Both the position numbers and the translations under genes were made by a program. DNA of 64,000 nucleotides from Flavobacteriaceae bacterium (GTDB lineage: Bacteria > Bacteroidota > Bacteroidia > Flavobacteriales > Flavobacteriaceae): NCBI GenBank assembly GCA_030835825.1, contig JAURRA010000016.1, positions 62,001-126,000 on the forward strand. Direction: 5' to 3'. Shown piece by piece: positions 1 to 64,000 of the stretch (its first letter is position 1; each line of letters opens with the position of its first letter). A model generated the notes under the pieces. The model made no database searches. It had not been told where the DNA came from and saw only the letters and a list, made by a program, of their open reading frames with translations.

Positions 1-294
1 TTTTCTGTCTGGACGAATTTGCATTGGAATTTGAAATGTAGCACCACCAACTCTGCGGCTTCTCACTTCGACGTGAGGCATAACATTAGACAAAGCATCC
101 TTCCACACTTCTAAAGCAGTTTTCTCTTCATCAGTTTTTTTGGATTCAACCACATCAATGGCATCGTAAAAAATCTTAAAGGCAACCGATTTTTTTCCTT
201 CCCACATCATCATGTTAACAAATCGTGTAACTAACTGATCGTTGAACTTTGGATCTGGAAGTAACGGTCTCTTTTTGGCCTGTCTTTTTCTCAT
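1..294 (-). CDS. rpsG: 30S ribosomal protein S7, 3' end cut by window edge
   Basis: Primary 16S rRNA-binding protein that organises the head of the small ribosomal subunit. The minus-strand frame opens with ATG at 294 and reads [20 protein letters not shown], followed by a segment with [15 protein letters not shown] and later [13 protein letters not shown], both typical of S7. Ninety-eight codons are present; the C-terminal part (bacterial S7 is about 155-158 residues) lies beyond the left edge. It starts 24 bases downstream of rpsL in the usual str operon order, so it is almost certainly cotranscribed from the promoter at 737-767. fusA would be expected next, outside the window. Confidence 0.97.
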
Positions 295-318
295 TTAAGT
301 ATTCTGAAAATTACTGTA

Positions 319-693
319 TTAGTTTTTTGGTCGCTTTGCGCCATATTTTGAACGTCGTTGCGTACGACCTGCTACACCAGCGGTGTCCAGCGCCCCACGC
401 ACGATATGATATCTCACACCTGGAAGGTCTTTTACCCTTCCTCCTCTTACCAAAACAATGGAGTGTTCTTGTAAATTATGACCCTCTCCTGGAATGTAAG
501 CATTGACTTCATTACCATTTGTTAAACGCACACGAGCCACCTTACGCATGGCGGAATTTGGCTTCTTAGGAGTGGTTGTATATACACGTGTACAAACTCC
601 TCTTCTTTGTGGACATGAGTCTAGGGCTGCCGATTTGCTTTTCTTTACAATCTTCGACCGACCTTTTCTTACTAACTGTGAAATTGTTGGCAT
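319..693 (-). CDS. rpsL: 30S ribosomal protein S12
   Basis: Decoding-centre protein of the small subunit. The 124 residues match the family's usual length. Visible signatures are the N-terminal [21 protein letters not shown] around Lys43-Lys44, PGEGHN, and [11 protein letters not shown] containing the Lys and Asp of the second decoding loop. Both lysines at which streptomycin-resistance substitutions normally arise are wild type, so this copy predicts a streptomycin-sensitive ribosome. First gene of the visible str operon, followed by rpsG. Its own promoter lies just upstream, with a leader of roughly 38 bases. Confidence 0.98.
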
Positions 694-736
694 AATTCTT
701 TTACAAAATTTGTTTTTCCTCCATATAAAAGGGCTG

Positions 737-767
737 CAAATGTAGAAATTAAAATTGTTAATTCAAA
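737..767 (-). promoter_or_regulatory. Bacteroidota-type promoter of rpsL-rpsG
   Basis: On the minus strand TTTG (764-767), a 19-base spacer and TACATTTG (737-744) match the Bacteroidota sigma-70 consensus (-33 TTTG, -7 TAnnTTTG) exactly. The box ends 43 bases before the rpsL ATG. This is the clearest promoter in the window and is the reference for the other calls. Confidence 0.85.
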
Positions 768-799
768 CATCGGCTATTTAATTTTTCTTTTTCTTTAAG

Positions 800-834
800 T
801 TTTTCGCAAAACTAAATTAAAACCTTCATTTTTG
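800..834 (+). promoter_or_regulatory. Possible promoter of the Omp85-type gene
   Basis: CATTTTTG at 827-834 differs from TAnnTTTG by one base, with a T-rich TTTTTCG stretch around 800-806 at roughly -33. It lies 27 bases before the ATG at 862. The region is AT-rich, so the match may be chance. Confidence 0.4.
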
Positions 835-861
835 CGTTAATAAAACCACCGAGCTGCACTA

Positions 862-2544
862 ATGGGAGTTAAGCACATCTTTTCGACTGTTTTGATATTG
901 ATCGCAACATCTGCGCTATCCTTCAGTCAGAATTTTACCTTAGACATCCAAGGTGATTCTGATGACGACAGTCAATATATAAGAACTTTAACAGATTCCA
1001 TCGAAGTATCTTCAAAACGACAAGTTTCATTTTTCATTTCAACTTTAAATTCTCGCCTTCAAGCCCAAGGATATTTAGACGCACAATTTCTTGTCGACAC
1101 TACCGCTGCAAATATGGCTAAGGTTAAAGTGAAATTAGGTTCTCAAATCCATGAGGTGAAACTTCTGAAACCTTCAAACGAAGGCCAACTCGATTATTGT
1201 AGACAGGTACTGCGTTGTGAGACCGACAGTGTGGTGATTGCTTTTTCACATATCCCTAATTACCTGCGGGACTTAACCCAGCAATTGTCAGAGCAGGGTC
1301 AACCATTTGCTAAAGTTCAATTGACAAATATTCAAAGACGTTCAGATAAGGGGTTGCACGCAGCATTGAGCGTAGTGAGTTCAAACAGCAGAAAACTAGA
1401 CGCATTAGTGGTCAAAGGTTATGATAATTTCCCTCAATCGTTTCTAAAATACTATGCTAATCTCAAAATAGGCCAAACTGCTAATCCTGAAGAACTCAAC
1501 AAAAGGGTAAATCGATTGAATCAATTAGGCTTCGCCGAAGTAGTGAAAGCGCCTGCTATATTGTTTGCAGAAGAAAAAACGAGTCTATATATATATGTCT
1601 CTAAAAACAAAGCCAACAGGTTTGAAGGATTCTTGGGTTTTGGCAATTCTGACGACAACAATAAAACTGGCATTTTTGGGGAAATTGATTTGATGCTAAT
1701 CAATAATCTGAATTATGGTGAAGTAATGCAATTCCGCTATTTAAATCAGGCGAATGGCCAAACAGAATTTAACTTTAACATGACCCTCCCCTACTTGGCC
1801 GGAAGTCCCATGAGCTTAGCTTTAGGGTTGCATATTTTCAGAAAAGATTCACTTTTTCAAAATAGTAGTCAAACTGTTGGACTTAAATATCAACGACATC
1901 CAAACTGGCAGTATCAATTGTCTTGGGAGACCAATCAGTCCGCAAAAATTGAGGAAAATAATGACGGAATTGAAAATTTCAACGGTCACTTTTGGGGTGT
2001 AGGGGTGCAATTTCAAAAGGTTTCCAGTTCAGTTGCAACACTTATTTCACCGAGTAAATTTGCAATTGAAGTCAATTTAGGTCGTCGACAAGCCGAATCT
2101 TCTGCACTCAAGCAAAGTTCTTTAGCCTTATTTGGACAATATGAATTTGTACTGGATCGGCGACATTCTATTTTCACTAATATTCAATCATCCTATTTAT
2201 TTTCAGATCAATATTTGGAGAATGAATTATTGAGAACTGGAGGCATAGAAACACTGCGAGGTTTTAATGAAAATAGTATCAGTACGAGCGGATTTGCCTT
2301 ACTGAGGAGTGAATACCGTTACAAATTGGATGCATCCACCTATATTCACAGTGTTATAGATCTCGCTCTGATGAATAGCCTGTTAAGCTCAAAGACAAAC
2401 AAACTAAGTGGTATTGGACTGGGTCTGGCCCGAAAACAATTTAGTGGACTCTTCAAACTTCAAATGGTCGTCGGACAAACCAACCGACAGCCTTATAAAT
2501 TATCTGATTCTAAACTTCATCTATCATTTACCACCAATTTCTAA
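862..2544 (+). CDS. Omp85/TamA-like outer membrane protein, short form
   Basis: A 560-residue outer membrane protein with a signal peptide (hydrophobic residues about 5-20, cleavage near SFSQ). The region about 50-250 has the alternating pattern of small POTRA-like modules (for example the segment starting ALVVKGYDNFPQS near 180). The C-terminal 300 residues look like a 16-strand barrel with many alternating aromatic and polar strands. The diagnostic Omp85 motif is LRGFNE, with Arg466 in the position of the conserved (V/L)RGF loop that folds into the barrel. Much shorter than BamA (about 800-900 residues in this phylum) and with fewer POTRA domains, so it is more likely a TamA- or patatin-porin-like relative than the essential BamA. 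No partner gene is adjacent. Function unknown beyond outer-membrane assembly or transport. Confidence 0.75.
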   Translation: MGVKHIFSTVLILIATSALSFSQNFTLDIQGDSDDDSQYIRTLTDSIEVSSKRQVSFFISTLNSRLQAQGYLDAQFLVDTTAANMAKVKVKLGSQIHEVKLLKPSNEGQLDYCRQVLRCETDSVVIAFSHIPNYLRDLTQQLSEQGQPFAKVQLTNIQRRSDKGLHAALSVVSSNSRKLDALVVKGYDNFPQSFLKYYANLKIGQTANPEELNKRVNRLNQLGFAEVVKAPAILFAEEKTSLYIYVSKNKANRFEGFLGFGNSDDNNKTGIFGEIDLMLINNLNYGEVMQFRYLNQANGQTEFNFNMTLPYLAGSPMSLALGLHIFRKDSLFQNSSQTVGLKYQRHPNWQYQLSWETNQSAKIEENNDGIENFNGHFWGVGVQFQKVSSSVATLISPSKFAIEVNLGRRQAESSALKQSSLALFGQYEFVLDRRHSIFTNIQSSYLFSDQYLENELLRTGGIETLRGFNENSISTSGFALLRSEYRYKLDASTYIHSVIDLALMNSLLSSKTNKLSGIGLGLARKQFSGLFKLQMVVGQTNRQPYKLSDSKLHLSFTTNF

Positions 2545-2662
2545 GTATTTCTTTTGCTTTTCGATATAATTCTAAAAATTTTAAAGAAATAATTGTAGTT
2601 AAATATTGGTTAATTAAGATTTTTTTAAGAAGTTTGTCAAGACTAATTCAAATAAATCCAAT

Positions 2663-5600
2663 ATGAAAACAAAGTTTAGCGGCTTTTGTACGCTATTACT
2701 AGTGCTTCTAGTGCAATTTTCTTTTGCACAAGAAAAGGTTGTTTCAGGAACAATTTCGGATAACACCGGAATGCCGTTGCCTGGAGTTAACATTATCATC
2801 AAAGGAACGACCACTGGTTCCCAATCGGATTTTGATGGTAACTATACAATTCGTGCCTCGGTAGGTGATGTTTTAACATTTAGCTTCCTCGGATTGACTA
2901 CAGTTGAACAAACTGTTGGTTCTTCGAGCACAATTAACGTTACACTAATAGAAGATGCAGCTGCCCTAGAGGAAGTTGTTGTAACTGCACAAGGTATCAA
3001 GCGTGAGAAAAAAGCACTTGGTTATGCCGTTGCTACAGTTGACGCTGCAGTTATCGAATCAAAGCCAGAAGCTGATGTTTCTCGTCTTTTATCCGGTAAA
3101 GTCTCTGGTGTAGAGGTTAATGCTGGTGGTGGATTCTTAGGATCATCTGCCAACATTATCATCCGATCAAAAAACTCCATTTCTGGTTCGAACCAACCAC
3201 TTTATGTGATTGATGGAGCGCCAGTTTCAGGAGGTCGATCTTTTGATATCGATCCAAACAACATCGCTTCACTTACAGTCTTAAAAGGCCTTGCGGCTTC
3301 AACGCTTTACGGTCAAGATGGTCGTAACGGTGTTATCGTAATTGAGACCAAAACTGGTCAAGGTGGTGGTGCTACTGAAAAGAAGTTTGAAGTTACGGCT
3401 TCATCAACTACTTCATTTCTTGAAGTGGCCAACTTACCAGAATTCCAAAACAAGTATGGACAAGGTGCTGATAACACCATTAACACAACATATTTTGGAA
3501 CTTGGGGTGCTGCTTTTGCAGGACAAACTGTTCCCCACCATTTAAGTATTGCATCCTATAATGCTTCTTTTCCAGAATACATTGGTGCAACAACTACCTA
3601 TCAAGCTTACCCAGACAACGTAAATGATTTCTTCGACACTGGTCGTGGACAAACTACTTCTGTTGTCATGAGCAAGAACTTTGATAGAGATAACGGTGTT
3701 AGTTTTTCGCTTGGTCACACGGACCAAAAAGGATATATTCCTGAAAACTCGCTTCGTCGTCTAAACTTAAACTTTGGTGGACGCGCACAGTTGAGCAATA
3801 AGCTTAGCTTCAATACAAGCGTTGGTTATACCAATACCTTTACCAGACGTCCAACACGTGATTTCTTTACTTTGTTGACATGGATTCCTCGTAACTTGGA
3901 TATTCAAGGTTTACCTTTCGAAGATCCCAATGACAACTCTAGTGTTTATTACCGTGTAAGTATTGTTAACCCACGTTGGCAGCAAAAATACACTGGTTTT
4001 ACTGGAGATACTGACCGTTTATTCCTGAAGTCACAATTCAACTATGAAGTGAATGACAATGTAAACGTATCTTATCTTTACAGTTTGGACAACTATAACG
4101 AGTTGAACAAAAACTGGTATAACGGACGTAACCCGCAGAATCCACTTGGATATCTTCAAACGTACTTTAACAATTTCAGAACTACTAACCACCGTTTGCA
4201 AGTTAATGCTAGCGATTTGAATGTTAGTGATGATGTCAATATGAACGTTATTGTCGGTGTTGAGACTAAAAATACCAATTTCAAGCAAGGTGGTATGTTG
4301 AGTGAAGGGGAAGTTGTATTTGATTTCCATAATCACAGCAACTATACTTCACATACACCCTACGATTTCAGATCTTTCACAAACACTATCGGTCTTTACG
4401 GTGAGGTTCGTGTAGACTATAAAGACTATGCTTATTTGACAGTAGCAGGAAGAAATGATTGGGGATCTACAGTTGAGGAGGCCAACAGAACGTTGTTCTA
4501 CCCCTCTGTATCTCTGTCTTGGATTCCTTCTTCGCAGTTTGAAAACCTAAGAGAGACTTTCATTGATTACCTAAAATTCCGTATAGGATATGGTACTTCA
4601 GCGAACTTCCCTAGTCCTTATCAAACACGACCAACTTTGAATTCAAACTCAAACGCTTGGATTAATTCTTACTCTAACAACACACTCATCACAAATGCTG
4701 TAAGTGGCTTCTTGCCAAATGCAAACATCAAGCCGGAGTTGTTAACGGAGGTTGAATTCGGTGTTGAATCTCGTATGTTCGACAATTTAGTTGACTTGGA
4801 GCTTTCTGTTTACCGTCGCACGACTACAGATCAGATTCTTAGCTCAAGTTTAGCTGCTTCTACTGGTTTCTCTTCTACCTTGATCAACGCAGGTCGTGTC
4901 GATACAGACGGTTTAGAAATTGGTTTAACACTTAATTTGTTTCAGAATCCTGGTACAGGTTTCAACTGGAGCATGAACAATCAGTTCACTGCTTACGAAA
5001 CTACTGTTATCGAATTACCTGTTGATCGTGTAAACATCTCTTCTGGTGTTAACTACGCTATCGAAGGTGAGGCTTACGGTGTGTTCTGGGGTACTTACTA
5101 TGCAAGAGATGATCAAGGTAATTTGTTGATCAATCCTCAAACAGGTAAAGTTATCTACAGTACTGACCTAGGTCTTGATAACAAAATCATCGGTGATCCA
5201 AACGAAGATTGGAGAATGTCTAACATTAACACGTTCAGCTACAAGAATATGACCTTATCCATGCAGTGGGATTATATCCACGGTGGTGACATCTATTCTG
5301 TATCAGCATCTAACTTGTTAAGACGTGGTACAACGCGAGACACTGAAGATCGTGAAGGATCTTATATCATTCCTGGCGTATTGGCCGATCCTAACACTGG
5401 AGACCCATTACTTGATGCCAACGGTGATAAGATTGATAACAATATCCAAATTGGTGCCAACGACCTTTACTTCATCAACTTGATGGACGTGGACGAAGGT
5501 GTTGTGTATGACGCTAGTGTTATTCGTTTGAGAGATATCTCTTTGACTTACAACTTACCAGCGAACTTACTAGAAAAGACACCTTTTGGTAGCGCCTCAT

Positions 5601-5776
5601 TCACATTCTCAGGTAACAACCTTTGGTACAATGCACCAAACTTACCAGAGTATATGAATCTTGACCCAGAAGTACTCGGTTCGGGTGCTAATGGTCCTAC
5701 GAATGGAAAGGGACTTGATTTCCAAAATGACCCTTCGTACAAGCAATACTCTTTAGGAGTTAAACTAACTTTCTAA
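2663..5776 (+). CDS. SusC/RagA-family TonB-dependent outer membrane transporter
   Basis: A 1037-residue transporter. Order of parts: signal peptide (residues 1-22, ending FSFAQ); carboxypeptidase-regulatory-like domain (about 25-100; GTISDNTGMPLPGVNI, SDFDGNYTI); TonB-box-like LEEVVVTAQG near 108; plug domain with the SusC signature PLYVIDGAPVSGG; then a 22-strand barrel ending in an aromatic C-terminus (GVKLTF). It works with the SusD-like lipoprotein encoded 11 bases downstream, the SusD lid binding substrate and SusC importing it in a TonB-dependent manner. No glycoside hydrolase, peptidase, sigma or anti-sigma gene is nearby, so the substrate cannot be read from context. The 118-base gap upstream (2545-2662) is AT-rich and presumably holds the promoter and leader, but I see no clear TAnnTTTG box in it. 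Confidence 0.95.
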   Translation: MKTKFSGFCTLLLVLLVQFSFAQEKVVSGTISDNTGMPLPGVNIIIKGTTTGSQSDFDGNYTIRASVGDVLTFSFLGLTTVEQTVGSSSTINVTLIEDAAALEEVVVTAQGIKREKKALGYAVATVDAAVIESKPEADVSRLLSGKVSGVEVNAGGGFLGSSANIIIRSKNSISGSNQPLYVIDGAPVSGGRSFDIDPNNIASLTVLKGLAASTLYGQDGRNGVIVIETKTGQGGGATEKKFEVTASSTTSFLEVANLPEFQNKYGQGADNTINTTYFGTWGAAFAGQTVPHHLSIASYNASFPEYIGATTTYQAYPDNVNDFFDTGRGQTTSVVMSKNFDRDNGVSFSLGHTDQKGYIPENSLRRLNLNFGGRAQLSNKLSFNTSVGYTNTFTRRPTRDFFTLLTWIPRNLDIQGLPFEDPNDNSSVYYRVSIVNPRWQQKYTGFTGDTDRLFLKSQFNYEVNDNVNVSYLYSLDNYNELNKNWYNGRNPQNPLGYLQTYFNNFRTTNHRLQVNASDLNVSDDVNMNVIVGVETKNTNFKQGGMLSEGEVVFDFHNHSNYTSHTPYDFRSFTNTIGLYGEVRVDYKDYAYLTVAGRNDWGSTVEEANRTLFYPSVSLSWIPSSQFENLRETFIDYLKFRIGYGTSANFPSPYQTRPTLNSNSNAWINSYSNNTLITNAVSGFLPNANIKPELLTEVEFGVESRMFDNLVDLELSVYRRTTTDQILSSSLAASTGFSSTLINAGRVDTDGLEIGLTLNLFQNPGTGFNWSMNNQFTAYETTVIELPVDRVNISSGVNYAIEGEAYGVFWGTYYARDDQGNLLINPQTGKVIYSTDLGLDNKIIGDPNEDWRMSNINTFSYKNMTLSMQWDYIHGGDIYSVSASNLLRRGTTRDTEDREGSYIIPGVLADPNTGDPLLDANGDKIDNNIQIGANDLYFINLMDVDEGVVYDASVIRLRDISLTYNLPANLLEKTPFGSASFTFSGNNLWYNAPNLPEYMNLDPEVLGSGANGPTNGKGLDFQNDPSYKQYSLGVKLTF

Positions 5777-5787
5777 TATATAACATC

Positions 5788-7407
5788 ATGAAAAATAAAT
5801 TCTTTTCTATAAACTGGACACTACCTGTTCTTGCGATGTTACTTGCTGTGACTTATTCGTGTGAAACTACGGATTTGGACGTCAACGAGAATCCAAACGC
5901 ACTAACGGTAGATTCAGCAGATCCTAGTTTTGTACTGAACAGCATTCAGTTGTCCTTTGCTGGACAGCACACTGGATTGTCTGGTACTGGACGTGCTTTT
6001 ACGCGTCAAGGGTACATGTTCGGAACATATGCATCAAATGCAGGTTCTGGTACAATGAATGGGGCATGGTCTAGTGCCTATTCAATCACTACTAATCTCA
6101 ATCTTTTGAAAGAGATTTCAGCAGCTCGTAACCTTCCAAACCACGTTGGTATAGGACAGGTTTTAGAAGCATTTGCATACGTTAATTTGGTGGATATGAT
6201 CGGTACTGCAGTTTACACTGAAGCCGTAAATCCAGAATTTCCCGCTCCTAATTTGGATGCAGGTCAGACCATTTACGATGCTATGTTTCTTCAACTTGAC
6301 GAAGCTATTACTAATTTGAACGCTACTGGTTCAGCTCAACCCGAAGACATTTTCTACAATGGAGACATGACTAAATGGGTGAAATTGGCCAATACGCTTA
6401 AATTAAAGATGTATGTGTCAACTAAACTATCAGGTGCTAATGCTAGTGCGGTTAATGCCATTGTTACTAGTGGTAATTTTATCGCAACTACAGCGGACGA
6501 TTTCCAATTCCAATACGGAACAAACGAAACCAACCCTAATAACCGTCATCCATTCTTTACAAATGACTATTTAACAACAGGAAACACCTATCAGAGTAAC
6601 TCGCTCATGAATATGATGAAGTGGGAAGCTCCTTTAGATGATCCACGTTTAAATTATTATTTCTACAGACAAACCCTTGAAGATCCTTTAGATGTAGGAG
6701 CAGCATTGGGTATTGGTGGTGACTTATTGCCATGTGATGGTGCTTCAGAATACGATTACTGTTATATCGGTGATGGATACTGGGGACGTGACCACGGTGA
6801 TGACGAAGGTATTCCTAACGATGGTCTTTACAGAACCGCCAACGGTGTTTACCCAGGTGGTGGCGCATTCGATGATGGTGTAACCAATGGACCAACAACA
6901 GCTACATCCAATATGGGTGGTGCAGGTATACATCCAATGCTAACTGGTACATACACACACTTTATGTTGGCCGAAGCAGCCTTGCCTGCTCCTGCTGGAT
7001 TAGGTGCTGCTGGAAATTCAAGAACTCTTCTTGATGCTGGTATCCGTATGTCAATGTCTAAAGTGGCTGGTTTCGCAGGTGTCCCTATGAGTGCCGCTGA
7101 AGTTAACAGTTATGTCACAACAGTTTTATCAATGTATGACGATGCTGCTAACGATCAGGAAAGACTAGCTATTATTATGAAAGAATACCACATTGCCCTT
7201 TTTGGTAATGGAGTAGAATCTTATAACAACTACCGCAGAACTGGATATCCCGATCTTCAAGGATCAGTGATTGCTGGAACTGCATTCCCTAGAAGTTTAT
7301 ATCTGCCTAGCTCAGAATTGAACTCTAATGACAACCCTGATTTGGTTCAAAAATCACTAACTGATCAAGTTTTCTGGGATACTAACCCAGCTGGCTTTAT
7401 CGATTAA
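5788..7407 (+). CDS. SusD/RagB-like surface lipoprotein (SusD-like_2 type)
   Basis: A 539-residue lipoprotein with hydrophobic leader and lipid cysteine at Cys25 (TYSCETTDLDVNENPN). The NENPN-type start after the cysteine and the helical TPR-like body with long inserts resemble the SusD-like_2 group found with small-substrate or unknown-substrate SusC proteins rather than starch SusD. The section about 300-365 is rich in Gly, Asp and aromatic residues (for example YDYCYIGDGYWGRD) and may be a ligand or metal loop. It starts 11 bases after the susC stop and is followed 19 bases later by a further lipoprotein, so all four genes to 9179 form one operon. Confidence 0.9.
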   Translation: MKNKFFSINWTLPVLAMLLAVTYSCETTDLDVNENPNALTVDSADPSFVLNSIQLSFAGQHTGLSGTGRAFTRQGYMFGTYASNAGSGTMNGAWSSAYSITTNLNLLKEISAARNLPNHVGIGQVLEAFAYVNLVDMIGTAVYTEAVNPEFPAPNLDAGQTIYDAMFLQLDEAITNLNATGSAQPEDIFYNGDMTKWVKLANTLKLKMYVSTKLSGANASAVNAIVTSGNFIATTADDFQFQYGTNETNPNNRHPFFTNDYLTTGNTYQSNSLMNMMKWEAPLDDPRLNYYFYRQTLEDPLDVGAALGIGGDLLPCDGASEYDYCYIGDGYWGRDHGDDEGIPNDGLYRTANGVYPGGGAFDDGVTNGPTTATSNMGGAGIHPMLTGTYTHFMLAEAALPAPAGLGAAGNSRTLLDAGIRMSMSKVAGFAGVPMSAAEVNSYVTTVLSMYDDAANDQERLAIIMKEYHIALFGNGVESYNNYRRTGYPDLQGSVIAGTAFPRSLYLPSSELNSNDNPDLVQKSLTDQVFWDTNPAGFID

Positions 7408-7426
7408 CTCAAATTAATATTCGAAT

Positions 7427-8308
7427 ATGAAAAGAATACTATATTTCTTAACAATCGCGAGTTTAACTCTTGTTTCTTGTACCGACGAAAGTACATTTAG
7501 CAATCCCGTAACTCACCAACTCGAAAGAGGTGCTTTTGTGCGATTTGATAACATGGACGCTATTTTGGACATGTATCCAGACCCTCAAGACATCAACATT
7601 TCTGAAGGCATTTATGATGCCAACGGCAATGTGTCTTCTTACAGCTTGACTGTAACTGCTAACGTAGGAGGTTCATTGTATACAGGAGAAGATTTTATTA
7701 CAATCTCTTCTTTCCCTGCAACATTGAACATTACATCTCAAATGATTGCTGATGCTATTGGAGTTGATGTTTCGACATTCTTCTATGGTGACACTTTCAG
7801 CTTTGTGGCAAAAGCTACACGTAACGACGGCGTCGTGTTCTCTGGACAAACGCCATCTTATGACGCATCTAATGGTACCGTTGGACCTGGTAATACCCAA
7901 TCTCAGTTAATTGACGTATCATCATACAAAAATGCCATGACTTTTGGATTTGTTCTTTTTACAGACTGTCCTCCAGTTCCTGGTGTGTATGAAATCGTTA
8001 TGCACGATAGCTACGGCGATGGATGGCAAGGTCAAGGCGTTGCTGTAACCATTGATGGTGTAACCGAGTACGCTATGTTGTGCGATTACTGGGGTGACTG
8101 GACAGCTTACCAAGACGGATGTCTTCCAGGTGCCTTTGGTGTTTACGAGTTGAATGTTCCAGCTGGAACTGTGTCATGGTCTTGGAACTGGACAGGTGAC
8201 TGGTACCCTTCTGAGTGTTCATTTGAAGTTTACACTCCCGGAGGTACTCAAATCTTCGCAGCTGCTTCACCGTCTGTAGGGATGCTTCCTGTAATCAACT
8301 GTTTATAA
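7427..8308 (+). CDS. Lipoprotein of a SusCD operon with a DSYGDGW-type domain
   Basis: A 293-residue predicted lipoprotein: leader, then lipid Cys18 in LVSCTDES. Residues about 20-170 are a beta-rich region with no family I can name. The second half contains DSYGDGWQG, a motif seen in repeats of secreted Bacteroidota proteins, followed by several Trp residues and four or more Cys (FTDCPPVPG, MLCDYWGDW, GCLPGAFG, PSECSFEV) that may form disulfides. Position third after SusC/SusD suggests a SusE/SusF-like accessory surface protein that helps bind the substrate, but there is no sequence evidence for a carbohydrate-binding fold. Function unknown. Confidence 0.8.
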   Translation: MKRILYFLTIASLTLVSCTDESTFSNPVTHQLERGAFVRFDNMDAILDMYPDPQDINISEGIYDANGNVSSYSLTVTANVGGSLYTGEDFITISSFPATLNITSQMIADAIGVDVSTFFYGDTFSFVAKATRNDGVVFSGQTPSYDASNGTVGPGNTQSQLIDVSSYKNAMTFGFVLFTDCPPVPGVYEIVMHDSYGDGWQGQGVAVTIDGVTEYAMLCDYWGDWTAYQDGCLPGAFGVYELNVPAGTVSWSWNWTGDWYPSECSFEVYTPGGTQIFAAASPSVGMLPVINCL

Positions 8309-8327
8309 TTTTTAAATCGATATAAAT

Positions 8328-9179
8328 ATGAAAAATATAAAACTATTATTACTGTTTTTACCAGCAGTGGTTTTGACTTCATGTGGTGACGATGATTACT
8401 CCGAAGCTTATGTTGATACAGAAGCTAAAGTTAATTTAGTTGCAACTTTAGATGCAGGACGCACTATGGCTGTTCCAGGAACTAATATAGCATTCACCGT
8501 TACAATGCCACAAGCATTTGATGTTGCTGCTACAGTTTCTGTTCGCGCAACATCTGTTGACGGCGGATCATACGAAGTAGGTGCAGTGGAAATTCCTGCT
8601 GGCTCTACAACTGGATCAGGTTCGGTTGTTATGCCAGCGCTTAATGGCGATCCTAATAGGTTTGCAGGCACGCCAAACACAGCTTCTATGGAAGTTAGTG
8701 GTGTTGCCTTAAGCTCAGGAGCAGATCCATATGTTATGACATCTAATAAGATTTCACTAACCACTGTCGATAGCAATGGTGCTTATGATTTCCCTTATCC
8801 TGTTGATTATGACGGTGACGGTGTCATTGAGCCATGGTCCTCCATCAGTTTAGACTGGGAAGGACCATACAGTGAAAACGATTTGGATATGTACGTCACT
8901 GACGCAGCTGTTGCTAACTTTTACGAATCTTCAACATCTGGGAGTAGATTCGAGGGCGATTTCTTCAACGGTAACTGGAATCCTGACGGGGTATACTTGG
9001 TTTGGGTCGACCCTTGGAGTATGGCGGGATCTAGTGTTAACGTGAGATTTACACATACTGATCACAATGGTTTAACTACCCTTATCGAGACACCAGTGAC
9101 TGAATTCGAAATCATAGCAACCATTACCAAAACTGGTGGGGCTACAAACGATATCGAATATGTCGTAGAAGCTTACTAA
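8328..9179 (+). CDS. Surface lipoprotein with acidic export signal, last gene of the SusCD operon
   Basis: A 283-residue lipoprotein with lipid Cys19 in LTSCGDDDYSE. The acidic run right after the cysteine fits the Bacteroidota lipoprotein export signal for the cell surface. Residues about 30-150 look like one immunoglobulin-like beta domain (VNLVATLDAGRTMAVPG, then VSVRATSVDGG). The C-terminal part has DYDGDGVIEPW (calcium-loop-like) and NDLDMYVTD, similar to DxD beta-sandwich modules in secreted proteins. It ends the operon: a strong intrinsic terminator begins 24 bases after its stop. Accessory ligand binding is the likely role; substrate unknown. Confidence 0.8.
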   Translation: MKNIKLLLLFLPAVVLTSCGDDDYSEAYVDTEAKVNLVATLDAGRTMAVPGTNIAFTVTMPQAFDVAATVSVRATSVDGGSYEVGAVEIPAGSTTGSGSVVMPALNGDPNRFAGTPNTASMEVSGVALSSGADPYVMTSNKISLTTVDSNGAYDFPYPVDYDGDGVIEPWSSISLDWEGPYSENDLDMYVTDAAVANFYESSTSGSRFEGDFFNGNWNPDGVYLVWVDPWSMAGSSVNVRFTHTDHNGLTTLIETPVTEFEIIATITKTGGATNDIEYVVEAY

Positions 9180-9202
9180 GGCCGTTTTAAACATTTCATA
9201 AG

Positions 9203-9231
9203 AAACCACCCTTCGGGGTGGTTTTTTTTTT
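9203..9231 (+). terminator. Intrinsic terminator of the SusCD operon
   Basis: A perfect stem AAACCACCC (9203-9211), tetraloop TTCG (9212-9215) and GGGTGGTTT (9216-9224) run straight into a T tract to 9231. It separates the SusCD operon from rlmB. Confidence 0.93.
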
Positions 9232-9242
9232 AATTTCGTTTC

Positions 9243-9977
9243 ATGACAACAAGCCTAAATATTTACGGCATCCATGCCGTGGAACAAGCCATCAGCAACA
9301 ACGAGTCCATCGGTAAAGTCTTCATACAAAAAGGACTCTCTGGCCCCACTTTCAAAGCGCTAGAGGCACAAATACGCCAAGCACAAATACCCACCTCCTA
9401 TGTCCCGATAGAAAAACTCAACAGACTAACTAAAGGGAACCATCAAGGTGTTGTAGCTCAAATTGCACCTGTGACTTTTATCCACTTAGAGACCATGATT
9501 AGTGAAGCACAAGAAAAACAAGTGGCTCCCTTGTTTATTATTTTAGATCAGGTTAGCGACGTGCGCAACGTGGGTGCCATTCTAAGGACAGCAGCCTGCA
9601 CAGGTGTTTGTGGTGTCATCATCCCAAAAACAGGAAGTGCCCCTCTAAACGAAGATACCGTGAAGACGAGTGCAGGAGGGATTTTTGAGGTGCCTATTGC
9701 AAAAGTAGACCATATCAAAGATGCTATTTATTTTTTACAAGCCTCGGACATTCAGATTGTTGCGATTACCGAAAAGGCGGCGGATCTGTTCTACCAAGCC
9801 GATTTTACTAAACCCACAGCTATCATTATGGGATCTGAAGGCCCGGGCATTATGGACAGTGTCCTCAATTTGTCCGATGCCAAAGTAAAAATACCCATGA
9901 CTGGCAATATAGGATCGCTAAACGTATCAGTAGCCTGTAGCGTTTGCCTATACGAAGCTGTACGTCAACGTCAATAA
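9243..9977 (+). CDS. rlmB: 23S rRNA (guanosine-2'-O)-methyltransferase, TrmH/SpoU family
   Basis: SPOUT methyltransferase of 244 residues, the usual RlmB length; the family modifies G2251 in the 23S P loop using SAM. The N-terminal substrate-binding domain starts YGIHAVEQAI and includes GNHQGVVAQ. The three SPOUT motifs are all present: DVRNVGAILRTA (motif 1, Asn and Arg), IMGSEGPGI (motif 2) and IPMTGNIGSLNVSVA (motif 3), which form the trefoil knot that binds SAM. It begins 12 bases past the T tract of the preceding terminator and is followed 6 bases later by rarA, so the two are likely cotranscribed. Confidence 0.93.
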   Translation: MTTSLNIYGIHAVEQAISNNESIGKVFIQKGLSGPTFKALEAQIRQAQIPTSYVPIEKLNRLTKGNHQGVVAQIAPVTFIHLETMISEAQEKQVAPLFIILDQVSDVRNVGAILRTAACTGVCGVIIPKTGSAPLNEDTVKTSAGGIFEVPIAKVDHIKDAIYFLQASDIQIVAITEKAADLFYQADFTKPTAIIMGSEGPGIMDSVLNLSDAKVKIPMTGNIGSLNVSVACSVCLYEAVRQRQ

Positions 9978-9983
9978 TTCGTC

Positions 9984-11261
9984 ATGACCAGTCCCCTCGC
10001 CGAACGCCTGCGCCCTACTTCATTGGATGACTTCATAGGTCAAGAGCATTTGGTTGGTCAAAAAGGTGTTCTCAGAGCAGCTATTGAATCAGGGCATTTG
10101 CCTTCATTGATTTTGTGGGGCCCTCCAGGTACTGGTAAGACCACATTAGCGCAAATCATCGCCACTCAGTCGGACAGACCCTTTTATCAATTGAGTGCCA
10201 TCAATGCTGGCGTCAAAGATGTCCGTGAGGTCATTGATAAGGCCAAAAAGGGTGAAGGTTTATTCACCACTAAAAACCCCATTCTATTTATTGATGAAAT
10301 TCACCGATTCAGTAAATCTCAACAAGACGCTTTGCTTCAGGCTGTAGAAAAAGGCTGGATAACACTCATTGGTGCTACCACAGAGAATCCCAGTTTTGAG
10401 ATTATCTCGGCTCTACTCTCAAGATCTCAAGTCTATATTCTAGAGTCCTTTAACAAACAAGACTTAGAATCCCTCTTGCACCGCGCTCTGGTTACTGATA
10501 GCGTTTTGAAAAGCAAAGGTCATGTACTCAAAGAAACCGAAGCGCTGATTCAATTTTCTGGCGGTGATGCCAGAAAATTATTGAATACATTGGAATTGGT
10601 TTGCCACCACAATGAAACTGACAGTTGCGACATCACCAACGCCATGGTTCAATCGCTGATTCAAAAAAATCCTATTCAGTTCGACAAATCGGGTGAGGAG
10701 CATTACAATGTCATTTCTGCTATGATCAAATCAATAAGGGGAAGCGATCCGAATGCGGCGGTATATTGGCTAGCACGTCTTATTGAAGGTGGCGAAGACG
10801 TAAAGTTTATCGCCCGTCGGCTAATCATTTTGGCCAGTGAAGATATTGGCAATGCCAATCCTACAGCGCTTATATTGGCCAATAATACTTTCCAAGCTGT
10901 CACGACCATTGGATATCCAGAGTCAAGGATTATATTGAGTCAATGCGTCACCTACTTGGCCAGCTCACCCAAAAGTAATGCTGCTTACATGGCCATTGGA
11001 AATGCCCAAAAATTAGTGAAAGAAACAGGAGCGCTTCCTGTCCCATTATCGCTGCGAAATGCGCCTACCAAACTAATGAAATCATTAGGCTATGGCACAG
11101 ATTATCCCTATGCCCACAATTTCGAGGGAAATTTTGAAGCGCACGAATTCATGCCCAATGAGGTGGCCGGAACCACGTTTTACATTCCTGGAAACAACAC
11201 CAAGGAAAATCAGCTTAGAAACTTTCTTAAATCACTTTGGGGAGATAAGTACAAGTATTAA
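9984..11261 (+). CDS. rarA: Replication-associated recombination ATPase RarA (MgsA)
   Basis: Clamp-loader-like AAA+ ATPase of 425 residues acting at stalled replication forks. It opens PLAERLRPTSLDDFIGQEHL, the standard RarA/RuvB-like start. Walker A is GPPGTGKTT with Lys52, Walker B is LFIDEIHRF, the sensor 1 region includes IGATTENPSFE, and the Arg finger lies in SALLSRSQ. The C-terminal MgsA domain is shown by YWLARLIEGGED and ASEDIGNA. The start lies 6 bases after rlmB, and the gene converges with the yjjG-like gene with a 1-base gap, so no terminator separates them. Confidence 0.94.
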   Translation: MTSPLAERLRPTSLDDFIGQEHLVGQKGVLRAAIESGHLPSLILWGPPGTGKTTLAQIIATQSDRPFYQLSAINAGVKDVREVIDKAKKGEGLFTTKNPILFIDEIHRFSKSQQDALLQAVEKGWITLIGATTENPSFEIISALLSRSQVYILESFNKQDLESLLHRALVTDSVLKSKGHVLKETEALIQFSGGDARKLLNTLELVCHHNETDSCDITNAMVQSLIQKNPIQFDKSGEEHYNVISAMIKSIRGSDPNAAVYWLARLIEGGEDVKFIARRLIILASEDIGNANPTALILANNTFQAVTTIGYPESRIILSQCVTYLASSPKSNAAYMAIGNAQKLVKETGALPVPLSLRNAPTKLMKSLGYGTDYPYAHNFEGNFEAHEFMPNEVAGTTFYIPGNNTKENQLRNFLKSLWGDKYKY

Positions 11262-11262
11262 A

Positions 11263-11946
11263 CTACAAATAGTTTTTTATAGCAGCCAAGTTCTCAATAA
11301 CCTTGATATGAGGTGCGAGTTGCGCGTTGTGGTAATTAAAGCACAAGGCCTCCATATCGACTGCTAATGCACCTAAAATATCTGCCTCATAATTGTCTCC
11401 AATCATAATACTGTTATGCGGCTCTGCTTGAGCAGCAGTCATTGCAAAGTGAAATATTTTGGGATCAGGTTTCTTGACACCAACCATTTCCGAGTTGGTA
11501 ACTGTTTTAAAATAAGACGCAATATGAGACCGATCCATTTTACCCTGCTGGACCTCTTCAAATCCATTGGTTATAATGTGTAAATGGTATTTATCTTTCA
11601 AATAGTTCAAAATATCGATTGTCCCTTCAAAAAGATGGGTAAAAGTGGTTAAGTATTTAATATAATCGTCTGAAATGAGATGGATATCGCGATCGCTAAT
11701 GGAATAATTCAAGGCCATAAAAACATCTCTAAGTCTATTATAACGCAAATCGCACTTGTCAATTTTGGCTTCACGGTACAGTTTCCAATAGTGAAGATTA
11801 ATCGGTTCATAGACCGCCAAAAAATCACTCAAAATCAAATCAATTTGTCGCTCTTCAAAAATTTTTTCAAAAGTCAAACCCGAATTGCGATCAAAATCCC
11901 AAAGGGTGTGATCTAAATCAAAAAAAACGTGGGAGATATGTGTCAT
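11263..11946 (-). CDS. YjjG-family HAD pyrimidine nucleotidase
   Basis: HAD-superfamily phosphatase of 227 residues. Motif I is FFDLDHTLWDFD (catalytic Asp pair near residues 10-12), motif II is the Thr of HIITNGFEE, the motif III lysine is in GVKKPDPKIF and motif IV is MIGDNYEADI. The start and the TLWDFDRNS context match the YjjG subgroup, which dephosphorylates noncanonical pyrimidine nucleotides (house-cleaning). The ATG overlaps the stop of the upstream gene by one base, which implies translational coupling with the deacetylase-type gene. Confidence 0.87.
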   Translation of the reverse strand: MTHISHVFFDLDHTLWDFDRNSGLTFEKIFEERQIDLILSDFLAVYEPINLHYWKLYREAKIDKCDLRYNRLRDVFMALNYSISDRDIHLISDDYIKYLTTFTHLFEGTIDILNYLKDKYHLHIITNGFEEVQQGKMDRSHIASYFKTVTNSEMVGVKKPDPKIFHFAMTAAQAEPHNSIMIGDNYEADILGALAVDMEALCFNYHNAQLAPHIKVIENLAAIKNYL

Positions 11947-13268
11947 TATTTGCGGTTTTTTTCTGAAGTAGGACTATGTTCAGCATTGAGGAAGTTGGTA
12001 AATAAGCTTCTGAATCCTTGCCAAGTATCACTTTTGCCAAAGGTATAATTATGCACTAAGAAGACGAGCGTGCCATTAACTTTTTTGACGGTTTGAATAA
12101 GCTGATCAAGGCGTTGCTGCTTATCTAAAAGTGATCGGTATGACAAAAGGCTAGCGTCCATGACGTGGAAAGAATGGAGTTCTAAGGGCGTTTGAATTTC
12201 AAAATCCATATCATAAAACAAAAAAGGCGTACAGGTGCCTGCCCGAAATCCAATGGCGTCGTGATAACCCATGCTGAAATCGCGATGCACTTCCAACTCA
12301 ATCAAGTGACGATAGCTATTAGGAAGATTCAATTTGTTAAAGGAATTCCGAGAACCGACTATAGGTCTATTAATGACAGCCTCCAAACGTTCTTTGTCAC
12401 TTTTCATTTCGGCCAAATTCAATAAATTCAAATAGGAATTTTTAATCCCTACCATGCTGTAATCGGCTATTGACTTGATCAATGCGACAAACGCCGCTTT
12501 ATTCAAACTCAAATTGTTGTCATAGGTAGAATATTTCCCGACTAAAAAAGTGACTATAAATCGCCGCTTAAACTTTTTTTGCTTGTTAATTAAATAATTG
12601 AAAGAGTCAAAAGGATCCTTTGCAAAATTCATCAAAACCAATAATCTCGCATATAAAAAACTAAATCTGAAATGGATAAGATCATTAAGAATACCATTGA
12701 TAGTCCGCACAGATCCTTGATACTTATATTGATAGGCTAAGGGTACATCAATGATAGGTTGGACTTGAAACACCCGATTGGGGAATACCATCGACGGGAA
12801 TCTTATTTTTAGAGCGTCTCTGAGTTTATAGGCCCAAATATCAACTACGGGTTGATCTAAAAAATTGTGTTTAAAGGCCAAACTACTCCGAAAGGAAAAT
12901 CTACCGAAGGCATCGGGTACATGGGGCTGATACTCCTCATAGCGACTTAAAAGATAAAACGAGGCGGCAAAGATATCAAAGGGCAAGTCACTAACCTCCC
13001 CGCGAGAGAAGAAACAAACTGTTTCATCCCAATTTTGAACATGAACATCCAAGTCTGAAATACCTTGCTCAAAAAGAAGGCGGTGACTGTGAACAAAAAA
13101 TTCATCCCCTATCGGTTGGTTGGTGTAGGACATTTTTGGGCCTTCGTGAGCCAAAAAAACCTCTGCATCGGTTGTGAAGTTTACTTGAAGACCCAATATC
13201 CTTTTTATGAGATGTCCAAAAGAAAACTTTAAACGCGGAGAAATACGGTGAGAATAGACCAACAGCAT
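11946..13268 (-). CDS. Polysaccharide-deacetylase-type protein (DUF7033-like N-terminus)
   Basis: A 440-residue protein without signal peptide or membrane segment. It resembles a common Bacteroidota family that begins MLLVYSHRISPRLK, has FDIFAASFYLLSRYEEY in the N-terminal half, and carries a divergent NodB-like deacetylase fold in the second half (IDVPLAYQYKY near 190, GIKNSYLN, EVHRDFSMGYHDAIGFRAG, YDMDFEIQTPLELH). In classical deacetylases the metal is held by Asp-His-His; here IDVP and the EVHRDFSMGYHD stretch occupy comparable places, but I cannot prove the ligand set is complete. Substrate unknown; an envelope or capsule sugar is plausible. Its promoter box sits 5 bases before the ATG (possible leaderless mRNA). 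Coupled to the yjjG-like gene. Confidence 0.75.
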   Translation of the reverse strand: MLLVYSHRISPRLKFSFGHLIKRILGLQVNFTTDAEVFLAHEGPKMSYTNQPIGDEFFVHSHRLLFEQGISDLDVHVQNWDETVCFFSRGEVSDLPFDIFAASFYLLSRYEEYQPHVPDAFGRFSFRSSLAFKHNFLDQPVVDIWAYKLRDALKIRFPSMVFPNRVFQVQPIIDVPLAYQYKYQGSVRTINGILNDLIHFRFSFLYARLLVLMNFAKDPFDSFNYLINKQKKFKRRFIVTFLVGKYSTYDNNLSLNKAAFVALIKSIADYSMVGIKNSYLNLLNLAEMKSDKERLEAVINRPIVGSRNSFNKLNLPNSYRHLIELEVHRDFSMGYHDAIGFRAGTCTPFLFYDMDFEIQTPLELHSFHVMDASLLSYRSLLDKQQRLDQLIQTVKKVNGTLVFLVHNYTFGKSDTWQGFRSLFTNFLNAEHSPTSEKNRK

Positions 13269-13272
13269 GTTT

Positions 13273-13280
13273 CAAAGTTA
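13273..13280 (-). promoter_or_regulatory. -7 promoter box abutting the start of the deacetylase-type gene
   Basis: TAACTTTG on the minus strand is a perfect TAnnTTTG. Its final G is 5 bases before the A of the ATG at 13268, so transcription should begin at or beside the start codon. No clear TTTG is seen at -33. Confidence 0.6.
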
Positions 13281-13327
13281 GAAAAACAACGATGAAGTCA
13301 CAGCTTTTAACGTAGAATAATTAGAAA

Positions 13328-14026
13328 TTAAAGCAATCCCTCGTCTGCAAAACTAAAGTACTGTCTTTGCGCAATGATCAAATGATCTAGCACCTTCAAA
13401 TCCAGTTGCTGTGCAGCATTTTGAATTTTCTTTGTCAGCGCCTTATCCGCTGGGCTTGGATGTAACTGTCCTGAGGGATGATTATGGACAAGCATTAGGT
13501 TGAGCGCTGCCTTGTCTAAGGCTGTTTTTAAAATCAATCGCACATCAACCACAGTCCCTGTCATTCCGCCTCGGCTATGACACTCTTTGTAAACCACGTT
13601 ATTCGCACGATTCAAATAAAGCACCCAAAACTCTTCATAATTCAAGGGTGATAACAGAGGGTTCATTAATTGAAAAACATCTGAACTACAGCTCAATTTT
13701 AGCATGGTGTGGCTTGGGCTGTCTTGAACACGACGCCCTAATTCTAGAGCTGCTGCTATGGTCGTCGCTTTGGCCAGACCAATGCCATCATGAGTCATCA
13801 ATTCGGAGACGGATAGCTTTTCTAATTGAGATAAGTCATGTGAAATTTCAGCCAATAGTGATTTACATAAATCCAAAGCACTTTGCTTTGATGTTCCCGA
13901 GCGAATCAAGATGGTCATAAGTTCGGCCGAACTCAATTGCCGGGCACCAAATTGCAGGAGTTTTTCGCGAGGTTGATCGGCTTCTGACCAATCCTTGATA
14001 GATAATTTTTGTCTCGATTTGGGCAT
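13328..14026 (-). CDS. radC: RadC family protein (JAB/MPN metallohydrolase fold)
   Basis: RadC/UPF0758 protein of 232 residues from the chosen start. The N-terminal part has helix-hairpin-helix character (REKLLQFGARQLSSAELMTILIRSGT and MTHDGIGLAKATTI). The C-terminal JAB domain has the complete zinc motif HNHPSGQLHPSPAD (His-x-His, seven residues, Ser, two residues, Asp). Despite the name, a role in repair is not established for the family. Start choice: the frame extends two codons upstream to a TTG at 14032, but that TTG overlaps the promoter box at 14030-14037, so the ATG at 14026 (MPKSRQKLSI) is preferred. The transcript may be leaderless. It is divergent from the DUF1569 gene. Confidence 0.9.
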   Translation of the reverse strand: MPKSRQKLSIKDWSEADQPREKLLQFGARQLSSAELMTILIRSGTSKQSALDLCKSLLAEISHDLSQLEKLSVSELMTHDGIGLAKATTIAAALELGRRVQDSPSHTMLKLSCSSDVFQLMNPLLSPLNYEEFWVLYLNRANNVVYKECHSRGGMTGTVVDVRLILKTALDKAALNLMLVHNHPSGQLHPSPADKALTKKIQNAAQQLDLKVLDHLIIAQRQYFSFADEGLL

Positions 14027-14029
14027 ATA

Positions 14030-14062
14030 CAAAAATAAAAAAAATGTACTTTGTCCCTCAAA
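14030..14062 (-). promoter_or_regulatory. Promoter of radC, with -7 box 4 bases before the ATG
   Basis: Minus strand: TTTG (14059-14062), a 21-base spacer and TATTTTTG (14030-14037), both perfect consensus. The ATG begins 4 bases after the box, which predicts a leaderless or near-leaderless mRNA and rules out the upstream TTG start. Confidence 0.7.
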
Positions 14063-14071
14063 TATTTAGAA

Positions 14072-14509
14072 ATGAAAAGTATTCTTGATCGATCGACCTC
14101 GGAAGATGTATTAGGCAGAATAGCTAGCTTAAAAGCAACACAAAAACCGCAATGGGGACAAATGACCGTTGAGCAAATGCTAAAACACTGTCAACAGCCT
14201 TTCATTTTTAAGTCGAGGTCTCCAAAAAAAAGGAGCTTAAAAAGACAACTGATCACTTGGTTTTATAAGCCCATGATGTATAATAGCAAACCTTTTAGAA
14301 AACACTTACCAGTTCCCAAAGCTTATCGGGTTGATCAAACAGATGGATTTGACATTGAACGCCAAAGACTAGCCACTTTGATAGAATCGTTTGATCATCA
14401 AACTACCAGTTTTCCGGAGCATGCCATATTTGGTGTTTTAACACCAAAACAATGGGGCATTGGCATGTTCAAGCATTTAGACCATCACTTACGTCAATTT
14501 GGAGTTTAA
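14072..14509 (+). CDS. DUF1569 (DinB-like) protein
   Basis: A 145-residue protein from the ATG at 14072 (MKSILDRSTSEDVLGRI). The frame is open to a TTG at 14051, but that extension is weak. Features of the DUF1569/DinB-like four-helix group: KPQWGQMTVEQMLKHCQQPF near residue 30 (His38 in a metal-like position), HAIFGVLTPKQWGIGMFKHLDHHLRQFGV at the C-terminus, with several His residues that could bind a metal. No enzymatic activity is assigned to the family. It is transcribed away from radC and converges with mpl, the two stop codons overlapping by 4 bases. Confidence 0.8.
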   Translation: MKSILDRSTSEDVLGRIASLKATQKPQWGQMTVEQMLKHCQQPFIFKSRSPKKRSLKRQLITWFYKPMMYNSKPFRKHLPVPKAYRVDQTDGFDIERQRLATLIESFDHQTTSFPEHAIFGVLTPKQWGIGMFKHLDHHLRQFGV

Positions 14510-15858
14510 ATCAAGTTTTTAAGTCTGGACAAATCTAAACCGCCATAATTTCCAGAACTCATCATCAATAGGGCAAGGGGGAAGGCTTTTAAATGGTCGA
14601 AAAAATCGGACAACTCAGAAGGTTGGGTAAATATTTTCAGATCATTCCGTTGAAAAGCTGTGGCAATTTGTGTCTTCGTCAAAACCTCCAAGCCCTTCAA
14701 AGCTACGGCATCAGGTGTATAGAAAACAATAGCCTGATCGGCCGCATCCAGAGCTCCAGCGTATTCTTTTATAAATTCTGGGTTTAAACTACTAAAAGTG
14801 TGTAACTCTAAACAAGCTACAAAATGAAAGTCAGGAAATTGATCGCGGACAGCTTGAGTTGTAGCAGCGACCTTGCTAGGGGCATGGGCAAAATCCTTGA
14901 AGATCACGCCTCTAGATGTAAGAGCCAGTTGCTCCAACCGCTTACTTGCCCCTTTAAAGCTAGCCACCGCCTCAAAAAAGTCGTCTTCATCGATACCCAT
15001 TTGCTGGCAAATCCATTTCGCACCTGAAAGATTGCTCAAATTGTGGTTTCCAAAAAGTTCAATGGGCATCAATCCTTCCGATGTTTCTAAATAGGTATGA
15101 CCATTTTCAATATGGTGTTTACTGGTTTGATAAGGAAGTTTTCGTATCGGTTTTTCAGAAGCTTCCACTAACTGAGATAAAATCTTATCCTCAGCATTAT
15201 AAATCAAACTTCCTCCTGGAACAAGGGTGTCGATAAAAAATTTAAATTGCTCTACATAAGTATCTAGAGTAGGAAAGACATTGATATGATCCCAAGCTAT
15301 GCCACTGATGAGTGCCACATTTGGCTGATACCAAAGAAATTTCGGTCTCCTATCTATTGGTGAACTCAAGTATTCGTCACCTTCGAGTAATATAAAATCA
15401 TTGTCATCTGTGAGCTGCACCATCACGTCGAATCCTTCCAGTTGCGCACCAACCATAAAATCCACATCCCTGGAATGGTAGTGCAAAACGTGTAAAATCA
15501 TTGCGGTAATTGTGGTTTTCCCATGACTTCCTGCAATAACTACTCTTGTTTTATTTTTTGATTGCTCATATATATACTCTGGATACGAATAGATTTGTAG
15601 TCCTAAATGTTGAGCTAAGAGTAATTCAGGATTGTCAGGTTTAGCATGCATTCCCAAAATTATAGCCTCGATGTTCTGATCTAATTTTTCAGGAAACCAA
15701 CCCCATTGCTCTGGTAATAATCCATATTTATCTAGTCGAGACTTGGAGGGATCAAAAATAGCATCATCGCTGCCGCTAACCTCATCACCTTTCAAATGGA
15801 GGGCAATGGCTAAATTGTGCATGGCAGCACCACCGATAGCAATAAAATGGACTCTCAT
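14506..15858 (-). CDS. mpl: UDP-MurNAc:L-Ala-gamma-D-Glu-meso-DAP ligase (Mpl)
   Basis: Mur-ligase-family enzyme of 450 residues that attaches recycled murein tripeptide to UDP-MurNAc in the cytoplasm. N-terminal nucleotide-binding fold: VHFIAIGGAAMHNLAIAL; ATP loop: AGSHGKTTITAMIL. ILGMHAKPDNPELL and the YSYPEYIYEQSKNK stretch are characteristic of Mpl rather than MurC. KDFAHAPSKV holds the second-domain signature. It is the last gene of the adk-obg-TPR-mpl operon, its ATG overlapping the TPR gene's stop by 4 bases. Presence of Mpl implies uptake of murein peptides or internal turnover, although no permease is in the window. Confidence 0.9.
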   Translation of the reverse strand: MRVHFIAIGGAAMHNLAIALHLKGDEVSGSDDAIFDPSKSRLDKYGLLPEQWGWFPEKLDQNIEAIILGMHAKPDNPELLLAQHLGLQIYSYPEYIYEQSKNKTRVVIAGSHGKTTITAMILHVLHYHSRDVDFMVGAQLEGFDVMVQLTDDNDFILLEGDEYLSSPIDRRPKFLWYQPNVALISGIAWDHINVFPTLDTYVEQFKFFIDTLVPGGSLIYNAEDKILSQLVEASEKPIRKLPYQTSKHHIENGHTYLETSEGLMPIELFGNHNLSNLSGAKWICQQMGIDEDDFFEAVASFKGASKRLEQLALTSRGVIFKDFAHAPSKVAATTQAVRDQFPDFHFVACLELHTFSSLNPEFIKEYAGALDAADQAIVFYTPDAVALKGLEVLTKTQIATAFQRNDLKIFTQPSELSDFFDHLKAFPLALLMMSSGNYGGLDLSRLKNLI

Positions 15859-16673
15859 AAAGATTCAATTTGTTGTCTCAATACCAAAGCTTCTTTCCAT
15901 TTAGGCTGCTTTGATAGGGCCAAGTTAATGTATGTCTTAGCTTGTTCAAAATCCTTTATTTGGAAAGACAATTGAGCAATGAGAAAGTAAGCTTCTTCCA
16001 ATTTTTCCTGATCTACGGCACTATAATCATTGCAGTATCTTTTGAGAAAAATGACACCTTTCTCCTGCTCCATTTCACTTTGAAAAGCAGCTTTGCCATA
16101 AGCAAAATGAACAGCATTGGCATGATTACAGTCTGAACCAGTGCACCATGTTGTGGGTGTTTGTAACGCCTTTCGATTGGCTAAAGTCGTTTTATCAGTA
16201 TCCTCAAAATATTGGTAGATTTTAGATTGAGCTAATGCTCCAATGGCTGGTTCGAGACGTTCAATTTTTTGGGCATACTTTAAGGCTGCTGATTTACCAC
16301 CACCTAGAATACCTGGCAATTGAGTATACAATTCAGTCTGTGCCCAGAAGACTTCGAGGTAGTTCGGACGCAACTCTAGAGCTCTCGACAAAGATGCTTT
16401 GGCCTCATCAACCAATCCAATCGCTTTAAACACATTGGCCGCTTGTGCCTTTTTACCAATGACACCACCTAATTTATAGTGGTATCGCGCCGTATTGGGG
16501 TCATTTTTTATCAAATGTTCATAGGCCTCTGAAGCCATATCCCACTGTCCTTTTCGGCAGTAGGCATCAGCTTCAATTTCTAAACTGACTAAACTCTTGT
16601 TTTGGGCCACAAATAGCATCGGCCAAAGGAAAGCAACAGTTAAGCATTTTTTTAATCCTGAAGTACAGCCCAT
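15855..16673 (-). CDS. Exported TPR protein
   Basis: A 272-residue protein with an N-terminal signal-like hydrophobic stretch (residues about 9-23, [15 protein letters not shown]) and at least three tetratricopeptide repeats: [20 protein letters not shown], the pair around [20 protein letters not shown], and [20 protein letters not shown] near the C-terminus. [13 protein letters not shown] segment near 107 and a [11 protein letters not shown] segment with two Cys are conserved-looking landmarks I cannot assign. It overlaps the 3' end of obg by 22 bases and the start of mpl by 4 bases, so it is translated from the same message. Probably a periplasmic scaffold; no direct function known. Confidence 0.8.
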
Positions 16674-17650
16674 AATTTGTCTTTTAAATCCATTAATCCT
16701 TGCTGAGCGACAGAAGATATGAGTAGAAAGGGCACAGGCAATTCCTCTTTGAGTTGAGCTGTCAACTCCATTCGCAGTTCCTCATCTAACAGGTCACCTT
16801 TAGAAATGGCTACAATTTTTTCCTTATCCAATAACTCAGGATTATATCTTCTTAATTCATCTATGAGAATATCATAAGATTTTCTAATATCGCGACTGTC
16901 CGCCGGAATCAATAATAGCAAAACAGCATTGCGCTCTATATGCCTCAAAAAATAATGCCCAAGACCGCGGCCTTCAGCCGCGCCTTCAATAATCCCTGGA
17001 ATATCAGCCATCACAAAGGATTGATAATCACGATAGGCCACAATGCCTAAATTAGGCTTAAGTGTCGTAAATTCATAATCGGCAATCTTTGGCTTTGCCG
17101 CTGTAATAGCTGCCAGTAAAGTAGATTTTCCTGCATTTGGAAATCCAACTAACCCAACATCTGCAAGTACCTTCAACTCTAATATTACAGTCTTCTCTTC
17201 TAATGGAATCCCTGGTTGCGCATAACGTGGCGTTTGATTGGTAGGAGATCTGAAATGCCAGTTTCCCAATCCTCCCTTGCCTCCTTCACATAACATAACA
17301 GCCTCATTGTCTTCGGTCAATTCGAACATAATTTCTTTACTGTCAAAATCACGAACTACAGTTCCTAATGGGACATCAATGTACAAATCCTCTCCATCGG
17401 CGCCAGTACTCCTGTTTTTACTGCCATGTCCACCATGACCAGCCCGAAAATGTTGTTTAAATTTAAGGTGATACAATGTCCATAAACTTGAAGAGCCGCG
17501 AAGAAATATATGTCCACCACGACCACCGTCTCCGCCATCGGGTCCTCCCTTAGTTATAAATTTTTCACGATGTAAATGCACCGAGCCTTTACCTCCGTTT
17601 CCTGAAGTACAGTAAATTTTTATATAATCAACAAAATTTCCCTCGGTCAT
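16652..17650 (-). CDS. obgE: GTPase Obg (CgtA)
   Basis: Essential ribosome-assembly and stress GTPase of 332 residues. The N-terminal Obg domain (about 1-158) is rich in glycine, as in the family ([35 protein letters not shown]). The G domain follows: G1 [12 protein letters not shown]2 region [12 protein letters not shown]3 [10 protein letters not shown]4-like SKGD, G5 SSVAQQG. No C-terminal OCT domain is present, so this is the short form. It lies 9 bases downstream of adk and overlaps the TPR gene. Confidence 0.95.
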
Positions 17651-17659
17651 GTTTGTAAT

Positions 17660-18244
17660 TTAAAAACTGTTAATCAGTTCTTTCAGACGTTTTGTGATGA
17701 TTTCAATAGTACCGACGCCATCAACGCCATAATATTTGCCTTGCGCATCGTAATAGGATTTGAGAATGGCTGTTTGTGAATAATAGGCATTAATGCGATT
17801 CTGAATGATTTCGACGTTAGCATCGTCGGGACGGTCGCTTGTTTTCCCTCGCTCCAATAAACGCTGTACTAAAAGGGCATCAGGTACCTCCAAAGCTACC
17901 ATAGCAGTTATTTCTGTTTGGTAGCCATTGAGTAAGATATCTAAAGCTTTGGCTTGAGCTTCCGTCCTCGGAAAACCATCAAAAATAAAACCCTTTGCAG
18001 CGCGATTCTTTTCTACCTCGGCACTCAACATATCTATAGTAACTTGGTCGGGAACAAGATTGCCAGCATCCATATAGGTTTGAGCCAACTTACCCAAATC
18101 GGTAGCATTCTTAATGTTGAATCTAAAAACATCTCCCGTAGAAATGTGCACCAAACCAAAACTTTCTTTGATGAAATTGGCTTGAGTTCCTTTACCTGCG
18201 CCAGGAGGCCCAAAGAGAACTAAATTGGTCTTTTGAGTTGACAT
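17660..18244 (-). CDS. adk: Adenylate kinase, short form
   Basis: Cytoplasmic ATP + AMP to 2 ADP kinase. P loop GPPGAGKGTQ at residues 12-21; AMP-binding segments STGDVFR and GFIFDGFPRT; LID-side Arg in ERGKTSDRPDD. At 194 residues the zinc-type LID is replaced by a short loop, as in small Bacteroidota adenylate kinases. It is not fused to a phosphoribosyltransferase, a combination found in some relatives. First gene of the adk-obg-TPR-mpl operon with a promoter box 20 bases upstream. Confidence 0.95.
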   Translation of the reverse strand: MSTQKTNLVLFGPPGAGKGTQANFIKESFGLVHISTGDVFRFNIKNATDLGKLAQTYMDAGNLVPDQVTIDMLSAEVEKNRAAKGFIFDGFPRTEAQAKALDILLNGYQTEITAMVALEVPDALLVQRLLERGKTSDRPDDANVEIIQNRINAYYSQTAILKSYYDAQGKYYGVDGVGTIEIITKRLKELINSF

Positions 18245-18263
18245 TTGTATGCTTTTAAGCCAT

Positions 18264-18271
18264 CAAAGATA
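18264..18271 (-). promoter_or_regulatory. -7 promoter box of the adk operon
   Basis: TATCTTTG on the minus strand is a perfect TAnnTTTG match, ending 20 bases before the adk ATG. No clear TTTG at -33. Confidence 0.6.
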
Positions 18272-18508
18272 GGGAAATCAATGGCACTCCCTTTGACTCA
18301 AGAGGACAAATTCAGATTAAATTTTCAATATGTGCATACAAAAACTCGTCATAGAATTCAAGGTAGAAATATTGAATTGATCGAGTTAGAAGGTAGAAAA
18401 AATGGGGTTTGAACAAAATGATATCGCAATACTGGTGTCAAAATCATCAAAGAATTGATGCACTTGGTTTTGTGACTGGCTTTTGGCGAGCATTTCCGCA
18501 ATAAACCG

Positions 18509-18516
18509 TATTTTTG
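18509..18516 (+). promoter_or_regulatory. -7 promoter box of purK-purE
   Basis: TATTTTTG is a perfect TAnnTTTG, 22 bases before the purK ATG at 18538. A TTTTGG at 18481-18486 could be the -33 element, at a spacing (23 bases) somewhat longer than usual. The box overlaps an in-frame TTG at 18514, ruling that codon out as the start. Confidence 0.7.
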
Positions 18517-18537
18517 CGAAGTAGAGACATTATAATT

Positions 18538-19692
18538 ATGGAGTACTATTCATCAACTTTTACATTGGGAATCCTAGGCGGCGGTCAGCTGGGTAAAATG
18601 CTCTTGACCGAAACAAGAAAGATGGATATTGCCACTAAAGTGTTGGACCCCAGTAGTGCAGCACCATGCAGAATGGCTTGTAATACTTTTGTTCAGGGTG
18701 ATTTAATGGATTTCGAAACAGTGGTTAACTTCGGGAAAGAGCTAGATGTTTTAACCATCGAGATTGAAAACGTCAATGCCGACGCACTAGAAGTTCTTGA
18801 AAAACAGGGTGTAAAAGTTTACCCTTCATCCAAAACATTAAGGACAATTCAGAACAAGGCTACTCAAAAATTGTTTTACGTTGACCACAATGTGCCAACG
18901 GCACCATTTCAGCGTTTTGCTTATAAAGACGAAATGCTTCACGCCCTACAAAACGAGGCACTAAAGTTTCCATTTGTATGGAAAAGCGCCCAATTTGGGT
19001 ACGACGGCAATGGGGTGAAAATCATCAAATCCTACGCTGATATTGAAGAGCTTCCGCATGGTCAATGCATTGCAGAATCGATGATTGATTTTGAAATGGA
19101 ATTGGCAGTTACTGTAGCCAGACGACCTTCCGGAGAAGTGAAGTTATATCCTGTGGTCGAAATGGATTTTCATCCAGAAGCCAATCAAGTTACCTATGTG
19201 ATTTGTCCCGCTCGGATAACGGAGGAAATCGTTCAAAAGGCCGAATTAATAGCCTTGAAAGTAGCTAATGCCTTTGGGCATGTGGGTTTGTTAGCTGTAG
19301 AAATGTTTTTGACTCGGGAGGGTGAAATTTTAGTCAACGAGGTTGCACCTCGCACGCACAATTCAGGCCACCATACCATTGAATCATCATACACCTCGCA
19401 GTTTGAACAACACCTCAGAGCTGTTTTGGATTTGCCTCTCGGGTCTACCGAAATTAAAGCTGACGCAGTTATGGTAAATTTGGTTGGGGCAGAAGGGTTC
19501 ACTGGGCCGGTATTTTACGAAAATATTGAACAAGCCATGGGACAAAAAGGTGTCTCGGTTCATATCTACGGAAAAGCCGAAACACGACCTTTTAGAAAGA
19601 TGGGGCATTGCACAGTCATTTCGAATGATGTCGAAACAGCTCTTCAAATCGCAAAAAAAGTCAAGAAACAATTAATTGTTAAAACGAAATAA
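18538..19692 (+). CDS. purK: 5-(carboxyamino)imidazole ribonucleotide synthase PurK
   Basis: ATP-grasp enzyme of 384 residues converting AIR, bicarbonate and ATP to N5-CAIR in purine synthesis. N-terminal LGILGGGQLGKMLL is the PurK hallmark; ATP-grasp residues appear in PFVWKSAQFGYDGNGVK and VTVARRPSGEVKLYPVVEM; LVNEVAPRTHNSGHHTIE is the C-terminal metal and active-site stretch. The start is ATG 18538; an upstream in-frame TTG lies inside the promoter box. purE follows after 3 bases. Confidence 0.95.
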   Translation: MEYYSSTFTLGILGGGQLGKMLLTETRKMDIATKVLDPSSAAPCRMACNTFVQGDLMDFETVVNFGKELDVLTIEIENVNADALEVLEKQGVKVYPSSKTLRTIQNKATQKLFYVDHNVPTAPFQRFAYKDEMLHALQNEALKFPFVWKSAQFGYDGNGVKIIKSYADIEELPHGQCIAESMIDFEMELAVTVARRPSGEVKLYPVVEMDFHPEANQVTYVICPARITEEIVQKAELIALKVANAFGHVGLLAVEMFLTREGEILVNEVAPRTHNSGHHTIESSYTSQFEQHLRAVLDLPLGSTEIKADAVMVNLVGAEGFTGPVFYENIEQAMGQKGVSVHIYGKAETRPFRKMGHCTVISNDVETALQIAKKVKKQLIVKTK

Positions 19693-19695
19693 GTC

Positions 19696-20187
19696 ATGGC
19701 ACAAGTAGGAATCATAATGGGAAGCGACAGTGACTTGCCAATCATGCAAGAGGCAATTGACATCCTAAGAGGGTTTGATATTGCCATAGAGGTCGATATT
19801 GTTTCTGCACATCGCACCCCTTATAAATTAATGGAGTACGGCAAAACAGCGCATACAAGAGGTTTAAAGGTTATTATTGCTGGTGCTGGTGGAGCAGCCC
19901 ACTTGCCAGGGATGATTGCATCAGTTTCACCCCTTCCTGTGATTGGCGTACCCATCAAGTCAAGAAATTCTATTGACGGTTGGGACTCTGTCCTTTCCAT
20001 CCTTCAGATGCCAGGTGGTGTGCCTGTGGCGACAGTTGCTCTAAATGGAGCCAAAAACGCTGGGATTTTAGCTGCCCAAATTATAAGCACCGCCGACAAA
20101 TGTACTCTCGATAAAATCGTTACCTACAAAGAAGGCCTAAAGACGATGGTGGATAAAGCCTCGAGTAATTTGAACCAAAAAAAATAA
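19696..20187 (+). CDS. purE: N5-CAIR mutase PurE
   Basis: Class I PurE of 163 residues catalysing N5-CAIR to CAIR, the step after PurK. Visible signatures: GIIMGSDSDLP (phosphate loop), VDIVSAHRTP (catalytic His), AGAGGAAHLPGM and PGGVPVATVAL. The presence of PurK next door shows the two-step bacterial route. Cotranscribed with purK and probably with the peptidase gene 11 bases downstream. Confidence 0.96.
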   Translation: MAQVGIIMGSDSDLPIMQEAIDILRGFDIAIEVDIVSAHRTPYKLMEYGKTAHTRGLKVIIAGAGGAAHLPGMIASVSPLPVIGVPIKSRNSIDGWDSVLSILQMPGGVPVATVALNGAKNAGILAAQIISTADKCTLDKIVTYKEGLKTMVDKASSNLNQKK

Positions 20188-20198
20188 GCCAGGCCTCA

Positions 20199-22223
20199 AT
20201 GGACGAATTACTTCAGGATTTTCAAACACCTTTTGGTACTGTTCCCTTTTCTCGAATTGACAACTCTCAATTTTCCTCCGCTGTGGATACGGCCTTGAGA
20301 ATCGCTCAGGAAGAAATACACACCATCGCTAATCTAAAAGACCAACCAAGCTTTGAAAACACCATCGCAGCCTTGGACTTTTCCGGGCAACGATTAGGTC
20401 AAATTAGCCGCATATTTTTTAATCTGAACTCGGCTGAGACCAACGATGACCTGCAATCTCAAGCGGCACAAATTGGCCCTAAATTAACCGCTTTTCAAAA
20501 TGACATCATTATGAATCCTCAACTGTTTGAGAGGATCAAAACGGTATATATGGAACGTAAGCGTTGCGATTATAATTCCGAAGAATACATTCTTTTAGAA
20601 AAAACCTTCAAGCGATTTGTGCGTAACGGAGCGCTACTTTCTGAAGATCAACAGAACCGATTGAGAAATATTGACAACCAATTGAGTCAAGCGGCTATTG
20701 AATTCGGACGACGCGTCTTGGCAGATAATAATTCTTTTGAACTACATCTCACTAAAGATGAAGAGGTAGACGGGCTCCCCGAAAGGGCCAAACAAAGTGC
20801 CGCCAACAAAGCAAAGAAAGTAGGAAAAAAAGGCTATCTCATTACGTTGGACTATCCCAGTTACAGGGCTTTTATGACCTATGCCACCGACCGAACACTG
20901 CGAGAAAAACTCTATACAGCCTATGGTGCTCAGGGCGTTCAAGCAAATGAGAATAACACTGAAGATCTCGTTTTAAAAATTTCAGGGCTGAGACTAGAAC
21001 GTTCCAAGTTGTTAGGCTATCAAAGTTATGCGCATTTTGTATTAGAAAATCGAATGGCCGAAACTCCAGAAAAAGTGATTGACTTTCTGAATACTTTGAA
21101 ATCCTATGCTCAGCCAGCTGCTCAAAAAGAATTTAAAGACTTGTCCGAATTTGCTCGCGAGCAGAATGGACCTGAAGAACTTCAGTCTTGGGATTTTGCA
21201 TTTTATTCCGAGAAGCTGAAACAAAAATTATTTGACTTTGACAGTGAGTCCATAAAGCCCTTTTTTCCTCTTGATCAGGTCGTTCAAGGATTGTTTAATA
21301 TCATTGGGCGTTTATACGACCTGCATTTTGTTGAAAACACCAACATCGATATTTATCACAAAGACGTCAAGGCATACGAAGTGAGATATGGCAATGGATC
21401 GCTGGCGGCCATTCTCTACACTGATTTTTTTCCACGAACCGGCAAAAGAGCGGGTGCTTGGGCAACAACATACCAAACTCAATTCCGCTTGAAGGGTGCA
21501 GACCATCGCCCTCATGCCTCAGTGGTATGTAATTTTAGTGAGCCGTCAATCGACCAACCTGCACTCTTGAGTTTTCGAGAAGTAACAACTCTTTTCCACG
21601 AGTTTGGACATGCGTTGCACAATATGTTGGCAGAGACCAGATTTCCAAGTTTATCTGGAACAAGCGTCGCATGGGATTTTGTTGAACTGCCCAGTCAAAT
21701 ATTTGAAAACTGGTGTTACGAACCCGAAGCTCTAGCCATTTTCGCTAAGCATTACCAAACAGGTGCCGACTTACCTTTGGACATGGTGGACAAAATTAAA
21801 GCTAGTGGTAATTTTTTAGAGGGCATACAATTTCTGCGTCAGCTTAGTTTAGCAACCCTTGACATGAGTTGGCATAGCGAAGATGCCCAACAAATTCATT
21901 CAGTAAAAATGCATGAAAATACTATTCTAAAAGACTTTACACTCTTTCCTCAAGTTGAGGAGACATGCACCAGCACCAGCTTTTCTCACATATTTCAGGG
22001 CGGTTATGCTGCTGGTTACTACAGTTATAAATGGGCAGAGGTCTTGGATGCTGACGCTTATGATTACTTCAAATCTGAAGGGATTTTTAACCCTGAGATC
22101 GCCCATAAATTTAAGACCCTTCTAAGTAAAGGCGGGACAGAAAAATCAGCCAAATTGTACCTTGATTTCAGAGGTCGTTCTCCAAAAACAGTACCCCTAT
22201 TAAAAAGAGCTGGACTGGTTTAA
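20199..22223 (+). CDS. M3-family zinc oligopeptidase
   Basis: Thimet-oligopeptidase-family protein of 674 residues, the usual length of oligopeptidase A and Dcp. Zinc motif FHEFGHALHN with His467, Glu468 and His471; the third ligand is expected about 25 residues on, in VELPSQIFENW. No signal peptide is seen (starts MDELLQDFQTPFGTVPFSRI), so it is cytoplasmic, degrading short peptides. The C-terminus (FRGRSPKTVPLLKRAGL) is typical of the family. It follows purE in the same direction; this looks like positional cotranscription, not shared function. Confidence 0.92.
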   Translation: MDELLQDFQTPFGTVPFSRIDNSQFSSAVDTALRIAQEEIHTIANLKDQPSFENTIAALDFSGQRLGQISRIFFNLNSAETNDDLQSQAAQIGPKLTAFQNDIIMNPQLFERIKTVYMERKRCDYNSEEYILLEKTFKRFVRNGALLSEDQQNRLRNIDNQLSQAAIEFGRRVLADNNSFELHLTKDEEVDGLPERAKQSAANKAKKVGKKGYLITLDYPSYRAFMTYATDRTLREKLYTAYGAQGVQANENNTEDLVLKISGLRLERSKLLGYQSYAHFVLENRMAETPEKVIDFLNTLKSYAQPAAQKEFKDLSEFAREQNGPEELQSWDFAFYSEKLKQKLFDFDSESIKPFFPLDQVVQGLFNIIGRLYDLHFVENTNIDIYHKDVKAYEVRYGNGSLAAILYTDFFPRTGKRAGAWATTYQTQFRLKGADHRPHASVVCNFSEPSIDQPALLSFREVTTLFHEFGHALHNMLAETRFPSLSGTSVAWDFVELPSQIFENWCYEPEALAIFAKHYQTGADLPLDMVDKIKASGNFLEGIQFLRQLSLATLDMSWHSEDAQQIHSVKMHENTILKDFTLFPQVEETCTSTSFSHIFQGGYAAGYYSYKWAEVLDADAYDYFKSEGIFNPEIAHKFKTLLSKGGTEKSAKLYLDFRGRSPKTVPLLKRAGLV

Positions 22224-22225
22224 AT

Positions 22226-23041
22226 CTATTGAATCAAACACAGCATCAACCACACAATGGGTAAGGCCTCTACCCAAAATGCGCTATAATTAAAAGACCT
22301 TTCTGGACTACTCTTTAGCAAAGCTATAAGCAGGAGAGCGCAAGTTATCAAAAGAGGACTGTTGTCGGTTTGCGAGATATGAGCCAAGACGACAACACAT
22401 GTGACCCCAATCACCCCAGCGATTTTAGTCCAAAACAGACCTAATAGTTGTGGAACGGTACCTAATTTTAATTGGTCGTAAACCATGTCTCTGATGTCAA
22501 AAGGAAGCATCAAAACCATTATAAAAACAAAACGTTGCACAGCATATAACAAGGCTACTTTCCCAATCGGTATTTGCTGTTCAACCAATGGAATTACTAC
22601 TGTAACTATGGTCCAAACCAAACTTATAACGAATATTTTTAGACCAGAAATCGCTCTTAAATTCCGGCCGACAACAATGCGTTGACGCAACCCAATTGGT
22701 ATAGCGTACAAAAATGTGATGGCACCAGAAAGTAGAAATAACACAAAAGTCGATCGCGATAAACTATTCAAACACCAAAGACATCCTCCGAATGCCAATA
22801 ATGAAATCCATAATGTCAATTTGAGTTGCTTAGTTAGAGTGCGATGATGAGACTGCGCTAGACCGAAATACTTGATGAAGTTGTAAGCAACGATAGTACT
22901 GAAAAATACAAGCCACAGCAGATAGAAATTCGGAGTTTGATCAAATTCTAAAATCGTAATATAGGTCAATGCTGATGCAGACAGCGACACATGAATACTG
23001 CTATTGATATAGATTTGTAACCATTGTTTTAAATATCTCAC
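22226..23041 (-). CDS. UbiA-like integral membrane protein with degenerate first Asp motif
   Basis: About 271 residues with some eight predicted membrane helices, laid out like a UbiA prenyltransferase. In UbiA enzymes the first catalytic motif is NxxxDxxxD; here the corresponding stretch reads AYNFIKYFGLAQ, with Asn55 kept but Tyr and Ala in the Asp positions. The second motif is partly preserved as PFDIRDMVYD. It may be an inactive or repurposed relative. Start: no ATG in frame; the frame can begin at TTG 23044 or GTG 23041. GTG is preferred because the -7 box ends at 23046, five bases upstream. Converges with the M3 peptidase gene. Confidence 0.7.
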   Translation of the reverse strand: MRYLKQWLQIYINSSIHVSLSASALTYITILEFDQTPNFYLLWLVFFSTIVAYNFIKYFGLAQSHHRTLTKQLKLTLWISLLAFGGCLWCLNSLSRSTFVLFLLSGAITFLYAIPIGLRQRIVVGRNLRAISGLKIFVISLVWTIVTVVIPLVEQQIPIGKVALLYAVQRFVFIMVLMLPFDIRDMVYDQLKLGTVPQLLGLFWTKIAGVIGVTCVVVLAHISQTDNSPLLITCALLLIALLKSSPERSFNYSAFWVEALPIVWLMLCLIQ

Positions 23042-23045
23042 CAAA

Positions 23046-23079
23046 CAAAAGTAACCAAACTGTGAATAAGCCTGTCAAA
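23046..23079 (-). promoter_or_regulatory. Promoter of the UbiA-like gene, box abutting a GTG start
   Basis: Minus strand: TTTG (23076-23079), a 22-base spacer and a perfect TACTTTTG (23046-23053). The GTG at 23041 starts 5 bases after the box, predicting a leaderless message. Confidence 0.6.
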
Positions 23080-23128
23080 TGGTTAAAAACTTTCCGATTC
23101 TCCTAAACATCAGCGCTATGAGAAATAG

Positions 23129-23136
23129 TACTTTTG
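23129..23136 (+). promoter_or_regulatory. -7 promoter box of gcvP
   Basis: TACTTTTG, perfect TAnnTTTG, ending 23 bases before the gcvP ATG. No clean TTTG at -33. No glycine riboswitch-like structure fits in the 117-base gap. Confidence 0.6.
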
Positions 23137-23158
23137 CTCCAAAATTATCATTCAGCTT

Positions 23159-26008
23159 ATGAACACAGATGTTTTTGAATTGAGGCATGTAGGGCCGCGT
23201 CAGTCAGACGTTCAAAACATGCTAGAAGTAGTTAAGGCGGGTTCTCTCGATGAACTTATTGATCAAACCGTACCAGCTAATATCAAGCTGCAAACCCCTT
23301 TAAATATAGATCAGCCTATCAGCGAATATGAGTTCCTACAACACATTCAAGATTTGGGTGAAAAAAACAAGATTTTCAAATCCTACATTGGCCTGGGTTA
23401 CCACCCTTCCATTCTGCCATCAGTGATCAAAAGGAATGTTTTGGAAAATCCAGGATGGTACACGGCTTACACCCCCTATCAAGCTGAAATTGCTCAGGGC
23501 AGACTAGAAGCATTGCTCAACTTTCAAACTATGGTCATTGATTTGACTGGCATGGAAATAGCGAACGCCTCATTGCTAGACGAAAGCACTGCTGCCGCTG
23601 AAGCGATGACACTCCTCCATGCAGTCCGCGATAGAGATCAAAAAAAGAACCATGTCGTCAAGTTTTTTGTAGCTGAGGACGTTCTCCCGCAGACCTTATC
23701 TCTACTCCAAACGAGAGCTACACCTCTAGGTATCGAGTTAGAAGTAGGCTCTTGTCATTCGTTCACCGCAAGTCAGGATTATTTTGGAGCTTTAATTCAA
23801 TACCCTGGTGCTTACGGTGAGATAAGTGACATAGCCGATTTGATAGCCCAAGCAGAAACTCAAGGTGTTAAAGTAGCTGTTTCCGCCGATATTCTTAGTC
23901 TAGTCCATCTGGAGGCACCTGGAGCGTTTGGCGCTCATGTGGTAGTTGGAACAACACAGCGGTTTGGTATCCCAATGGGATATGGAGGACCGCATGCCGC
24001 TTTTTTTGCCACAAAAGAAGCTTATAAACGCAATCTACCTGGTCGCATAATCGGAGTCACAAAAGACATGGATGGCAAACGTGCCCTGCGCATGGCATTG
24101 CAAACTAGAGAGCAACATATCAAAAGAGATAAGGCAACCTCCAACATCTGTACAGCCCAAGTTTTACTGGCAGTAATGGCAGGAATGTATGCCGTTTACC
24201 ACGGCCCATCAGGATTGAAATACATCGCTCAAAAAGTTCATAGAAGTGCAAAAACGTTGGCTGACAGTTTGTCTAAAATAGGCCTTAAAAATCAGAACAA
24301 CTATTTCTTTGATACACTCAGGCTTCAAATTGATACTCGTGTATTGAGACCATTGGCAGAAGCTCAAGGCATCAACTTATATTATCAAAATGAACATACA
24401 GTTTGCGTTTCGATTAACGAAACAACTACCCTATCCGACCTCAATCAACTGGCGGAATTATTTGCTCAAGCCATAGGGAGTAGTGTGCCAAAGATTGAAA
24501 AAATAGTATCAGAAGATGCTCCAGTGGGGGATCTAAGGCGTCAAACACCCATTTTGGAATTGGATGTTTTTAACACCTATCAATCTGAAACCCAACTCAT
24601 GCGTTATATCAAGCAATTGGAGCGCAAAGATTTGGCCTTAAACCATTCCATGATCCCTCTTGGTTCATGCACTATGAAGCTCAATGCGGCAACTGAAATG
24701 TTGCCCTTAAGCTGGTCTTCATGGGGAAATTTGCATCCCTTCGCACCCCTGAATCAAACCGAAGGTTATCAAATTGTACTGAACAAGCTCGCCAAAGATC
24801 TGACCGAAATTACAGGCTTTGCCGGGACATCACTACAGCCCAATTCGGGAGCTCAAGGAGAGTTTGCCGGACTGATGGTTATTCGTGCCTATCATTTATC
24901 GAGAGGAGACAGCCATCGCAACATTTGCCTTATTCCATCCTCCGCTCACGGAACCAATCCAGCTAGTGCTGTAATGGCCGGCATGACGGTTGTGGTAACC
25001 AAGGCAGACGAGCAAGGCAACATCGATTTGATTGACTTGAAAGAAAAAGCCGAAGCTCATAAAGACAACCTTGCCGCCCTGATGGTTACATATCCTTCTA
25101 CGCATGGTGTTTATGAGTCAGCGATCCAAGACATAACTGCAATGATTCACGACTATGGCGGTCAGGTTTATATGGATGGTGCCAATATGAACGCTCAAGT
25201 AGGATTGACCAATCCAGGTATCATCGGTGCAGATGTTTGTCATTTAAACTTACATAAAACTTTTGCCATTCCTCACGGTGGCGGAGGTCCAGGAGTAGGT
25301 CCAATTTGTGTTGCCAAACAATTGGTTCCATTCTTACCTGGTAACCCACTGATAGAAGTAGGTGGCAATCAGGCCATTACTGCAATATCTGCTGCACCCT
25401 ATGGATCCGCTTTGGCCTGTTTGATTTCCTATGGCTATATTAAAATGCTTGGCGCTCAAGGCTTGACTAATGCAACTAAAATAGCCATTCTCAATGCCAA
25501 CTATATCAAAGAACGCCTTTCGGGATATTATGATGTGCTCTATGTCGGAGAGCAAGGCCGAGCGGCTCATGAGATGATTATTGACTGCCGACCTTTTAAA
25601 GCACAAGGTATTGAAGTAACAGATATCGCAAAACGATTGATGGATTATGGCTTTCATGCGCCAACGGTTTCATTCCCAGTAGCTGGAACAATGATGATTG
25701 AACCAACAGAGAGTGAAGATAAGGTCGAATTAGATCGCTTTTGTGATGCCATGATTAGTATCAAACATGAAATTGATTTGTGCCATCCCGATGATGAGGT
25801 TAATATGCTTAAAAACGCACCTCACACATTAGAAATGGTAACATCAAACGACTGGAGCTATCCCTATTCACGTGAAATGGCAGCATTTCCCTTAGAGTAT
25901 GTCAGTCAGAACAAATTTTGGCCCACAGTCCGCAGAGTGGATGATGCCTATGGAGACAGAAACCTAATTTGCAGTTGTGCTCCCATAGAATCATATATGG
26001 AGCAGTAG
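23159..26008 (+). CDS. gcvP: Glycine dehydrogenase (decarboxylating), P protein
   Basis: PLP enzyme of 949 residues that decarboxylates glycine and passes the aminomethyl group to the H protein of the glycine cleavage system. It is the fused single-chain form: N-terminal half begins FELRHVGPRQSDVQNML and contains GYHPSILPSVIKRNVLENPGWYT split over the substrate region; the C-terminal half has GSCTMKLNAATEM, SSAHGTNPASA, and the PLP lysine in LNLHKTFAIPHGGGGPG (Lys700). gcvT and gcvH are not in the window. It has its own promoter; the KAS III-like gene starts 77 bases downstream. Confidence 0.96.
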   Translation: MNTDVFELRHVGPRQSDVQNMLEVVKAGSLDELIDQTVPANIKLQTPLNIDQPISEYEFLQHIQDLGEKNKIFKSYIGLGYHPSILPSVIKRNVLENPGWYTAYTPYQAEIAQGRLEALLNFQTMVIDLTGMEIANASLLDESTAAAEAMTLLHAVRDRDQKKNHVVKFFVAEDVLPQTLSLLQTRATPLGIELEVGSCHSFTASQDYFGALIQYPGAYGEISDIADLIAQAETQGVKVAVSADILSLVHLEAPGAFGAHVVVGTTQRFGIPMGYGGPHAAFFATKEAYKRNLPGRIIGVTKDMDGKRALRMALQTREQHIKRDKATSNICTAQVLLAVMAGMYAVYHGPSGLKYIAQKVHRSAKTLADSLSKIGLKNQNNYFFDTLRLQIDTRVLRPLAEAQGINLYYQNEHTVCVSINETTTLSDLNQLAELFAQAIGSSVPKIEKIVSEDAPVGDLRRQTPILELDVFNTYQSETQLMRYIKQLERKDLALNHSMIPLGSCTMKLNAATEMLPLSWSSWGNLHPFAPLNQTEGYQIVLNKLAKDLTEITGFAGTSLQPNSGAQGEFAGLMVIRAYHLSRGDSHRNICLIPSSAHGTNPASAVMAGMTVVVTKADEQGNIDLIDLKEKAEAHKDNLAALMVTYPSTHGVYESAIQDITAMIHDYGGQVYMDGANMNAQVGLTNPGIIGADVCHLNLHKTFAIPHGGGGPGVGPICVAKQLVPFLPGNPLIEVGGNQAITAISAAPYGSALACLISYGYIKMLGAQGLTNATKIAILNANYIKERLSGYYDVLYVGEQGRAAHEMIIDCRPFKAQGIEVTDIAKRLMDYGFHAPTVSFPVAGTMMIEPTESEDKVELDRFCDAMISIKHEIDLCHPDDEVNMLKNAPHTLEMVTSNDWSYPYSREMAAFPLEYVSQNKFWPTVRRVDDAYGDRNLICSCAPIESYMEQ

Positions 26009-26085
26009 TGGCAATTTGATATAAGTCAAGTATTTTTTTCGATATTTGCCTTAGCATTTGTTTTTAACTAACCAAAAAACAGTTC

Positions 26086-27147
26086 ATGAGTGTGATCATA
26101 AAAGGAACTGGAAGCTATATCCCTGATGTGGTAACCACCAATGAAGATTTTCATCAAAACAACTTTCTCAACATGGATGGTTCTGTGATAGAACATTCTT
26201 CCGAAGTTATTGTTGAAAAATTCAAAGCCATTACTGGAATTCAAGAGAGACGGTACGCCAAGACCCATTTGACAGCCTCAGATATTGGGTCATTTGCCGC
26301 AGAAAAAGCCATCGCTGATGCGAAAATTGACCCAGAAACAATTGACTATATTATTGTGGCTCACAATTTTGGTGACGTTAAACACGATGCCATTCAGAGC
26401 GATATCCTACCGTGCTTGGCAGCAAGAGTGAAACACAGTTTGAGAATAAAAAACCCTAAGTGTGTGGCCTATGACATCTTGTTTGGATGTCCTGGATGGG
26501 TAGAAGGTATGATTCAAGCCAAGGCATTTATCGACTCGGGCATTGCAAAGACCTGCTTGGTAATAGGAGCCGAAACACTTTCTAGAGTTGTGGATCAACA
26601 CGACAGAGACGCCATGATTTACTCTGATGGTGCTGGAGCGGCCATTGTTACCGCCTCAGACGACACTCAAAGAGGCATTCTGGCACACGAATCGGCTTCT
26701 TACACCTATGATGAGGCTTATTACTTGTTTTTTGGCTGTTCTAACAATTTGGAACTAGACAAAGACACCCGGTACATTAAGATGCACGGCAGAAAGATCT
26801 ACGAATTTGCTTTAAGTCATGTTCCAGCCGCCATGAAATCGTGTTTGGAAAAAAGTGGAGCCGATATCAAAGATTTGAAAAAAGTGCTCATTCATCAAGC
26901 CAACGAAAAAATGGACGAAGCCATTATTCACCGGTTTTACAGACAATTCAAAACACCAGTACCTGAAGGTATTATGCCAATGAGCATACACAAGTTGGGT
27001 AATAGCTCCGTAGCTACTGTCCCGACCCTCTATGATTTAATTATGAAGGGTAAGCTCGAAGGTCACGATTTGAATCCGGGCGACCTGATTATGTTCGCTA
27101 GTGTTGGCGCTGGCATGCATATCAATGCCATCGTGTACCGCGTTTAA
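26086..27147 (+). CDS. 3-oxoacyl-ACP synthase III-like enzyme (FabH family)
   Basis: Thiolase-fold KAS III-like protein of 353 residues. The full Cys-His-Asn triad is readable: Cys135 in ILFGCPGWVEGM, His270 in LIHQANEKM and Asn306 in LGNSSVATVPTLYDL. It is about 30 residues longer than housekeeping FabH, with an extra N-terminal segment (FHQNNFLNMDGSVIEHSSE) and FGDVKHDAIQSD before the Cys region, so it is one of the FabH paralogues common in this phylum; acyl specificity unknown. It could serve fatty acid initiation or a specialised product. Neighbours (gcvP, GT2) give no clear pathway. Confidence 0.87.
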   Translation: MSVIIKGTGSYIPDVVTTNEDFHQNNFLNMDGSVIEHSSEVIVEKFKAITGIQERRYAKTHLTASDIGSFAAEKAIADAKIDPETIDYIIVAHNFGDVKHDAIQSDILPCLAARVKHSLRIKNPKCVAYDILFGCPGWVEGMIQAKAFIDSGIAKTCLVIGAETLSRVVDQHDRDAMIYSDGAGAAIVTASDDTQRGILAHESASYTYDEAYYLFFGCSNNLELDKDTRYIKMHGRKIYEFALSHVPAAMKSCLEKSGADIKDLKKVLIHQANEKMDEAIIHRFYRQFKTPVPEGIMPMSIHKLGNSSVATVPTLYDLIMKGKLEGHDLNPGDLIMFASVGAGMHINAIVYRV

Positions 27148-27215
27148 AAGGGAAGCACATTGAATTTCATCGCATAACTGCGGTAAATCGGCTTATTAGC
27201 TTCTAATTTTTTATC

Positions 27216-28070
27216 ATGAAAATAGCGATAATTATCCCTGTTCACAATGAAGCTCCACACATTGAGAACATGCTCTCTTCCATATTCGATCAGACTTTAA
27301 AACCCTCTGAAGTTATTCTTGTTGACGATCAATCTACGGACAACAGTTTTGACAAAATCAATTCTTTAATTGAAGGCCGCAATAACTTCAAATGCATTCG
27401 CAGCAATGCTAATCAAGTGGATCATTTACCCGGCCCAAAAGTGGTTAAAGCGTTTTACCAAGGTTATAATAGACTCGAACAGAACTATGACATCCTATGC
27501 AAATTCGATGGCGATATCGTATTGCCACCAAACTATTTAAACCACATAGTTGCACTTTTCCAAACAAACGAAAAAATCGGAATGGCAGGAGGCCTGATGT
27601 TCATCCAAAAAAAATCGCAATGGATCTATGAACCCATCGCCTCCAAAAATCACTTAAGAGGCCCCATAAAAGCCTATAGAAAAGCCTGTTTTGATGATAT
27701 TAAAGGGATTAAACCCGTTTTGGGATGGGACACTGTCGATGTTTTACAGGCGCAATTTCATTTGTGGGAAGTCGCCATTGATACAAGCCTTAAGGTCAAG
27801 CATCTAAAGCCAACAGGGACAACTTATGATGGTGATTCCCGTTTCAATCTAGGATACGCCCTTTTTAATATGCGAACTGGGTGGCTATTAGCCGTACTCT
27901 CGGCAGCCAAACTCTGTGTGGTACGGCGACAGCCTGGCTTGTTTTTTAATACCATTCTTGGATTCTATAAAGCTAGCAGGTCTAATCTACCGTCCATCTT
28001 AACACTTGAAGAGGTTCAATTTATTAAAAAACTTAGGTGGAAAAAACTTGTCAACCGTTTACTCTATTAG
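27216..28070 (+). CDS. Glycosyltransferase family 2
   Basis: GT-A fold enzyme of 284 residues. It begins IAIIIPVHNEAPHIENML; nucleotide-binding LVDDQSTDNS, and the metal-binding DxD-like motif in CKFDGDIVLPP. GWDTVDVLQAQ near 170 may hold the acceptor-side acid. No signal peptide and at most one weakly hydrophobic segment (WLLAVLSAAKLCVV about 225), so probably membrane-associated on the cytoplasmic side. Donor and acceptor unknown. It lies 68 bases after the KAS III-like gene and 37 bases before the aromatic amino acid hydroxylase. Confidence 0.85.
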   Translation: MKIAIIIPVHNEAPHIENMLSSIFDQTLKPSEVILVDDQSTDNSFDKINSLIEGRNNFKCIRSNANQVDHLPGPKVVKAFYQGYNRLEQNYDILCKFDGDIVLPPNYLNHIVALFQTNEKIGMAGGLMFIQKKSQWIYEPIASKNHLRGPIKAYRKACFDDIKGIKPVLGWDTVDVLQAQFHLWEVAIDTSLKVKHLKPTGTTYDGDSRFNLGYALFNMRTGWLLAVLSAAKLCVVRRQPGLFFNTILGFYKASRSNLPSILTLEEVQFIKKLRWKKLVNRLLY

Positions 28071-28107
28071 AATCTTTTAGTAAATTGTAAAACCTATTTG
28101 AAATACC

Positions 28108-29829
28108 ATGAACAACCAAATCATATCCAATCCTGTTTTAGATAGATTACCAAAGCATTTACTTCAATTTATAAAACCACAAGTCTATGAAGATTACTCC
28201 CCAATCGACCATGCCGTATGGCGTTATGTTATGAAAAAAAATATTGCCATTTTGCCCAAATTGGCGCATGCATCATACCTCAAAGGCCTAGAACAGACCG
28301 GAATTTCAATAGACAAAATTCCAAATATGTATGGCATGAATCGTATTTTGAAAGAAATTGGTTGGGCCGCAGTGGCAGTTGATGGATTCATTCCCCCGCA
28401 GGCATTCATGGCCTTTCAAGCCTATAACGTGTTGGTCATAGCTTCGGATATTCGTCAATTGGAGCATATTGAATACACCCCTGCCCCGGATATTATTCAC
28501 GAGGCTGCCGGTCATGCTCCAATTATAACAAATCCAGATTATGCCGAATATTTGAGAAGGTTTGGAGAAATTGGAAGTAAGGCCATATCCTCATCCAGTG
28601 ATGTGGAGATGTATGAAGCAGCAAGAAAGTTATCGATTCTCAAGGAGGCACGCGTCCAAGACGACAATGCCATCGCAAAAGTAGAACAAGAAATTGAAAG
28701 GCTTCAATCGAGTGCTGAACCGATGAGTGAAATGGCACGCATCAGAAATTTACACTGGTGGACAGTAGAATATGGTCTTATCGGTGATCTGGATGACCCT
28801 AAAATTTACGGTGCCGGATTATTGTCGTCAATTGGAGAAAGTCAGGCATGTATGAGTTCGCAGGTGACAAAATTGCCTTATAATATTGAAGCCGCCTATC
28901 AGTCTTTCGACATTACCAAAGCCCAACCACAATTATTTGTCACGCCCAATTTTGCCCACCTCAGCGAAGTTTTAGAAGAATTTGCCAATACCATGGCTCT
29001 CAGAAAAGGCGGTCTGTCTGGTTTGGAGAAAGCTATTAATTCACAGCAATTGGCAACAGTTGAATTGAGTACAGGTCTTCAAATATCAGGAATCTTTACC
29101 AAAGTTATTTCGGATGATGGTCGCCCGATATACATACAAACCACCGGAGCAACAGCATTAGCCAACAAAAATAAAACGCTCATTGGTCACGAAACGACAA
29201 ATCATCCTGACGGCTTTGGTTCCCCTATCGGAAAACTCAAAGGCATTAACTTAGCTATTGAAGATATGAGTCCTCGCGACTTGAAACATTACAATATTTA
29301 CGAGGATGAGAGAGTATCTCTAGAATTTGAAGGAGGCGTTAAACTTACTGGTGACATCGTTACTGGAACTCGAAATCTGAAAGGTAAAATTCTCATTATT
29401 AAATTTAAAAACTGTTTAGTCACTTATAAAGACCAAGTGCTTTTCGAGCCTAGTTGGGGCGTTTATGATATGGCTGTTGGCAAATCCGTGACCTCTGTAT
29501 ATTCAGGACCAGCCGACTGCAATAGTTTCGATCTGACTCAATTGGTTTCAGAAACCAAAACGATTCACCTGCCTAAAACGGCAGAAGAACTCAAACTTGA
29601 AAACCTTTACACCATTGTGGATCAATTGCGTTCCACTTGGAATAAGTCTACTGCTAATCAAATATTAGAGACTTTAAAAACCGAATATCCAAAGGATTGG
29701 TTACTGTGTTTTGAGTTATTGCATGCCGCACAACAATATAAAGATTCGAGCCTGGTTAAAGACATTACTGCTTATATGAGTGACCTTAAACGCAAAAGAC
29801 CAGAAATTGGTCATTTATTAGAATCGTAA
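28108..29829 (+). CDS. Aromatic amino acid hydroxylase with C-terminal extension
   Basis: Non-haem iron, pterin-dependent hydroxylase relative of 573 residues. The iron site is intact: PDIIHEAAGHAP gives His131 and His136, and WWTVEYGLIG gives Glu221. The PAPD-x-x-HE-x-x-GH spacing and the FG-x-IG stretch match phenylalanine 4-hydroxylase. The catalytic domain occupies about residues 1-310; the remaining 260 residues (from about AINSQQLATVELSTG) are a separate region of unknown function with beta-rich character and a helical tail. No N-terminal ACT domain. Likely converts Phe to Tyr, but Trp or another substrate is possible. No pterin-recycling gene is adjacent. Confidence 0.85.
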   Translation: MNNQIISNPVLDRLPKHLLQFIKPQVYEDYSPIDHAVWRYVMKKNIAILPKLAHASYLKGLEQTGISIDKIPNMYGMNRILKEIGWAAVAVDGFIPPQAFMAFQAYNVLVIASDIRQLEHIEYTPAPDIIHEAAGHAPIITNPDYAEYLRRFGEIGSKAISSSSDVEMYEAARKLSILKEARVQDDNAIAKVEQEIERLQSSAEPMSEMARIRNLHWWTVEYGLIGDLDDPKIYGAGLLSSIGESQACMSSQVTKLPYNIEAAYQSFDITKAQPQLFVTPNFAHLSEVLEEFANTMALRKGGLSGLEKAINSQQLATVELSTGLQISGIFTKVISDDGRPIYIQTTGATALANKNKTLIGHETTNHPDGFGSPIGKLKGINLAIEDMSPRDLKHYNIYEDERVSLEFEGGVKLTGDIVTGTRNLKGKILIIKFKNCLVTYKDQVLFEPSWGVYDMAVGKSVTSVYSGPADCNSFDLTQLVSETKTIHLPKTAEELKLENLYTIVDQLRSTWNKSTANQILETLKTEYPKDWLLCFELLHAAQQYKDSSLVKDITAYMSDLKRKRPEIGHLLES

Positions 29830-29834
29830 TAATT

Positions 29835-32447
29835 TCAAGAAAGCAAACTTCGGCTGGCGGCTAAAGCCGCGTCGATTCCCTTTGGGTTTTTACCACCAGC
29901 AGTGGCAAAGAAGTTTTGTCCACCTCCTCCTCCATTGATATGTGTTCCCAACTCACGAATCACCTGACTGGCGTCAAACCGTTTAGAATCTGCTAATTCT
30001 TTCGATATATAGCAGGCCAAAAACGCCTTGCCAGCAACCTCGGAAGCCAATACAATAAAAGCGTTCTTTTTCTCTGCACCTAAAGCAAAGGCCAGATCTT
30101 TCAGTCCAAGGGCATCCATGTCCACTTGCGATGCCAAAAATTGTACTCCAGAAGTAGAAATGAAACTTTGGGATAAGGTAATGGCCAGCTGCCTTGACTT
30201 CTCTCTTTTCAATTGCTCAACTTCTTTTCTCAGAGCCAAGTTTTCAGCCTGTAAGGCCTCAATAGATTTCAGTGTACTAGTTGAGGATTTCAGTGCCAGA
30301 GAGATGTCAGCTATTAATTTATCATTGTTATGAAAGAGCGCCTTCACCTCATCTCCCGTTATGGCTTCAATTCTCCTAATTCCGGCTGCTACAGCAGTTT
30401 CTGTAGTAATTTTGAAATACCACAGATCTGAAGTTTGCTGCACATGAGTTCCACCGCAAAGCTCAACAGAATTACCAAACTTTACCGTGCGCACAGTATC
30501 GCCATATTTTTCGCCAAACAGCGCCATTGCTCCGGACTCAATAGCCACTTCCATAGGCACTTGGCGTTGTTCTTCCAATTTGATATTTTCTCTGATACGT
30601 TCATTGACAAACCCTTCAACTGCTAAAATCACTTCTTCAGTCATTTTGGCATAATGCGAAAAATCAAACCTTAAATATTTCGGCTGCACAGCAGAACCCT
30701 TTTGTTCAACATGAACTCCCAAAACCTCTCTAAGGGCCTGGTGTAACAAATGAGTCGCTGTATGATTACATGTTGTCTGCATCCGTCGATGACTATTGAC
30801 AACCGCCTTGAAACTAGAATCTAATTGCTTTGGCAAAGATTTGGTCAAATGATACACCAGGTTGTTCTCCTTTTTAGTGTCAATAACCTCTATTGTCGTT
30901 CCATCAGCCGACTCAATATATCCAGAATCGCCAATCTGCCCGCCTCCTTCTGGATAGAAAGGCGTCAAATTGAATACCAATTGAAATGTGTCACCGCCTT
31001 TGGCGTGAGTCACTTTTCGGTATTTGGCTATTTTTACTTGGGCTTCTGTATGGTCATATCCTACGAATTCTTGCACATCATCATCCAAAATTAATGTCCA
31101 ATCGGCAGTGCTACTGGCATCTGCTGCGCGTGACCTGTTCTTTTGTGCCATCAAGGCCAAATCGAAACCTGCTGCATCTAGTTTGAGTCCTTTTTCGCTC
31201 AATATCAATGAAGTAAGATCAACTGGGAATCCAAAGGTGTCATAGAGCTCAAATGCCTTTTGACCCTCTAAGGTTTTAGTAGCCATATCATCAATCATTT
31301 GATCGAGGCGAATCAAACCTTGATCTAAAGTCTTTAAAAAGGAGGCTTCTTCCTCCTTGATTACATTGGATACCAGTTTAATTTGGGACTGAATTTCAGG
31401 AAATGCCTCACCCATTTGATCGGCAAGAACATGTGCTAACTTAAAAATAAACGGTTCGTTGGTATCCAAAAAAGTAAATCCATAGCGCACTGCACGTCTG
31501 AGGATTCTACGAATGACATATCCTGCACCGTTATTAGACGGGAATTGTCCATCGGCAATAGCAAAAGCTACGGCACGACAATGGTCAGCAATAACACGAA
31601 AAGCAATGTCGTTTTTTTCACTTTGACCGTATTTGTGATTGGTTATCGTTTCAATTTTTTGAATAATGGGCTGGAACACATCAGTATCATAATTCGAGGT
31701 CTTACCTTGAAGCACCATACACAATCTTTCGAATCCCATACCAGTATCGATATGCTGTTGAGGCAGATTTTCTAGTGAACCGTTGGCCAATCGGTTGTAT
31801 TGCATAAAAACTAAATTCCAAACTTCAACAACCTGAGGATGGTCTTTATTCACCAATGTTCTTCCATCGACTAGCTCACGTTCTTGGGCAGATCTTACAT
31901 CAACGTGTATTTCACTGCATGGGCCACATGGGCCTTGAGAACCCATTTCCCAAAAATTATCTTTCTTGTTACCATTGAGGATTCGATCCTCGGCAACCCA
32001 TTGCTTCCAAAACTCATAAGTCTCTTGATCTTTAGGTAACTGATCATCCGTATCGCCTTCAAAAACAGTAACATAAATTTGATCCGTTGCTATATTAAAT
32101 TCTTTAGTGAGTAATTCCCAAGCCCATTCAATAGCCTCCTTTTTGAAGTAATCTCCAAAACTCCAATTGCCCATCATTTCAAAAAGTGTGTGGTGATAGG
32201 TGTCATAGCCGACATCCTCGAGATCGTTATGCTTCCCGGAGACGCGCAAACATTTCTGAGTGTTAGCAATTCGTGGAACTTTGGGACTACTGGTACCTAA
32301 GAAATAGGGCTTAAATGGTGCCATACCTGAATTTACAAACATCAAGGAAGGATCATCCTTCAGAACCAAAGGAGCTGACGGAACCAACTGATGACCTTTA
32401 GATTCAAAAAAACTAAGAAATTGTCTTCTAATGTTTTGTGAGGTCAT
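29835..32447 (-). CDS. alaS: Alanyl-tRNA synthetase
   Basis: Class II synthetase of 870 residues charging tRNA-Ala. Class II motif 1 region: [15 protein letters not shown]; motif 2 [16 protein letters not shown]; motif 3 [11 protein letters not shown]. The editing domain has the zinc motif [15 protein letters not shown] and the matching C-terminal ligands in [10 protein letters not shown]. The C-terminal DHHA1 domain ends [16 protein letters not shown]. It converges with the hydroxylase gene, separated by 5 bases. Confidence 0.97.
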
Positions 32448-32493
32448 TGTGTATGGATTTTGGTTAAAAACCGATTAAGTTCAAAACAATTTT

Positions 32494-32501
32494 TATCTTT
32501 G
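32494..32501 (+). promoter_or_regulatory. -7 promoter box of the M23 peptidase-MerR operon
   Basis: TATCTTTG, a perfect TAnnTTTG, ending 42 bases before the ATG at 32544. No matching TTTG at the right distance upstream. Confidence 0.55.
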
Positions 32502-32543
32502 CTAGGCATTTGCCTAAGCGGCAAATTTAGCTCTTTTTAGATT

Positions 32544-33515
32544 ATGTCTAAAGTAAAATACCATTACGACCCGGAAACCCTATCCTTTAAGCGCGTAGAG
32601 CGTAAAAAGAGGACCGCAGTTGGTTATGGTGTAATGTTCGTAATTGCAGCACTAAGCGCAGGTTTACTTATCAATTTTATTGGCGGGAAATACATTGAGT
32701 CACCAAAAGAAAAAGCTTTGTCTCGGGAATTGGCCAACATGAAACTTCAGTTTGAGATCATAAATAAAAAAATGACGCAAGCAGAAGAGGTGCTTTCAGA
32801 TATCGCATCGAGAGACAACAATCTTTACCGTCATTATTTTGAAACCAACCCTATTCCAGAGGAGCAAAGAAGAGCTGGATTTGGTGGCGTCAATAGATAC
32901 AAAGATCTTGAAGGATTTGATAATTCGGAGTTGATCATAGCATCTCAAAGGCGTCTAGACATATTACAAAAGCAGATTGTAGTTCAGTCCAAATCTCTGG
33001 ATGAAATTGTAAAACTTGCAGAGGATCGAGAGAACCTCTTGGCCTCTATTCCTGCTATCCAGCCCGTAGATAATAAAAATTTGACTCGAATGGCTTCCGG
33101 ATATGGTTATCGTCCAGATCCGTTTACCAAGGTCAAAAAATTCCATTACGGTATGGATTTTTCAGCACCTAGAAACACGCCCGTTTACGCCTCAGGTGAT
33201 GGTGTAGTCAAGCGGGCTGACAGCAGATCATCAGGCTATGGGAATCACATAAGGATTGACCACGGTTTTGGTTATGTCAGTTTGTACGCACATTTGAATA
33301 AATATAACGTCAAAGTTAATCAGCGTGTGAAACGCGGAGATTTGATTGGGTTTGTTGGCAGCTCGGGGCGTTCCAAAGCACCCCATTTACATTATGAGAT
33401 TTTTAAAGACAACGTCCGAATCAATCCTATTAACTTTTATTATGGTAACCTGACGCCCGAGGAGTATAACCAACTGCTTCTAAGTGCCTCAATTGAGAAT
33501 ATTTCCCTAGACTGA
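32544..33515 (+). CDS. Membrane-anchored M23 (LytM-type) peptidase
   Basis: A 323-residue protein: short cytoplasmic start (YHYDPETLSFKRVERKK), one membrane helix (about 27-47), a coiled-coil region (about 55-170; NMKLQFEIINKKMTQAEEVL) and a C-terminal M23 domain. The zinc site is complete: His and Asp in HYGMDFSAPRNTPVYAS, then HLH in APHLHYEIF. So it is probably an active murein endopeptidase anchored to the inner membrane rather than an EnvC-like inactive regulator. Coupled to the MerR-type gene by a TGATG overlap. Confidence 0.9.
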   Translation: MSKVKYHYDPETLSFKRVERKKRTAVGYGVMFVIAALSAGLLINFIGGKYIESPKEKALSRELANMKLQFEIINKKMTQAEEVLSDIASRDNNLYRHYFETNPIPEEQRRAGFGGVNRYKDLEGFDNSELIIASQRRLDILQKQIVVQSKSLDEIVKLAEDRENLLASIPAIQPVDNKNLTRMASGYGYRPDPFTKVKKFHYGMDFSAPRNTPVYASGDGVVKRADSRSSGYGNHIRIDHGFGYVSLYAHLNKYNVKVNQRVKRGDLIGFVGSSGRSKAPHLHYEIFKDNVRINPINFYYGNLTPEEYNQLLLSASIENISLD

Positions 33516-33844
33516 TGCACCCCAATTTACCCGAAAAAAGATATTACGGCATAGGAGAAGTGTCCAAAGCCTTTGGCGTGAATCCATCATTGATTAGATT
33601 TTGGGAAAAGGAATTTGACATCCTCAGTCCAAAAAAGAATGCCAAGGGTAATCGCAAATTTACCTCTGATGATATCAAAAAACTACAAGAAATCTATTTA
33701 CTGGTAAAAGAACGGGGGTTTACCTTAGATGGTGCCAAACAACAACTTAAACTCAAAAAAAAATCTGGACTGGACCACCACGAGTTAATTCTCAAGCTCG
33801 AACGGATAAAAAACGAATTGATAGCGATTAAGGAAAATCTTTAA
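33515..33844 (+). CDS. Small MerR-family transcriptional regulator
   Basis: A 109-residue protein with an N-terminal winged helix typical of MerR: YYGIGEVSKAFGVNPSLIRFWEKEF, then KGNRKFTSDDIKKLQEIYLLVKERGFTLDGAKQQL. A short coiled coil follows (about 85-109) and no effector domain with Cys ligands is present, so it is unlikely to be a metal sensor. Such short MerR proteins are widespread next to M23 peptidases in this phylum. Start overlaps the upstream stop by one base. Target unknown. Confidence 0.88.
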   Translation: MHPNLPEKRYYGIGEVSKAFGVNPSLIRFWEKEFDILSPKKNAKGNRKFTSDDIKKLQEIYLLVKERGFTLDGAKQQLKLKKKSGLDHHELILKLERIKNELIAIKENL

Positions 33845-33852
33845 CAGCAGAT

Positions 33853-35154
33853 CTACTTCTTCCTCATGTAGACGGTCACTGGCACCCCGTGAAAATCGTA
33901 ATGTTCTCTTAGTTTGTTTTCTAAAAACCTCTTGTACGGTTCCTTTACATACTGGGGTAAATTGCAAAAAAAGGCGAATTGAGGTTGCGGGGTTGGCAAC
34001 TGAGTGATATATTTTATTTTGACATATTTACCTTTATGAGCAGGCGGTGGTCGGTATGATATTTCAGGGAGTAGCACGTCATTCAAGTCCTTGGTCTTGA
34101 TTCTTTTTGATCTGTTTCTATAAACCTCAACTGCTGTTTCAATCGCTTTAAAAATTCTTTGGTTGGTCAAGGCTGACATAAAAACAATAGGTACATCAGT
34201 GAAAGGCTCAATTTCCTCTCGTATCTTGGCTTCGAACTCTTTCATGGTTTTATTGTCTTTTTCAACCAAATCCCACTTATTAACCAAAATAACAATGCCT
34301 TTGCGGTTGCGCTCTGCCAACCAAAAAATATTTTGCACTTGACCGTCGAAACCTCGGGTAGCATCGAGCAATAACAAGCAGACATCCGAATGCTCAATAG
34401 CTCTAACCGACCTCATGACCGAGAAAAATTCTAAATCTTCTTTTACCTTGCTTTTTCTTCTAATTCCAGCCGTGTCAACTAAATTAAATTCAAAACCAAA
34501 TCGATTATACTTGGTATCCATCGAGTCTCGAGTGGTTCCAGCAATATCTGTAACAATATAGCGCTCCTCGCCGATAAGCGCATTAATAAATGAAGATTTT
34601 CCAGCATTTGGTCGGCCAACTACAGCAAACCTAGGCAATTGATCATCTTCCTTCAAAGGTTTATCTGGAAGGGCCTTTACAACAGCATCTAATAAATCAC
34701 CTGTACCGCTTCCACTGATGCTAGCAATGGTGAAATACTCTCCCAATCCAAGGGCATAAAACTCTACGGCATCCTTTTCTCTATTGGCGTTATCAACCTT
34801 ATTAACCGTTAAAAAAACTGGTTTGTTTACTTTTCTAAGTAACATAGCGACATCTTCATCCATACCTGTCACACCAGCCTCAACATCAACAATAAAAACA
34901 ATGACATCTGCCTCGTCGATGGCCAATTCGACCTGTTTGTCAATTTCTGATTCAAAGACATCATCACTTCCTCGAACATAACCTCCGGTATCGATTACGG
35001 AAAATTCCTTCCCGTTCCAATCTGATCGACCATAGTGGCGATCACGGGTAACACCAGAGGTGGCATCAACAATCGCTTCGCGACGCTGAATAAATCGATT
35101 AAATAAAGTGGACTTCCCTACATTGGGACGGCCGACTATGGCTACAATGCTCAT
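33853..35154 (-). CDS. der: Ribosome-assembly GTPase Der (EngA)
   Basis: Double GTPase of 433 residues, normal for the family, required for 50S assembly. First G domain: [23 protein letters not shown]; second: [31 protein letters not shown]. The C-terminal KH-like domain follows (about 350-433). It converges with the MerR gene (8 bases apart) and has a promoter box just upstream. Confidence 0.96.
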
Positions 35155-35170
35155 TTTTTATAAATATTGG

Positions 35171-35178
35171 CAAAAGTA
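35171..35178 (-). promoter_or_regulatory. -7 promoter box of der
   Basis: TACTTTTG on the minus strand, perfect TAnnTTTG, ending 17 bases before the der ATG at 35154. Confidence 0.6.
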
Positions 35179-35319
35179 ATACTTCCTGAGGGATTCAGCG
35201 TGTTTTGAGAGAGACCAAATAAGAGGTATATTTTTTTGAAGGATTGAGGGGTCAATTACACTCTTGTCTTGAGATTCGGAATAGAATGACACCACCTCAA
35301 TGAAATCGCGATGAGATAA

Positions 35320-36564
35320 TCAAAATCTTCTTTGAGGAGACAATGGTGCGAGGTCAAAATCGGGATTATCACCATCAATGAGCTGTTGACAAAGTTTGCC
35401 TGTAATTGGCCCCAAGCTCCAGCCCATCATACCATGACCAGAGGCGACCACGAGATTATTGTATTGATCAATTCGTCCAATATATGGCAATCCATCGGGT
35501 GAGAGGGGGCGCATACCCGGTGCTGCTTCTCTTTTAGAGTTGGTAGGCATTTCAATCGAGGGGTAAAACCGTTTTGCGGCACTTGCAATGGCTTCTACCC
35601 GTTCCTTACGAACAATGGTATTTATTCCCGACAGTTCCATTGTTCCAGCAAAACGGGTGAAATTATTCATTGGTGTTACCGCTACTTTTGATTCCATTAA
35701 AATAGCCGGAACACTTATTCCGGTTGGTTCGCTCAAGTCAATGCGATAGCCCTTCCCAGCCTCTAAGGAAAGCCCTACGCCTATTTTTTTGAGCAATGAT
35801 TTAGTCCATACGCCAGTGGCGATGATCAATTCATCCATGAAAAACTGTGCTGCTTCTGTTTCAATTGAAGTAATGGTTGACCCTAAAGTATTAACAGTGA
35901 GCACCTGAGCATGGTGGTGGATAACAACACCTTGTTCAGTTAAGTAAGATTTCATTGCTGCCATAAACTCGTGGGGGGTTGTATGAGCGTCAGAATGGTA
36001 GTGAAACGCCCCCAGGATATCCATATCAACCTCAGGTTGCAACCTGAGTACTTCTTCAGGATTAAGGCTAGTGACTTCTAGACCCATGGCTTTTGCCGCT
36101 AAAACTACCTCTTGCTCTTGGTCTTTTGCTTTTTGGGTTTGGTACGCCATCAAAAGTCCTTTTTTTTCAAGATGAAAATTTAGTTTGTGATGGCGATGCA
36201 ATTCGTGATAGAGCGCACTACTGGCGGTATTTAACCTCTCGATAATCGGCATGGCATATTTGACATGTGCAGCGTTTGAGGATTTGTAAAAATGCCATGC
36301 CCAACTCAAGAGATCAGCATTTAAACGAGGTTTAATGTAAAACGGACTGGAGCTACTTAACATATACTTCAAGCCAAGAGAAATCATGCCTGGGGCGGCA
36401 AATGGCATAATGTGACTCGGTGTTAAATATCCAGCGTTAACAAAGGAAGCTCCCGATTGACCTTCGGATTGATCGAGGATTGTGACTTGATGTCCAGCTT
36501 TAGATAAATAATAGGCTGTACACATGCCTATGATACCTCCCCCCACAATGATACAGTGCTTCAT
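35320..36564 (-). CDS. FAD-dependent D-amino acid (D-hydroxyproline) oxidase/dehydrogenase
   Basis: DadA-type flavoprotein of 414 residues. N-terminal FAD fold CIIVGGGIIGMCTAYYLSKAG; the second FAD contact is near IIATGVWT; C-terminal VASGHGMMGWSLGPITGK is the DadA-type flavin loop. DadA relatives oxidise D-amino acids to imino acids. Lying 6 bases after hydroxyproline epimerase, it most likely oxidises cis-4-hydroxy-D-proline to 1-pyrroline-4-hydroxy-2-carboxylate, step 2 of hydroxyproline degradation. It is the last gene of the operon; there is no clear terminator in the 165 bases to der. Confidence 0.88.
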   Translation of the reverse strand: MKHCIIVGGGIIGMCTAYYLSKAGHQVTILDQSEGQSGASFVNAGYLTPSHIMPFAAPGMISLGLKYMLSSSSPFYIKPRLNADLLSWAWHFYKSSNAAHVKYAMPIIERLNTASSALYHELHRHHKLNFHLEKKGLLMAYQTQKAKDQEQEVVLAAKAMGLEVTSLNPEEVLRLQPEVDMDILGAFHYHSDAHTTPHEFMAAMKSYLTEQGVVIHHHAQVLTVNTLGSTITSIETEAAQFFMDELIIATGVWTKSLLKKIGVGLSLEAGKGYRIDLSEPTGISVPAILMESKVAVTPMNNFTRFAGTMELSGINTIVRKERVEAIASAAKRFYPSIEMPTNSKREAAPGMRPLSPDGLPYIGRIDQYNNLVVASGHGMMGWSLGPITGKLCQQLIDGDNPDFDLAPLSPQRRF

Positions 36565-36570
36565 AAGTTG

Positions 36571-37572
36571 TTAAATAACTTGAAATCCGCCAACATAAGG
36601 GTCTTCGTCATCCAAAATGATTTGATTGTAACCCGTTATTCTTGCCCAACCCTCTATGCTTGGCACTATAGCCTTATAGCTACCCACTGAGGTATAATCT
36701 TCTATTTGACCAATAAACTTTGATCCAATAATACTCTCATGGATAAAATCATCTCCTTGATTCAAAATACCTTTGGCACTCCATTGCGCCATTCGCGCTG
36801 AAGTCCCAGTACCGCAAGGAGATCGATCAATAGCCTTGTCTCCATAAAAAACAGCATTTCTGGCCGTAGCACCAGTATCAAGAGTGGCACCTGTCCAGAG
36901 AATATGGCTCAGTCCAAAAATCCTTTCATCTAGTGGATGTACAAAATCATACAGGTTGTTCAATCTATACCTCAGTTCTCTGCTCCATGAAATCAATTGA
37001 TCGACCGAGTAATTCTCAATGCCTTTGAAACGGTCTTGAACATCAATAATAGCATAGAAATTTCCGCCATAAGCGACATCAACTTTTAGCATTCCCAAGC
37101 TGGGACATTCGATATCAAGGGCCTCTTTAAACAAAAAAGAAGGAACGTTTGTCAACCTTACAGATGTAATCCGGTCCGCTTCACTTTGATAAGAAATGTC
37201 AACTAGTCCAGCAGGCGTTTCCAATTTTAGCTGGCCGGGGATTTTGGGTACAACGAGACCTTCTTCCAACATGACCGTAACAGTGCCGATAGTTCCGTGT
37301 CCACACATGGGCAAACAGCCACTGGTTTCGATAAAAAGAACACCCATATCATTGTCAGGATCTGAAGGGGGATAAAGAATACTACCACTCATCATATCGT
37401 GGCCACGAGGCTCAAACATCAAGCCCTTTCTAATCCAATCGAATTCTTTAAGAAAATGCTGTCTTTTATCTGACATAGAATCTCCAATCAAAATAGGACT
37501 GCCAGAACGAATAACCCTCACAGGATTTCCACAGGTGTGGGCATCGATACAATCAAAAGTATGTTTAGCCAT
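36571..37572 (-). CDS. 4-hydroxyproline 2-epimerase (proline racemase family)
   Basis: PLP-independent epimerase of 333 residues interconverting trans-4-hydroxy-L-proline and cis-4-hydroxy-D-proline. Both catalytic cysteines are present: Cys90 in MCGHGTIG and Cys253 in SPCGTGTSA, which argues for an epimerase and against the related dehydratases that carry Thr or Ser at one of these sites. Start: the frame is open to 37605, but ATG 37572 (MAKHTFDCIDAHTCGNPVR) gives the family's normal N-terminus and overlaps the upstream DUF885 stop by 8 bases. The DapA-like gene, dehydrogenase and oxidase around it complete the pathway. Confidence 0.92.
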   Translation of the reverse strand: MAKHTFDCIDAHTCGNPVRVIRSGSPILIGDSMSDKRQHFLKEFDWIRKGLMFEPRGHDMMSGSILYPPSDPDNDMGVLFIETSGCLPMCGHGTIGTVTVMLEEGLVVPKIPGQLKLETPAGLVDISYQSEADRITSVRLTNVPSFLFKEALDIECPSLGMLKVDVAYGGNFYAIIDVQDRFKGIENYSVDQLISWSRELRYRLNNLYDFVHPLDERIFGLSHILWTGATLDTGATARNAVFYGDKAIDRSPCGTGTSARMAQWSAKGILNQGDDFIHESIIGSKFIGQIEDYTSVGSYKAIVPSIEGWARITGYNQIILDDEDPYVGGFQVI

Positions 37573-39298
37573 TATTTGCTTTGGTGTTTGCGATATAGGA
37601 CTCAACCAACTGCTCGAGGATGGTCAAGCTAACTGTACCTTCCTTCAATATGGTGTGATGAAATTCTCGGATGTCGAATTGTTCTCCCAATGCCATTTCA
37701 GCCTTTTCTCTCAATCTTCGAATGGTCAATTCACCTATCTTGTAAGACAAGGCTTGACCAGGCCAAGAAATATATCGATCTATTTCAGTGTTCACCTCAT
37801 GAATTGACAAGGCCGTATTGTCTTTTAGGAAAGTTACCACTTGGTCTCGAGTCCAACCAAAAGCGTGAATTCCAGTATCGACGACCAATCTACAGGCACG
37901 CCACATTTCATAAGTCAATTTACCGAAAGTCTCATATGGCGTGGTATATATCTCCATTTCACTGCCCAAATATTCGGAGTACAAGCCCCATCCTTCTCCG
38001 TAGGCCGACAGATACAGATCCCTTCTAAACTGAGGTATTTGATTGCCTAGTTCGCTATTCCATGACATTTGCAAATGGTGACCGGGTACAGCCTCGTGGG
38101 CACTGAGGGACGGCAAAACATACAATGGCCTGCTGGCAAGGTTGTAGGTGTTTACCCAATATAAACCGGGACGAGTACTGCCAATACTCGTTGGGATATA
38201 CCTACCCCCCGTGTACTTTGGCGCAAGAGCATCAGGTACTGGCGCAACTCCATAAGGCATTCGCGGCAACACTTTGAATAGTTTGGGTAATTCGGCGTCA
38301 ATGCGCTTGCAAATATCCCTGGCTATGGCCAACAATTCATCTCCAGAAGACGCATAAAATTGAGGATCAGACCTCAAATACTCTAAGAATGAAGCGAAGT
38401 CTCCCTTGAAACCAAGTTGACTAATAATATCTAACATCTCCTGGTGGATTCTATCCACCTCATCTAACCCCATTTGATGAACTTCCGAAGGTGTCAGATC
38501 GAGTTTAGTATAATAGGCTACTCGATTCTGATAATACGCTGCACCATCAGGTATTTCAGATACGCCAATACTTTGGCGTGCAGCTGGAAAGTAAACATTT
38601 TCAAAGAACGATTTGATCCTTTTAAACTGTGGCACTAAAGTTTCGTCGATCAGCTTCTCGCCCAACTGCATGATCGAATCTTTTTGAGCAAGACTATAAT
38701 TCTCGGGCAAATTCAGAAACGGTCTGAAATAGAAATTATCCACGGCTCTTTCAGTAATGTGATCGTTATAAGACGATTCGTAGCCTTCAAAAATAACTCT
38801 TGGTTGAGTGATGCCACGGGCTATTCCCTGATTTAATAAGTCCAAATGTTGATCTACAAAAACAGGAAGCGCCCTGAGTTTATTCAAATAGTCCTCTAGC
38901 TGCTTCTTGTTGTCTAATGTCCGAACTTCATAGGCCAAATCGTTATGAAATCCCGCATCCGAAAGCAATGGATTCAGAAAAGCATTAAACTGAAAATAGT
39001 CAATTTGCTCTTGAAGCACGAATAACTGCAATTCAACTGAAATACGATCGGACTGCGAGAGCTTGTCCATATCCAATTTTTGAAGTGCCTCTATTTGAGT
39101 GTGAGCAAATTCAGCGTCTGACCTAAAACGATCCTCGGTAAAATATCCCAAGGGATATTGACTTTCATCATAGGACTTATAATTTTCAATGCGATCCAAA
39201 ATAATTTGCAGTTCTTCAGCACTGTTGTGGTCGGAACAGTTCAAAAGCCCAAAACAGGACATCATGACTAGGCCTTTAAGGAAAATAGACTGGTTCAT
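37565..39298 (-). CDS. DUF885 lipoprotein, putative metallopeptidase
   Basis: A 577-residue predicted lipoprotein (lipid Cys21 in LLNCSDHNS). DUF885 proteins carry a zinc-peptidase-like motif: SAHEAVPGHHLQMSWN has HExxxxHH spacing and AYGEGWGLYSEYLG supplies the conserved Glu region. Family members in this phylum are thought to be exported peptidases. Embedded between the semialdehyde dehydrogenase and the epimerase (8-base gap upstream, 8-base overlap downstream), it may release hydroxyproline from collagen-like or other peptides in the periplasm or on the surface. That link is inference from position. Confidence 0.82.
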   Translation of the reverse strand: MNQSIFLKGLVMMSCFGLLNCSDHNSAEELQIILDRIENYKSYDESQYPLGYFTEDRFRSDAEFAHTQIEALQKLDMDKLSQSDRISVELQLFVLQEQIDYFQFNAFLNPLLSDAGFHNDLAYEVRTLDNKKQLEDYLNKLRALPVFVDQHLDLLNQGIARGITQPRVIFEGYESSYNDHITERAVDNFYFRPFLNLPENYSLAQKDSIMQLGEKLIDETLVPQFKRIKSFFENVYFPAARQSIGVSEIPDGAAYYQNRVAYYTKLDLTPSEVHQMGLDEVDRIHQEMLDIISQLGFKGDFASFLEYLRSDPQFYASSGDELLAIARDICKRIDAELPKLFKVLPRMPYGVAPVPDALAPKYTGGRYIPTSIGSTRPGLYWVNTYNLASRPLYVLPSLSAHEAVPGHHLQMSWNSELGNQIPQFRRDLYLSAYGEGWGLYSEYLGSEMEIYTTPYETFGKLTYEMWRACRLVVDTGIHAFGWTRDQVVTFLKDNTALSIHEVNTEIDRYISWPGQALSYKIGELTIRRLREKAEMALGEQFDIREFHHTILKEGTVSLTILEQLVESYIANTKANNG

Positions 39299-39306
39299 AG
39301 ATTTGT

Positions 39307-40875
39307 TTATTTAATTCTCTGGATTAGGCATAAAGTGTTTTTAGATTGAAGTGCCTCTGGCAAAAGCGATTCCGGAAAATTTTGAAAAGACACCGGACGC
39401 ACCCATCTTAACAGCGCATCGTTCCCAACAGCAGTAAATCGAGAGTCCGTTGAGGCAGGGTAAGGTCCTCCGTGCTGCATTGAAGCACAAACCTCAACCC
39501 CAGTTGGAACTTGATTAAATATCACACGTCCAACCCTGTGCTGCAATTTGTCAACCAATGAAAATCTTTTACTCAACGAATCTTCAGTAGCCATTATCGA
39601 CCCCGTCAAATTGCCCCTCAAGCAGCCAATGGCGCAATCCAATTCCTCCCAATCCTTGCAGGAAACTAAAATGGCGAATGGGCCAAAAACTTCATTCTGA
39701 AAATCTGGATTATTGATAAAATCAACTCCTTTTACTGATGCCAATGTTTGCGCAACATGATTAGGTCTTTTGGCCTCCGAAATTGTGCACAGGCTCGTCA
39801 AGTCAGGATGCTGCGTTAGCTTACTTTTCATTTGATTATAAGCTTTTTTCAAACTGGGATGAATCATGCTCTGCGTGGCACGGTGATCCAGTGCAGAACC
39901 CAATTGCGTAAAGAATGATTTCCAGAGGTCGTCATCAATTCCAAAAATTAATCCGGGACTTGTGCAAAACTGGCCCGTTCCCAACATTATAGAATCCGAC
40001 AATTCTCCAACCAATTGGTCAAGGTCAAGTTCCAACTTTTCGGGGAAAATCACTACTGGGTTGACGCTCCCCATTTCAGCAAATACAGGAATAGGTTCAT
40101 CGCGCTGCGCTGCAAGGTCAAAAAGAGCTCTACCTCCCCGTTCACTGCCTGTAAATCCAATGGCTTTCACTTTTGGATGTTTAACCAGTTGTTGACCAAT
40201 ACTGTAATCCATACTGTTTAAATGAGCGAAAACGCCCTTGGGCATTTTTGTGTCTTGCATTGCCTTAATAATAGCCGAGGCAACTAGAAAACTGGTGCCG
40301 GCATGCATGGGATGAGACTTAACAATTACTGGACAGCCCACTGCCAAGGCAGAAGCTGTATCTCCTCCCGCTGTTGAATAGGCCAAAGGAAAATTGCTCG
40401 CACCAAAAACTACTACTGGACCAAGAGGCAACATCATCTTTCTGATATCCGATTTCGGCAAAGGTGACCGGTCTGGAATTGACAAATCTACACTTGGCAT
40501 TTGCCAAGCGCCACGCCGCGCCTCTGCTGCAAAAAGCCTTAACTGACCAAGAGTTCTTCCTCGCTCCCCTTTTGCCCGACCCGCTGGCAACCCCGTTTCA
40601 TCGCAATAGGTTTGAATCAAGTTGTCTCCTAGGGCTTCAATTTCAACTGCTATAGCCTCTAAAAATTCGGCCCGACGATCCCCAGAGAGGTTACTGAACT
40701 CATAAAACTGGTTCGCAGCAGCATCAACGGCTTGGTTGACCTCCTCTGGTGTTGCCTCATAATAATCTCCTGAAATAGGCCGATCAAGTATTGGATTAAA
40801 GGTGTTGAATGTGTTGTTGCCTGAATGCACTTCTTGCCCAAGAATCCAATTACCAAAATTGTTCTTATCTTTCAT
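39307..40875 (-). CDS. 2-oxoglutarate-semialdehyde-type dehydrogenase (NADP-type ALDH)
   Basis: Aldehyde dehydrogenase of 522 residues, the long form seen for 2,5-dioxopentanoate dehydrogenases. Signatures: FGASNFPLAYSTAGGDTASALA (cofactor fold), GFTGSERGGRAL, FAEMGSVNPV (general-base Glu) and the nucleophile Cys in GTGQFCTSPG. The GSERGG loop and FGASNFP region fit the alpha-ketoglutarate-semialdehyde group. In this operon it would oxidise the semialdehyde made by the DapA-like deaminase to 2-oxoglutarate. Its ATG overlaps the upstream stop by 4 bases. Confidence 0.9.
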   Translation of the reverse strand: MKDKNNFGNWILGQEVHSGNNTFNTFNPILDRPISGDYYEATPEEVNQAVDAAANQFYEFSNLSGDRRAEFLEAIAVEIEALGDNLIQTYCDETGLPAGRAKGERGRTLGQLRLFAAEARRGAWQMPSVDLSIPDRSPLPKSDIRKMMLPLGPVVVFGASNFPLAYSTAGGDTASALAVGCPVIVKSHPMHAGTSFLVASAIIKAMQDTKMPKGVFAHLNSMDYSIGQQLVKHPKVKAIGFTGSERGGRALFDLAAQRDEPIPVFAEMGSVNPVVIFPEKLELDLDQLVGELSDSIMLGTGQFCTSPGLIFGIDDDLWKSFFTQLGSALDHRATQSMIHPSLKKAYNQMKSKLTQHPDLTSLCTISEAKRPNHVAQTLASVKGVDFINNPDFQNEVFGPFAILVSCKDWEELDCAIGCLRGNLTGSIMATEDSLSKRFSLVDKLQHRVGRVIFNQVPTGVEVCASMQHGGPYPASTDSRFTAVGNDALLRWVRPVSFQNFPESLLPEALQSKNTLCLIQRIK

Positions 40876-41768
40876 AATTCTGGTCTGTTTAACAGGGCTT
40901 TACTTAAAATCGATTCGACCTGATGGCGTTCAGCACCTTCTAAGGGTAATCTCGGGAGCCTGACATACTCCGTTCCAATGCCAGTAGCCTGTGCCGCTAA
41001 TTTAATGTTTTGAACAAGTTTTGAATTGACATCTAATTCCAGTAGAGGCATAAACCAATCGTTTATAGCCCTAGCCTTATCATATTCTCCATTCTTTACC
41101 AAATTGTAGATGGCCACAGTTTCTTTTGGAAAAGCATCCACAAGACCCGCCACCCAACCATCGGCCCCTAGCATTAAAGATTCTAACGCGATGGTATCAA
41201 CGCCAGTCAGAATGGCCAATCGATTTCCAAAGGCATTGTGCAGTTTGGTAATATTCGAAGTCACTCTGGTCGATTCTTTAACCGCTTGAACGGTTTCACA
41301 TTGCAGTAATTTTTCAAACATGGGAAGGGTTACCTCGATTCCATAATCCACTGGATTGTTGTAAATCATAATGGGTAAATCACTGTGATGGGCAATGGCT
41401 CGAAAATAGCCAATAGTTTCCCGAGAGTCGGCTTTGTATCTCATTGGAGGCAGGACCATTAAGCCATCGGCTCCATCCCTCAATGCTTGTGTTACAGACT
41501 TTAATGCGTCAGCTGTCGAGGCTTCTGCTATGTTCATAATAACAGGAACTGATCCATTTGAGATGAGCTTAGCTTCCTGTATCAATTCAGATTTTTCTTC
41601 TAATCTCAAGGTACTAGCCTCCCCCAAAGTACCCCCTAAAACAAGTCCATGCACCCCGGCATCTAGTTGGGCTTTGGTGTTTTTTTCAAAGGTTAAATAA
41701 TCGATCGCATCGTTGGAATCGAAAGGTGTTAGCAAAGCTGGCATAACTCCCTGCCATGATAGTTTCAT
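40872..41768 (-). CDS. DapA-family deaminase of hydroxyproline degradation
   Basis: Class I aldolase-fold enzyme of 298 residues. Schiff-base lysine Lys164 in QAVKEST and Tyr136 in IMIYNNPVDYG are both in DapA positions; GGTLGEASTL replaces the DapA GTTGE loop. In known hydroxyproline clusters this family converts 1-pyrroline-4-hydroxy-2-carboxylate to 2,5-dioxopentanoate with loss of ammonia. True dihydrodipicolinate synthase is less likely given the neighbours. First gene of a five-gene operon with a promoter overlapping the end of era. Confidence 0.88.
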   Translation of the reverse strand: MKLSWQGVMPALLTPFDSNDAIDYLTFEKNTKAQLDAGVHGLVLGGTLGEASTLRLEEKSELIQEAKLISNGSVPVIMNIAEASTADALKSVTQALRDGADGLMVLPPMRYKADSRETIGYFRAIAHHSDLPIMIYNNPVDYGIEVTLPMFEKLLQCETVQAVKESTRVTSNITKLHNAFGNRLAILTGVDTIALESLMLGADGWVAGLVDAFPKETVAIYNLVKNGEYDKARAINDWFMPLLELDVNSKLVQNIKLAAQATGIGTEYVRLPRLPLEGAERHQVESILSKALLNRPEL

Positions 41769-41801
41769 TGAGTAGATATTAGATTATTTAGGCTAACTTA
41801 T

Positions 41802-41829
41802 GAAAAATAAACGAATTTTAGTTACTCAA
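41802..41829 (-). promoter_or_regulatory. Probable promoter of the hydroxyproline operon
   Basis: Minus strand: TTG (41827-41829), a 17-base spacer and TATTTTTC (41802-41809), one base off TAnnTTTG. It overlaps the last codons of era and leaves a leader of about 30 bases. The weaker box would fit an activated promoter, but no regulator gene is adjacent. Confidence 0.5.
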
Positions 41830-42704
41830 GATTGGTAGCCAAAACGCTTCAATTGATTGCTACTATTACGCCAATTTTTATTGACTTTAACATATAATTC
41901 GAGATGTATTTGCTTCCCGAAAAACTTTTCCAAACTTTGTCGCGCGCCAACACCCACGCGCTTCAACGCCACACCTTTATGACCAATGACAATGCCCTTT
42001 TGGGTTTCCCTCTCGACCATTATAACCGATCGAATACGAATAATATTTTCAGATTCGAAAAACTCTTCCGTATCTACCTCAACAGCGTATGGAATTTCTT
42101 TTTTGTAAAACTGCAAAATGCGTTCTCGTATGGCTTCATTGACAAAAAAACGTTCGGGCTTATCGGTCAATTGATCCTTTGGATAAAACGGCGGCGCTTC
42201 AGGTAAGAGCTCTACAATCCTGTTAAAAACAACATCAACTTGAAAATTTTCTAGGGCCGAAATCGGATAGACCTCAGCATTGGGCACCTTATGTTGCCAA
42301 TAACTCACTTGAGCTTCAAGTTGCTCTTGGTCAGTTGTATCAATTTTGTTAATCAAAAGCAATACTGGTATTTTAGTTGAGGTAATCCTATTGAAAAACG
42401 CTTCATCTTTGAGAGATGACTCCCCTACTTCAACCATATAGATCAAAATATCTGCATCATCAAGAGCTGTTTTGACAAAATCCATCATGGCAGACTGCAA
42501 CTCATAGGCTGGCTTTATAATACCAGGCGTATCTGATAGAACGACTTGAAAATCCTCACCATTGACAATGCCTAAAATTCTATGGCGTGTGGTTTGAGCT
42601 TTTGATGTAATGATTGATAATTTCTCTCCCACAAAAGCATTCATCAAAGTGGACTTACCAACGTTTGGATTACCAATAATATTTACAAAGCCTGACTTAT
42701 GCAT
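41826..42704 (-). CDS. era: GTPase Era
   Basis: 292-residue GTPase binding the 16S rRNA 3' end during 30S maturation. G1 [17 protein letters not shown]2 region TTRHRILGI, G3 DTPGI, G4 NKID, G5 SALENF. C-terminal KH domain with GHKGVALKRVGVGAR. Normal length. Own consensus promoter 18 bases upstream; not cotranscribed with the hydroxyproline genes. Confidence 0.96.
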   Translation of the reverse strand: MHKSGFVNIIGNPNVGKSTLMNAFVGEKLSIITSKAQTTRHRILGIVNGEDFQVVLSDTPGIIKPAYELQSAMMDFVKTALDDADILIYMVEVGESSLKDEAFFNRITSTKIPVLLLINKIDTTDQEQLEAQVSYWQHKVPNAEVYPISALENFQVDVVFNRIVELLPEAPPFYPKDQLTDKPERFFVNEAIRERILQFYKKEIPYAVEVDTEEFFESENIIRIRSVIMVERETQKGIVIGHKGVALKRVGVGARQSLEKFFGKQIHLELYVKVNKNWRNSSNQLKRFGYQS

Positions 42705-42721
42705 CTGAATACTTTAGATCA

Positions 42722-42749
42722 CAAAAATAGGTTTTATTTGGGTAGCAAA
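42722..42749 (-). promoter_or_regulatory. Promoter of era
   Basis: Minus strand TTTG (42746-42749), 16-base spacer and TATTTTTG (42722-42729), both perfect consensus; the box ends 18 bases before the era ATG. Confidence 0.75.
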
Positions 42750-42900
42750 GTGGTGGCTCATTTTTCAAATATTAGTAATGGCCTTAGAAGAATTTTCAAA
42801 TAGAGGGTATGACAAAAGTATGTATTGCATAATATTCCCTATTTTTAGAAATTTTAAACCCAAAACAACTGGACATTACCAGCAACAAATTCTTATTCTC

Positions 42901-43236
42901 ATGCAAGAAACATATTACGATCCAAAAGATTTAAAAAAATTCGGAAAGATATCAGAATGGAACGAAGCTCTTGGAGATAAATTTTTCGAGTATTACAAAA
43001 AAGTGTTCGAGGCTGGCGCCCTCAGTCCTCGAGAAAAATCTTTAATTGCTCTAGCCGTTGCGCACACCATTCAATGTCCCTATTGCATAGACGCCTATAC
43101 TGGTGATGGCCTTCAAAGAGGTATAACAAAAGAGGAAATGATGGAGGCTCTGCATGTTGCAGGAGCAATTAGAGGTGGTGCAACTATGGTTCACGGTGTA
43201 CAGATGATGAATAAGTACAATAAACTTTCAATGTAG
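42901..43236 (+). CDS. CMD/AhpD-like protein, arsenosugar-biosynthesis-associated peroxidase type
   Basis: 111 residues from ATG 42901 (MQETYYDPKDLKKFGKISEW). The frame is open back to 42778, but that extension has no family character and the chosen start matches the usual N-terminus. Carboxymuconolactone-decarboxylase fold with a redox CxxC: Cys59 and Cys62 in IQCPYCIDAYT. Members of this subgroup recur next to arsS and are named peroxidase-like; whether they act on arsenicals, peroxide or a thiol is unknown. First gene of a ten-gene block; arsS starts 3 bases downstream. No clear promoter box: TATTTTTA at 42840-42847 is one base off. Confidence 0.82.
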   Translation: MQETYYDPKDLKKFGKISEWNEALGDKFFEYYKKVFEAGALSPREKSLIALAVAHTIQCPYCIDAYTGDGLQRGITKEEMMEALHVAGAIRGGATMVHGVQMMNKYNKLSM

Positions 43237-43239
43237 CTT

Positions 43240-44295
43240 ATGGCCCTTTCCCAATCTCTTTTAAAACAGGGCAAAGCCCTCGCCGATGCGCAGAACCAAT
43301 TGACCTATCTTTCCAACGGCATTTTCAAGTCCGAACTTCCGAGTTTCCGGGATCGCATCAAGCAATGCGGTGTCAACCAATTGTATCCAAAAACGCTTGA
43401 AATTCTACAAGTTAATTTAGGGTATATGTGCAACCAAGTATGCGCTCATTGTCATGTTGATGCTGGACCAGACCGAAAAGAAATCATGACCAAGGAGACC
43501 ATGCAATCCTGCTTGAATGTAATCAGACAATCGGGAGCACATACCCTCGACCTCACGGGAGGGGCTCCAGAAATGAATCCAAATTTCCGATGGTTCGTAG
43601 AGGAAGCGTCTAAGGTTGGGATTCAGGACTTTATTGTTCGGTCAAACCTGACCATTTTAATGGCCAACAAATCATTCAATGATCTACCCGATTTTTTTAA
43701 AACGCATAATATTCATGTGGTTTCATCTATGCCTCATTGGACTAGAGGTAAAACTGATACTCAAAGAGGTGATGGCGTTTTCGACAAGTCGATCAAAGCC
43801 CTACAAATGTTAAATGACGTGGGTTATGGCATGCCCGAGAGCCCCTTGCGTCTAGACCTTGTGTACAACCCCTCTGGAGCTTTTTTGCCCGGAGATCAGA
43901 TGGCATTGGAACAAGATTTTAAGCAGGCTCTATTGACGGATTTTTCTGTTCAGTTTCACCATTTATTTGCCATCACGAACCTTCCAATAAGTCGTTTCCT
44001 AGATTATCTCATCGCTTCTGGCAATTATGAAGATTATATGTACAATCTCGTCGAGGCGTTTAATCCATCAGCCTTAGAAAATGTGATGTGCACAAATACC
44101 CTTTCGGTGGGCTGGGACGGCTATTTATACGACTGCGATTTCAATCAAATGCTACATCTCAAAATAGGTAGTTCGTCAAATCACATCAGTAATTTTAACC
44201 TCGAAGCATTGCAAAAAAGAGCTATTGCAGTCTCCCAGCATTGTTATGGCTGTGCCGCTGGGGCTGGAAGCAGTTGCCAAGGCTCTGTCACATAA
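43240..44295 (+). CDS. arsS: Arsenosugar biosynthesis radical SAM protein ArsS
   Basis: 351-residue radical SAM enzyme. The 4Fe-4S motif is CNQVCAHC (Cys64, Cys68, Cys71). LDLTGGAPEMNP is the glycine-rich SAM loop of this group, and the Cys-rich end HCYGCAAGAGSSCQG matches the C-terminal domain that distinguishes ArsS. Known ArsS enzymes attach the 5'-deoxyadenosyl group of SAM to dimethylarsenite, making the adenosylated precursor of arsenosugars. Some relatives use selenocysteine near the C-terminus; here there is no in-frame TGA, so it is an all-cysteine form. ArsM, the supplier of dimethylarsenite, is encoded three genes on. Confidence 0.88.
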   Translation: MALSQSLLKQGKALADAQNQLTYLSNGIFKSELPSFRDRIKQCGVNQLYPKTLEILQVNLGYMCNQVCAHCHVDAGPDRKEIMTKETMQSCLNVIRQSGAHTLDLTGGAPEMNPNFRWFVEEASKVGIQDFIVRSNLTILMANKSFNDLPDFFKTHNIHVVSSMPHWTRGKTDTQRGDGVFDKSIKALQMLNDVGYGMPESPLRLDLVYNPSGAFLPGDQMALEQDFKQALLTDFSVQFHHLFAITNLPISRFLDYLIASGNYEDYMYNLVEAFNPSALENVMCTNTLSVGWDGYLYDCDFNQMLHLKIGSSSNHISNFNLEALQKRAIAVSQHCYGCAAGAGSSCQGSVT

Positions 44296-44304
44296 TAATT
44301 ATAA

Positions 44305-44919
44305 ATGCATAATAACTTATTGATCTCTTTTGTGCGAAACCCTGAGCTGGGTAAGGTAAAAACAAGGTTGGCCAAAAAAATTGGAGCTGTTAATGCCCTT
44401 GAGGTATACAATGATTTGCTAGAGCACACCAAATCAACAATGTTAGCAACCAACTGTCAAAAAGCTGTGTTTTATTCTGAACACGTTGCGAAAAATGACA
44501 TGTGGTCTGGAGGTGAATTTTTGCGCTTTACCCAATGTGGAGGCCATCTCGGAGAACGAATGTCTCATGCATTTCAAACTGGTTTTAATTTAGGATTTGA
44601 TTCTGTTATTTTGATTGGAAGTGATTTGGCAACCATCAATAAAACACATATCGAACAAGCCTTGGATCGCTTGAAAAGGTGTCATGCAGTGCTTGGCCCT
44701 GCAGAGGATGGCGGCTACTATTTGATAGGTATGAATCGATTCCATCAAGAGTTCTTTTATAATAAAGCTTGGGGCACAGACACCGTATTAAACGATACCT
44801 TAAAGGATACCTCACATTTGAAAATTGACTTATTAGAGCCCTTGAATGATGTTGACACCTTCGAGGATTTACAAGGATTGAAGCAGTTTAAAACCTTATT
44901 TGATGAATACAAAAGATAA
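44305..44919 (+). CDS. DUF2064/TIGR04282-type arsenosugar-associated transferase
   Basis: 204-residue GT-A-like or nucleotidyltransferase-like protein. It begins LLISFVRNPELGKVKTRLAKKIG, the family hallmark (F-x-R-x-P-x-x-G-x-V-K-T-R-L), and contains LIGSDLATI and GPAEDGGYYLIGMN. The family co-occurs with arsS and is named arsenosugar biosynthesis glycosyltransferase, though the reaction is not proven; it could instead activate a sugar. Begins 9 bases after arsS and overlaps the phosphorylase gene by 17 bases, a strong sign of coupling. Confidence 0.85.
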   Translation: MHNNLLISFVRNPELGKVKTRLAKKIGAVNALEVYNDLLEHTKSTMLATNCQKAVFYSEHVAKNDMWSGGEFLRFTQCGGHLGERMSHAFQTGFNLGFDSVILIGSDLATINKTHIEQALDRLKRCHAVLGPAEDGGYYLIGMNRFHQEFFYNKAWGTDTVLNDTLKDTSHLKIDLLEPLNDVDTFEDLQGLKQFKTLFDEYKR

Positions 44920-45712
44920 AATTTTGGAGTCCGTTGCCTATCTAAAATCGAAAGGATTTGTCAATCCCGAGGTCGGTATTATTCTCGGCACAGGTCTCGG
45001 TCAATTGATTCAAGAAGTTGAAGTATTGGAAAAAGTACCTTACGAGTTCATTCCTCATTTTCCAGTGTCAGTTGTTGACTTTCATAAAGGCCAATTGATT
45101 ATGGCTAAAATCAATGACCGCATGGTAGTAATCATGCAAGGGCGATTTCATATGTATGAAGGGTACAAACCCGAAATCATTACTTATCCTGTGCGTGTAA
45201 TGCATGCCTTAGGGATACAATCGTTAATAGTGTCCAACGCTGCTGGAGCCATCAATCTCTCTTATAAAAAAGGGGAGCTGATGTTGTTCAATGATCATAT
45301 CAACCTGCTAGGTGGATCGCCTTTGGCATTTAACGGTGTGGAGCATCTTGGAAATAGGTTTGTCGATATGAGTGCGCCCTACGATGCCGAACTCAGTGAT
45401 CAAATCCGAAAATCGGCAGAGGCTCTAAATATCACATTACACACAGGCGTTTATGCCGCAGTACTAGGTCCCCAGCTAGAAACTCGCGCGGAATATCGCA
45501 TGTTGAAAGTTCTAGGTGCCGATGCCGTTGGAATGAGTACAGTGCCAGAAGTAATCGTAGCCAACCAATTGAAAATCCCTGTAATTGCGATCTCCATATT
45601 GACCGATGTATGCGACCCAGATCATCTCGAACCCATTGATATTCCGGACATAATGGCACAAGCAGCCAAAGCGGAACCCCATTTAATTTCACTTATTAAA
45701 TCCTTAATTTAA
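44903..45712 (+). CDS. Trimeric-type purine nucleoside phosphorylase in the arsenosugar operon
   Basis: 269 residues from ATG 44903. Phosphate and ribose site motifs: ILGTGLGQLI, VVDFHKGQL, MQGRFHMYEGY, NAAGAINLSY, VLGPQLETRAEYRML and GADAVGMSTVPEVIVA. At the purine-recognition position, where 6-oxopurine-specific PNPs have Asn, this protein has Asp (ISILTDVCDPDHL); methylthioadenosine phosphorylases, which bind adenine, also have Asp there. Together with the setting this suggests it removes adenine from the ArsS product to leave an arsenoribose 1-phosphate. Asp also occurs in some ordinary Bacteroidota PNPs, so salvage remains possible. Confidence 0.85.
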   Translation: MNTKDKILESVAYLKSKGFVNPEVGIILGTGLGQLIQEVEVLEKVPYEFIPHFPVSVVDFHKGQLIMAKINDRMVVIMQGRFHMYEGYKPEIITYPVRVMHALGIQSLIVSNAAGAINLSYKKGELMLFNDHINLLGGSPLAFNGVEHLGNRFVDMSAPYDAELSDQIRKSAEALNITLHTGVYAAVLGPQLETRAEYRMLKVLGADAVGMSTVPEVIVANQLKIPVIAISILTDVCDPDHLEPIDIPDIMAQAAKAEPHLISLIKSLI

Positions 45713-45717
45713 TTATT

Positions 45718-46686
45718 ATGAGTTATTTGAAAACCACCCACGATGTATATAAAGCTGTAGCCCTAAAGCCAGATGTAGGCTTGTGCTGTACCACCAATCC
45801 TGTTTGGGAATTACCTGGTCTGAAAATTCCCAAAATAATGCAAGAGATGAATTACGGCTGTGGTTCAACCGTGCATGCCAGAGACTTAGTGAATAATCCC
45901 AAAGTATTATATGTGGGTGTTGGAGGTGGCATGGAATTACTTCAATTTTCATATTTTTCCCGTCAAAAAAACGGGGTTATTGGGGTAGATGTCGTGGAAG
46001 AAATGCTCGAGGCATCCAAGAGAAATTTTGTTCAAGCCGAGATAGACAATCCCTGGTTCGAAAGTGATTTTATTCGTCTGGAAAAGGGAGATGCACTCGA
46101 CCTTCCCGTTGAAGATAACACCATCGATGTTGCCGCTCAAAATTGTTTATTCAACATCTTTAAAGCCGAAGACCTCAAGAAAGCAATTTCTGAAATGTAC
46201 AGAGTACTCAAACCTCACGGACGACTGGTTATGAGCGACCCAACCTGCGAACAACCGATGAATGACACCCTGCGAGAAGACGCGCGACTGAGAGCTCTTT
46301 GTCTCAGTGGGAGTTTGCCCATTGATACCTATGTGAAAATGTTAACAGAGGCAGGATTTGGAACTATAGAAATACGCGCTAGAAAACCCTATCGTATCCT
46401 TGACCCTATGCACTATCCAACAGAAGAAATTATTTATATAGAATCAATCGAAGTAGCAGCAATTAAAGACCCTATGCCCAAAGATGGGCCGTGTGTTTTT
46501 TCGGGAAAAACGGCCATTTACTTTGGCCTAGAAGATCATTTTAACGATGGCAAAGGCCATGTTTTACTTCAAAATCAACCTTTGGCTATTTGTGATAAAA
46601 CTGCTCGGGCACTGGCAAATTTGAAACGAAATGATATTTTTATCAGTGATTCGACGTATCACTATGACGGGGGAGGATGTTGCTAA
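45718..46686 (+). CDS. arsM: Arsenite methyltransferase ArsM (arsenosugar type)
   Basis: 322-residue class I SAM methyltransferase. SAM motif I is VLYVGVGGGMELL and motif II region is GDALDLPVEDNTIDVAAQN. Cysteines available to bind As(III): Cys23-Cys24, Cys48, Cys143, Cys177 and Cys195, plus a Cys-Cys pair at the extreme C-terminus after a glycine run (GGGCC). The N-terminal VGLCCTT and NYGCGS stretch, rather than the ArsM of detoxifying bacteria, resembles the ArsM found with ArsS. It makes mono- and dimethylarsenite. No ArsR or arsenite pump is adjacent, consistent with biosynthesis rather than induced resistance. Confidence 0.87.
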   Translation: MSYLKTTHDVYKAVALKPDVGLCCTTNPVWELPGLKIPKIMQEMNYGCGSTVHARDLVNNPKVLYVGVGGGMELLQFSYFSRQKNGVIGVDVVEEMLEASKRNFVQAEIDNPWFESDFIRLEKGDALDLPVEDNTIDVAAQNCLFNIFKAEDLKKAISEMYRVLKPHGRLVMSDPTCEQPMNDTLREDARLRALCLSGSLPIDTYVKMLTEAGFGTIEIRARKPYRILDPMHYPTEEIIYIESIEVAAIKDPMPKDGPCVFSGKTAIYFGLEDHFNDGKGHVLLQNQPLAICDKTARALANLKRNDIFISDSTYHYDGGGCC

Positions 46687-46755
46687 ATTACGTTCCGCCT
46701 TGTACTCTAAAAAAATATTGACTAGCTTGGTGGTCCCAATCAAAACTGAAATATC

Positions 46756-48069
46756 ATGAAACATATCGTTATAATAGGCAATGGTATTTCGGGTGCAACA
46801 GCAGCACGCCACATTCGAAAGTTATCGAGCTATCGTATTACCATGATTTCTGGAGAAAGTGAATTCTTTTTTTCCAGAACAGCTCTAATGTACGTCTACA
46901 TGGGTCATATGAAATTTAGGGACACTGAACCTTATGAACCACATTTTTGGAGAAAAAATCGCATCGAACTGAAAAAAGCATGGGTCAAAACAATAGAGAC
47001 CGACTTAAATCGAGTGCTGTTAGACACGGGCGAAACCATAGCTTATGATCAACTCATTCTCGCAACTGGAAGTAAGTCGAACAAATTTGGATGTCTAGGA
47101 GAAGATTTACCTGGCGTTCAAGGCCTTTACCATAAACAAGATTTAGAACAACTTGAAAGAACAGCAGCTAACCAAAAAGTATGCAAACATGCTGTGATTG
47201 TTGGAGGTGGACTGATTGGTGTTGAATTAGCCGAAATGTTGCATTCTAGACAAATTCCGGTTACTTTCTTGGTTCGCGAAAAGAGCTTTTGGAATGGCGT
47301 TTTGCCCGAAGAAAATAGTGAACTTCTCAACTATCACATCAAAGCACATGGCATTGACCTTAGGCTAGGCGTTACCTTAAAAGAAATTCATTCGGACAAT
47401 CAAGGCAAGGTGAAGTCGGTAGAAATTGCCGAAACAGGAGAAATTATTCATTGTAATTTTGTAGGATTGACCACAGGCGTATCCCCGCAGATCGCTTTGG
47501 CAGAAAACTCTGGCATTGCGACAAATAAGGGCATTTTAGTGAATAAATTTTTAGAGACCAATTGTCCCAACATTTATGCTATTGGAGATTGTACCGAACA
47601 AACCGATCCCCTGCCCCATGGTCGCAAATCCATAGAGGCCGTGTGGTATTCTGGACGAATGATGGGAGAAACAGTTGCCCAAATCATCACAGGAAATAGA
47701 ATTTTTTACAAACCCGGACATTGGTTCAATTCAGCAAAATTTTTCGATATAGAATACCAAACCTATGGACTTGTTAGCAGTCGAAGAAATATGCCTGAAT
47801 TTGAAGCGCAGATCCACTGGATACACCCCGACAAAACCAAAGGGGTTACCCTATCCTATGACAAAAACAATCATCTATTCCTCGGGATTAATACTTTTGG
47901 GATTCGCATGAAACACGAAACATTTGACCAATGGCTCAATGACAAAATTACCATCTACCAAGTCATCACAAAACTAGAACAGGCACAGTTCGATCCAGAG
48001 TTCTATAAATCCTACGTGAATAACATGAGACCGGCTCTACTTGAATCATTACCAAATTTAGCACTATGA
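46756..48069 (+). CDS. NAD(P)H-dependent FAD oxidoreductase
   Basis: 437-residue two-dinucleotide-binding flavoprotein. FAD fold IIGNGISGATAA at residue 5; NAD(P) fold VIVGGGLIGVELAE near 150; the second FAD motif is AIGDCTEQ. It resembles the NAD-dependent subunits of rubredoxin and nitrite reductases but carries no disulfide redox pair. A C-terminal region of about 110 residues (from KPGHWFNSAKFF) is non-catalytic and may be a partner-binding domain. It overlaps the membrane Fe-S gene by 4 bases (ATGA), suggesting the two form an electron-transfer chain. The acceptor could be the ArsS cluster or an arsenic intermediate; neither is shown. Confidence 0.83.
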   Translation: MKHIVIIGNGISGATAARHIRKLSSYRITMISGESEFFFSRTALMYVYMGHMKFRDTEPYEPHFWRKNRIELKKAWVKTIETDLNRVLLDTGETIAYDQLILATGSKSNKFGCLGEDLPGVQGLYHKQDLEQLERTAANQKVCKHAVIVGGGLIGVELAEMLHSRQIPVTFLVREKSFWNGVLPEENSELLNYHIKAHGIDLRLGVTLKEIHSDNQGKVKSVEIAETGEIIHCNFVGLTTGVSPQIALAENSGIATNKGILVNKFLETNCPNIYAIGDCTEQTDPLPHGRKSIEAVWYSGRMMGETVAQIITGNRIFYKPGHWFNSAKFFDIEYQTYGLVSSRRNMPEFEAQIHWIHPDKTKGVTLSYDKNNHLFLGINTFGIRMKHETFDQWLNDKITIYQVITKLEQAQFDPEFYKSYVNNMRPALLESLPNLAL

Positions 48070-49664
48070 ATTCAACACCAACAAATAGTTTCGCCTTTAT
48101 AAATCCAGACTCGTATGGATTAAATTCTGGGCAAAAAATAGCTCTAGCTTCAGGATTAATAGGTCTTTTCTTTCTAGTCCTAGCTGTTTTTCAGGTCGAA
48201 ATTGCAAGTAATTTAACACATTTCATACTGGCTTTAGGTCTACTGGGTTTTGGCGTCATATATTTTTCTCTCGCTGCTTATCGTCAAAAGTTTGCCGGAA
48301 TAAAAAACGATGGTGTAATGTTCAATTCACTATCCAGCCGTGGAATAATTGGTTGGCTAATCGGAATTTCGTTAACGGCCTTTTACATTGTGCTGTATTT
48401 TTACCCCTCCTTTCTGGGACTTGGCGGCAACGACATTACAAATAGTGGTTTAATAGCGCTTTTCGACCCATTCAGTCTTTGGCTAAATGGTAATCCGGCA
48501 ACCCAATGGTTTGTCTATGGAACACTTTACACATTGGCTATTTTAGTCTTCGGCTTTAAGTTTATCCAAAAATATTGGCATAACCGGTACCAACAACTAA
48601 GAACCATTTCAGTCATGTTTTTTCAACTGGGTTTCGCCTTTTTGATTCCCGAATTGATGTCTCGATTGAATTCGGACACCTTCAAATTGCCCTACTACGA
48701 TCTCAAAAGTATTTGGCCTTTAAATTATTACAACTTCGACAAATATCGTGTCAATAGCTTTATTGACGCTGGAGACCTTGGCCTAGCACTGCTCATATTT
48801 GGCATCGCTTCAATTTTTATCATTACGCCCATATTGACCTATAAATATGGGAAAAGATGGTATTGCTCATGGGTGTGTGGTTGTGGTGGACTAGCCGAAA
48901 CGGTTGGTGACCCTTTCAGACAACTCAGTGACAAGCGGCTGTCAGCATGGAAAATTGAACGCTGGGTGATACATTCGGTAGTTGTATTTTCTGTTTTAAT
49001 GACAACCGCAGTGGTCTATTCCTATCTGGGAGATGACAGCTCGGTCTATTGGTTGACCAAACCTGTTTTCCTTTCTGCTGTAGCCGGTCTTTTGACAGTT
49101 GTGTTTACATTGACAATGGTGTTTAAGCGCAAAGAATTGGGCAAAGATGCCATCTATGGGGCTATGGGCTACTTCACTGTTATTTTGGTATTAATTGGGC
49201 TGTTTGTATTTGATCAAAATGACCATGTGTTCTTTTTTAAATCCTCTGAATTGAGAAAATCATATGGCTTTTTGATTGGAAGTGTATTCTCAGGAATTAT
49301 TGGAACAGGGTTTTACCCCATATTTGGAAGTCGCGTTTGGTGTCGATTTGGATGTCCAATGGCTGCCATTTTGGGCTTCCAACAAAGACTGTTCTCTCGA
49401 TTTAGAATAACAACTAACGGAGGTCAGTGCATTTCTTGCGGCAACTGCTCGACCTACTGCGAGATGGGAATAGACGTGAGAAGTTATGCGCAAAAAGGCG
49501 AAAATATAGTTAGGTCTAGTTGCGTTGGTTGTGGGATCTGTAGCGCGGTCTGCCCAAGAGGTGTATTGAAATTGGAAAATGACAATCTCAAAGGTAGAAT
49601 TAATCCTACCCAAGTATTATTAGGCAACGATGTGGATTTAATGGCTTTGATGAACCAACGATAG
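48066..49664 (+). CDS. Polytopic 4Fe-4S membrane protein (NapH/CcoG-like)
   Basis: 532 residues with about eight to ten membrane helices. Two cytoplasm-facing Cys motifs typical of NapH-like proteins, CSWVCGCGGLAE and WCRFGCPMAA, are followed by a C-terminal ferredoxin domain with two 4Fe-4S motifs, CISCGNCSTYCEMG and CVGCGICSAVCPRG. This layout moves electrons between quinol or a soluble carrier and a periplasmic or cytoplasmic partner. Directly coupled to the FAD oxidoreductase. NapH itself is much shorter, so this is a distinct large subtype. Its link to arsenic is by position only. Confidence 0.83.
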   Translation: MNSTPTNSFAFINPDSYGLNSGQKIALASGLIGLFFLVLAVFQVEIASNLTHFILALGLLGFGVIYFSLAAYRQKFAGIKNDGVMFNSLSSRGIIGWLIGISLTAFYIVLYFYPSFLGLGGNDITNSGLIALFDPFSLWLNGNPATQWFVYGTLYTLAILVFGFKFIQKYWHNRYQQLRTISVMFFQLGFAFLIPELMSRLNSDTFKLPYYDLKSIWPLNYYNFDKYRVNSFIDAGDLGLALLIFGIASIFIITPILTYKYGKRWYCSWVCGCGGLAETVGDPFRQLSDKRLSAWKIERWVIHSVVVFSVLMTTAVVYSYLGDDSSVYWLTKPVFLSAVAGLLTVVFTLTMVFKRKELGKDAIYGAMGYFTVILVLIGLFVFDQNDHVFFFKSSELRKSYGFLIGSVFSGIIGTGFYPIFGSRVWCRFGCPMAAILGFQQRLFSRFRITTNGGQCISCGNCSTYCEMGIDVRSYAQKGENIVRSSCVGCGICSAVCPRGVLKLENDNLKGRINPTQVLLGNDVDLMALMNQR

Positions 49665-49670
49665 CGAGTA

Positions 49671-50372
49671 TTGAAAAACGCCCAACCGATTGTTTGTGTT
49701 ATTATTCCTGCCTTCAACGAAGCCAAGGCCATTGGTCATGTTATCAATGAAATTCCACCGCTTGTTGATGAAATTATAGTCGTAAATAACGGCTCAACGG
49801 ATGATACCCACGATGTCGCGTCAAAAGCTGGTGCCACAGTACTAGCAGAAAATCGGCGGGGCTATGGTTACGCTTGCCTAAAAGGCATTGAGTACCTCAA
49901 CAATCGCAATCAAAGACCAGACATTATTGTCTTCTTGGATGGCGACCACAGCGATTACCCACAGGAATTAACTGAAATCATTGCCCCCATTATTAATAGC
50001 AATATGGATTTGGTCATTGGGAATCGGGCAAAAGAATTGAGAGAAGCTGGTTCACTCACGCCTCAACAAGTGTTTGGCAATTGGTTGGCATGCTGGTTAA
50101 TGAAAATATTATATCGCGCGACTTACACGGATTTAGGTCCATTTCGTGCCATAAGATTTGATCAACTGAACCGATTACAAATGACAGACAAGACCTATGG
50201 TTGGACGGTTGAGATGCAATTAAAGGCACTGAGACTCCATCTGAACTACTGTGAAGTGCCCGTGAGTTATAAAAAAAGAATAGGGGTGTCAAAAGTTTCG
50301 GGTACGTTAAAAGGTGCTATATTTGCAGGAATCAAAATCATAAGTTGGATCCTTAAGCATGGTGTGCACTAA
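49671..50372 (+). CDS. DPM1-like glycosyltransferase family 2
   Basis: 233-residue soluble GT2 enzyme. VIIPAFNEAKAIGHVI at the N-terminus, VVNNGSTDDT (nucleotide contact), IVFLDGDHSDYP (DxD). The overall layout resembles polyprenyl-phosphate hexose synthases (DPM1/DPG type) without the membrane helices found in some. The start is a TTG at 49671, 6 bases after the previous stop; no ATG fits before VCVIIPAFNE. It overlaps the next gene by one base (TAATG). It may make the polyprenyl-phosphate sugar used by the GT-C enzyme two genes downstream. Confidence 0.85.
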   Translation: MKNAQPIVCVIIPAFNEAKAIGHVINEIPPLVDEIIVVNNGSTDDTHDVASKAGATVLAENRRGYGYACLKGIEYLNNRNQRPDIIVFLDGDHSDYPQELTEIIAPIINSNMDLVIGNRAKELREAGSLTPQQVFGNWLACWLMKILYRATYTDLGPFRAIRFDQLNRLQMTDKTYGWTVEMQLKALRLHLNYCEVPVSYKKRIGVSKVSGTLKGAIFAGIKIISWILKHGVH

Positions 50373-51862
50373 TGTTACTTGAAACCATAATAATCATTGT
50401 ATACTCATCGGCTTTACTGATGATTTTCGCCTATGCTTTATCGCAGCTTAATTTGCTTTTCAATTATTTGTCGAGCAAAAAAAGAGAGGTTTCGCGAGAA
50501 TTGTTAGACACGTCGAATCCTGATAAGGTGCCTTTTGTAACAATTCAGTTACCCGTTTACAACGAGAAATACGTCATGGAAGGTTTGTTAGAAAATATTG
50601 CTCTAATGGACTACCCCAAAGAAAGACTGGAAATTCAAGTACTAGATGACTCGACTGACGAATCTGTTGACACAACTGCCAAACAAATCAAAGAACTTCA
50701 AAAGAGTGGATTAGATATTCAACATATTTTGAGGGAAGACCGGACAGGCTTCAAGGCTGGGGCTCTCAAAGCTGGCCTCAATACAGCCAAGGGCGAATTT
50801 ATCGCAATTTTCGATGCGGATTTTCTGCCTAAAACAGATTGGTTGCGAGCTACTATATCTCATTTTGAAGATCCAAATATCGGGGTAGTTCAAACCAGAT
50901 GGTCGCATTTAAACCGGGATTTTTCTATTTTGACCCAAGTTCAAGCATTTGCCTTGGACGCACATTTCACCCTTGAGCAGGTAGGTAGAAACACCAAAGG
51001 TCATTTTATAAACTTCAATGGTACGGCCGGTGTTTGGAGAAAATCCTGCATTCTAGATGCTGGCAACTGGGAGGGTGATACTTTGACGGAAGACTTGGAT
51101 TTGAGTTACCGTGCTCAACTGAAAGATTGGAAATTTACCTACTTAGAACATGTTAAAACTCCAGCCGAATTACCCGTAGCCATCAGTGCTGCGCGATCTC
51201 AACAATTCAGATGGAACAAAGGAGGCGCAGAAAATTTTAGAAAAATGGTTCGCCAGGTTTTGGCCAGTGAAAGCATCTCGAATAAAACCAAATTCCACGG
51301 TGTATTGCATCTACTCAATAGTACGATGTTTTTAAATGTGCTAATCGTTGCTATTTTGAGTATACCCATGTTGTATATCAAAAATGAATACGCTCACCTC
51401 AAAACCTATTTTATAGTGATGAGCTTTTTTGTTGCGAGTACTCTAATTTTTTTTGCCTGCTACTGGGTCATGTATAAAAACACCTACGGTGGCGGGGTTA
51501 ATAATTTCGCCCGATTTACTGTGATGTTTTTTGCATTTTTCTCAATAGCTATGGGATTCTCTTTTCACAATTCCATCGCTGTTATCGAAGGCCATCTGGG
51601 TAAACGATCTGACTTTATTCGAACCCCAAAGTTCAACCTCAATCAAATCAAAGAAAACTGGAAATCTAATGTCTATTTAAAAAAGAATCTTTCACCGAAT
51701 GTCATCGTTGAAGGACTCTTAATGATTTACTTTGGCTTTGGTTTATACAGTGCTTTTATTGTTGGTGATCAAGGCGGAGATTTTGGTCTTTTCCCATTCC
51801 ATCTGATGCTTTTTTTAGGATTTGGATTTGTTTTTTTTAAATCGATTTCATCTAAATTGTAA
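50372..51862 (+). CDS. Cellulose-synthase-like membrane glycosyltransferase (GT2)
   Basis: 496 residues: one N-terminal membrane helix (about 5-30), a large GT-A domain and about four C-terminal helices. Processive-type D,D,D,QxxRW set is visible: VLDDSTDES, IFDADFLP, LTEDLDLSYR and QQFRWNKG. TNPDKVPFVTIQLPVYNEK-like sequence begins the catalytic domain. Such enzymes make beta-linked glycans or glycolipids; here no BcsB, PilZ or export partner is present, so a glycolipid or short glycan is more likely than cellulose. Coupled to the DPM1-like gene. Confidence 0.88.
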   Translation: MLLETIIIIVYSSALLMIFAYALSQLNLLFNYLSSKKREVSRELLDTSNPDKVPFVTIQLPVYNEKYVMEGLLENIALMDYPKERLEIQVLDDSTDESVDTTAKQIKELQKSGLDIQHILREDRTGFKAGALKAGLNTAKGEFIAIFDADFLPKTDWLRATISHFEDPNIGVVQTRWSHLNRDFSILTQVQAFALDAHFTLEQVGRNTKGHFINFNGTAGVWRKSCILDAGNWEGDTLTEDLDLSYRAQLKDWKFTYLEHVKTPAELPVAISAARSQQFRWNKGGAENFRKMVRQVLASESISNKTKFHGVLHLLNSTMFLNVLIVAILSIPMLYIKNEYAHLKTYFIVMSFFVASTLIFFACYWVMYKNTYGGGVNNFARFTVMFFAFFSIAMGFSFHNSIAVIEGHLGKRSDFIRTPKFNLNQIKENWKSNVYLKKNLSPNVIVEGLLMIYFGFGLYSAFIVGDQGGDFGLFPFHLMLFLGFGFVFFKSISSKL

Positions 51863-51872
51863 CCTCGCCCTG

Positions 51873-53207
51873 ATGGCGGCCAAGTCTGTTCTTCACAACA
51901 ATTATTTTCATTTAGGAGCCGTCGTCCTGGCTGCCTCGCTCTATTTCTATCTGGGCTATTTTGTCGATCGCAGCGACTCTGCCGCATTACTTTGCAGCTA
52001 TGGCGTTCTATTTATTTTAGGCCTTTTTACATACAAATATTCTAGTTTTTCTTTTAATCAATTGGTCGCTCTGGGCCTATTCTTCAGACTGATTTTTTTG
52101 CTTGCCTTGCCATTCCTATCTCAAGATTTTTATAGATTTATTTGGGATGGTCAATTGATATTAGAAGGGATCAACCCATACAGCTACACACCCGATATGT
52201 TGATGCAGAACAGTCGTTTTAATAGTTCTGAAATGGCTATTTTACACCAAGGCATGGGCGAATTAAGCGCCAGACATTATTCCAATTATCCTCCGCTTAA
52301 CCAGCTACTTTTTGCACTGAGTTCATGGTTCGGTCAGGGACAATTACTTTCCAGCACCATCGCTATGAGACTGATTATACTGGTCTCGGAAATAGGTATT
52401 GCCTACACTGGAGCTAAAATATTACAAAACCTAGATTCTAATAAAAAACAAATACTACTTTGGGTGCTCAACCCACTGGTTATCATTGAATTATCTGGCA
52501 ACCTCCATTTTGATGGCGTTATGGCTCTTGGTGTTCTTTGCGGGTTTTATTTACTCCTAAAAAAAAGATGGATATGGGCTGCTTTGGCAATAGCTGCTTC
52601 AATTCACATCAAACTGATTCCTCTGGTTTTGTTACCCCTAATTTGGTCCTTTTTGGGATGGACAAAAGGCCTGAAATTTACCGCCCTGACCATAGGGTTT
52701 GTTCTAATGGGTTCCATACCATTTTTTAACCCCATGCTTGTCCATCATTTCCTTGACAGTTTGAGCTTATGGTTTGAAAATTTTGAATTTAACAGTAGCA
52801 TTTTCAATATATCACAGGAAATTGGCAGATGGATCAGCGGCAAAAACCTGATCTCTCAAATTAGCACAGTCTCCTCCATCATAGTATTTGTAGTTACTAT
52901 AAGTATAGCCCTCAGCAGGCAGGCCAATAATATGGCAAAACTAATTGAAATGTCACTTTGGGTATTTGTCATTTATTTTATGACGGCAACTACTGTTCAC
53001 CCATGGTATTTGGCTCTTCCGTTGCTACTAAGCTTGTTTTCGAAATACAGATTTATGGTGCTATGGAGCGCCTCAGTGATGCTGAGCTATACGGCCTACA
53101 GACAACCCAGTGTAGAAGAGATACCTTGGGTCTTAGCCTTGGAATACATCCCGGTATTTGGATTATTAGTTTGGGAATTGAAACGATTCCAATTTACATC
53201 ATCATGA
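51873..53207 (+). CDS. GT-C polytopic glycosyltransferase, polyprenyl-phosphate-sugar dependent
   Basis: 444 residues from ATG 51873 (MAAKSVLHNNYF); the frame is open to 51822 inside the previous gene, so the later ATG is preferred. About ten membrane helices. The first large loop holds SQDFYRFIWDGQLILEGINPY, the acidic DxxRxxWDG motif of PIG-M/mannosyltransferase-like GT-C enzymes, which take sugar from a polyprenyl phosphate. HPWYLALPLLL near the C-terminus is also typical. Last gene of the ten-gene block; its end overlaps the convergent pseudouridine synthase gene by 14 bases. Confidence 0.82.
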   Translation: MAAKSVLHNNYFHLGAVVLAASLYFYLGYFVDRSDSAALLCSYGVLFILGLFTYKYSSFSFNQLVALGLFFRLIFLLALPFLSQDFYRFIWDGQLILEGINPYSYTPDMLMQNSRFNSSEMAILHQGMGELSARHYSNYPPLNQLLFALSSWFGQGQLLSSTIAMRLIILVSEIGIAYTGAKILQNLDSNKKQILLWVLNPLVIIELSGNLHFDGVMALGVLCGFYLLLKKRWIWAALAIAASIHIKLIPLVLLPLIWSFLGWTKGLKFTALTIGFVLMGSIPFFNPMLVHHFLDSLSLWFENFEFNSSIFNISQEIGRWISGKNLISQISTVSSIIVFVVTISIALSRQANNMAKLIEMSLWVFVIYFMTATTVHPWYLALPLLLSLFSKYRFMVLWSASVMLSYTAYRQPSVEEIPWVLALEYIPVFGLLVWELKRFQFTSS

Positions 53208-53970
53208 TGCTATTGAGCTCAAGCTGCGTCAAATGACGCCAACGGCTTCTGGGCAAATCCTTCTTTGTTAAACTACCAATCATAACACAATCCACCTTGA
53301 TGAGATCATATTTTAGGTGGCCAAACAACTTTCGCAGTACGCCGTTTCCGGTGTTTTTTATCTTAACACCCACTTCATTTTTAGACGAACCCTTGATATA
53401 TGAAATGTCGCTGACATGAATCAAATCGCCTTCAATTTTTATCCCATCTCGAATCGACTTTAAGTGATCGTAGGTCAAATTTTTATCCAAATGCACATGA
53501 AAAAGACGATCTACACCGTGTTTAGAATTAGTGAACTTTTGCATAACGACATCGTCATTAGTAAAAAGCAGTAGTCCTGTTGAATTTCTTCCCAAACGAC
53601 CAATAGGCCGCAAACCACCGCCTGCATTGGCTATTAATTCCATAACCGTTTTTCCTTTGGCGTCACTACTTGTAGTTGCAAATCCTTTTGGCTTATTTAA
53701 TAAGACATAGAGTTTTTTCTCGGGCTGAACACGGGCACCGTCAAACCTAACTTCATCTTCAGGTTTGACCTTATAACCCATTTCAATGACCACTTTGCCA
53801 TTGACAGTTACGCTGCCAATAGATATATGCATATCTGCCTCGCGTCGCGAGCACATGCCTGAATTAGAAATATACTTGTTTAGTCTAATTGATCCATCGT
53901 CAACTGACTTGGGTTGCTTGTCTGACTTTTTTTTAGGAGGACGTGAGCTCGATTTTCTGGCGCTTGGCAT
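53194..53970 (-). CDS. RsuA/RluB-type pseudouridine synthase with altered catalytic motif
   Basis: 258 residues from ATG 53970. The N-terminal tail is basic and low-complexity, followed by an S4 RNA-binding domain (RLNKYISNSGMCSRREAD) and the RsuA/RluB catalytic domain (LLNKPKGFATTSSD). The catalytic motif, normally GRLDxxTxGLLL, reads GRLGRNSTGLLL: Gly127 (codon GGA) occupies the place of the catalytic Asp. The protein may have lost uridine isomerisation and act as an rRNA-binding assembly factor, or the lineage uses another residue. Start: the frame is open to 54018, but the promoter at 53987-53994 lies inside that extension. Confidence 0.87.
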   Translation of the reverse strand: MPSARKSSSRPPKKKSDKQPKSVDDGSIRLNKYISNSGMCSRREADMHISIGSVTVNGKVVIEMGYKVKPEDEVRFDGARVQPEKKLYVLLNKPKGFATTSSDAKGKTVMELIANAGGGLRPIGRLGRNSTGLLLFTNDDVVMQKFTNSKHGVDRLFHVHLDKNLTYDHLKSIRDGIKIEGDLIHVSDISYIKGSSKNEVGVKIKNTGNGVLRKLFGHLKYDLIKVDCVMIGSLTKKDLPRSRWRHLTQLELNSIMMM

Positions 53971-53986
53971 GATGATAATTTGCTGG

Positions 53987-53994
53987 CAAAGGTA
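53987..53994 (-). promoter_or_regulatory. -7 promoter box of the pseudouridine synthase gene
   Basis: TACCTTTG on the minus strand is a perfect TAnnTTTG, ending 17 bases before the ATG at 53970, and fixes that start over the longer frame. Confidence 0.6.
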
Positions 53995-54030
53995 ATCATT
54001 CCGAACTTGTAATATCACATTGAATTTTGA

Positions 54031-54918
54031 CTAGCCTATCGCTACGTCAAATAATGCCAAACTACAGACCCCGATGACCACCCATATCTTGAAAGCATTG
54101 TCAATGATCCAAAATTGACGACTAGATTGGGCCTTAAACATGAGTATTCCCAGCTCTAAAGCAATCAAAATGCTGAGCAAAAAGAAATAAATCATTCTAC
54201 CAATGGGATAGAGATAAACGATACCTACTGCCACCAGACTGATAAGCGAAAGAAGGGTGTAAAATAAATTCTTACTCCGTTGAAGCCCATACCTAACAGG
54301 TATGGTTTGTAGATTTGCTGTAAGATCTCCTTGCATACTTTTCATGTCTTTTGCAACGCGTTTGGCCGATAGCACTAGGAATAGAAAAAAGGCCTGAACG
54401 AAGATAACCTCATCGAAGCTTCTGTAATAAATGGTTACGGCTAAAAACGGGGTAACCACAAGAACAGATGACATGATATTACTCAAAATGGTGAATCTCC
54501 TCAAAAAAGCAGAATACAGGCTAAGGGCCAAAATATAGGTGCCAAAGAATAACAAGGCCCGGTAGGAAACGCTATAGGCCAATATGAGTGCCAGCATTGA
54601 AGTGATGATAGCAACCCATAATTTGGTACGGTCACTTATCATACTATCGATCATGGCCTTTTGGGGCCGATTGATGAAGTCTTTTTTTCGGTCATAAAAA
54701 TTGTTAATAATGTAACCTGCCGCAATGCAGGTTGCCGACGACATGACTATAAGCAGTAATTGAGTGTCAAATAGAATGTCCCTCAAACCCTTTGAGCCCC
54801 CGAGCATATAAATAGCAGCCAAATATTGCCCAACAGCAAGCAAAAGGATATTATACCCTTTGACAACAGAAAAAAGACTGAAAAATTTAAGCAGCACATG
54901 AGGACGTTTGGGGGTCAT
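54031..54918 (-). CDS. UbiA-family prenyltransferase (GGGP/GG-transferase-like)
   Basis: 295-residue membrane enzyme with about eight helices. First catalytic motif is intact, NNFYDRKKD (Asn72, Asp76, Asp80), and the second is KDMKSMQGD. The family moves a prenyl chain to an aromatic or glycerol-phosphate acceptor; relatives in this phylum are usually labelled geranylgeranylglycerol-phosphate geranylgeranyltransferase, but the acceptor here is not established. It is the last gene of an operon with mevalonate kinase and diphosphomevalonate decarboxylase, tying it to isoprenoid supply. Menaquinone synthesis is another possibility. Confidence 0.85.
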   Translation of the reverse strand: MTPKRPHVLLKFFSLFSVVKGYNILLLAVGQYLAAIYMLGGSKGLRDILFDTQLLLIVMSSATCIAAGYIINNFYDRKKDFINRPQKAMIDSMISDRTKLWVAIITSMLALILAYSVSYRALLFFGTYILALSLYSAFLRRFTILSNIMSSVLVVTPFLAVTIYYRSFDEVIFVQAFFLFLVLSAKRVAKDMKSMQGDLTANLQTIPVRYGLQRSKNLFYTLLSLISLVAVGIVYLYPIGRMIYFFLLSILIALELGILMFKAQSSRQFWIIDNAFKIWVVIGVCSLALFDVAIG

Positions 54919-54929
54919 GCCGCTAAAGA

Positions 54930-55856
54930 TTAAAAGTGATAAACGACTTCTAATTTATAATCTTTAAGAAGGGTTTTAGCTTTGTCAATGTCTTCGGTAA
55001 AACCCAAAAAATAACCTCCACCGCCAGAACCACATAGCTTCAAATAATAGCCATTAGTGTCAATACCCTGTTTCCACAATTGATGAAATTTCAGTGGGAT
55101 CATAGGTTTGAAATGCCCTAATACAACCCTAGACAAGGCTTTTGTATTCTTGAATAAACCTTTGATATTTCCAGACAAAAAGTCGTCTACACAAGCGTCT
55201 GTTAATTTGATAAACTTGTTTTGTAGCATTTGTTGGAATGCTGTCTCCTTCATATTGTCAAGGAATATTTTTACCATAGGAGCCGTTTCTCCAGAATATC
55301 CACTGTCTAGCAAAAAAACTGCTCTTTTACCTTGACCTTGATTTGGAATCCCAGTCGGTGTAACATGAGTTTTTGAATGTATCAATATGGGAAGACTCAA
55401 ATAACTATTCAGTGGATCTAATCCAGATGAATTACCGTGAAAATAGGACTCCATAGTGGCGAATGCCTTTTTAAGAGTCATGAGTTTGTCTCGGGTCAAA
55501 TTCTCTAAAACTGTAATCTTATCTTTGGCATATCGATCGTAAATAGCAGCGACTAGGGCACCACTACTACCAACACCATAACCTTGTGGGATAGACGAAT
55601 CAAAGTGTAAACCTTTTAAAATATCAGCTTCCAGTCTCTCATGGTCAAACTGCACGACATTGGAATCTAAAGTTTTTAAATAGACTGCAAATTTTTTAAT
55701 TTCATTGTTAGATATTTCAGCGTCCTCTGTATCACATTGAAAGCTTTTGAGTCCTCCCTTAAAATGATTGTAGGGTATTGAAAGGCCTTTGGAATCTTTG
55801 ATGATTCCATACTCTCCAAAGAGCAATATCTTCGCGTAAAACAAAGGACCTTTCAT
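54930..55856 (-). CDS. Mevalonate kinase-like GHMP kinase
   Basis: 308-residue GHMP kinase. It begins FYAKILLFGEYGIIKDSKGL (substrate-side motif 1), has the ATP loop PQGYGVGSSGALVAA and the third motif LCGSGGGGYFLGF. Placed between mvaD and ubiA with a 4-base overlap and an 11-base gap, it most likely phosphorylates mevalonate or phosphomevalonate in the mevalonate route. The exact position of the phosphate cannot be read from sequence. Confidence 0.85.
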   Translation of the reverse strand: MKGPLFYAKILLFGEYGIIKDSKGLSIPYNHFKGGLKSFQCDTEDAEISNNEIKKFAVYLKTLDSNVVQFDHERLEADILKGLHFDSSIPQGYGVGSSGALVAAIYDRYAKDKITVLENLTRDKLMTLKKAFATMESYFHGNSSGLDPLNSYLSLPILIHSKTHVTPTGIPNQGQGKRAVFLLDSGYSGETAPMVKIFLDNMKETAFQQMLQNKFIKLTDACVDDFLSGNIKGLFKNTKALSRVVLGHFKPMIPLKFHQLWKQGIDTNGYYLKLCGSGGGGYFLGFTEDIDKAKTLLKDYKLEVVYHF

Positions 55857-56956
55857 AAGATTTTATACTCGTTTAATTGTTTTGAGCCTGCGCCCATTTC
55901 ATCACAAATATAGCGACCGTTTTGACAATATGCTACCAAATCTTTCAATATGAAGGCCAAGACCTCCTTTTTGCAGTAATTGGGATACAACAAATGAACA
56001 TTGGCTCCTGCGTCTAGGGTAAAGCAGATTGGAATACCGGTTGCTTGTCTAAATTTCCATACTGCTTGTATAATGGATAAGGTAGCTGGCTGCATCAGCA
56101 GGTAGGACGGATGGCTAGTCATCATCATAGCATGCAAGGTAAGTGCTTCAGATTCAACTATGGAAATAAAACCTGTCAGGTCTCCGTTTGCCAAAATTTC
56201 CAATAAATCAGTTAGATTTTGTTCCGCTTGTTCAAATCGCTTTTGAGCAAAAGGATGTCCGTGCATCAGGTCGTGACCAGAAGTACTACTGACCTGCTTT
56301 TGACCCTCTTCCACAATTAAAATAGTATCTTGATAGCTCGAAAATACATCATGTACTGGTCGATTTAATGTAACACCGACCAAATCAGAACCATGATCAA
56401 TAGCTCCATGATTTCCCCAAGCAACAATGGGACCGCTAATACTTCGGCAGGCACTTCCCGATCCTAATCGGGCTAAGAAGGATGCTTTAGTCAAAAAAAA
56501 TGCCTCAGACATTGTTGGGTGACAACTTTTCTCAATGGACATCAAACACAAAGACAAGGCGGCCATGCCACTTGCACTAGAGGCAATTCCTGAGCTGTGT
56601 GGAAAAGTGTTGGCGGTACGTATGGTGAAATGACCCGCTGTGAGAAATGGCAGAAATTCTAAGGTCTTTTCAAAAAAAGCCTCAATTTTAGGTCGAAACG
56701 ATTCGTTTGCCACATTATCTACCAACACGTCAAAAGAAAACCTTGAGTCATGCAATTTGTCACACGAATAGGTCAATTCTGTAATAGTTTTACAATTCGA
56801 CAATGTAAAGCTCACCGAAGCATTAGCAGGAAGTTGGACAGGCTTTTTCCCCCAATATTTAACCAAGGCAATATTGCTAGGTGCCGACCAAACTACCGAT
56901 TGACTTATCGGCTGTTTTGACGAATAAATCAGTTTAAAGGTATCTTCCGAGATCAT
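55853..56956 (-). CDS. mvaD: Diphosphomevalonate decarboxylase
   Basis: GHMP-superfamily enzyme of 367 residues making isopentenyl diphosphate. Signatures: SAPSNIALVKYWGK (N-terminal motif), SSGIASSASGMAAL (ATP loop), LGSGSACRSISGP and the C-terminal FTLDAGANVHLL containing the catalytic Asp. First gene of the mvaD-kinase-ubiA operon. The -7 box ends 5 bases before the ATG, predicting a leaderless message; no in-frame downstream Met is compatible with the family's start. Confidence 0.93.
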   Translation of the reverse strand: MISEDTFKLIYSSKQPISQSVVWSAPSNIALVKYWGKKPVQLPANASVSFTLSNCKTITELTYSCDKLHDSRFSFDVLVDNVANESFRPKIEAFFEKTLEFLPFLTAGHFTIRTANTFPHSSGIASSASGMAALSLCLMSIEKSCHPTMSEAFFLTKASFLARLGSGSACRSISGPIVAWGNHGAIDHGSDLVGVTLNRPVHDVFSSYQDTILIVEEGQKQVSSTSGHDLMHGHPFAQKRFEQAEQNLTDLLEILANGDLTGFISIVESEALTLHAMMMTSHPSYLLMQPATLSIIQAVWKFRQATGIPICFTLDAGANVHLLYPNYCKKEVLAFILKDLVAYCQNGRYICDEMGAGSKQLNEYKIL

Positions 56957-56960
56957 GCTG

Positions 56961-56968
56961 CAAAGATA
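56961..56968 (-). promoter_or_regulatory. -7 promoter box abutting mvaD
   Basis: TATCTTTG on the minus strand, perfect TAnnTTTG; the A of the mvaD ATG is 5 bases beyond its final G. No TTTG at -33. Confidence 0.6.
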
Positions 56969-57211
56969 GCATTTCCACTGACTGTTGCAGGATAAGAACT
57001 AACAGATAATTCTAATCAACTGGAAAAGAAGAATTTTGCCTGAAAAGAGACCTAGAAGCAATTGAAGCAAAAATATCGTCATTTCAAGTAGATTTTGAGA
57101 ATGAATTAATTAAAATAAGATCAAAAAAAAATTAGTTACTCGTTCTCGACACGATTTTTCGTCACCAAAATGAATGTCAAAGGCACAACTGGTAGGTTTA
57201 AAAATAATTTT

Positions 57212-57219
57212 TATATTTG
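57212..57219 (+). promoter_or_regulatory. -7 promoter box of the small membrane protein gene
   Basis: TATATTTG, a perfect TAnnTTTG, 27 bases before the ATG at 57246. An upstream in-frame start at 57174 would place the promoter inside the gene and is rejected. Confidence 0.6.
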
Positions 57220-57245
57220 ATGAAGTAACCCTTAAAACTACTCTT

Positions 57246-57677
57246 ATGTTATCAAAACCAAACATCATTTCTACCCTCATTACGGCCATTTGGGCTTATT
57301 TAGGGGGTTATTTACTGTGGGATGTCTTCGGCGGACCGTTATTCCAAGACCACAGAGGTACGGCTATGAATGTCGATAAAGCCGAGCCTGATATGCTTCT
57401 GTTGTTATTGGGCTGTGTTATTACAGCTTTTGCTTTTTCAACACTTTACGGAAAGACTTCTTCAAGTAATTATGGGCTGAGTAGCGGTATTAAATTCGGC
57501 CTTTTGCTTTCATTACTTGGAATCTCTTACGCCATAATTAGCTACAGCATGACCAACCTATTGGATTCCTACGGCGCCATGTACGACGCAGTAATTAATG
57601 TCATATATTATGTCCTTATGGGAGCCATTGCTGGCATGGTATACCGCTCATTTCAAAGTTCAGAAGCGGCGGAGTAA
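57246..57677 (+). CDS. Small four-helix membrane protein of unknown function
   Basis: 143 residues from ATG 57246 (MLSKPNIISTLITAIWAYLGG). Four hydrophobic segments (about 8-26, 47-65, 80-100, 112-132) separated by short loops, one with GGPLFQDHRGTAMNVDKAEPD. Layout is similar to small DUF1761-like membrane proteins but I do not recognise the family. It is monocistronic: own promoter, and a palindromic terminator 8 bases after the stop. Confidence 0.75.
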   Translation: MLSKPNIISTLITAIWAYLGGYLLWDVFGGPLFQDHRGTAMNVDKAEPDMLLLLLGCVITAFAFSTLYGKTSSSNYGLSSGIKFGLLLSLLGISYAIISYSMTNLLDSYGAMYDAVINVIYYVLMGAIAGMVYRSFQSSEAAE

Positions 57678-57684
57678 TATAAAA

Positions 57685-57708
57685 AAAGCGTCTCTTAAGA
57701 GACGCTTT
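57685..57708. terminator. Bidirectional terminator between convergent genes
   Basis: A perfect 24-base palindrome (12-base arms, AAAGCGTCTCTT and its complement), preceded by an A run and followed by a T/A-rich stretch, so it works in both directions. It lies between the small membrane protein and the end of the GH13 gene. Confidence 0.88.
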
Positions 57709-57713
57709 ATATT

Positions 57714-59132
57714 TTACTTTTTAAGATATATGTGATAGGCCCAGGGTGTTAAGCTCCCTGCTGTTTCACCATCGCTAGTAAAAGATTCTTCAGACATAGC
57801 ATCTTGGTAGTTTCCTGCCTCGATGGCATTGTGAGTTTTGATCTCTTTGGATACATTCATCACGAACACAATGGTATCAGTTTCCTTTTGTCGGCGCATG
57901 ATTAGAACCTTGGCATTACCAGAATCTAAAACCTCATATTTTGCTGCGTTTTTTCCACCGTTTAAAGCTGGATGACTTGTTTTCAATATGGCCAATTTTT
58001 CAAGCAATGGCCATACTTTCCCTTTTGTTTTCGGTATTGAATCCTTTTCAAAAAACAACAATCGATGAGAGAGATCATACTCCTGACCTGAGTATATCAA
58101 GGGCATTCCCGGAGCGATATAACTCAGGGCCAGTAAAGCTTCTGCCGCGTCACCCATGCGCTCTTCAATGGTGCCGTTCCAAGAATTCTCATCATGGTTG
58201 GTTATAAAATTCATCAATATATCATCGGACTCATATTTGGTTGCCATATCGGTAAGATACTCGGCAAATCCTTGGGCATTTTGCTCGCCCTTTGCCATCA
58301 TATTCATTTGGTGGTGTCCGTCCCATCCATAACACATGTCAAATAGATCTGACCCTTTGAGCAGTTCGGCTTCATGGGCTTCGGCTAACATAAATAGCTG
58401 TCTGTCGGATTCAAGTCGTGGTATGGCTTTTTCCCAAAATTCAATTGGAACAGATCCGGCGACATCACAACGAAAACCATCAACACCCTCTTGATCAACC
58501 CAATATTTCATATCGGAAATCATCTCTTCATGAAGATCCAAATTGTCATAATTCAAGTCCGCCACATCTTGCCATCCAACAGATACACCGTCTTCATTTA
58601 AAGGGTCAGTAATTTCACCCGCCGCGTTCTTAGTATAGAAATCTGGCCGATTCTCGATCCAATAATGATCCCAACCTGTGTGATTAGGCACCCAATCAAG
58701 TATCACAAAAATATCGTTGTCATGAGCTGTTTTTACTAAATTTCTAAAATCCTCAATCGTACCAAATTCGGGATTGATGGCCTTAAAATCAGAGACTGCA
58801 TAATAACTACCCAGATATTTTTTTCGCTCTTCAGGATCTTCAATATCATGAATAAATAAGTCTCCTTTAGCCTTTCTGTTAGTTAGAGAAATTGGAAATA
58901 TAGGCATTAGCCATATCACTTTAACACCGAGTTGCTTGAGCTGAGGAATGTCTTTTGTAAAGGCCTCAAACGTACCTTCTGGCGAATATTGACGGATATT
59001 TGCCTCGTATATGATAGCTGTTTCCATCATTTCGTCTGTAACGACTGGTACTTGTTTTTGTTCTTCATTTACAGCATTGTTACAACCCGTTAGAGTTAAA
59101 ATGACTAGCGCTAAAAAGATTATTTGTTTCAT
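57714..59132 (-). CDS. GH13 alpha-amylase-family lipoprotein
   Basis: 472-residue lipoprotein (Cys17 in LTLTGCNNA). TIM-barrel motifs: DWVPNHTGWDHYW, nucleophile Asp223 in DGFRCDVAG, acid/base Glu251 in FMLAEAHEAE and Asp314 in FITNHDEN. C-terminal beta domain short. Predicted to hydrolyse alpha-1,4-glucans outside the inner membrane, feeding the GH31 enzyme. Fourth and last gene of the operon seen here; 17 bases after GH31. Terminated by the palindrome at 57685-57708. Confidence 0.9.
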   Translation of the reverse strand: MKQIIFLALVILTLTGCNNAVNEEQKQVPVVTDEMMETAIIYEANIRQYSPEGTFEAFTKDIPQLKQLGVKVIWLMPIFPISLTNRKAKGDLFIHDIEDPEERKKYLGSYYAVSDFKAINPEFGTIEDFRNLVKTAHDNDIFVILDWVPNHTGWDHYWIENRPDFYTKNAAGEITDPLNEDGVSVGWQDVADLNYDNLDLHEEMISDMKYWVDQEGVDGFRCDVAGSVPIEFWEKAIPRLESDRQLFMLAEAHEAELLKGSDLFDMCYGWDGHHQMNMMAKGEQNAQGFAEYLTDMATKYESDDILMNFITNHDENSWNGTIEERMGDAAEALLALSYIAPGMPLIYSGQEYDLSHRLLFFEKDSIPKTKGKVWPLLEKLAILKTSHPALNGGKNAAKYEVLDSGNAKVLIMRRQKETDTIVFVMNVSKEIKTHNAIEAGNYQDAMSEESFTSDGETAGSLTPWAYHIYLKK

Positions 59133-59149
59133 AATTTACATGTTGATTA

Positions 59150-61534
59150 TTACTTGATTTTTAAATTCAATTCATTTGATGTTGACCATTGTATAGGCAA
59201 AGACAACGTATTATTTAGTGGATCGAAATTGATATTTGTTAGTTTTTTACCATTTACAGAAACCCGTTTTGGCTTTTGTTCCCAATGATGAATAATTAAA
59301 TTAATGGTCTTAACTCCTGCTTCATAGTTAGCTCCAATCTGAGCTTCGAACTCAAATTTTGAAAACCTTTTTCTCTTATTGTATTCGAATACTAACAATT
59401 CAAATTGTCCGTTTTCGAAAGCATTTTTGGTCTTGCCATCGTCGTTATATAATACCCTTTCACTGCTTTCCAATTCAGAGTCGTGATAAAAGTGTAAATC
59501 AAAACTATTTAAACTGTAAAGGTCCGTGGACTGCAGCGGCTGAACCATAGGAATGAAAGCCCCCGTCCTCACATAGGTCGGAATACTGAATGCCGTGGTG
59601 GGTATCATTTTGGCCTGACCCCCATCTACTTTTTGATCGGTGTAGAAGTTAATCCAATTGGCCGATGAAGGGAAGTAAACTTCGACCTCATCCAATTCCG
59701 AGCTGGTCACTGGGGTAATTAAGAAGTCATGTCCCCAGTAATAACTGCTCGACCATTCGGACAAATCATTTTTATCATCTTCAAAAAACAATGGCCTCAT
59801 TAGAGGTGTTCCTTTCAAATGATTTTCGAAAGCCAAATTGTAATTATAGGGTAGCAATTGATACCTTAAGTTTATACTTTGTTTGGCCAAATCTTTAGTT
59901 TTTTCTTCTCTAAAAACGGGTTCACTGGGCACTTCTTCCTGGGCATGAGGTCTGTAAATAGGCTGAAAGACACCGTATTGCAGCCACCTTGTATATAACT
60001 CATCATCTAGATTTGGTCCAGCAAATCCACCTAAATCGGAATGCATATAGCCCAAACCTTGCATACCCATTTGAAGGGCAATTTTCGGCTGACTTTGCAA
60101 CCCGCCCCAGGTCCTGTTTACATCTCCGGACCACGGAATCATACCGTAGCGCTGAGAACCCGAATAACCTGCCCTCATTAAAATAAAAGGTCTTTTGTTT
60201 GGGAAATCTTGAGCATAACCATTGTGAACCAAAGCCGCCCAATCATGGCCATAAATATTGTGAACTTCGTCAGCCGATCCATTGGCGTGAATTAAATCGG
60301 CTGGATGAACTTCGGGCTCGCCCAAATCGCCCCAAACACCTGCAACGCCCATATCGGCCAAGCCCTTGTAAATAGTCCAAAACCAGTTTTTTCCTTCTGG
60401 GCTGTAGATGTCAATTAATCCCGTATTACCAAAATAAAAATCGTATTTGAAAGGATTACCGATACTGTCTTTAGCCAATACATCCTTTTCAACGGCCTCA
60501 TCCCAACGATTGGATGTGGTTAGAATAAAAGGCTCTGTAATCAATATGGTTTTCACTCCTTTTTGTTTGAATCGATCAATCATGCCTTCCATATCTGGGA
60601 ACGAGTCTCTAAATACCTGCAAATTGCCCATGGTGCCTTGAATATCTTTTCCGAACCAATACAAATCGAGAATGACAGCATCGAGCGGAATACCTTCTTT
60701 TTCAAATTGTGCTACGGTGTGCTCTGTCTCTGCCTGAGAGTGATAACCAAAACGGCTTGAAAAATTGCCAAGCGCCCATCTTGGAGGCATCGGTTGTTTG
60801 CCCGTCAGTGCGGTGTAATTATCTAAAAGGTCAATCCAATGATTTGCTGCGACTACCTGATAGGTTTTTCTCCCAGAAATGGTTTCGTATTTTAGGGTGT
60901 TGTTATGGCTGCTGTCAAGGTCCAGAAAACCTATTGGCGCATTGTCAAAATGCACCAAGTATTTTTTGGATGACAAAACAAGCGGCATGGTATAGTTCAT
61001 CAATTCACTTTCGGTTTCATAGCCGTAATGCGCTCGATTGTATAATTCTAAACGATGACCTCTTCGGTTCATGTCCAACGCCCTAGCACCACCACCATAT
61101 AAAACTTCATTGGAATCTAAATTGAATTCAAGCGTTTCATGCGTACTGTTTTTCTGATAGCCTGCCTTTTCGGAAATCAACAGTTTTCCTCGGTATAAAT
61201 AACTGATTTGAAAGGGTGACTTTTGGATATCAACAGTGATTCCAACAGATTGCAATATTAGATCTCGATCGCGTTCAATGGCAATAACTTCTGTGTCAGA
61301 TTGGGCGAGAACTACGGCATGCGACTCAGAGATATACTCTTGATCTTGGGGCACAAATGTGGTCTCAACAATTTCGGGAGAATAAAATTTGATTTGATAA
61401 ATGCCATCGTTTACAGTCAGTTCGTACCCTTCAGTTGTCTTTTGAAAAGTCTGAAGTATTCTGCCCTGATTTTGAGCAGCGATCGACAAGCACAAGGCGC
61501 ATGATAGGACAAATAGGTAAATGGCTTTATTCAT
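59150..61534 (-). CDS. GH31 alpha-glucosidase, exported
   Basis: 794-residue enzyme with a signal peptide (ending near SIAAQ). GH31 layout: N-terminal beta domain to about 240, TIM barrel, and C-terminal beta domains. Nucleophile Asp403 in GVWGDLGEPEVH and acid/base Asp471 in IPWSGDVNRTWGG. The nucleophile motif GDLGEPE differs from the common WxDMNE, a form seen in some Bacteroidota GH31 subgroups, so specificity may not be plain maltose; isomaltose-type linkages are possible. Likely periplasmic. It overlaps the esterase gene by 8 bases. Confidence 0.92.
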   Translation of the reverse strand: MNKAIYLFVLSCALCLSIAAQNQGRILQTFQKTTEGYELTVNDGIYQIKFYSPEIVETTFVPQDQEYISESHAVVLAQSDTEVIAIERDRDLILQSVGITVDIQKSPFQISYLYRGKLLISEKAGYQKNSTHETLEFNLDSNEVLYGGGARALDMNRRGHRLELYNRAHYGYETESELMNYTMPLVLSSKKYLVHFDNAPIGFLDLDSSHNNTLKYETISGRKTYQVVAANHWIDLLDNYTALTGKQPMPPRWALGNFSSRFGYHSQAETEHTVAQFEKEGIPLDAVILDLYWFGKDIQGTMGNLQVFRDSFPDMEGMIDRFKQKGVKTILITEPFILTTSNRWDEAVEKDVLAKDSIGNPFKYDFYFGNTGLIDIYSPEGKNWFWTIYKGLADMGVAGVWGDLGEPEVHPADLIHANGSADEVHNIYGHDWAALVHNGYAQDFPNKRPFILMRAGYSGSQRYGMIPWSGDVNRTWGGLQSQPKIALQMGMQGLGYMHSDLGGFAGPNLDDELYTRWLQYGVFQPIYRPHAQEEVPSEPVFREEKTKDLAKQSINLRYQLLPYNYNLAFENHLKGTPLMRPLFFEDDKNDLSEWSSSYYWGHDFLITPVTSSELDEVEVYFPSSANWINFYTDQKVDGGQAKMIPTTAFSIPTYVRTGAFIPMVQPLQSTDLYSLNSFDLHFYHDSELESSERVLYNDDGKTKNAFENGQFELLVFEYNKRKRFSKFEFEAQIGANYEAGVKTINLIIHHWEQKPKRVSVNGKKLTNINFDPLNNTLSLPIQWSTSNELNLKIK

Positions 61535-62477
61535 GGGATCGACTTAATAAAAAGGTTAAAGGCACTTCAATTCTGTTCCGCCAAGAATTTTCATCATGGG
61601 CATCGCCCTCAAATTTGAGATTCAGATAATTTTCTTGTCCATAACCCTTTAAAACAAAGATGCTGTCCAAAAGTGAAGCGTATTGCGGGTAATAGGCATC
61701 CAGCGTTTCAGTTCCATAGTCAAAATACATTTTATGATCCGAGGCATTGGGAAAGTTGGCCTCTATATATTTAAAGATTGCCTCAGGGACAGGATTATTA
61801 TCAGCAGGCGCAACCCCAGGCCAGTGTGTTGACAAGCAGGCAGCCCCTCCAAAAACCATAGGGTATTCAGTAACGGCATACATAGAAATTAATCCTCCCA
61901 TACTTGATCCCGCTAAAAAGGTGTTTTTCCTGTCCTTTAAGGTTGAATAATTTGAATCTATAAAAGGTTTTAATTCATTGACCAAAAACTTGAGATAATT
62001 ATCTGCAGAAAACTTCATCGATATGCTGAGATTGGACTTCCCTGCGTCATCAAGCACTTTCCTTTGATCACTTTCCGATAAAAATTCAAATGCTTTTTGA
62101 GGAAAATAATCGGCATGCCGTTGCTCAGGCACATTCCAAATCCCAACAACGATAGCATCCCTGATTAAACCCTTTGCCGTCAAAGCTACCATCGCCTCGT
62201 CTACTCCCCATTCTTGACTGTTCCATGTGTCCGAAGGATCAAACAACATTTTGCCATCGTGCATATACAGTACAGCATAGGACTTTGTTTTGGTGTAATT
62301 CTCTGGCAACCAAATATCAATATTTCTGGGTGTTACAAATTCAGAGGGGAACTTTTGGATTCTTTGGATTTGTCCCCCTGCCAGACTTAACTCTGCCGAA
62401 ACAACTTTGATGTTTTGACTAATGGCATGATTTGTAACGAATGAAACAAATAATAGCAGGAATAGTAAACGAGACAT
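61527..62477 (-). CDS. Exported alpha/beta-hydrolase esterase (enterochelin-esterase-like)
   Basis: 316 residues with signal peptide (cleavage near HAISQ). Esterase_D/Fes-type fold: NIDIWLPENYT, YAVLYMHDGKMLFD, nucleophile Ser192 in AGSSMGG, and the catalytic His in EGDAHDENSWRNR. In a starch-type operon it may deacylate substituted glucans or oligosaccharides; a siderophore role is unlikely given the neighbours. Starts 2 bases after the upstream GH13 stop and overlaps GH31. Confidence 0.85.
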   Translation of the reverse strand: MSRLLFLLLFVSFVTNHAISQNIKVVSAELSLAGGQIQRIQKFPSEFVTPRNIDIWLPENYTKTKSYAVLYMHDGKMLFDPSDTWNSQEWGVDEAMVALTAKGLIRDAIVVGIWNVPEQRHADYFPQKAFEFLSESDQRKVLDDAGKSNLSISMKFSADNYLKFLVNELKPFIDSNYSTLKDRKNTFLAGSSMGGLISMYAVTEYPMVFGGAACLSTHWPGVAPADNNPVPEAIFKYIEANFPNASDHKMYFDYGTETLDAYYPQYASLLDSIFVLKGYGQENYLNLKFEGDAHDENSWRNRIEVPLTFLLSRSHE

Positions 62478-62479
62478 GC

Positions 62480-64000
62480 TTAATCGGTATTTGTGGTTAG
62501 ATCAGTTGTGAGTATCACAACACCCTTTTCCTCTAAACGAAGAGAATCTGACCATATTAGTTTGTCATTTGAAACAATATTCCTCAGGGTTTTCCCCGTC
62601 AAATCTATTTCCGAAAAACGGTTAAGATCAATGTCAAACGGCGACTCATTTTTGTTCAAAATAGTAACTACAGTCTCCTCGCCAGCCATTCTAAAGACAA
62701 CATAAACGCCATTCTCAGGGGCAAAGTGAGTAGTTGTGCCGTTGTGAATGGCCTTACTGTCTTTTCGGTAATTTAGCAGTGAGCGTGTAAATAATTGCAT
62801 CGACTTTTGTGCATCGCTTAGGTTTTTACCTGTGAAGGCATTCACTTGGTCTCCTGGCCAACCTCCAGGAAAATCTGTTCTGATCAAACCGTGATCCCCT
62901 GGATTGGAGGAATCATCCATTAAAATTTCTGTTCCATAATACAGCTGCACTATTCTAGGCATGGTAAGCAGATAGCCCAAAGCCATTTTAGTCTTGATGA
63001 TATCTTCACCCATTTGGGTGTAAACTCTACTCATGTCGTGATTGTCCAAAAACACCAAGAGGTCCTTTGGAGCTGCATAAGCGAAGTCGTTAGCCAAACC
63101 TTCATAGGTATTTACAAAACCAAAATTCCATGATTCCTCCTGATTGATACCATCAATGATTGCCTTTTGCATGGGAAAGTCCATACTAGATTTCAAATGA
63201 GATTGATAGCCATCATTGTTAGGATGACCATCTTGCCAATAAGCCACCAATAAAGGGTTGTAACTCCACTCTTCACCTACCAAGCTAAAGTTTGGATACT
63301 CGGTCATAATGGCAGCGGCCCAATCTGCCATAAAATTCTTATTGGGATAGGGATACGTATCTTGTCGGATACCATTGAGTTGCAAAGTTTCGATCCACCA
63401 TATACTATTTTGAATGATGTAGTTGGCCATAAAGGGATTCGTCTGATTGAGGTCCGGCATGTCTTTAACAAACCAGCCGTGTTCCATACCCTGCTGATCG
63501 ATTTTTGACGCATAAAGGTCTTGGTTGGTAGTACGTCGATGATTGGAGTGTATAGTCACCTCATCAGTCCAATTCTTTGCATGGGTTTCAAAATTTTTCT
63601 GATAATTAACCCAATCTTTAAACGGCAAATCTTTCATCCACCAATGTTCTAGACCACAATGATTGGCCACCTGATCCATGATGAATTTCATATTTCTTTG
63701 ATGGAGGTTTTGGGATAGTTCGCGCAGTTCATCCAAAGTTCCAAATCTAGGGTCAACTTTATACAAGTCAGTGATGGCGTAACCGTGATAAGAGGCCCTT
63801 GGCATATCATTTTCTAAAACAGGAGTTGGCCAAATGGCAGTAAATCCCATATCATTGATATAATCTAAATGATCATTAATGCCCTTCAAATCCCCTCCAT
63901 GACGAGAATATCCCTGAGAACGATCGATCCCCTGCTCCCTCATCCCTTCGAGATTATCATTGCTGCTATCGCCATTGGCAAAACGGTCTGGGGTAATTAA
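62480..64000 (-). CDS. GH13 alpha-amylase-family enzyme (neopullulanase/SusA-like), 5' end cut by window edge
   Basis: At least 506 residues; the frame stays open to the right edge, adding LITPDRFANGD before the first internal Met at 63943, a segment typical of the start of the catalytic barrel in cyclomaltodextrinase and SusA-type enzymes. Barrel motifs: DQVANHCG, GIRQDTYPY (nucleophile Asp), LVGEEW (acid/base Glu), FLDNHDMSR. N-terminal beta domain and signal peptide are presumably beyond 64000. Upstream member of the four-gene operon. Confidence 0.92.
   Translation of the reverse strand, partial: LITPDRFANGDSSNDNLEGMREQGIDRSQGYSRHGGDLKGINDHLDYINDMGFTAIWPTPVLENDMPRASYHGYAITDLYKVDPRFGTLDELRELSQNLHQRNMKFIMDQVANHCGLEHWWMKDLPFKDWVNYQKNFETHAKNWTDEVTIHSNHRRTTNQDLYASKIDQQGMEHGWFVKDMPDLNQTNPFMANYIIQNSIWWIETLQLNGIRQDTYPYPNKNFMADWAAAIMTEYPNFSLVGEEWSYNPLLVAYWQDGHPNNDGYQSHLKSSMDFPMQKAIIDGINQEESWNFGFVNTYEGLANDFAYAAPKDLLVFLDNHDMSRVYTQMGEDIIKTKMALGYLLTMPRIVQLYYGTEILMDDSSNPGDHGLIRTDFPGGWPGDQVNAFTGKNLSDAQKSMQLFTRSLLNYRKDSKAIHNGTTTHFAPENGVYVVFRMAGEETVVTILNKNESPFDIDLNRFSEIDLTGKTLRNIVSNDKLIWSDSLRLEEKGVVILTTDLTTNTD

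Follow-up and report, generated by a model that had tools for sequence, protein, structure and literature searches.

A probable pseudoenzyme of the RluB/RsuA type in Flavobacteriaceae, possibly kept for ribosome assembly alongside RluF

Introduction

Is an rRNA pseudouridine synthase important for the base that it makes or for its binding of the rRNA? This old question is usually probed with laboratory mutants, and the locus described here poses it for a natural protein. The 64,000-nucleotide stretch of Flavobacteriaceae DNA that we analysed (the window) encodes a pseudouridine synthase homologue with glycine in the place of the catalytic aspartate. The initial annotation left two options for this protein, a non-catalytic rRNA-binding factor or an enzyme whose active site has moved. 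Is the protein dead, and if so, what is it kept for?

Gene structure and surroundings

The gene lies at 53194..53970 on the minus strand and, as an open reading frame from ATG, encodes an RluB/RsuA-type pseudouridine synthase homologue of 258 residues without the catalytic residues. The same frame would run from 53194 to 54018 (minus strand) if translation started at the GTG at 54018. The ATG at 53970 (MPSARK) is favoured over the GTG, because the methionine of the MPxAR motif is common to 4/4 genus members and because a stop sits a few codons upstream in one relative (L007).

Pfam places an S4 RNA-binding domain at residues 29–74 (53749..53886, minus strand). This domain (PF01479) scores 38.4 bits against a cut-off of 22.8, and the PseudoU_synth_2 domain (PF00849) scores 42.2 bits against 26.8. 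With the pseudouridine synthase subfamily model TIGR00093 (cut-off 109.3), the window protein reaches 82.2 bits and stays below the threshold. Another Gly-type protein (L230, 86.9) misses it as well, whereas two Asp-type proteins (L280, 156.3; L251, 143.2) pass.

A GT87-type glycosyltransferase gene (51822–53207, plus strand) is convergent with the synthase homologue, and the 3′ ends of the two genes overlap by 14 bases. Just upstream, at 54031–56956 on the minus strand, are genes for a UbiA-type prenyltransferase, a GHMP kinase (mevalonate kinase-like) and a diphosphomevalonate decarboxylase. Among named loci longer than 8.6 kb, UbiA is found near the gene in 17/17 Gly-type and 30/49 Asp-type cases, and loci of Chryseobacterium and Pedobacter are among those without UbiA nearby.

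The active site lacks three catalytic residues

Direct reading and alignment with Escherichia coli RluB place Gly127 (codon GGA; 53590..53592, minus strand) at the position of RluB Asp110, within the motif GRLGRNSTGLLL. The central claim of the initial annotation, which had given no strand, is therefore confirmed, with the codon running from 53592 to 53590. In E. coli RluB, Asp110 is described as universally conserved and catalytic (PMC3919597).

Two further changes in the active site had gone unmentioned. Phe157 (53500..53502, minus strand) stands at the place of RluB Tyr140, and Gly210 (53341..53343, minus strand) aligns with Arg194 of motif III. The equivalent of the base-flipping Arg108 is kept as Arg125 (53596..53598, minus strand). 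Of the features that mark active enzymes of the RsuA/RluB/RluF family, the window protein thus retains the base-flipping arginine and lacks the aspartate, the tyrosine and the basic residue of motif III.

For E. coli RluB, mutants Y140F and R108A are reported to have 2.8% and 0.6% of wild-type activity, respectively (PMC3919597). Since 8/66 class-level relatives with both Asp and Tyr have no basic residue at position 194, loss at this position alone is no proof of a dead enzyme. Judged by its residues as a whole, the window protein is very probably catalytically dead.

Repeated loss of the aspartate in one bacterial order

We compared 203 genomes, consisting of 187 from the window's family (186 of the 299 searched, plus G002) and 16 members of other families of the order. 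We treat the window's family as Flavobacteriaceae, to which named relatives from the same clade are assigned. The 186 were taken from 283 apparent gene carriers, 97 of which were left out. Two rows were removed before the total of 203 was reached: L060, whose genome was already represented by L011, and the RluF paralogue L209. A further collection of 80 named loci overlaps these genomes and was not added to them.

The aspartate is present in 82 of the 203 genomes and absent from 121. Within the family, the residue at this position is Gly in 97 genomes, Asp in 68, Glu in 11, His in 4, Ser in 2, Asn in 2 and Gln, Ala or Lys in 1 each; the 16 genomes from other families have Asp (14) or Asn (2). 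The window protein belongs to a Gly clade comprising 83 of the 203 genomes with a branch support of 98. All three congeners carry Gly, at 82–86% identity, as do 83/83 clade members, so that the residue is fixed in the clade, a point that the initial annotation had suggested checking.

The named loci divide into 62 with Asp and 18 with Gly. Gly-type genera include Winogradskyella, Lacinutrix, Mesoflavibacter, Pontimicrobium, Leeuwenhoekiella, Gilvibacter and Aureisphaera, and also Nonlabens, in which the surrounding motif is different; Asp-type genera include Polaribacter, Tenacibaculum and Muricauda. Elsewhere in the class, outside the order, Asp and Tyr are present in 66/66 rows from 39 families, the flipping arginine in 65 and Arg at position 194 in 58; these 66 rows are a sample of the 111 class-level genomes that gave a match.

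A gene tree calculated with the trait columns left out requires a minimum of 15 changes between Asp and non-Asp. Dollo reconstruction on this tree gives 17 losses of Asp, of which one falls in another family. Apart from the window's clade, several loss branches have low support (34, 13 and 5).

Fifteen of the 299 family genomes have a weak match only and seem to be without the gene (e.g., G148, G212, G241, G061 and G067), and five are more than 90% complete. As far as these matches tell, the gene is not needed universally in the family. RluF is present in 14 of these 15 genomes, and the remaining one (G137) is 64% complete. Some lineages have very divergent copies (e.g., L195, L197, L198 and L208).

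Several variants were seen in passing. Flavobacterium loci (L260, L264–L268, L291, L295 and others) keep Asp and Tyr and have an altered motif III (e.g., TSNVKIVR versus SGRNRIVR), with GRMDK where others have GRLDR; this form is perhaps an early or alternative stage. A Flavobacterium-like copy is also encoded on a contig labelled as a Bifidobacterium breve MAG (L297), a bin that is probably contaminated. In other families of the class (e.g., L371–L399), the open frame often spans 400–700 residues, whereas for most members of the window's family it spans about 250–340. This contrast suggests an N-terminal extension that is not the same in the two groups. In-frame stop codons occur inside the match in G382, G418, G346 and G366, possibly reflecting decaying copies, frame errors or match ends that overrun the gene.

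Residues fixed in the Gly clade

The Gly clade has a residue pattern of its own. Position 140 (Asp140 in the window protein; 53551..53553, minus strand) is Asp or Glu in 82/83 clade members, whereas it is Gly in 76/82 Asp-type genomes. Gly208 (53347..53349, minus strand) is invariant (83/83) and corresponds to Arg or Lys in 77/82 Asp-type genomes, and Cys228 (53287..53289, minus strand), present in 82/83, corresponds to Arg in 81/82. Position 157 is Phe in 81/83 clade members and Tyr in 76/82 Asp-type genomes, and position 210 is mostly Ser (37/83) or Thr (36/83) across the clade. Arg125 is kept in 83/83, and both Arg42 and Arg43 of the S4 domain are present in 83/83 Gly-clade and 82/82 Asp-type genomes.

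The invariant Gly127 is encoded by all four glycine codons (GGA 30, GGT 24, GGG 16 and GGC 13), and because all of them specify the same residue in 83/83 genomes, Gly127 itself looks to be under selection. The same observation refutes a sequencing or assembly error at a single codon, the chance of which is negligible.

The RluB residues His131 and Pro132, which bind the bulge, are replaced in the clade (mostly by Asn and Ser), and the equivalent of Arg138 is Arg in 81/83. Because these two residues of the bulge loop are replaced, the rRNA site bound by the clade proteins may differ from that of RluB.

Fold and selection

An AlphaFold model of the window protein has a mean pLDDT of 83.7, with values below 50 only at residues 1–9 and 14–23. 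VIA-align matches the model to RluF, RsuA and RluB with Z-scores of 22–23, and with both Pfam domains above their cut-offs, the earlier statement that the S4 domain and fold are intact holds.

Within the genus, pN/pS of the window gene is 0.09–0.14, with pS near saturation in most pairs; the single unsaturated pair gives a dN/dS of 0.064. For the RluF paralogue in the same genomes, pN/pS is 0.08–0.175. Measured in this way, purifying selection on the gene is strong and level with that on RluF. No in-frame stops occur among the family matches listed. The view that the gene is not decaying is borne out by the pN/pS values in the range of RluF, the confident model and the structural matches. On the sequence evidence, the Gly type has been conserved as a state with a distinct residue signature and is not the outcome of drift.

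The same genome encodes an intact RluF

Four proteins of the window genome match PF00849: two are RluA-type by motif, one is RluF and one is the window protein. The search for a second RluB, proposed in the initial annotation, thus found none among these four matches. The RluF paralogue (L209; G000 C5) passes the NCBIfam RluF equivalog cut-off (322 versus 318) and groups with E. coli RluF (support 100/99), with identities of up to 62% within the group. RluF rows keep Asp, Tyr, Arg194 and Arg108 in 61/61 cases (60 genomes, with the window genome represented twice), and 42 of these 60 genomes carry a non-Asp RluB-like protein. By these residues, the active site of RluF is intact in the window genome.

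Catalytic loss is linked to RluF

Presence of RluF was scored by direct searches in 160 genomes and by the match count of the family search in 43. One genome (G090), in which the RluF match covered residues 76–243 only, was scored as present. Across the 203 genomes, Asp occurs together with RluF in 51 and without it in 31, and non-Asp proteins occur with RluF in 118 and without it in 3. These three genomes are G257 (80% complete), G318 (76%) and G007 (93%); RluF is present in G116 and G264, which are congeners of the latter two. Among Asp proteins, the full catalytic set (Asp, Tyr, Arg or Lys at 194, and Arg108) is found in 30/31 of those from genomes without RluF and in 28/51 of those from genomes with RluF.

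A Fisher test of Asp versus RluF yields p = 2e-11 but ignores kinship, and we do not rely on it. In an independent-pairs test with nine pairs, on average 0.9 pairs agree, 0.1 disagree and 8.0 tie. When the Dollo losses are set against branch length, 1 of 17 falls on RluF-lacking branches, which account for 9.73 of a total length of 33.04 (p = 0.021). A two-trait likelihood test on the gene tree, with regain of Asp barred, gives a likelihood ratio (LR) of 19.8, or 21.0 with the three RluF gaps treated as unknown, and the same test for the three-residue set gives 21.4. With regain of either trait barred and the three gaps unknown, the LR is 7.9 for Asp loss given RluF (p = 0.005), 31.3 for RluF loss given Asp and 38.8 for both directions. 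Reducing the 83-tip clade to one tip leaves values of 7.7 (Asp loss), 18.2 (RluF loss) and 24.7 (both). The fitted rate of RluF loss is 0 to 0.05 once the protein is dead, versus about 0.8.

Catalytic loss and the presence of RluF are thus linked on the gene tree, a tree in which several of the loss branches are poorly supported. The likelihood link holds both ways, so that genomes tend to keep one or both of the enzymes intact.

Ancestral target

A tree of 24 rows, in which the E. coli branches are very long, does not separate RluB from RsuA as the ancestral type. By analogy, active relatives could act on U2605 of 23S rRNA (RluB) or on U516 of 16S rRNA (RsuA). We matched a site pattern for H93 in 58/149 genomes. 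The RluF/RluB positions, the only two bases left free in the pattern, read TT in every matched genome. Among the matches are 19 genomes of Gly type that have RluF and 5 of Asp type that do not; the other 91/149, among them the window's own assembly, have no exact match. A change of the target base as the cause of enzyme loss is not supported: both uridines are present in 58/58 matched genomes, the 19 of Gly type included, and these genomes therefore give no hint that disappearance of the base led to the death of the enzyme.

Proposed function and alternatives

We propose, with more confidence than doubt, that the window protein is a pseudoenzyme derived from an active RluB/RsuA-type ancestor and kept to bind rRNA during ribosome assembly, while RluF carries out the chemistry. 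For the present job taken by itself, rRNA binding in assembly, the chances seem even or slightly better. That the protein binds rRNA at all we infer from the kept residues and from homology. According to this model, an active rRNA pseudouridine synthase would have turned into a pseudoenzyme whose S4 domain and groove would still bind the ancestral rRNA stem-loop. Arg125 would be inserted and the target uridine would be held and not isomerised, and the protein would serve as a chaperone or checkpoint of assembly. RluF would supply the modification that matters, so that loss of catalysis could be tolerated. In E. coli, RluB and RluF share a stem-loop, in which RluF acts on U2604 and modifies U2605 slightly (PMC3919597).

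Between the two options of the initial annotation, the non-catalytic one is favoured over a moved active site, because three catalytic positions are changed and because the aspartate has varied replacements in other lineages. That the enzyme is still active, with another residue such as the clade-specific acidic residue 140 standing in for the aspartate, is very improbable. The contrast at position 140 between clade and Asp-type proteins would fit such a substitution, and the 2.8% activity left to E. coli RluB Y140F (PMC3919597) means that a Tyr-to-Phe change need not abolish catalysis. However, the motif-III arginine has gone as well, and Ala, Gln, Lys, Ser, Asn, His or Glu occupy the Asp position in other lineages. 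Moreover, residue 140 in the model starts the helix that follows strand 131–137 and, from this topology, is predicted to lie about one strand's length from residue 127. A slowly decaying relic, redundant with RluF and devoid of function, is very improbable for the window protein. Apparent loss of the gene from 15/299 family genomes, of which 14 have RluF, agrees with this idea, as do the very divergent copies, and a relic may be what some divergent lineages contain. It does not appear to describe the window's clade, with pN/pS as low as that of RluF, no stops inside the family matches listed and new residues that are invariant across 83 genomes.

A more substantial alternative, although still an unlikely one, is that assembly is not the main role of the dead fold, which would have been repurposed to bind a different RNA or a small molecule, or to regulate RluF by binding to it. 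The clade-fixed new residues Gly127, Gly208, Cys228 and Asp/Glu140, two of which lie at former active-site motifs, suggest a changed pocket. Once the protein is dead, loss of RluF is rare or absent, as would be expected of partners as well, and mevalonate and UbiA genes lie near all 17 of the Gly-type loci longer than 8.6 kb. This neighbourhood is, however, common to Asp-type loci and hence no mark of a new role, and the kept S4 and base-flipping arginines point to structured rRNA.

The assembly model can be extended from the window protein to the family. On several occasions, one of them ancient and at the base of a large clade, Flavobacteriaceae may have converted an rRNA pseudouridine synthase into a ribosome factor that is fixed, non-catalytic and equipped with a new conserved pocket. 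The condition for each conversion would be that RluF takes charge of the chemistry at the stem-loop of the peptidyl transferase centre. This wider proposal is tentative, and we would rate its chances as somewhat short of even. Within one bacterial order, nature seems to have repeated the experiment of the laboratory mutants many times over, with the protein kept. If true, binding and modification, two roles of one rRNA modification enzyme, would have been separated naturally. Named genera are available on both sides (Gly versus Asp), and the prediction about RluF is clear.

Pseudoenzymes are already known, as are catalysis-independent roles of rRNA modification enzymes. In the titles and abstract openings of the open-access literature, a body that leaves most subscription journals outside, we found no report of an RluB-type protein from Flavobacteria that is catalytically dead. 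The same sources contain no mention of proteins of the RluB/RsuA type in which catalysis was lost naturally, repeatedly and in a lineage-fixed manner, with a link to RluF.

Comparison with known systems

Like E. coli RluB (PDB 4lgt, 4lab and 9cl9), the window protein combines S4 and PseudoU_synth_2 domains and keeps the equivalent of Arg108, and its model superimposes on 4lgt with a VIA-align Z of 22.2 (rmsd 3.8, 231 residues). Unlike RluB, it has Asp110, Tyr140, Arg194, His131 and Pro132 replaced, and it scores 58 bits against the NCBIfam RluB cut-off of 290. The best structure match is RluF (PDB 3dh3; VIA-align Z 23.1, rmsd 3.4, 228 residues). The best NCBIfam score is also to RluF, yet at 124 it is far from the cut-off of 318, a threshold that the genome's own, separate RluF does pass, with its active site kept. 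The 16S pseudouridine(516) synthase RsuA (PDB 1ksk) has the same domains and aligns over 229 residues (VIA-align Z 22.6, rmsd 9.1), but the window protein reaches only 89 bits against a cut-off of 275 and has lost the catalytic residues.

Relatives lend some support to a binding role. RsuA is described as preferring an assembly intermediate (PMC7356742), and the title of PDB entry 9cl9 reads 'WT 12C IM fraction, B-b3 with RluB bound'. Against such a role, in an E. coli strain lacking ten modification enzymes, expression of RluB is reported to have given no rescue of 50S assembly, and inactive RluC was likewise of no help (PMC11194073). In favour of it, the same source states that catalytically inactive RlmB still aids 50S assembly in E. 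coli. The window protein, as we propose it, would resemble the E. coli variants RlmB E198A and RlmL N309A, which are reported to stimulate growth or 50S assembly without modifying (PMC11194073). Those proteins are laboratory mutants of methyltransferases, whereas the loss described here is natural, clade-wide and found in a pseudouridine synthase homologue.
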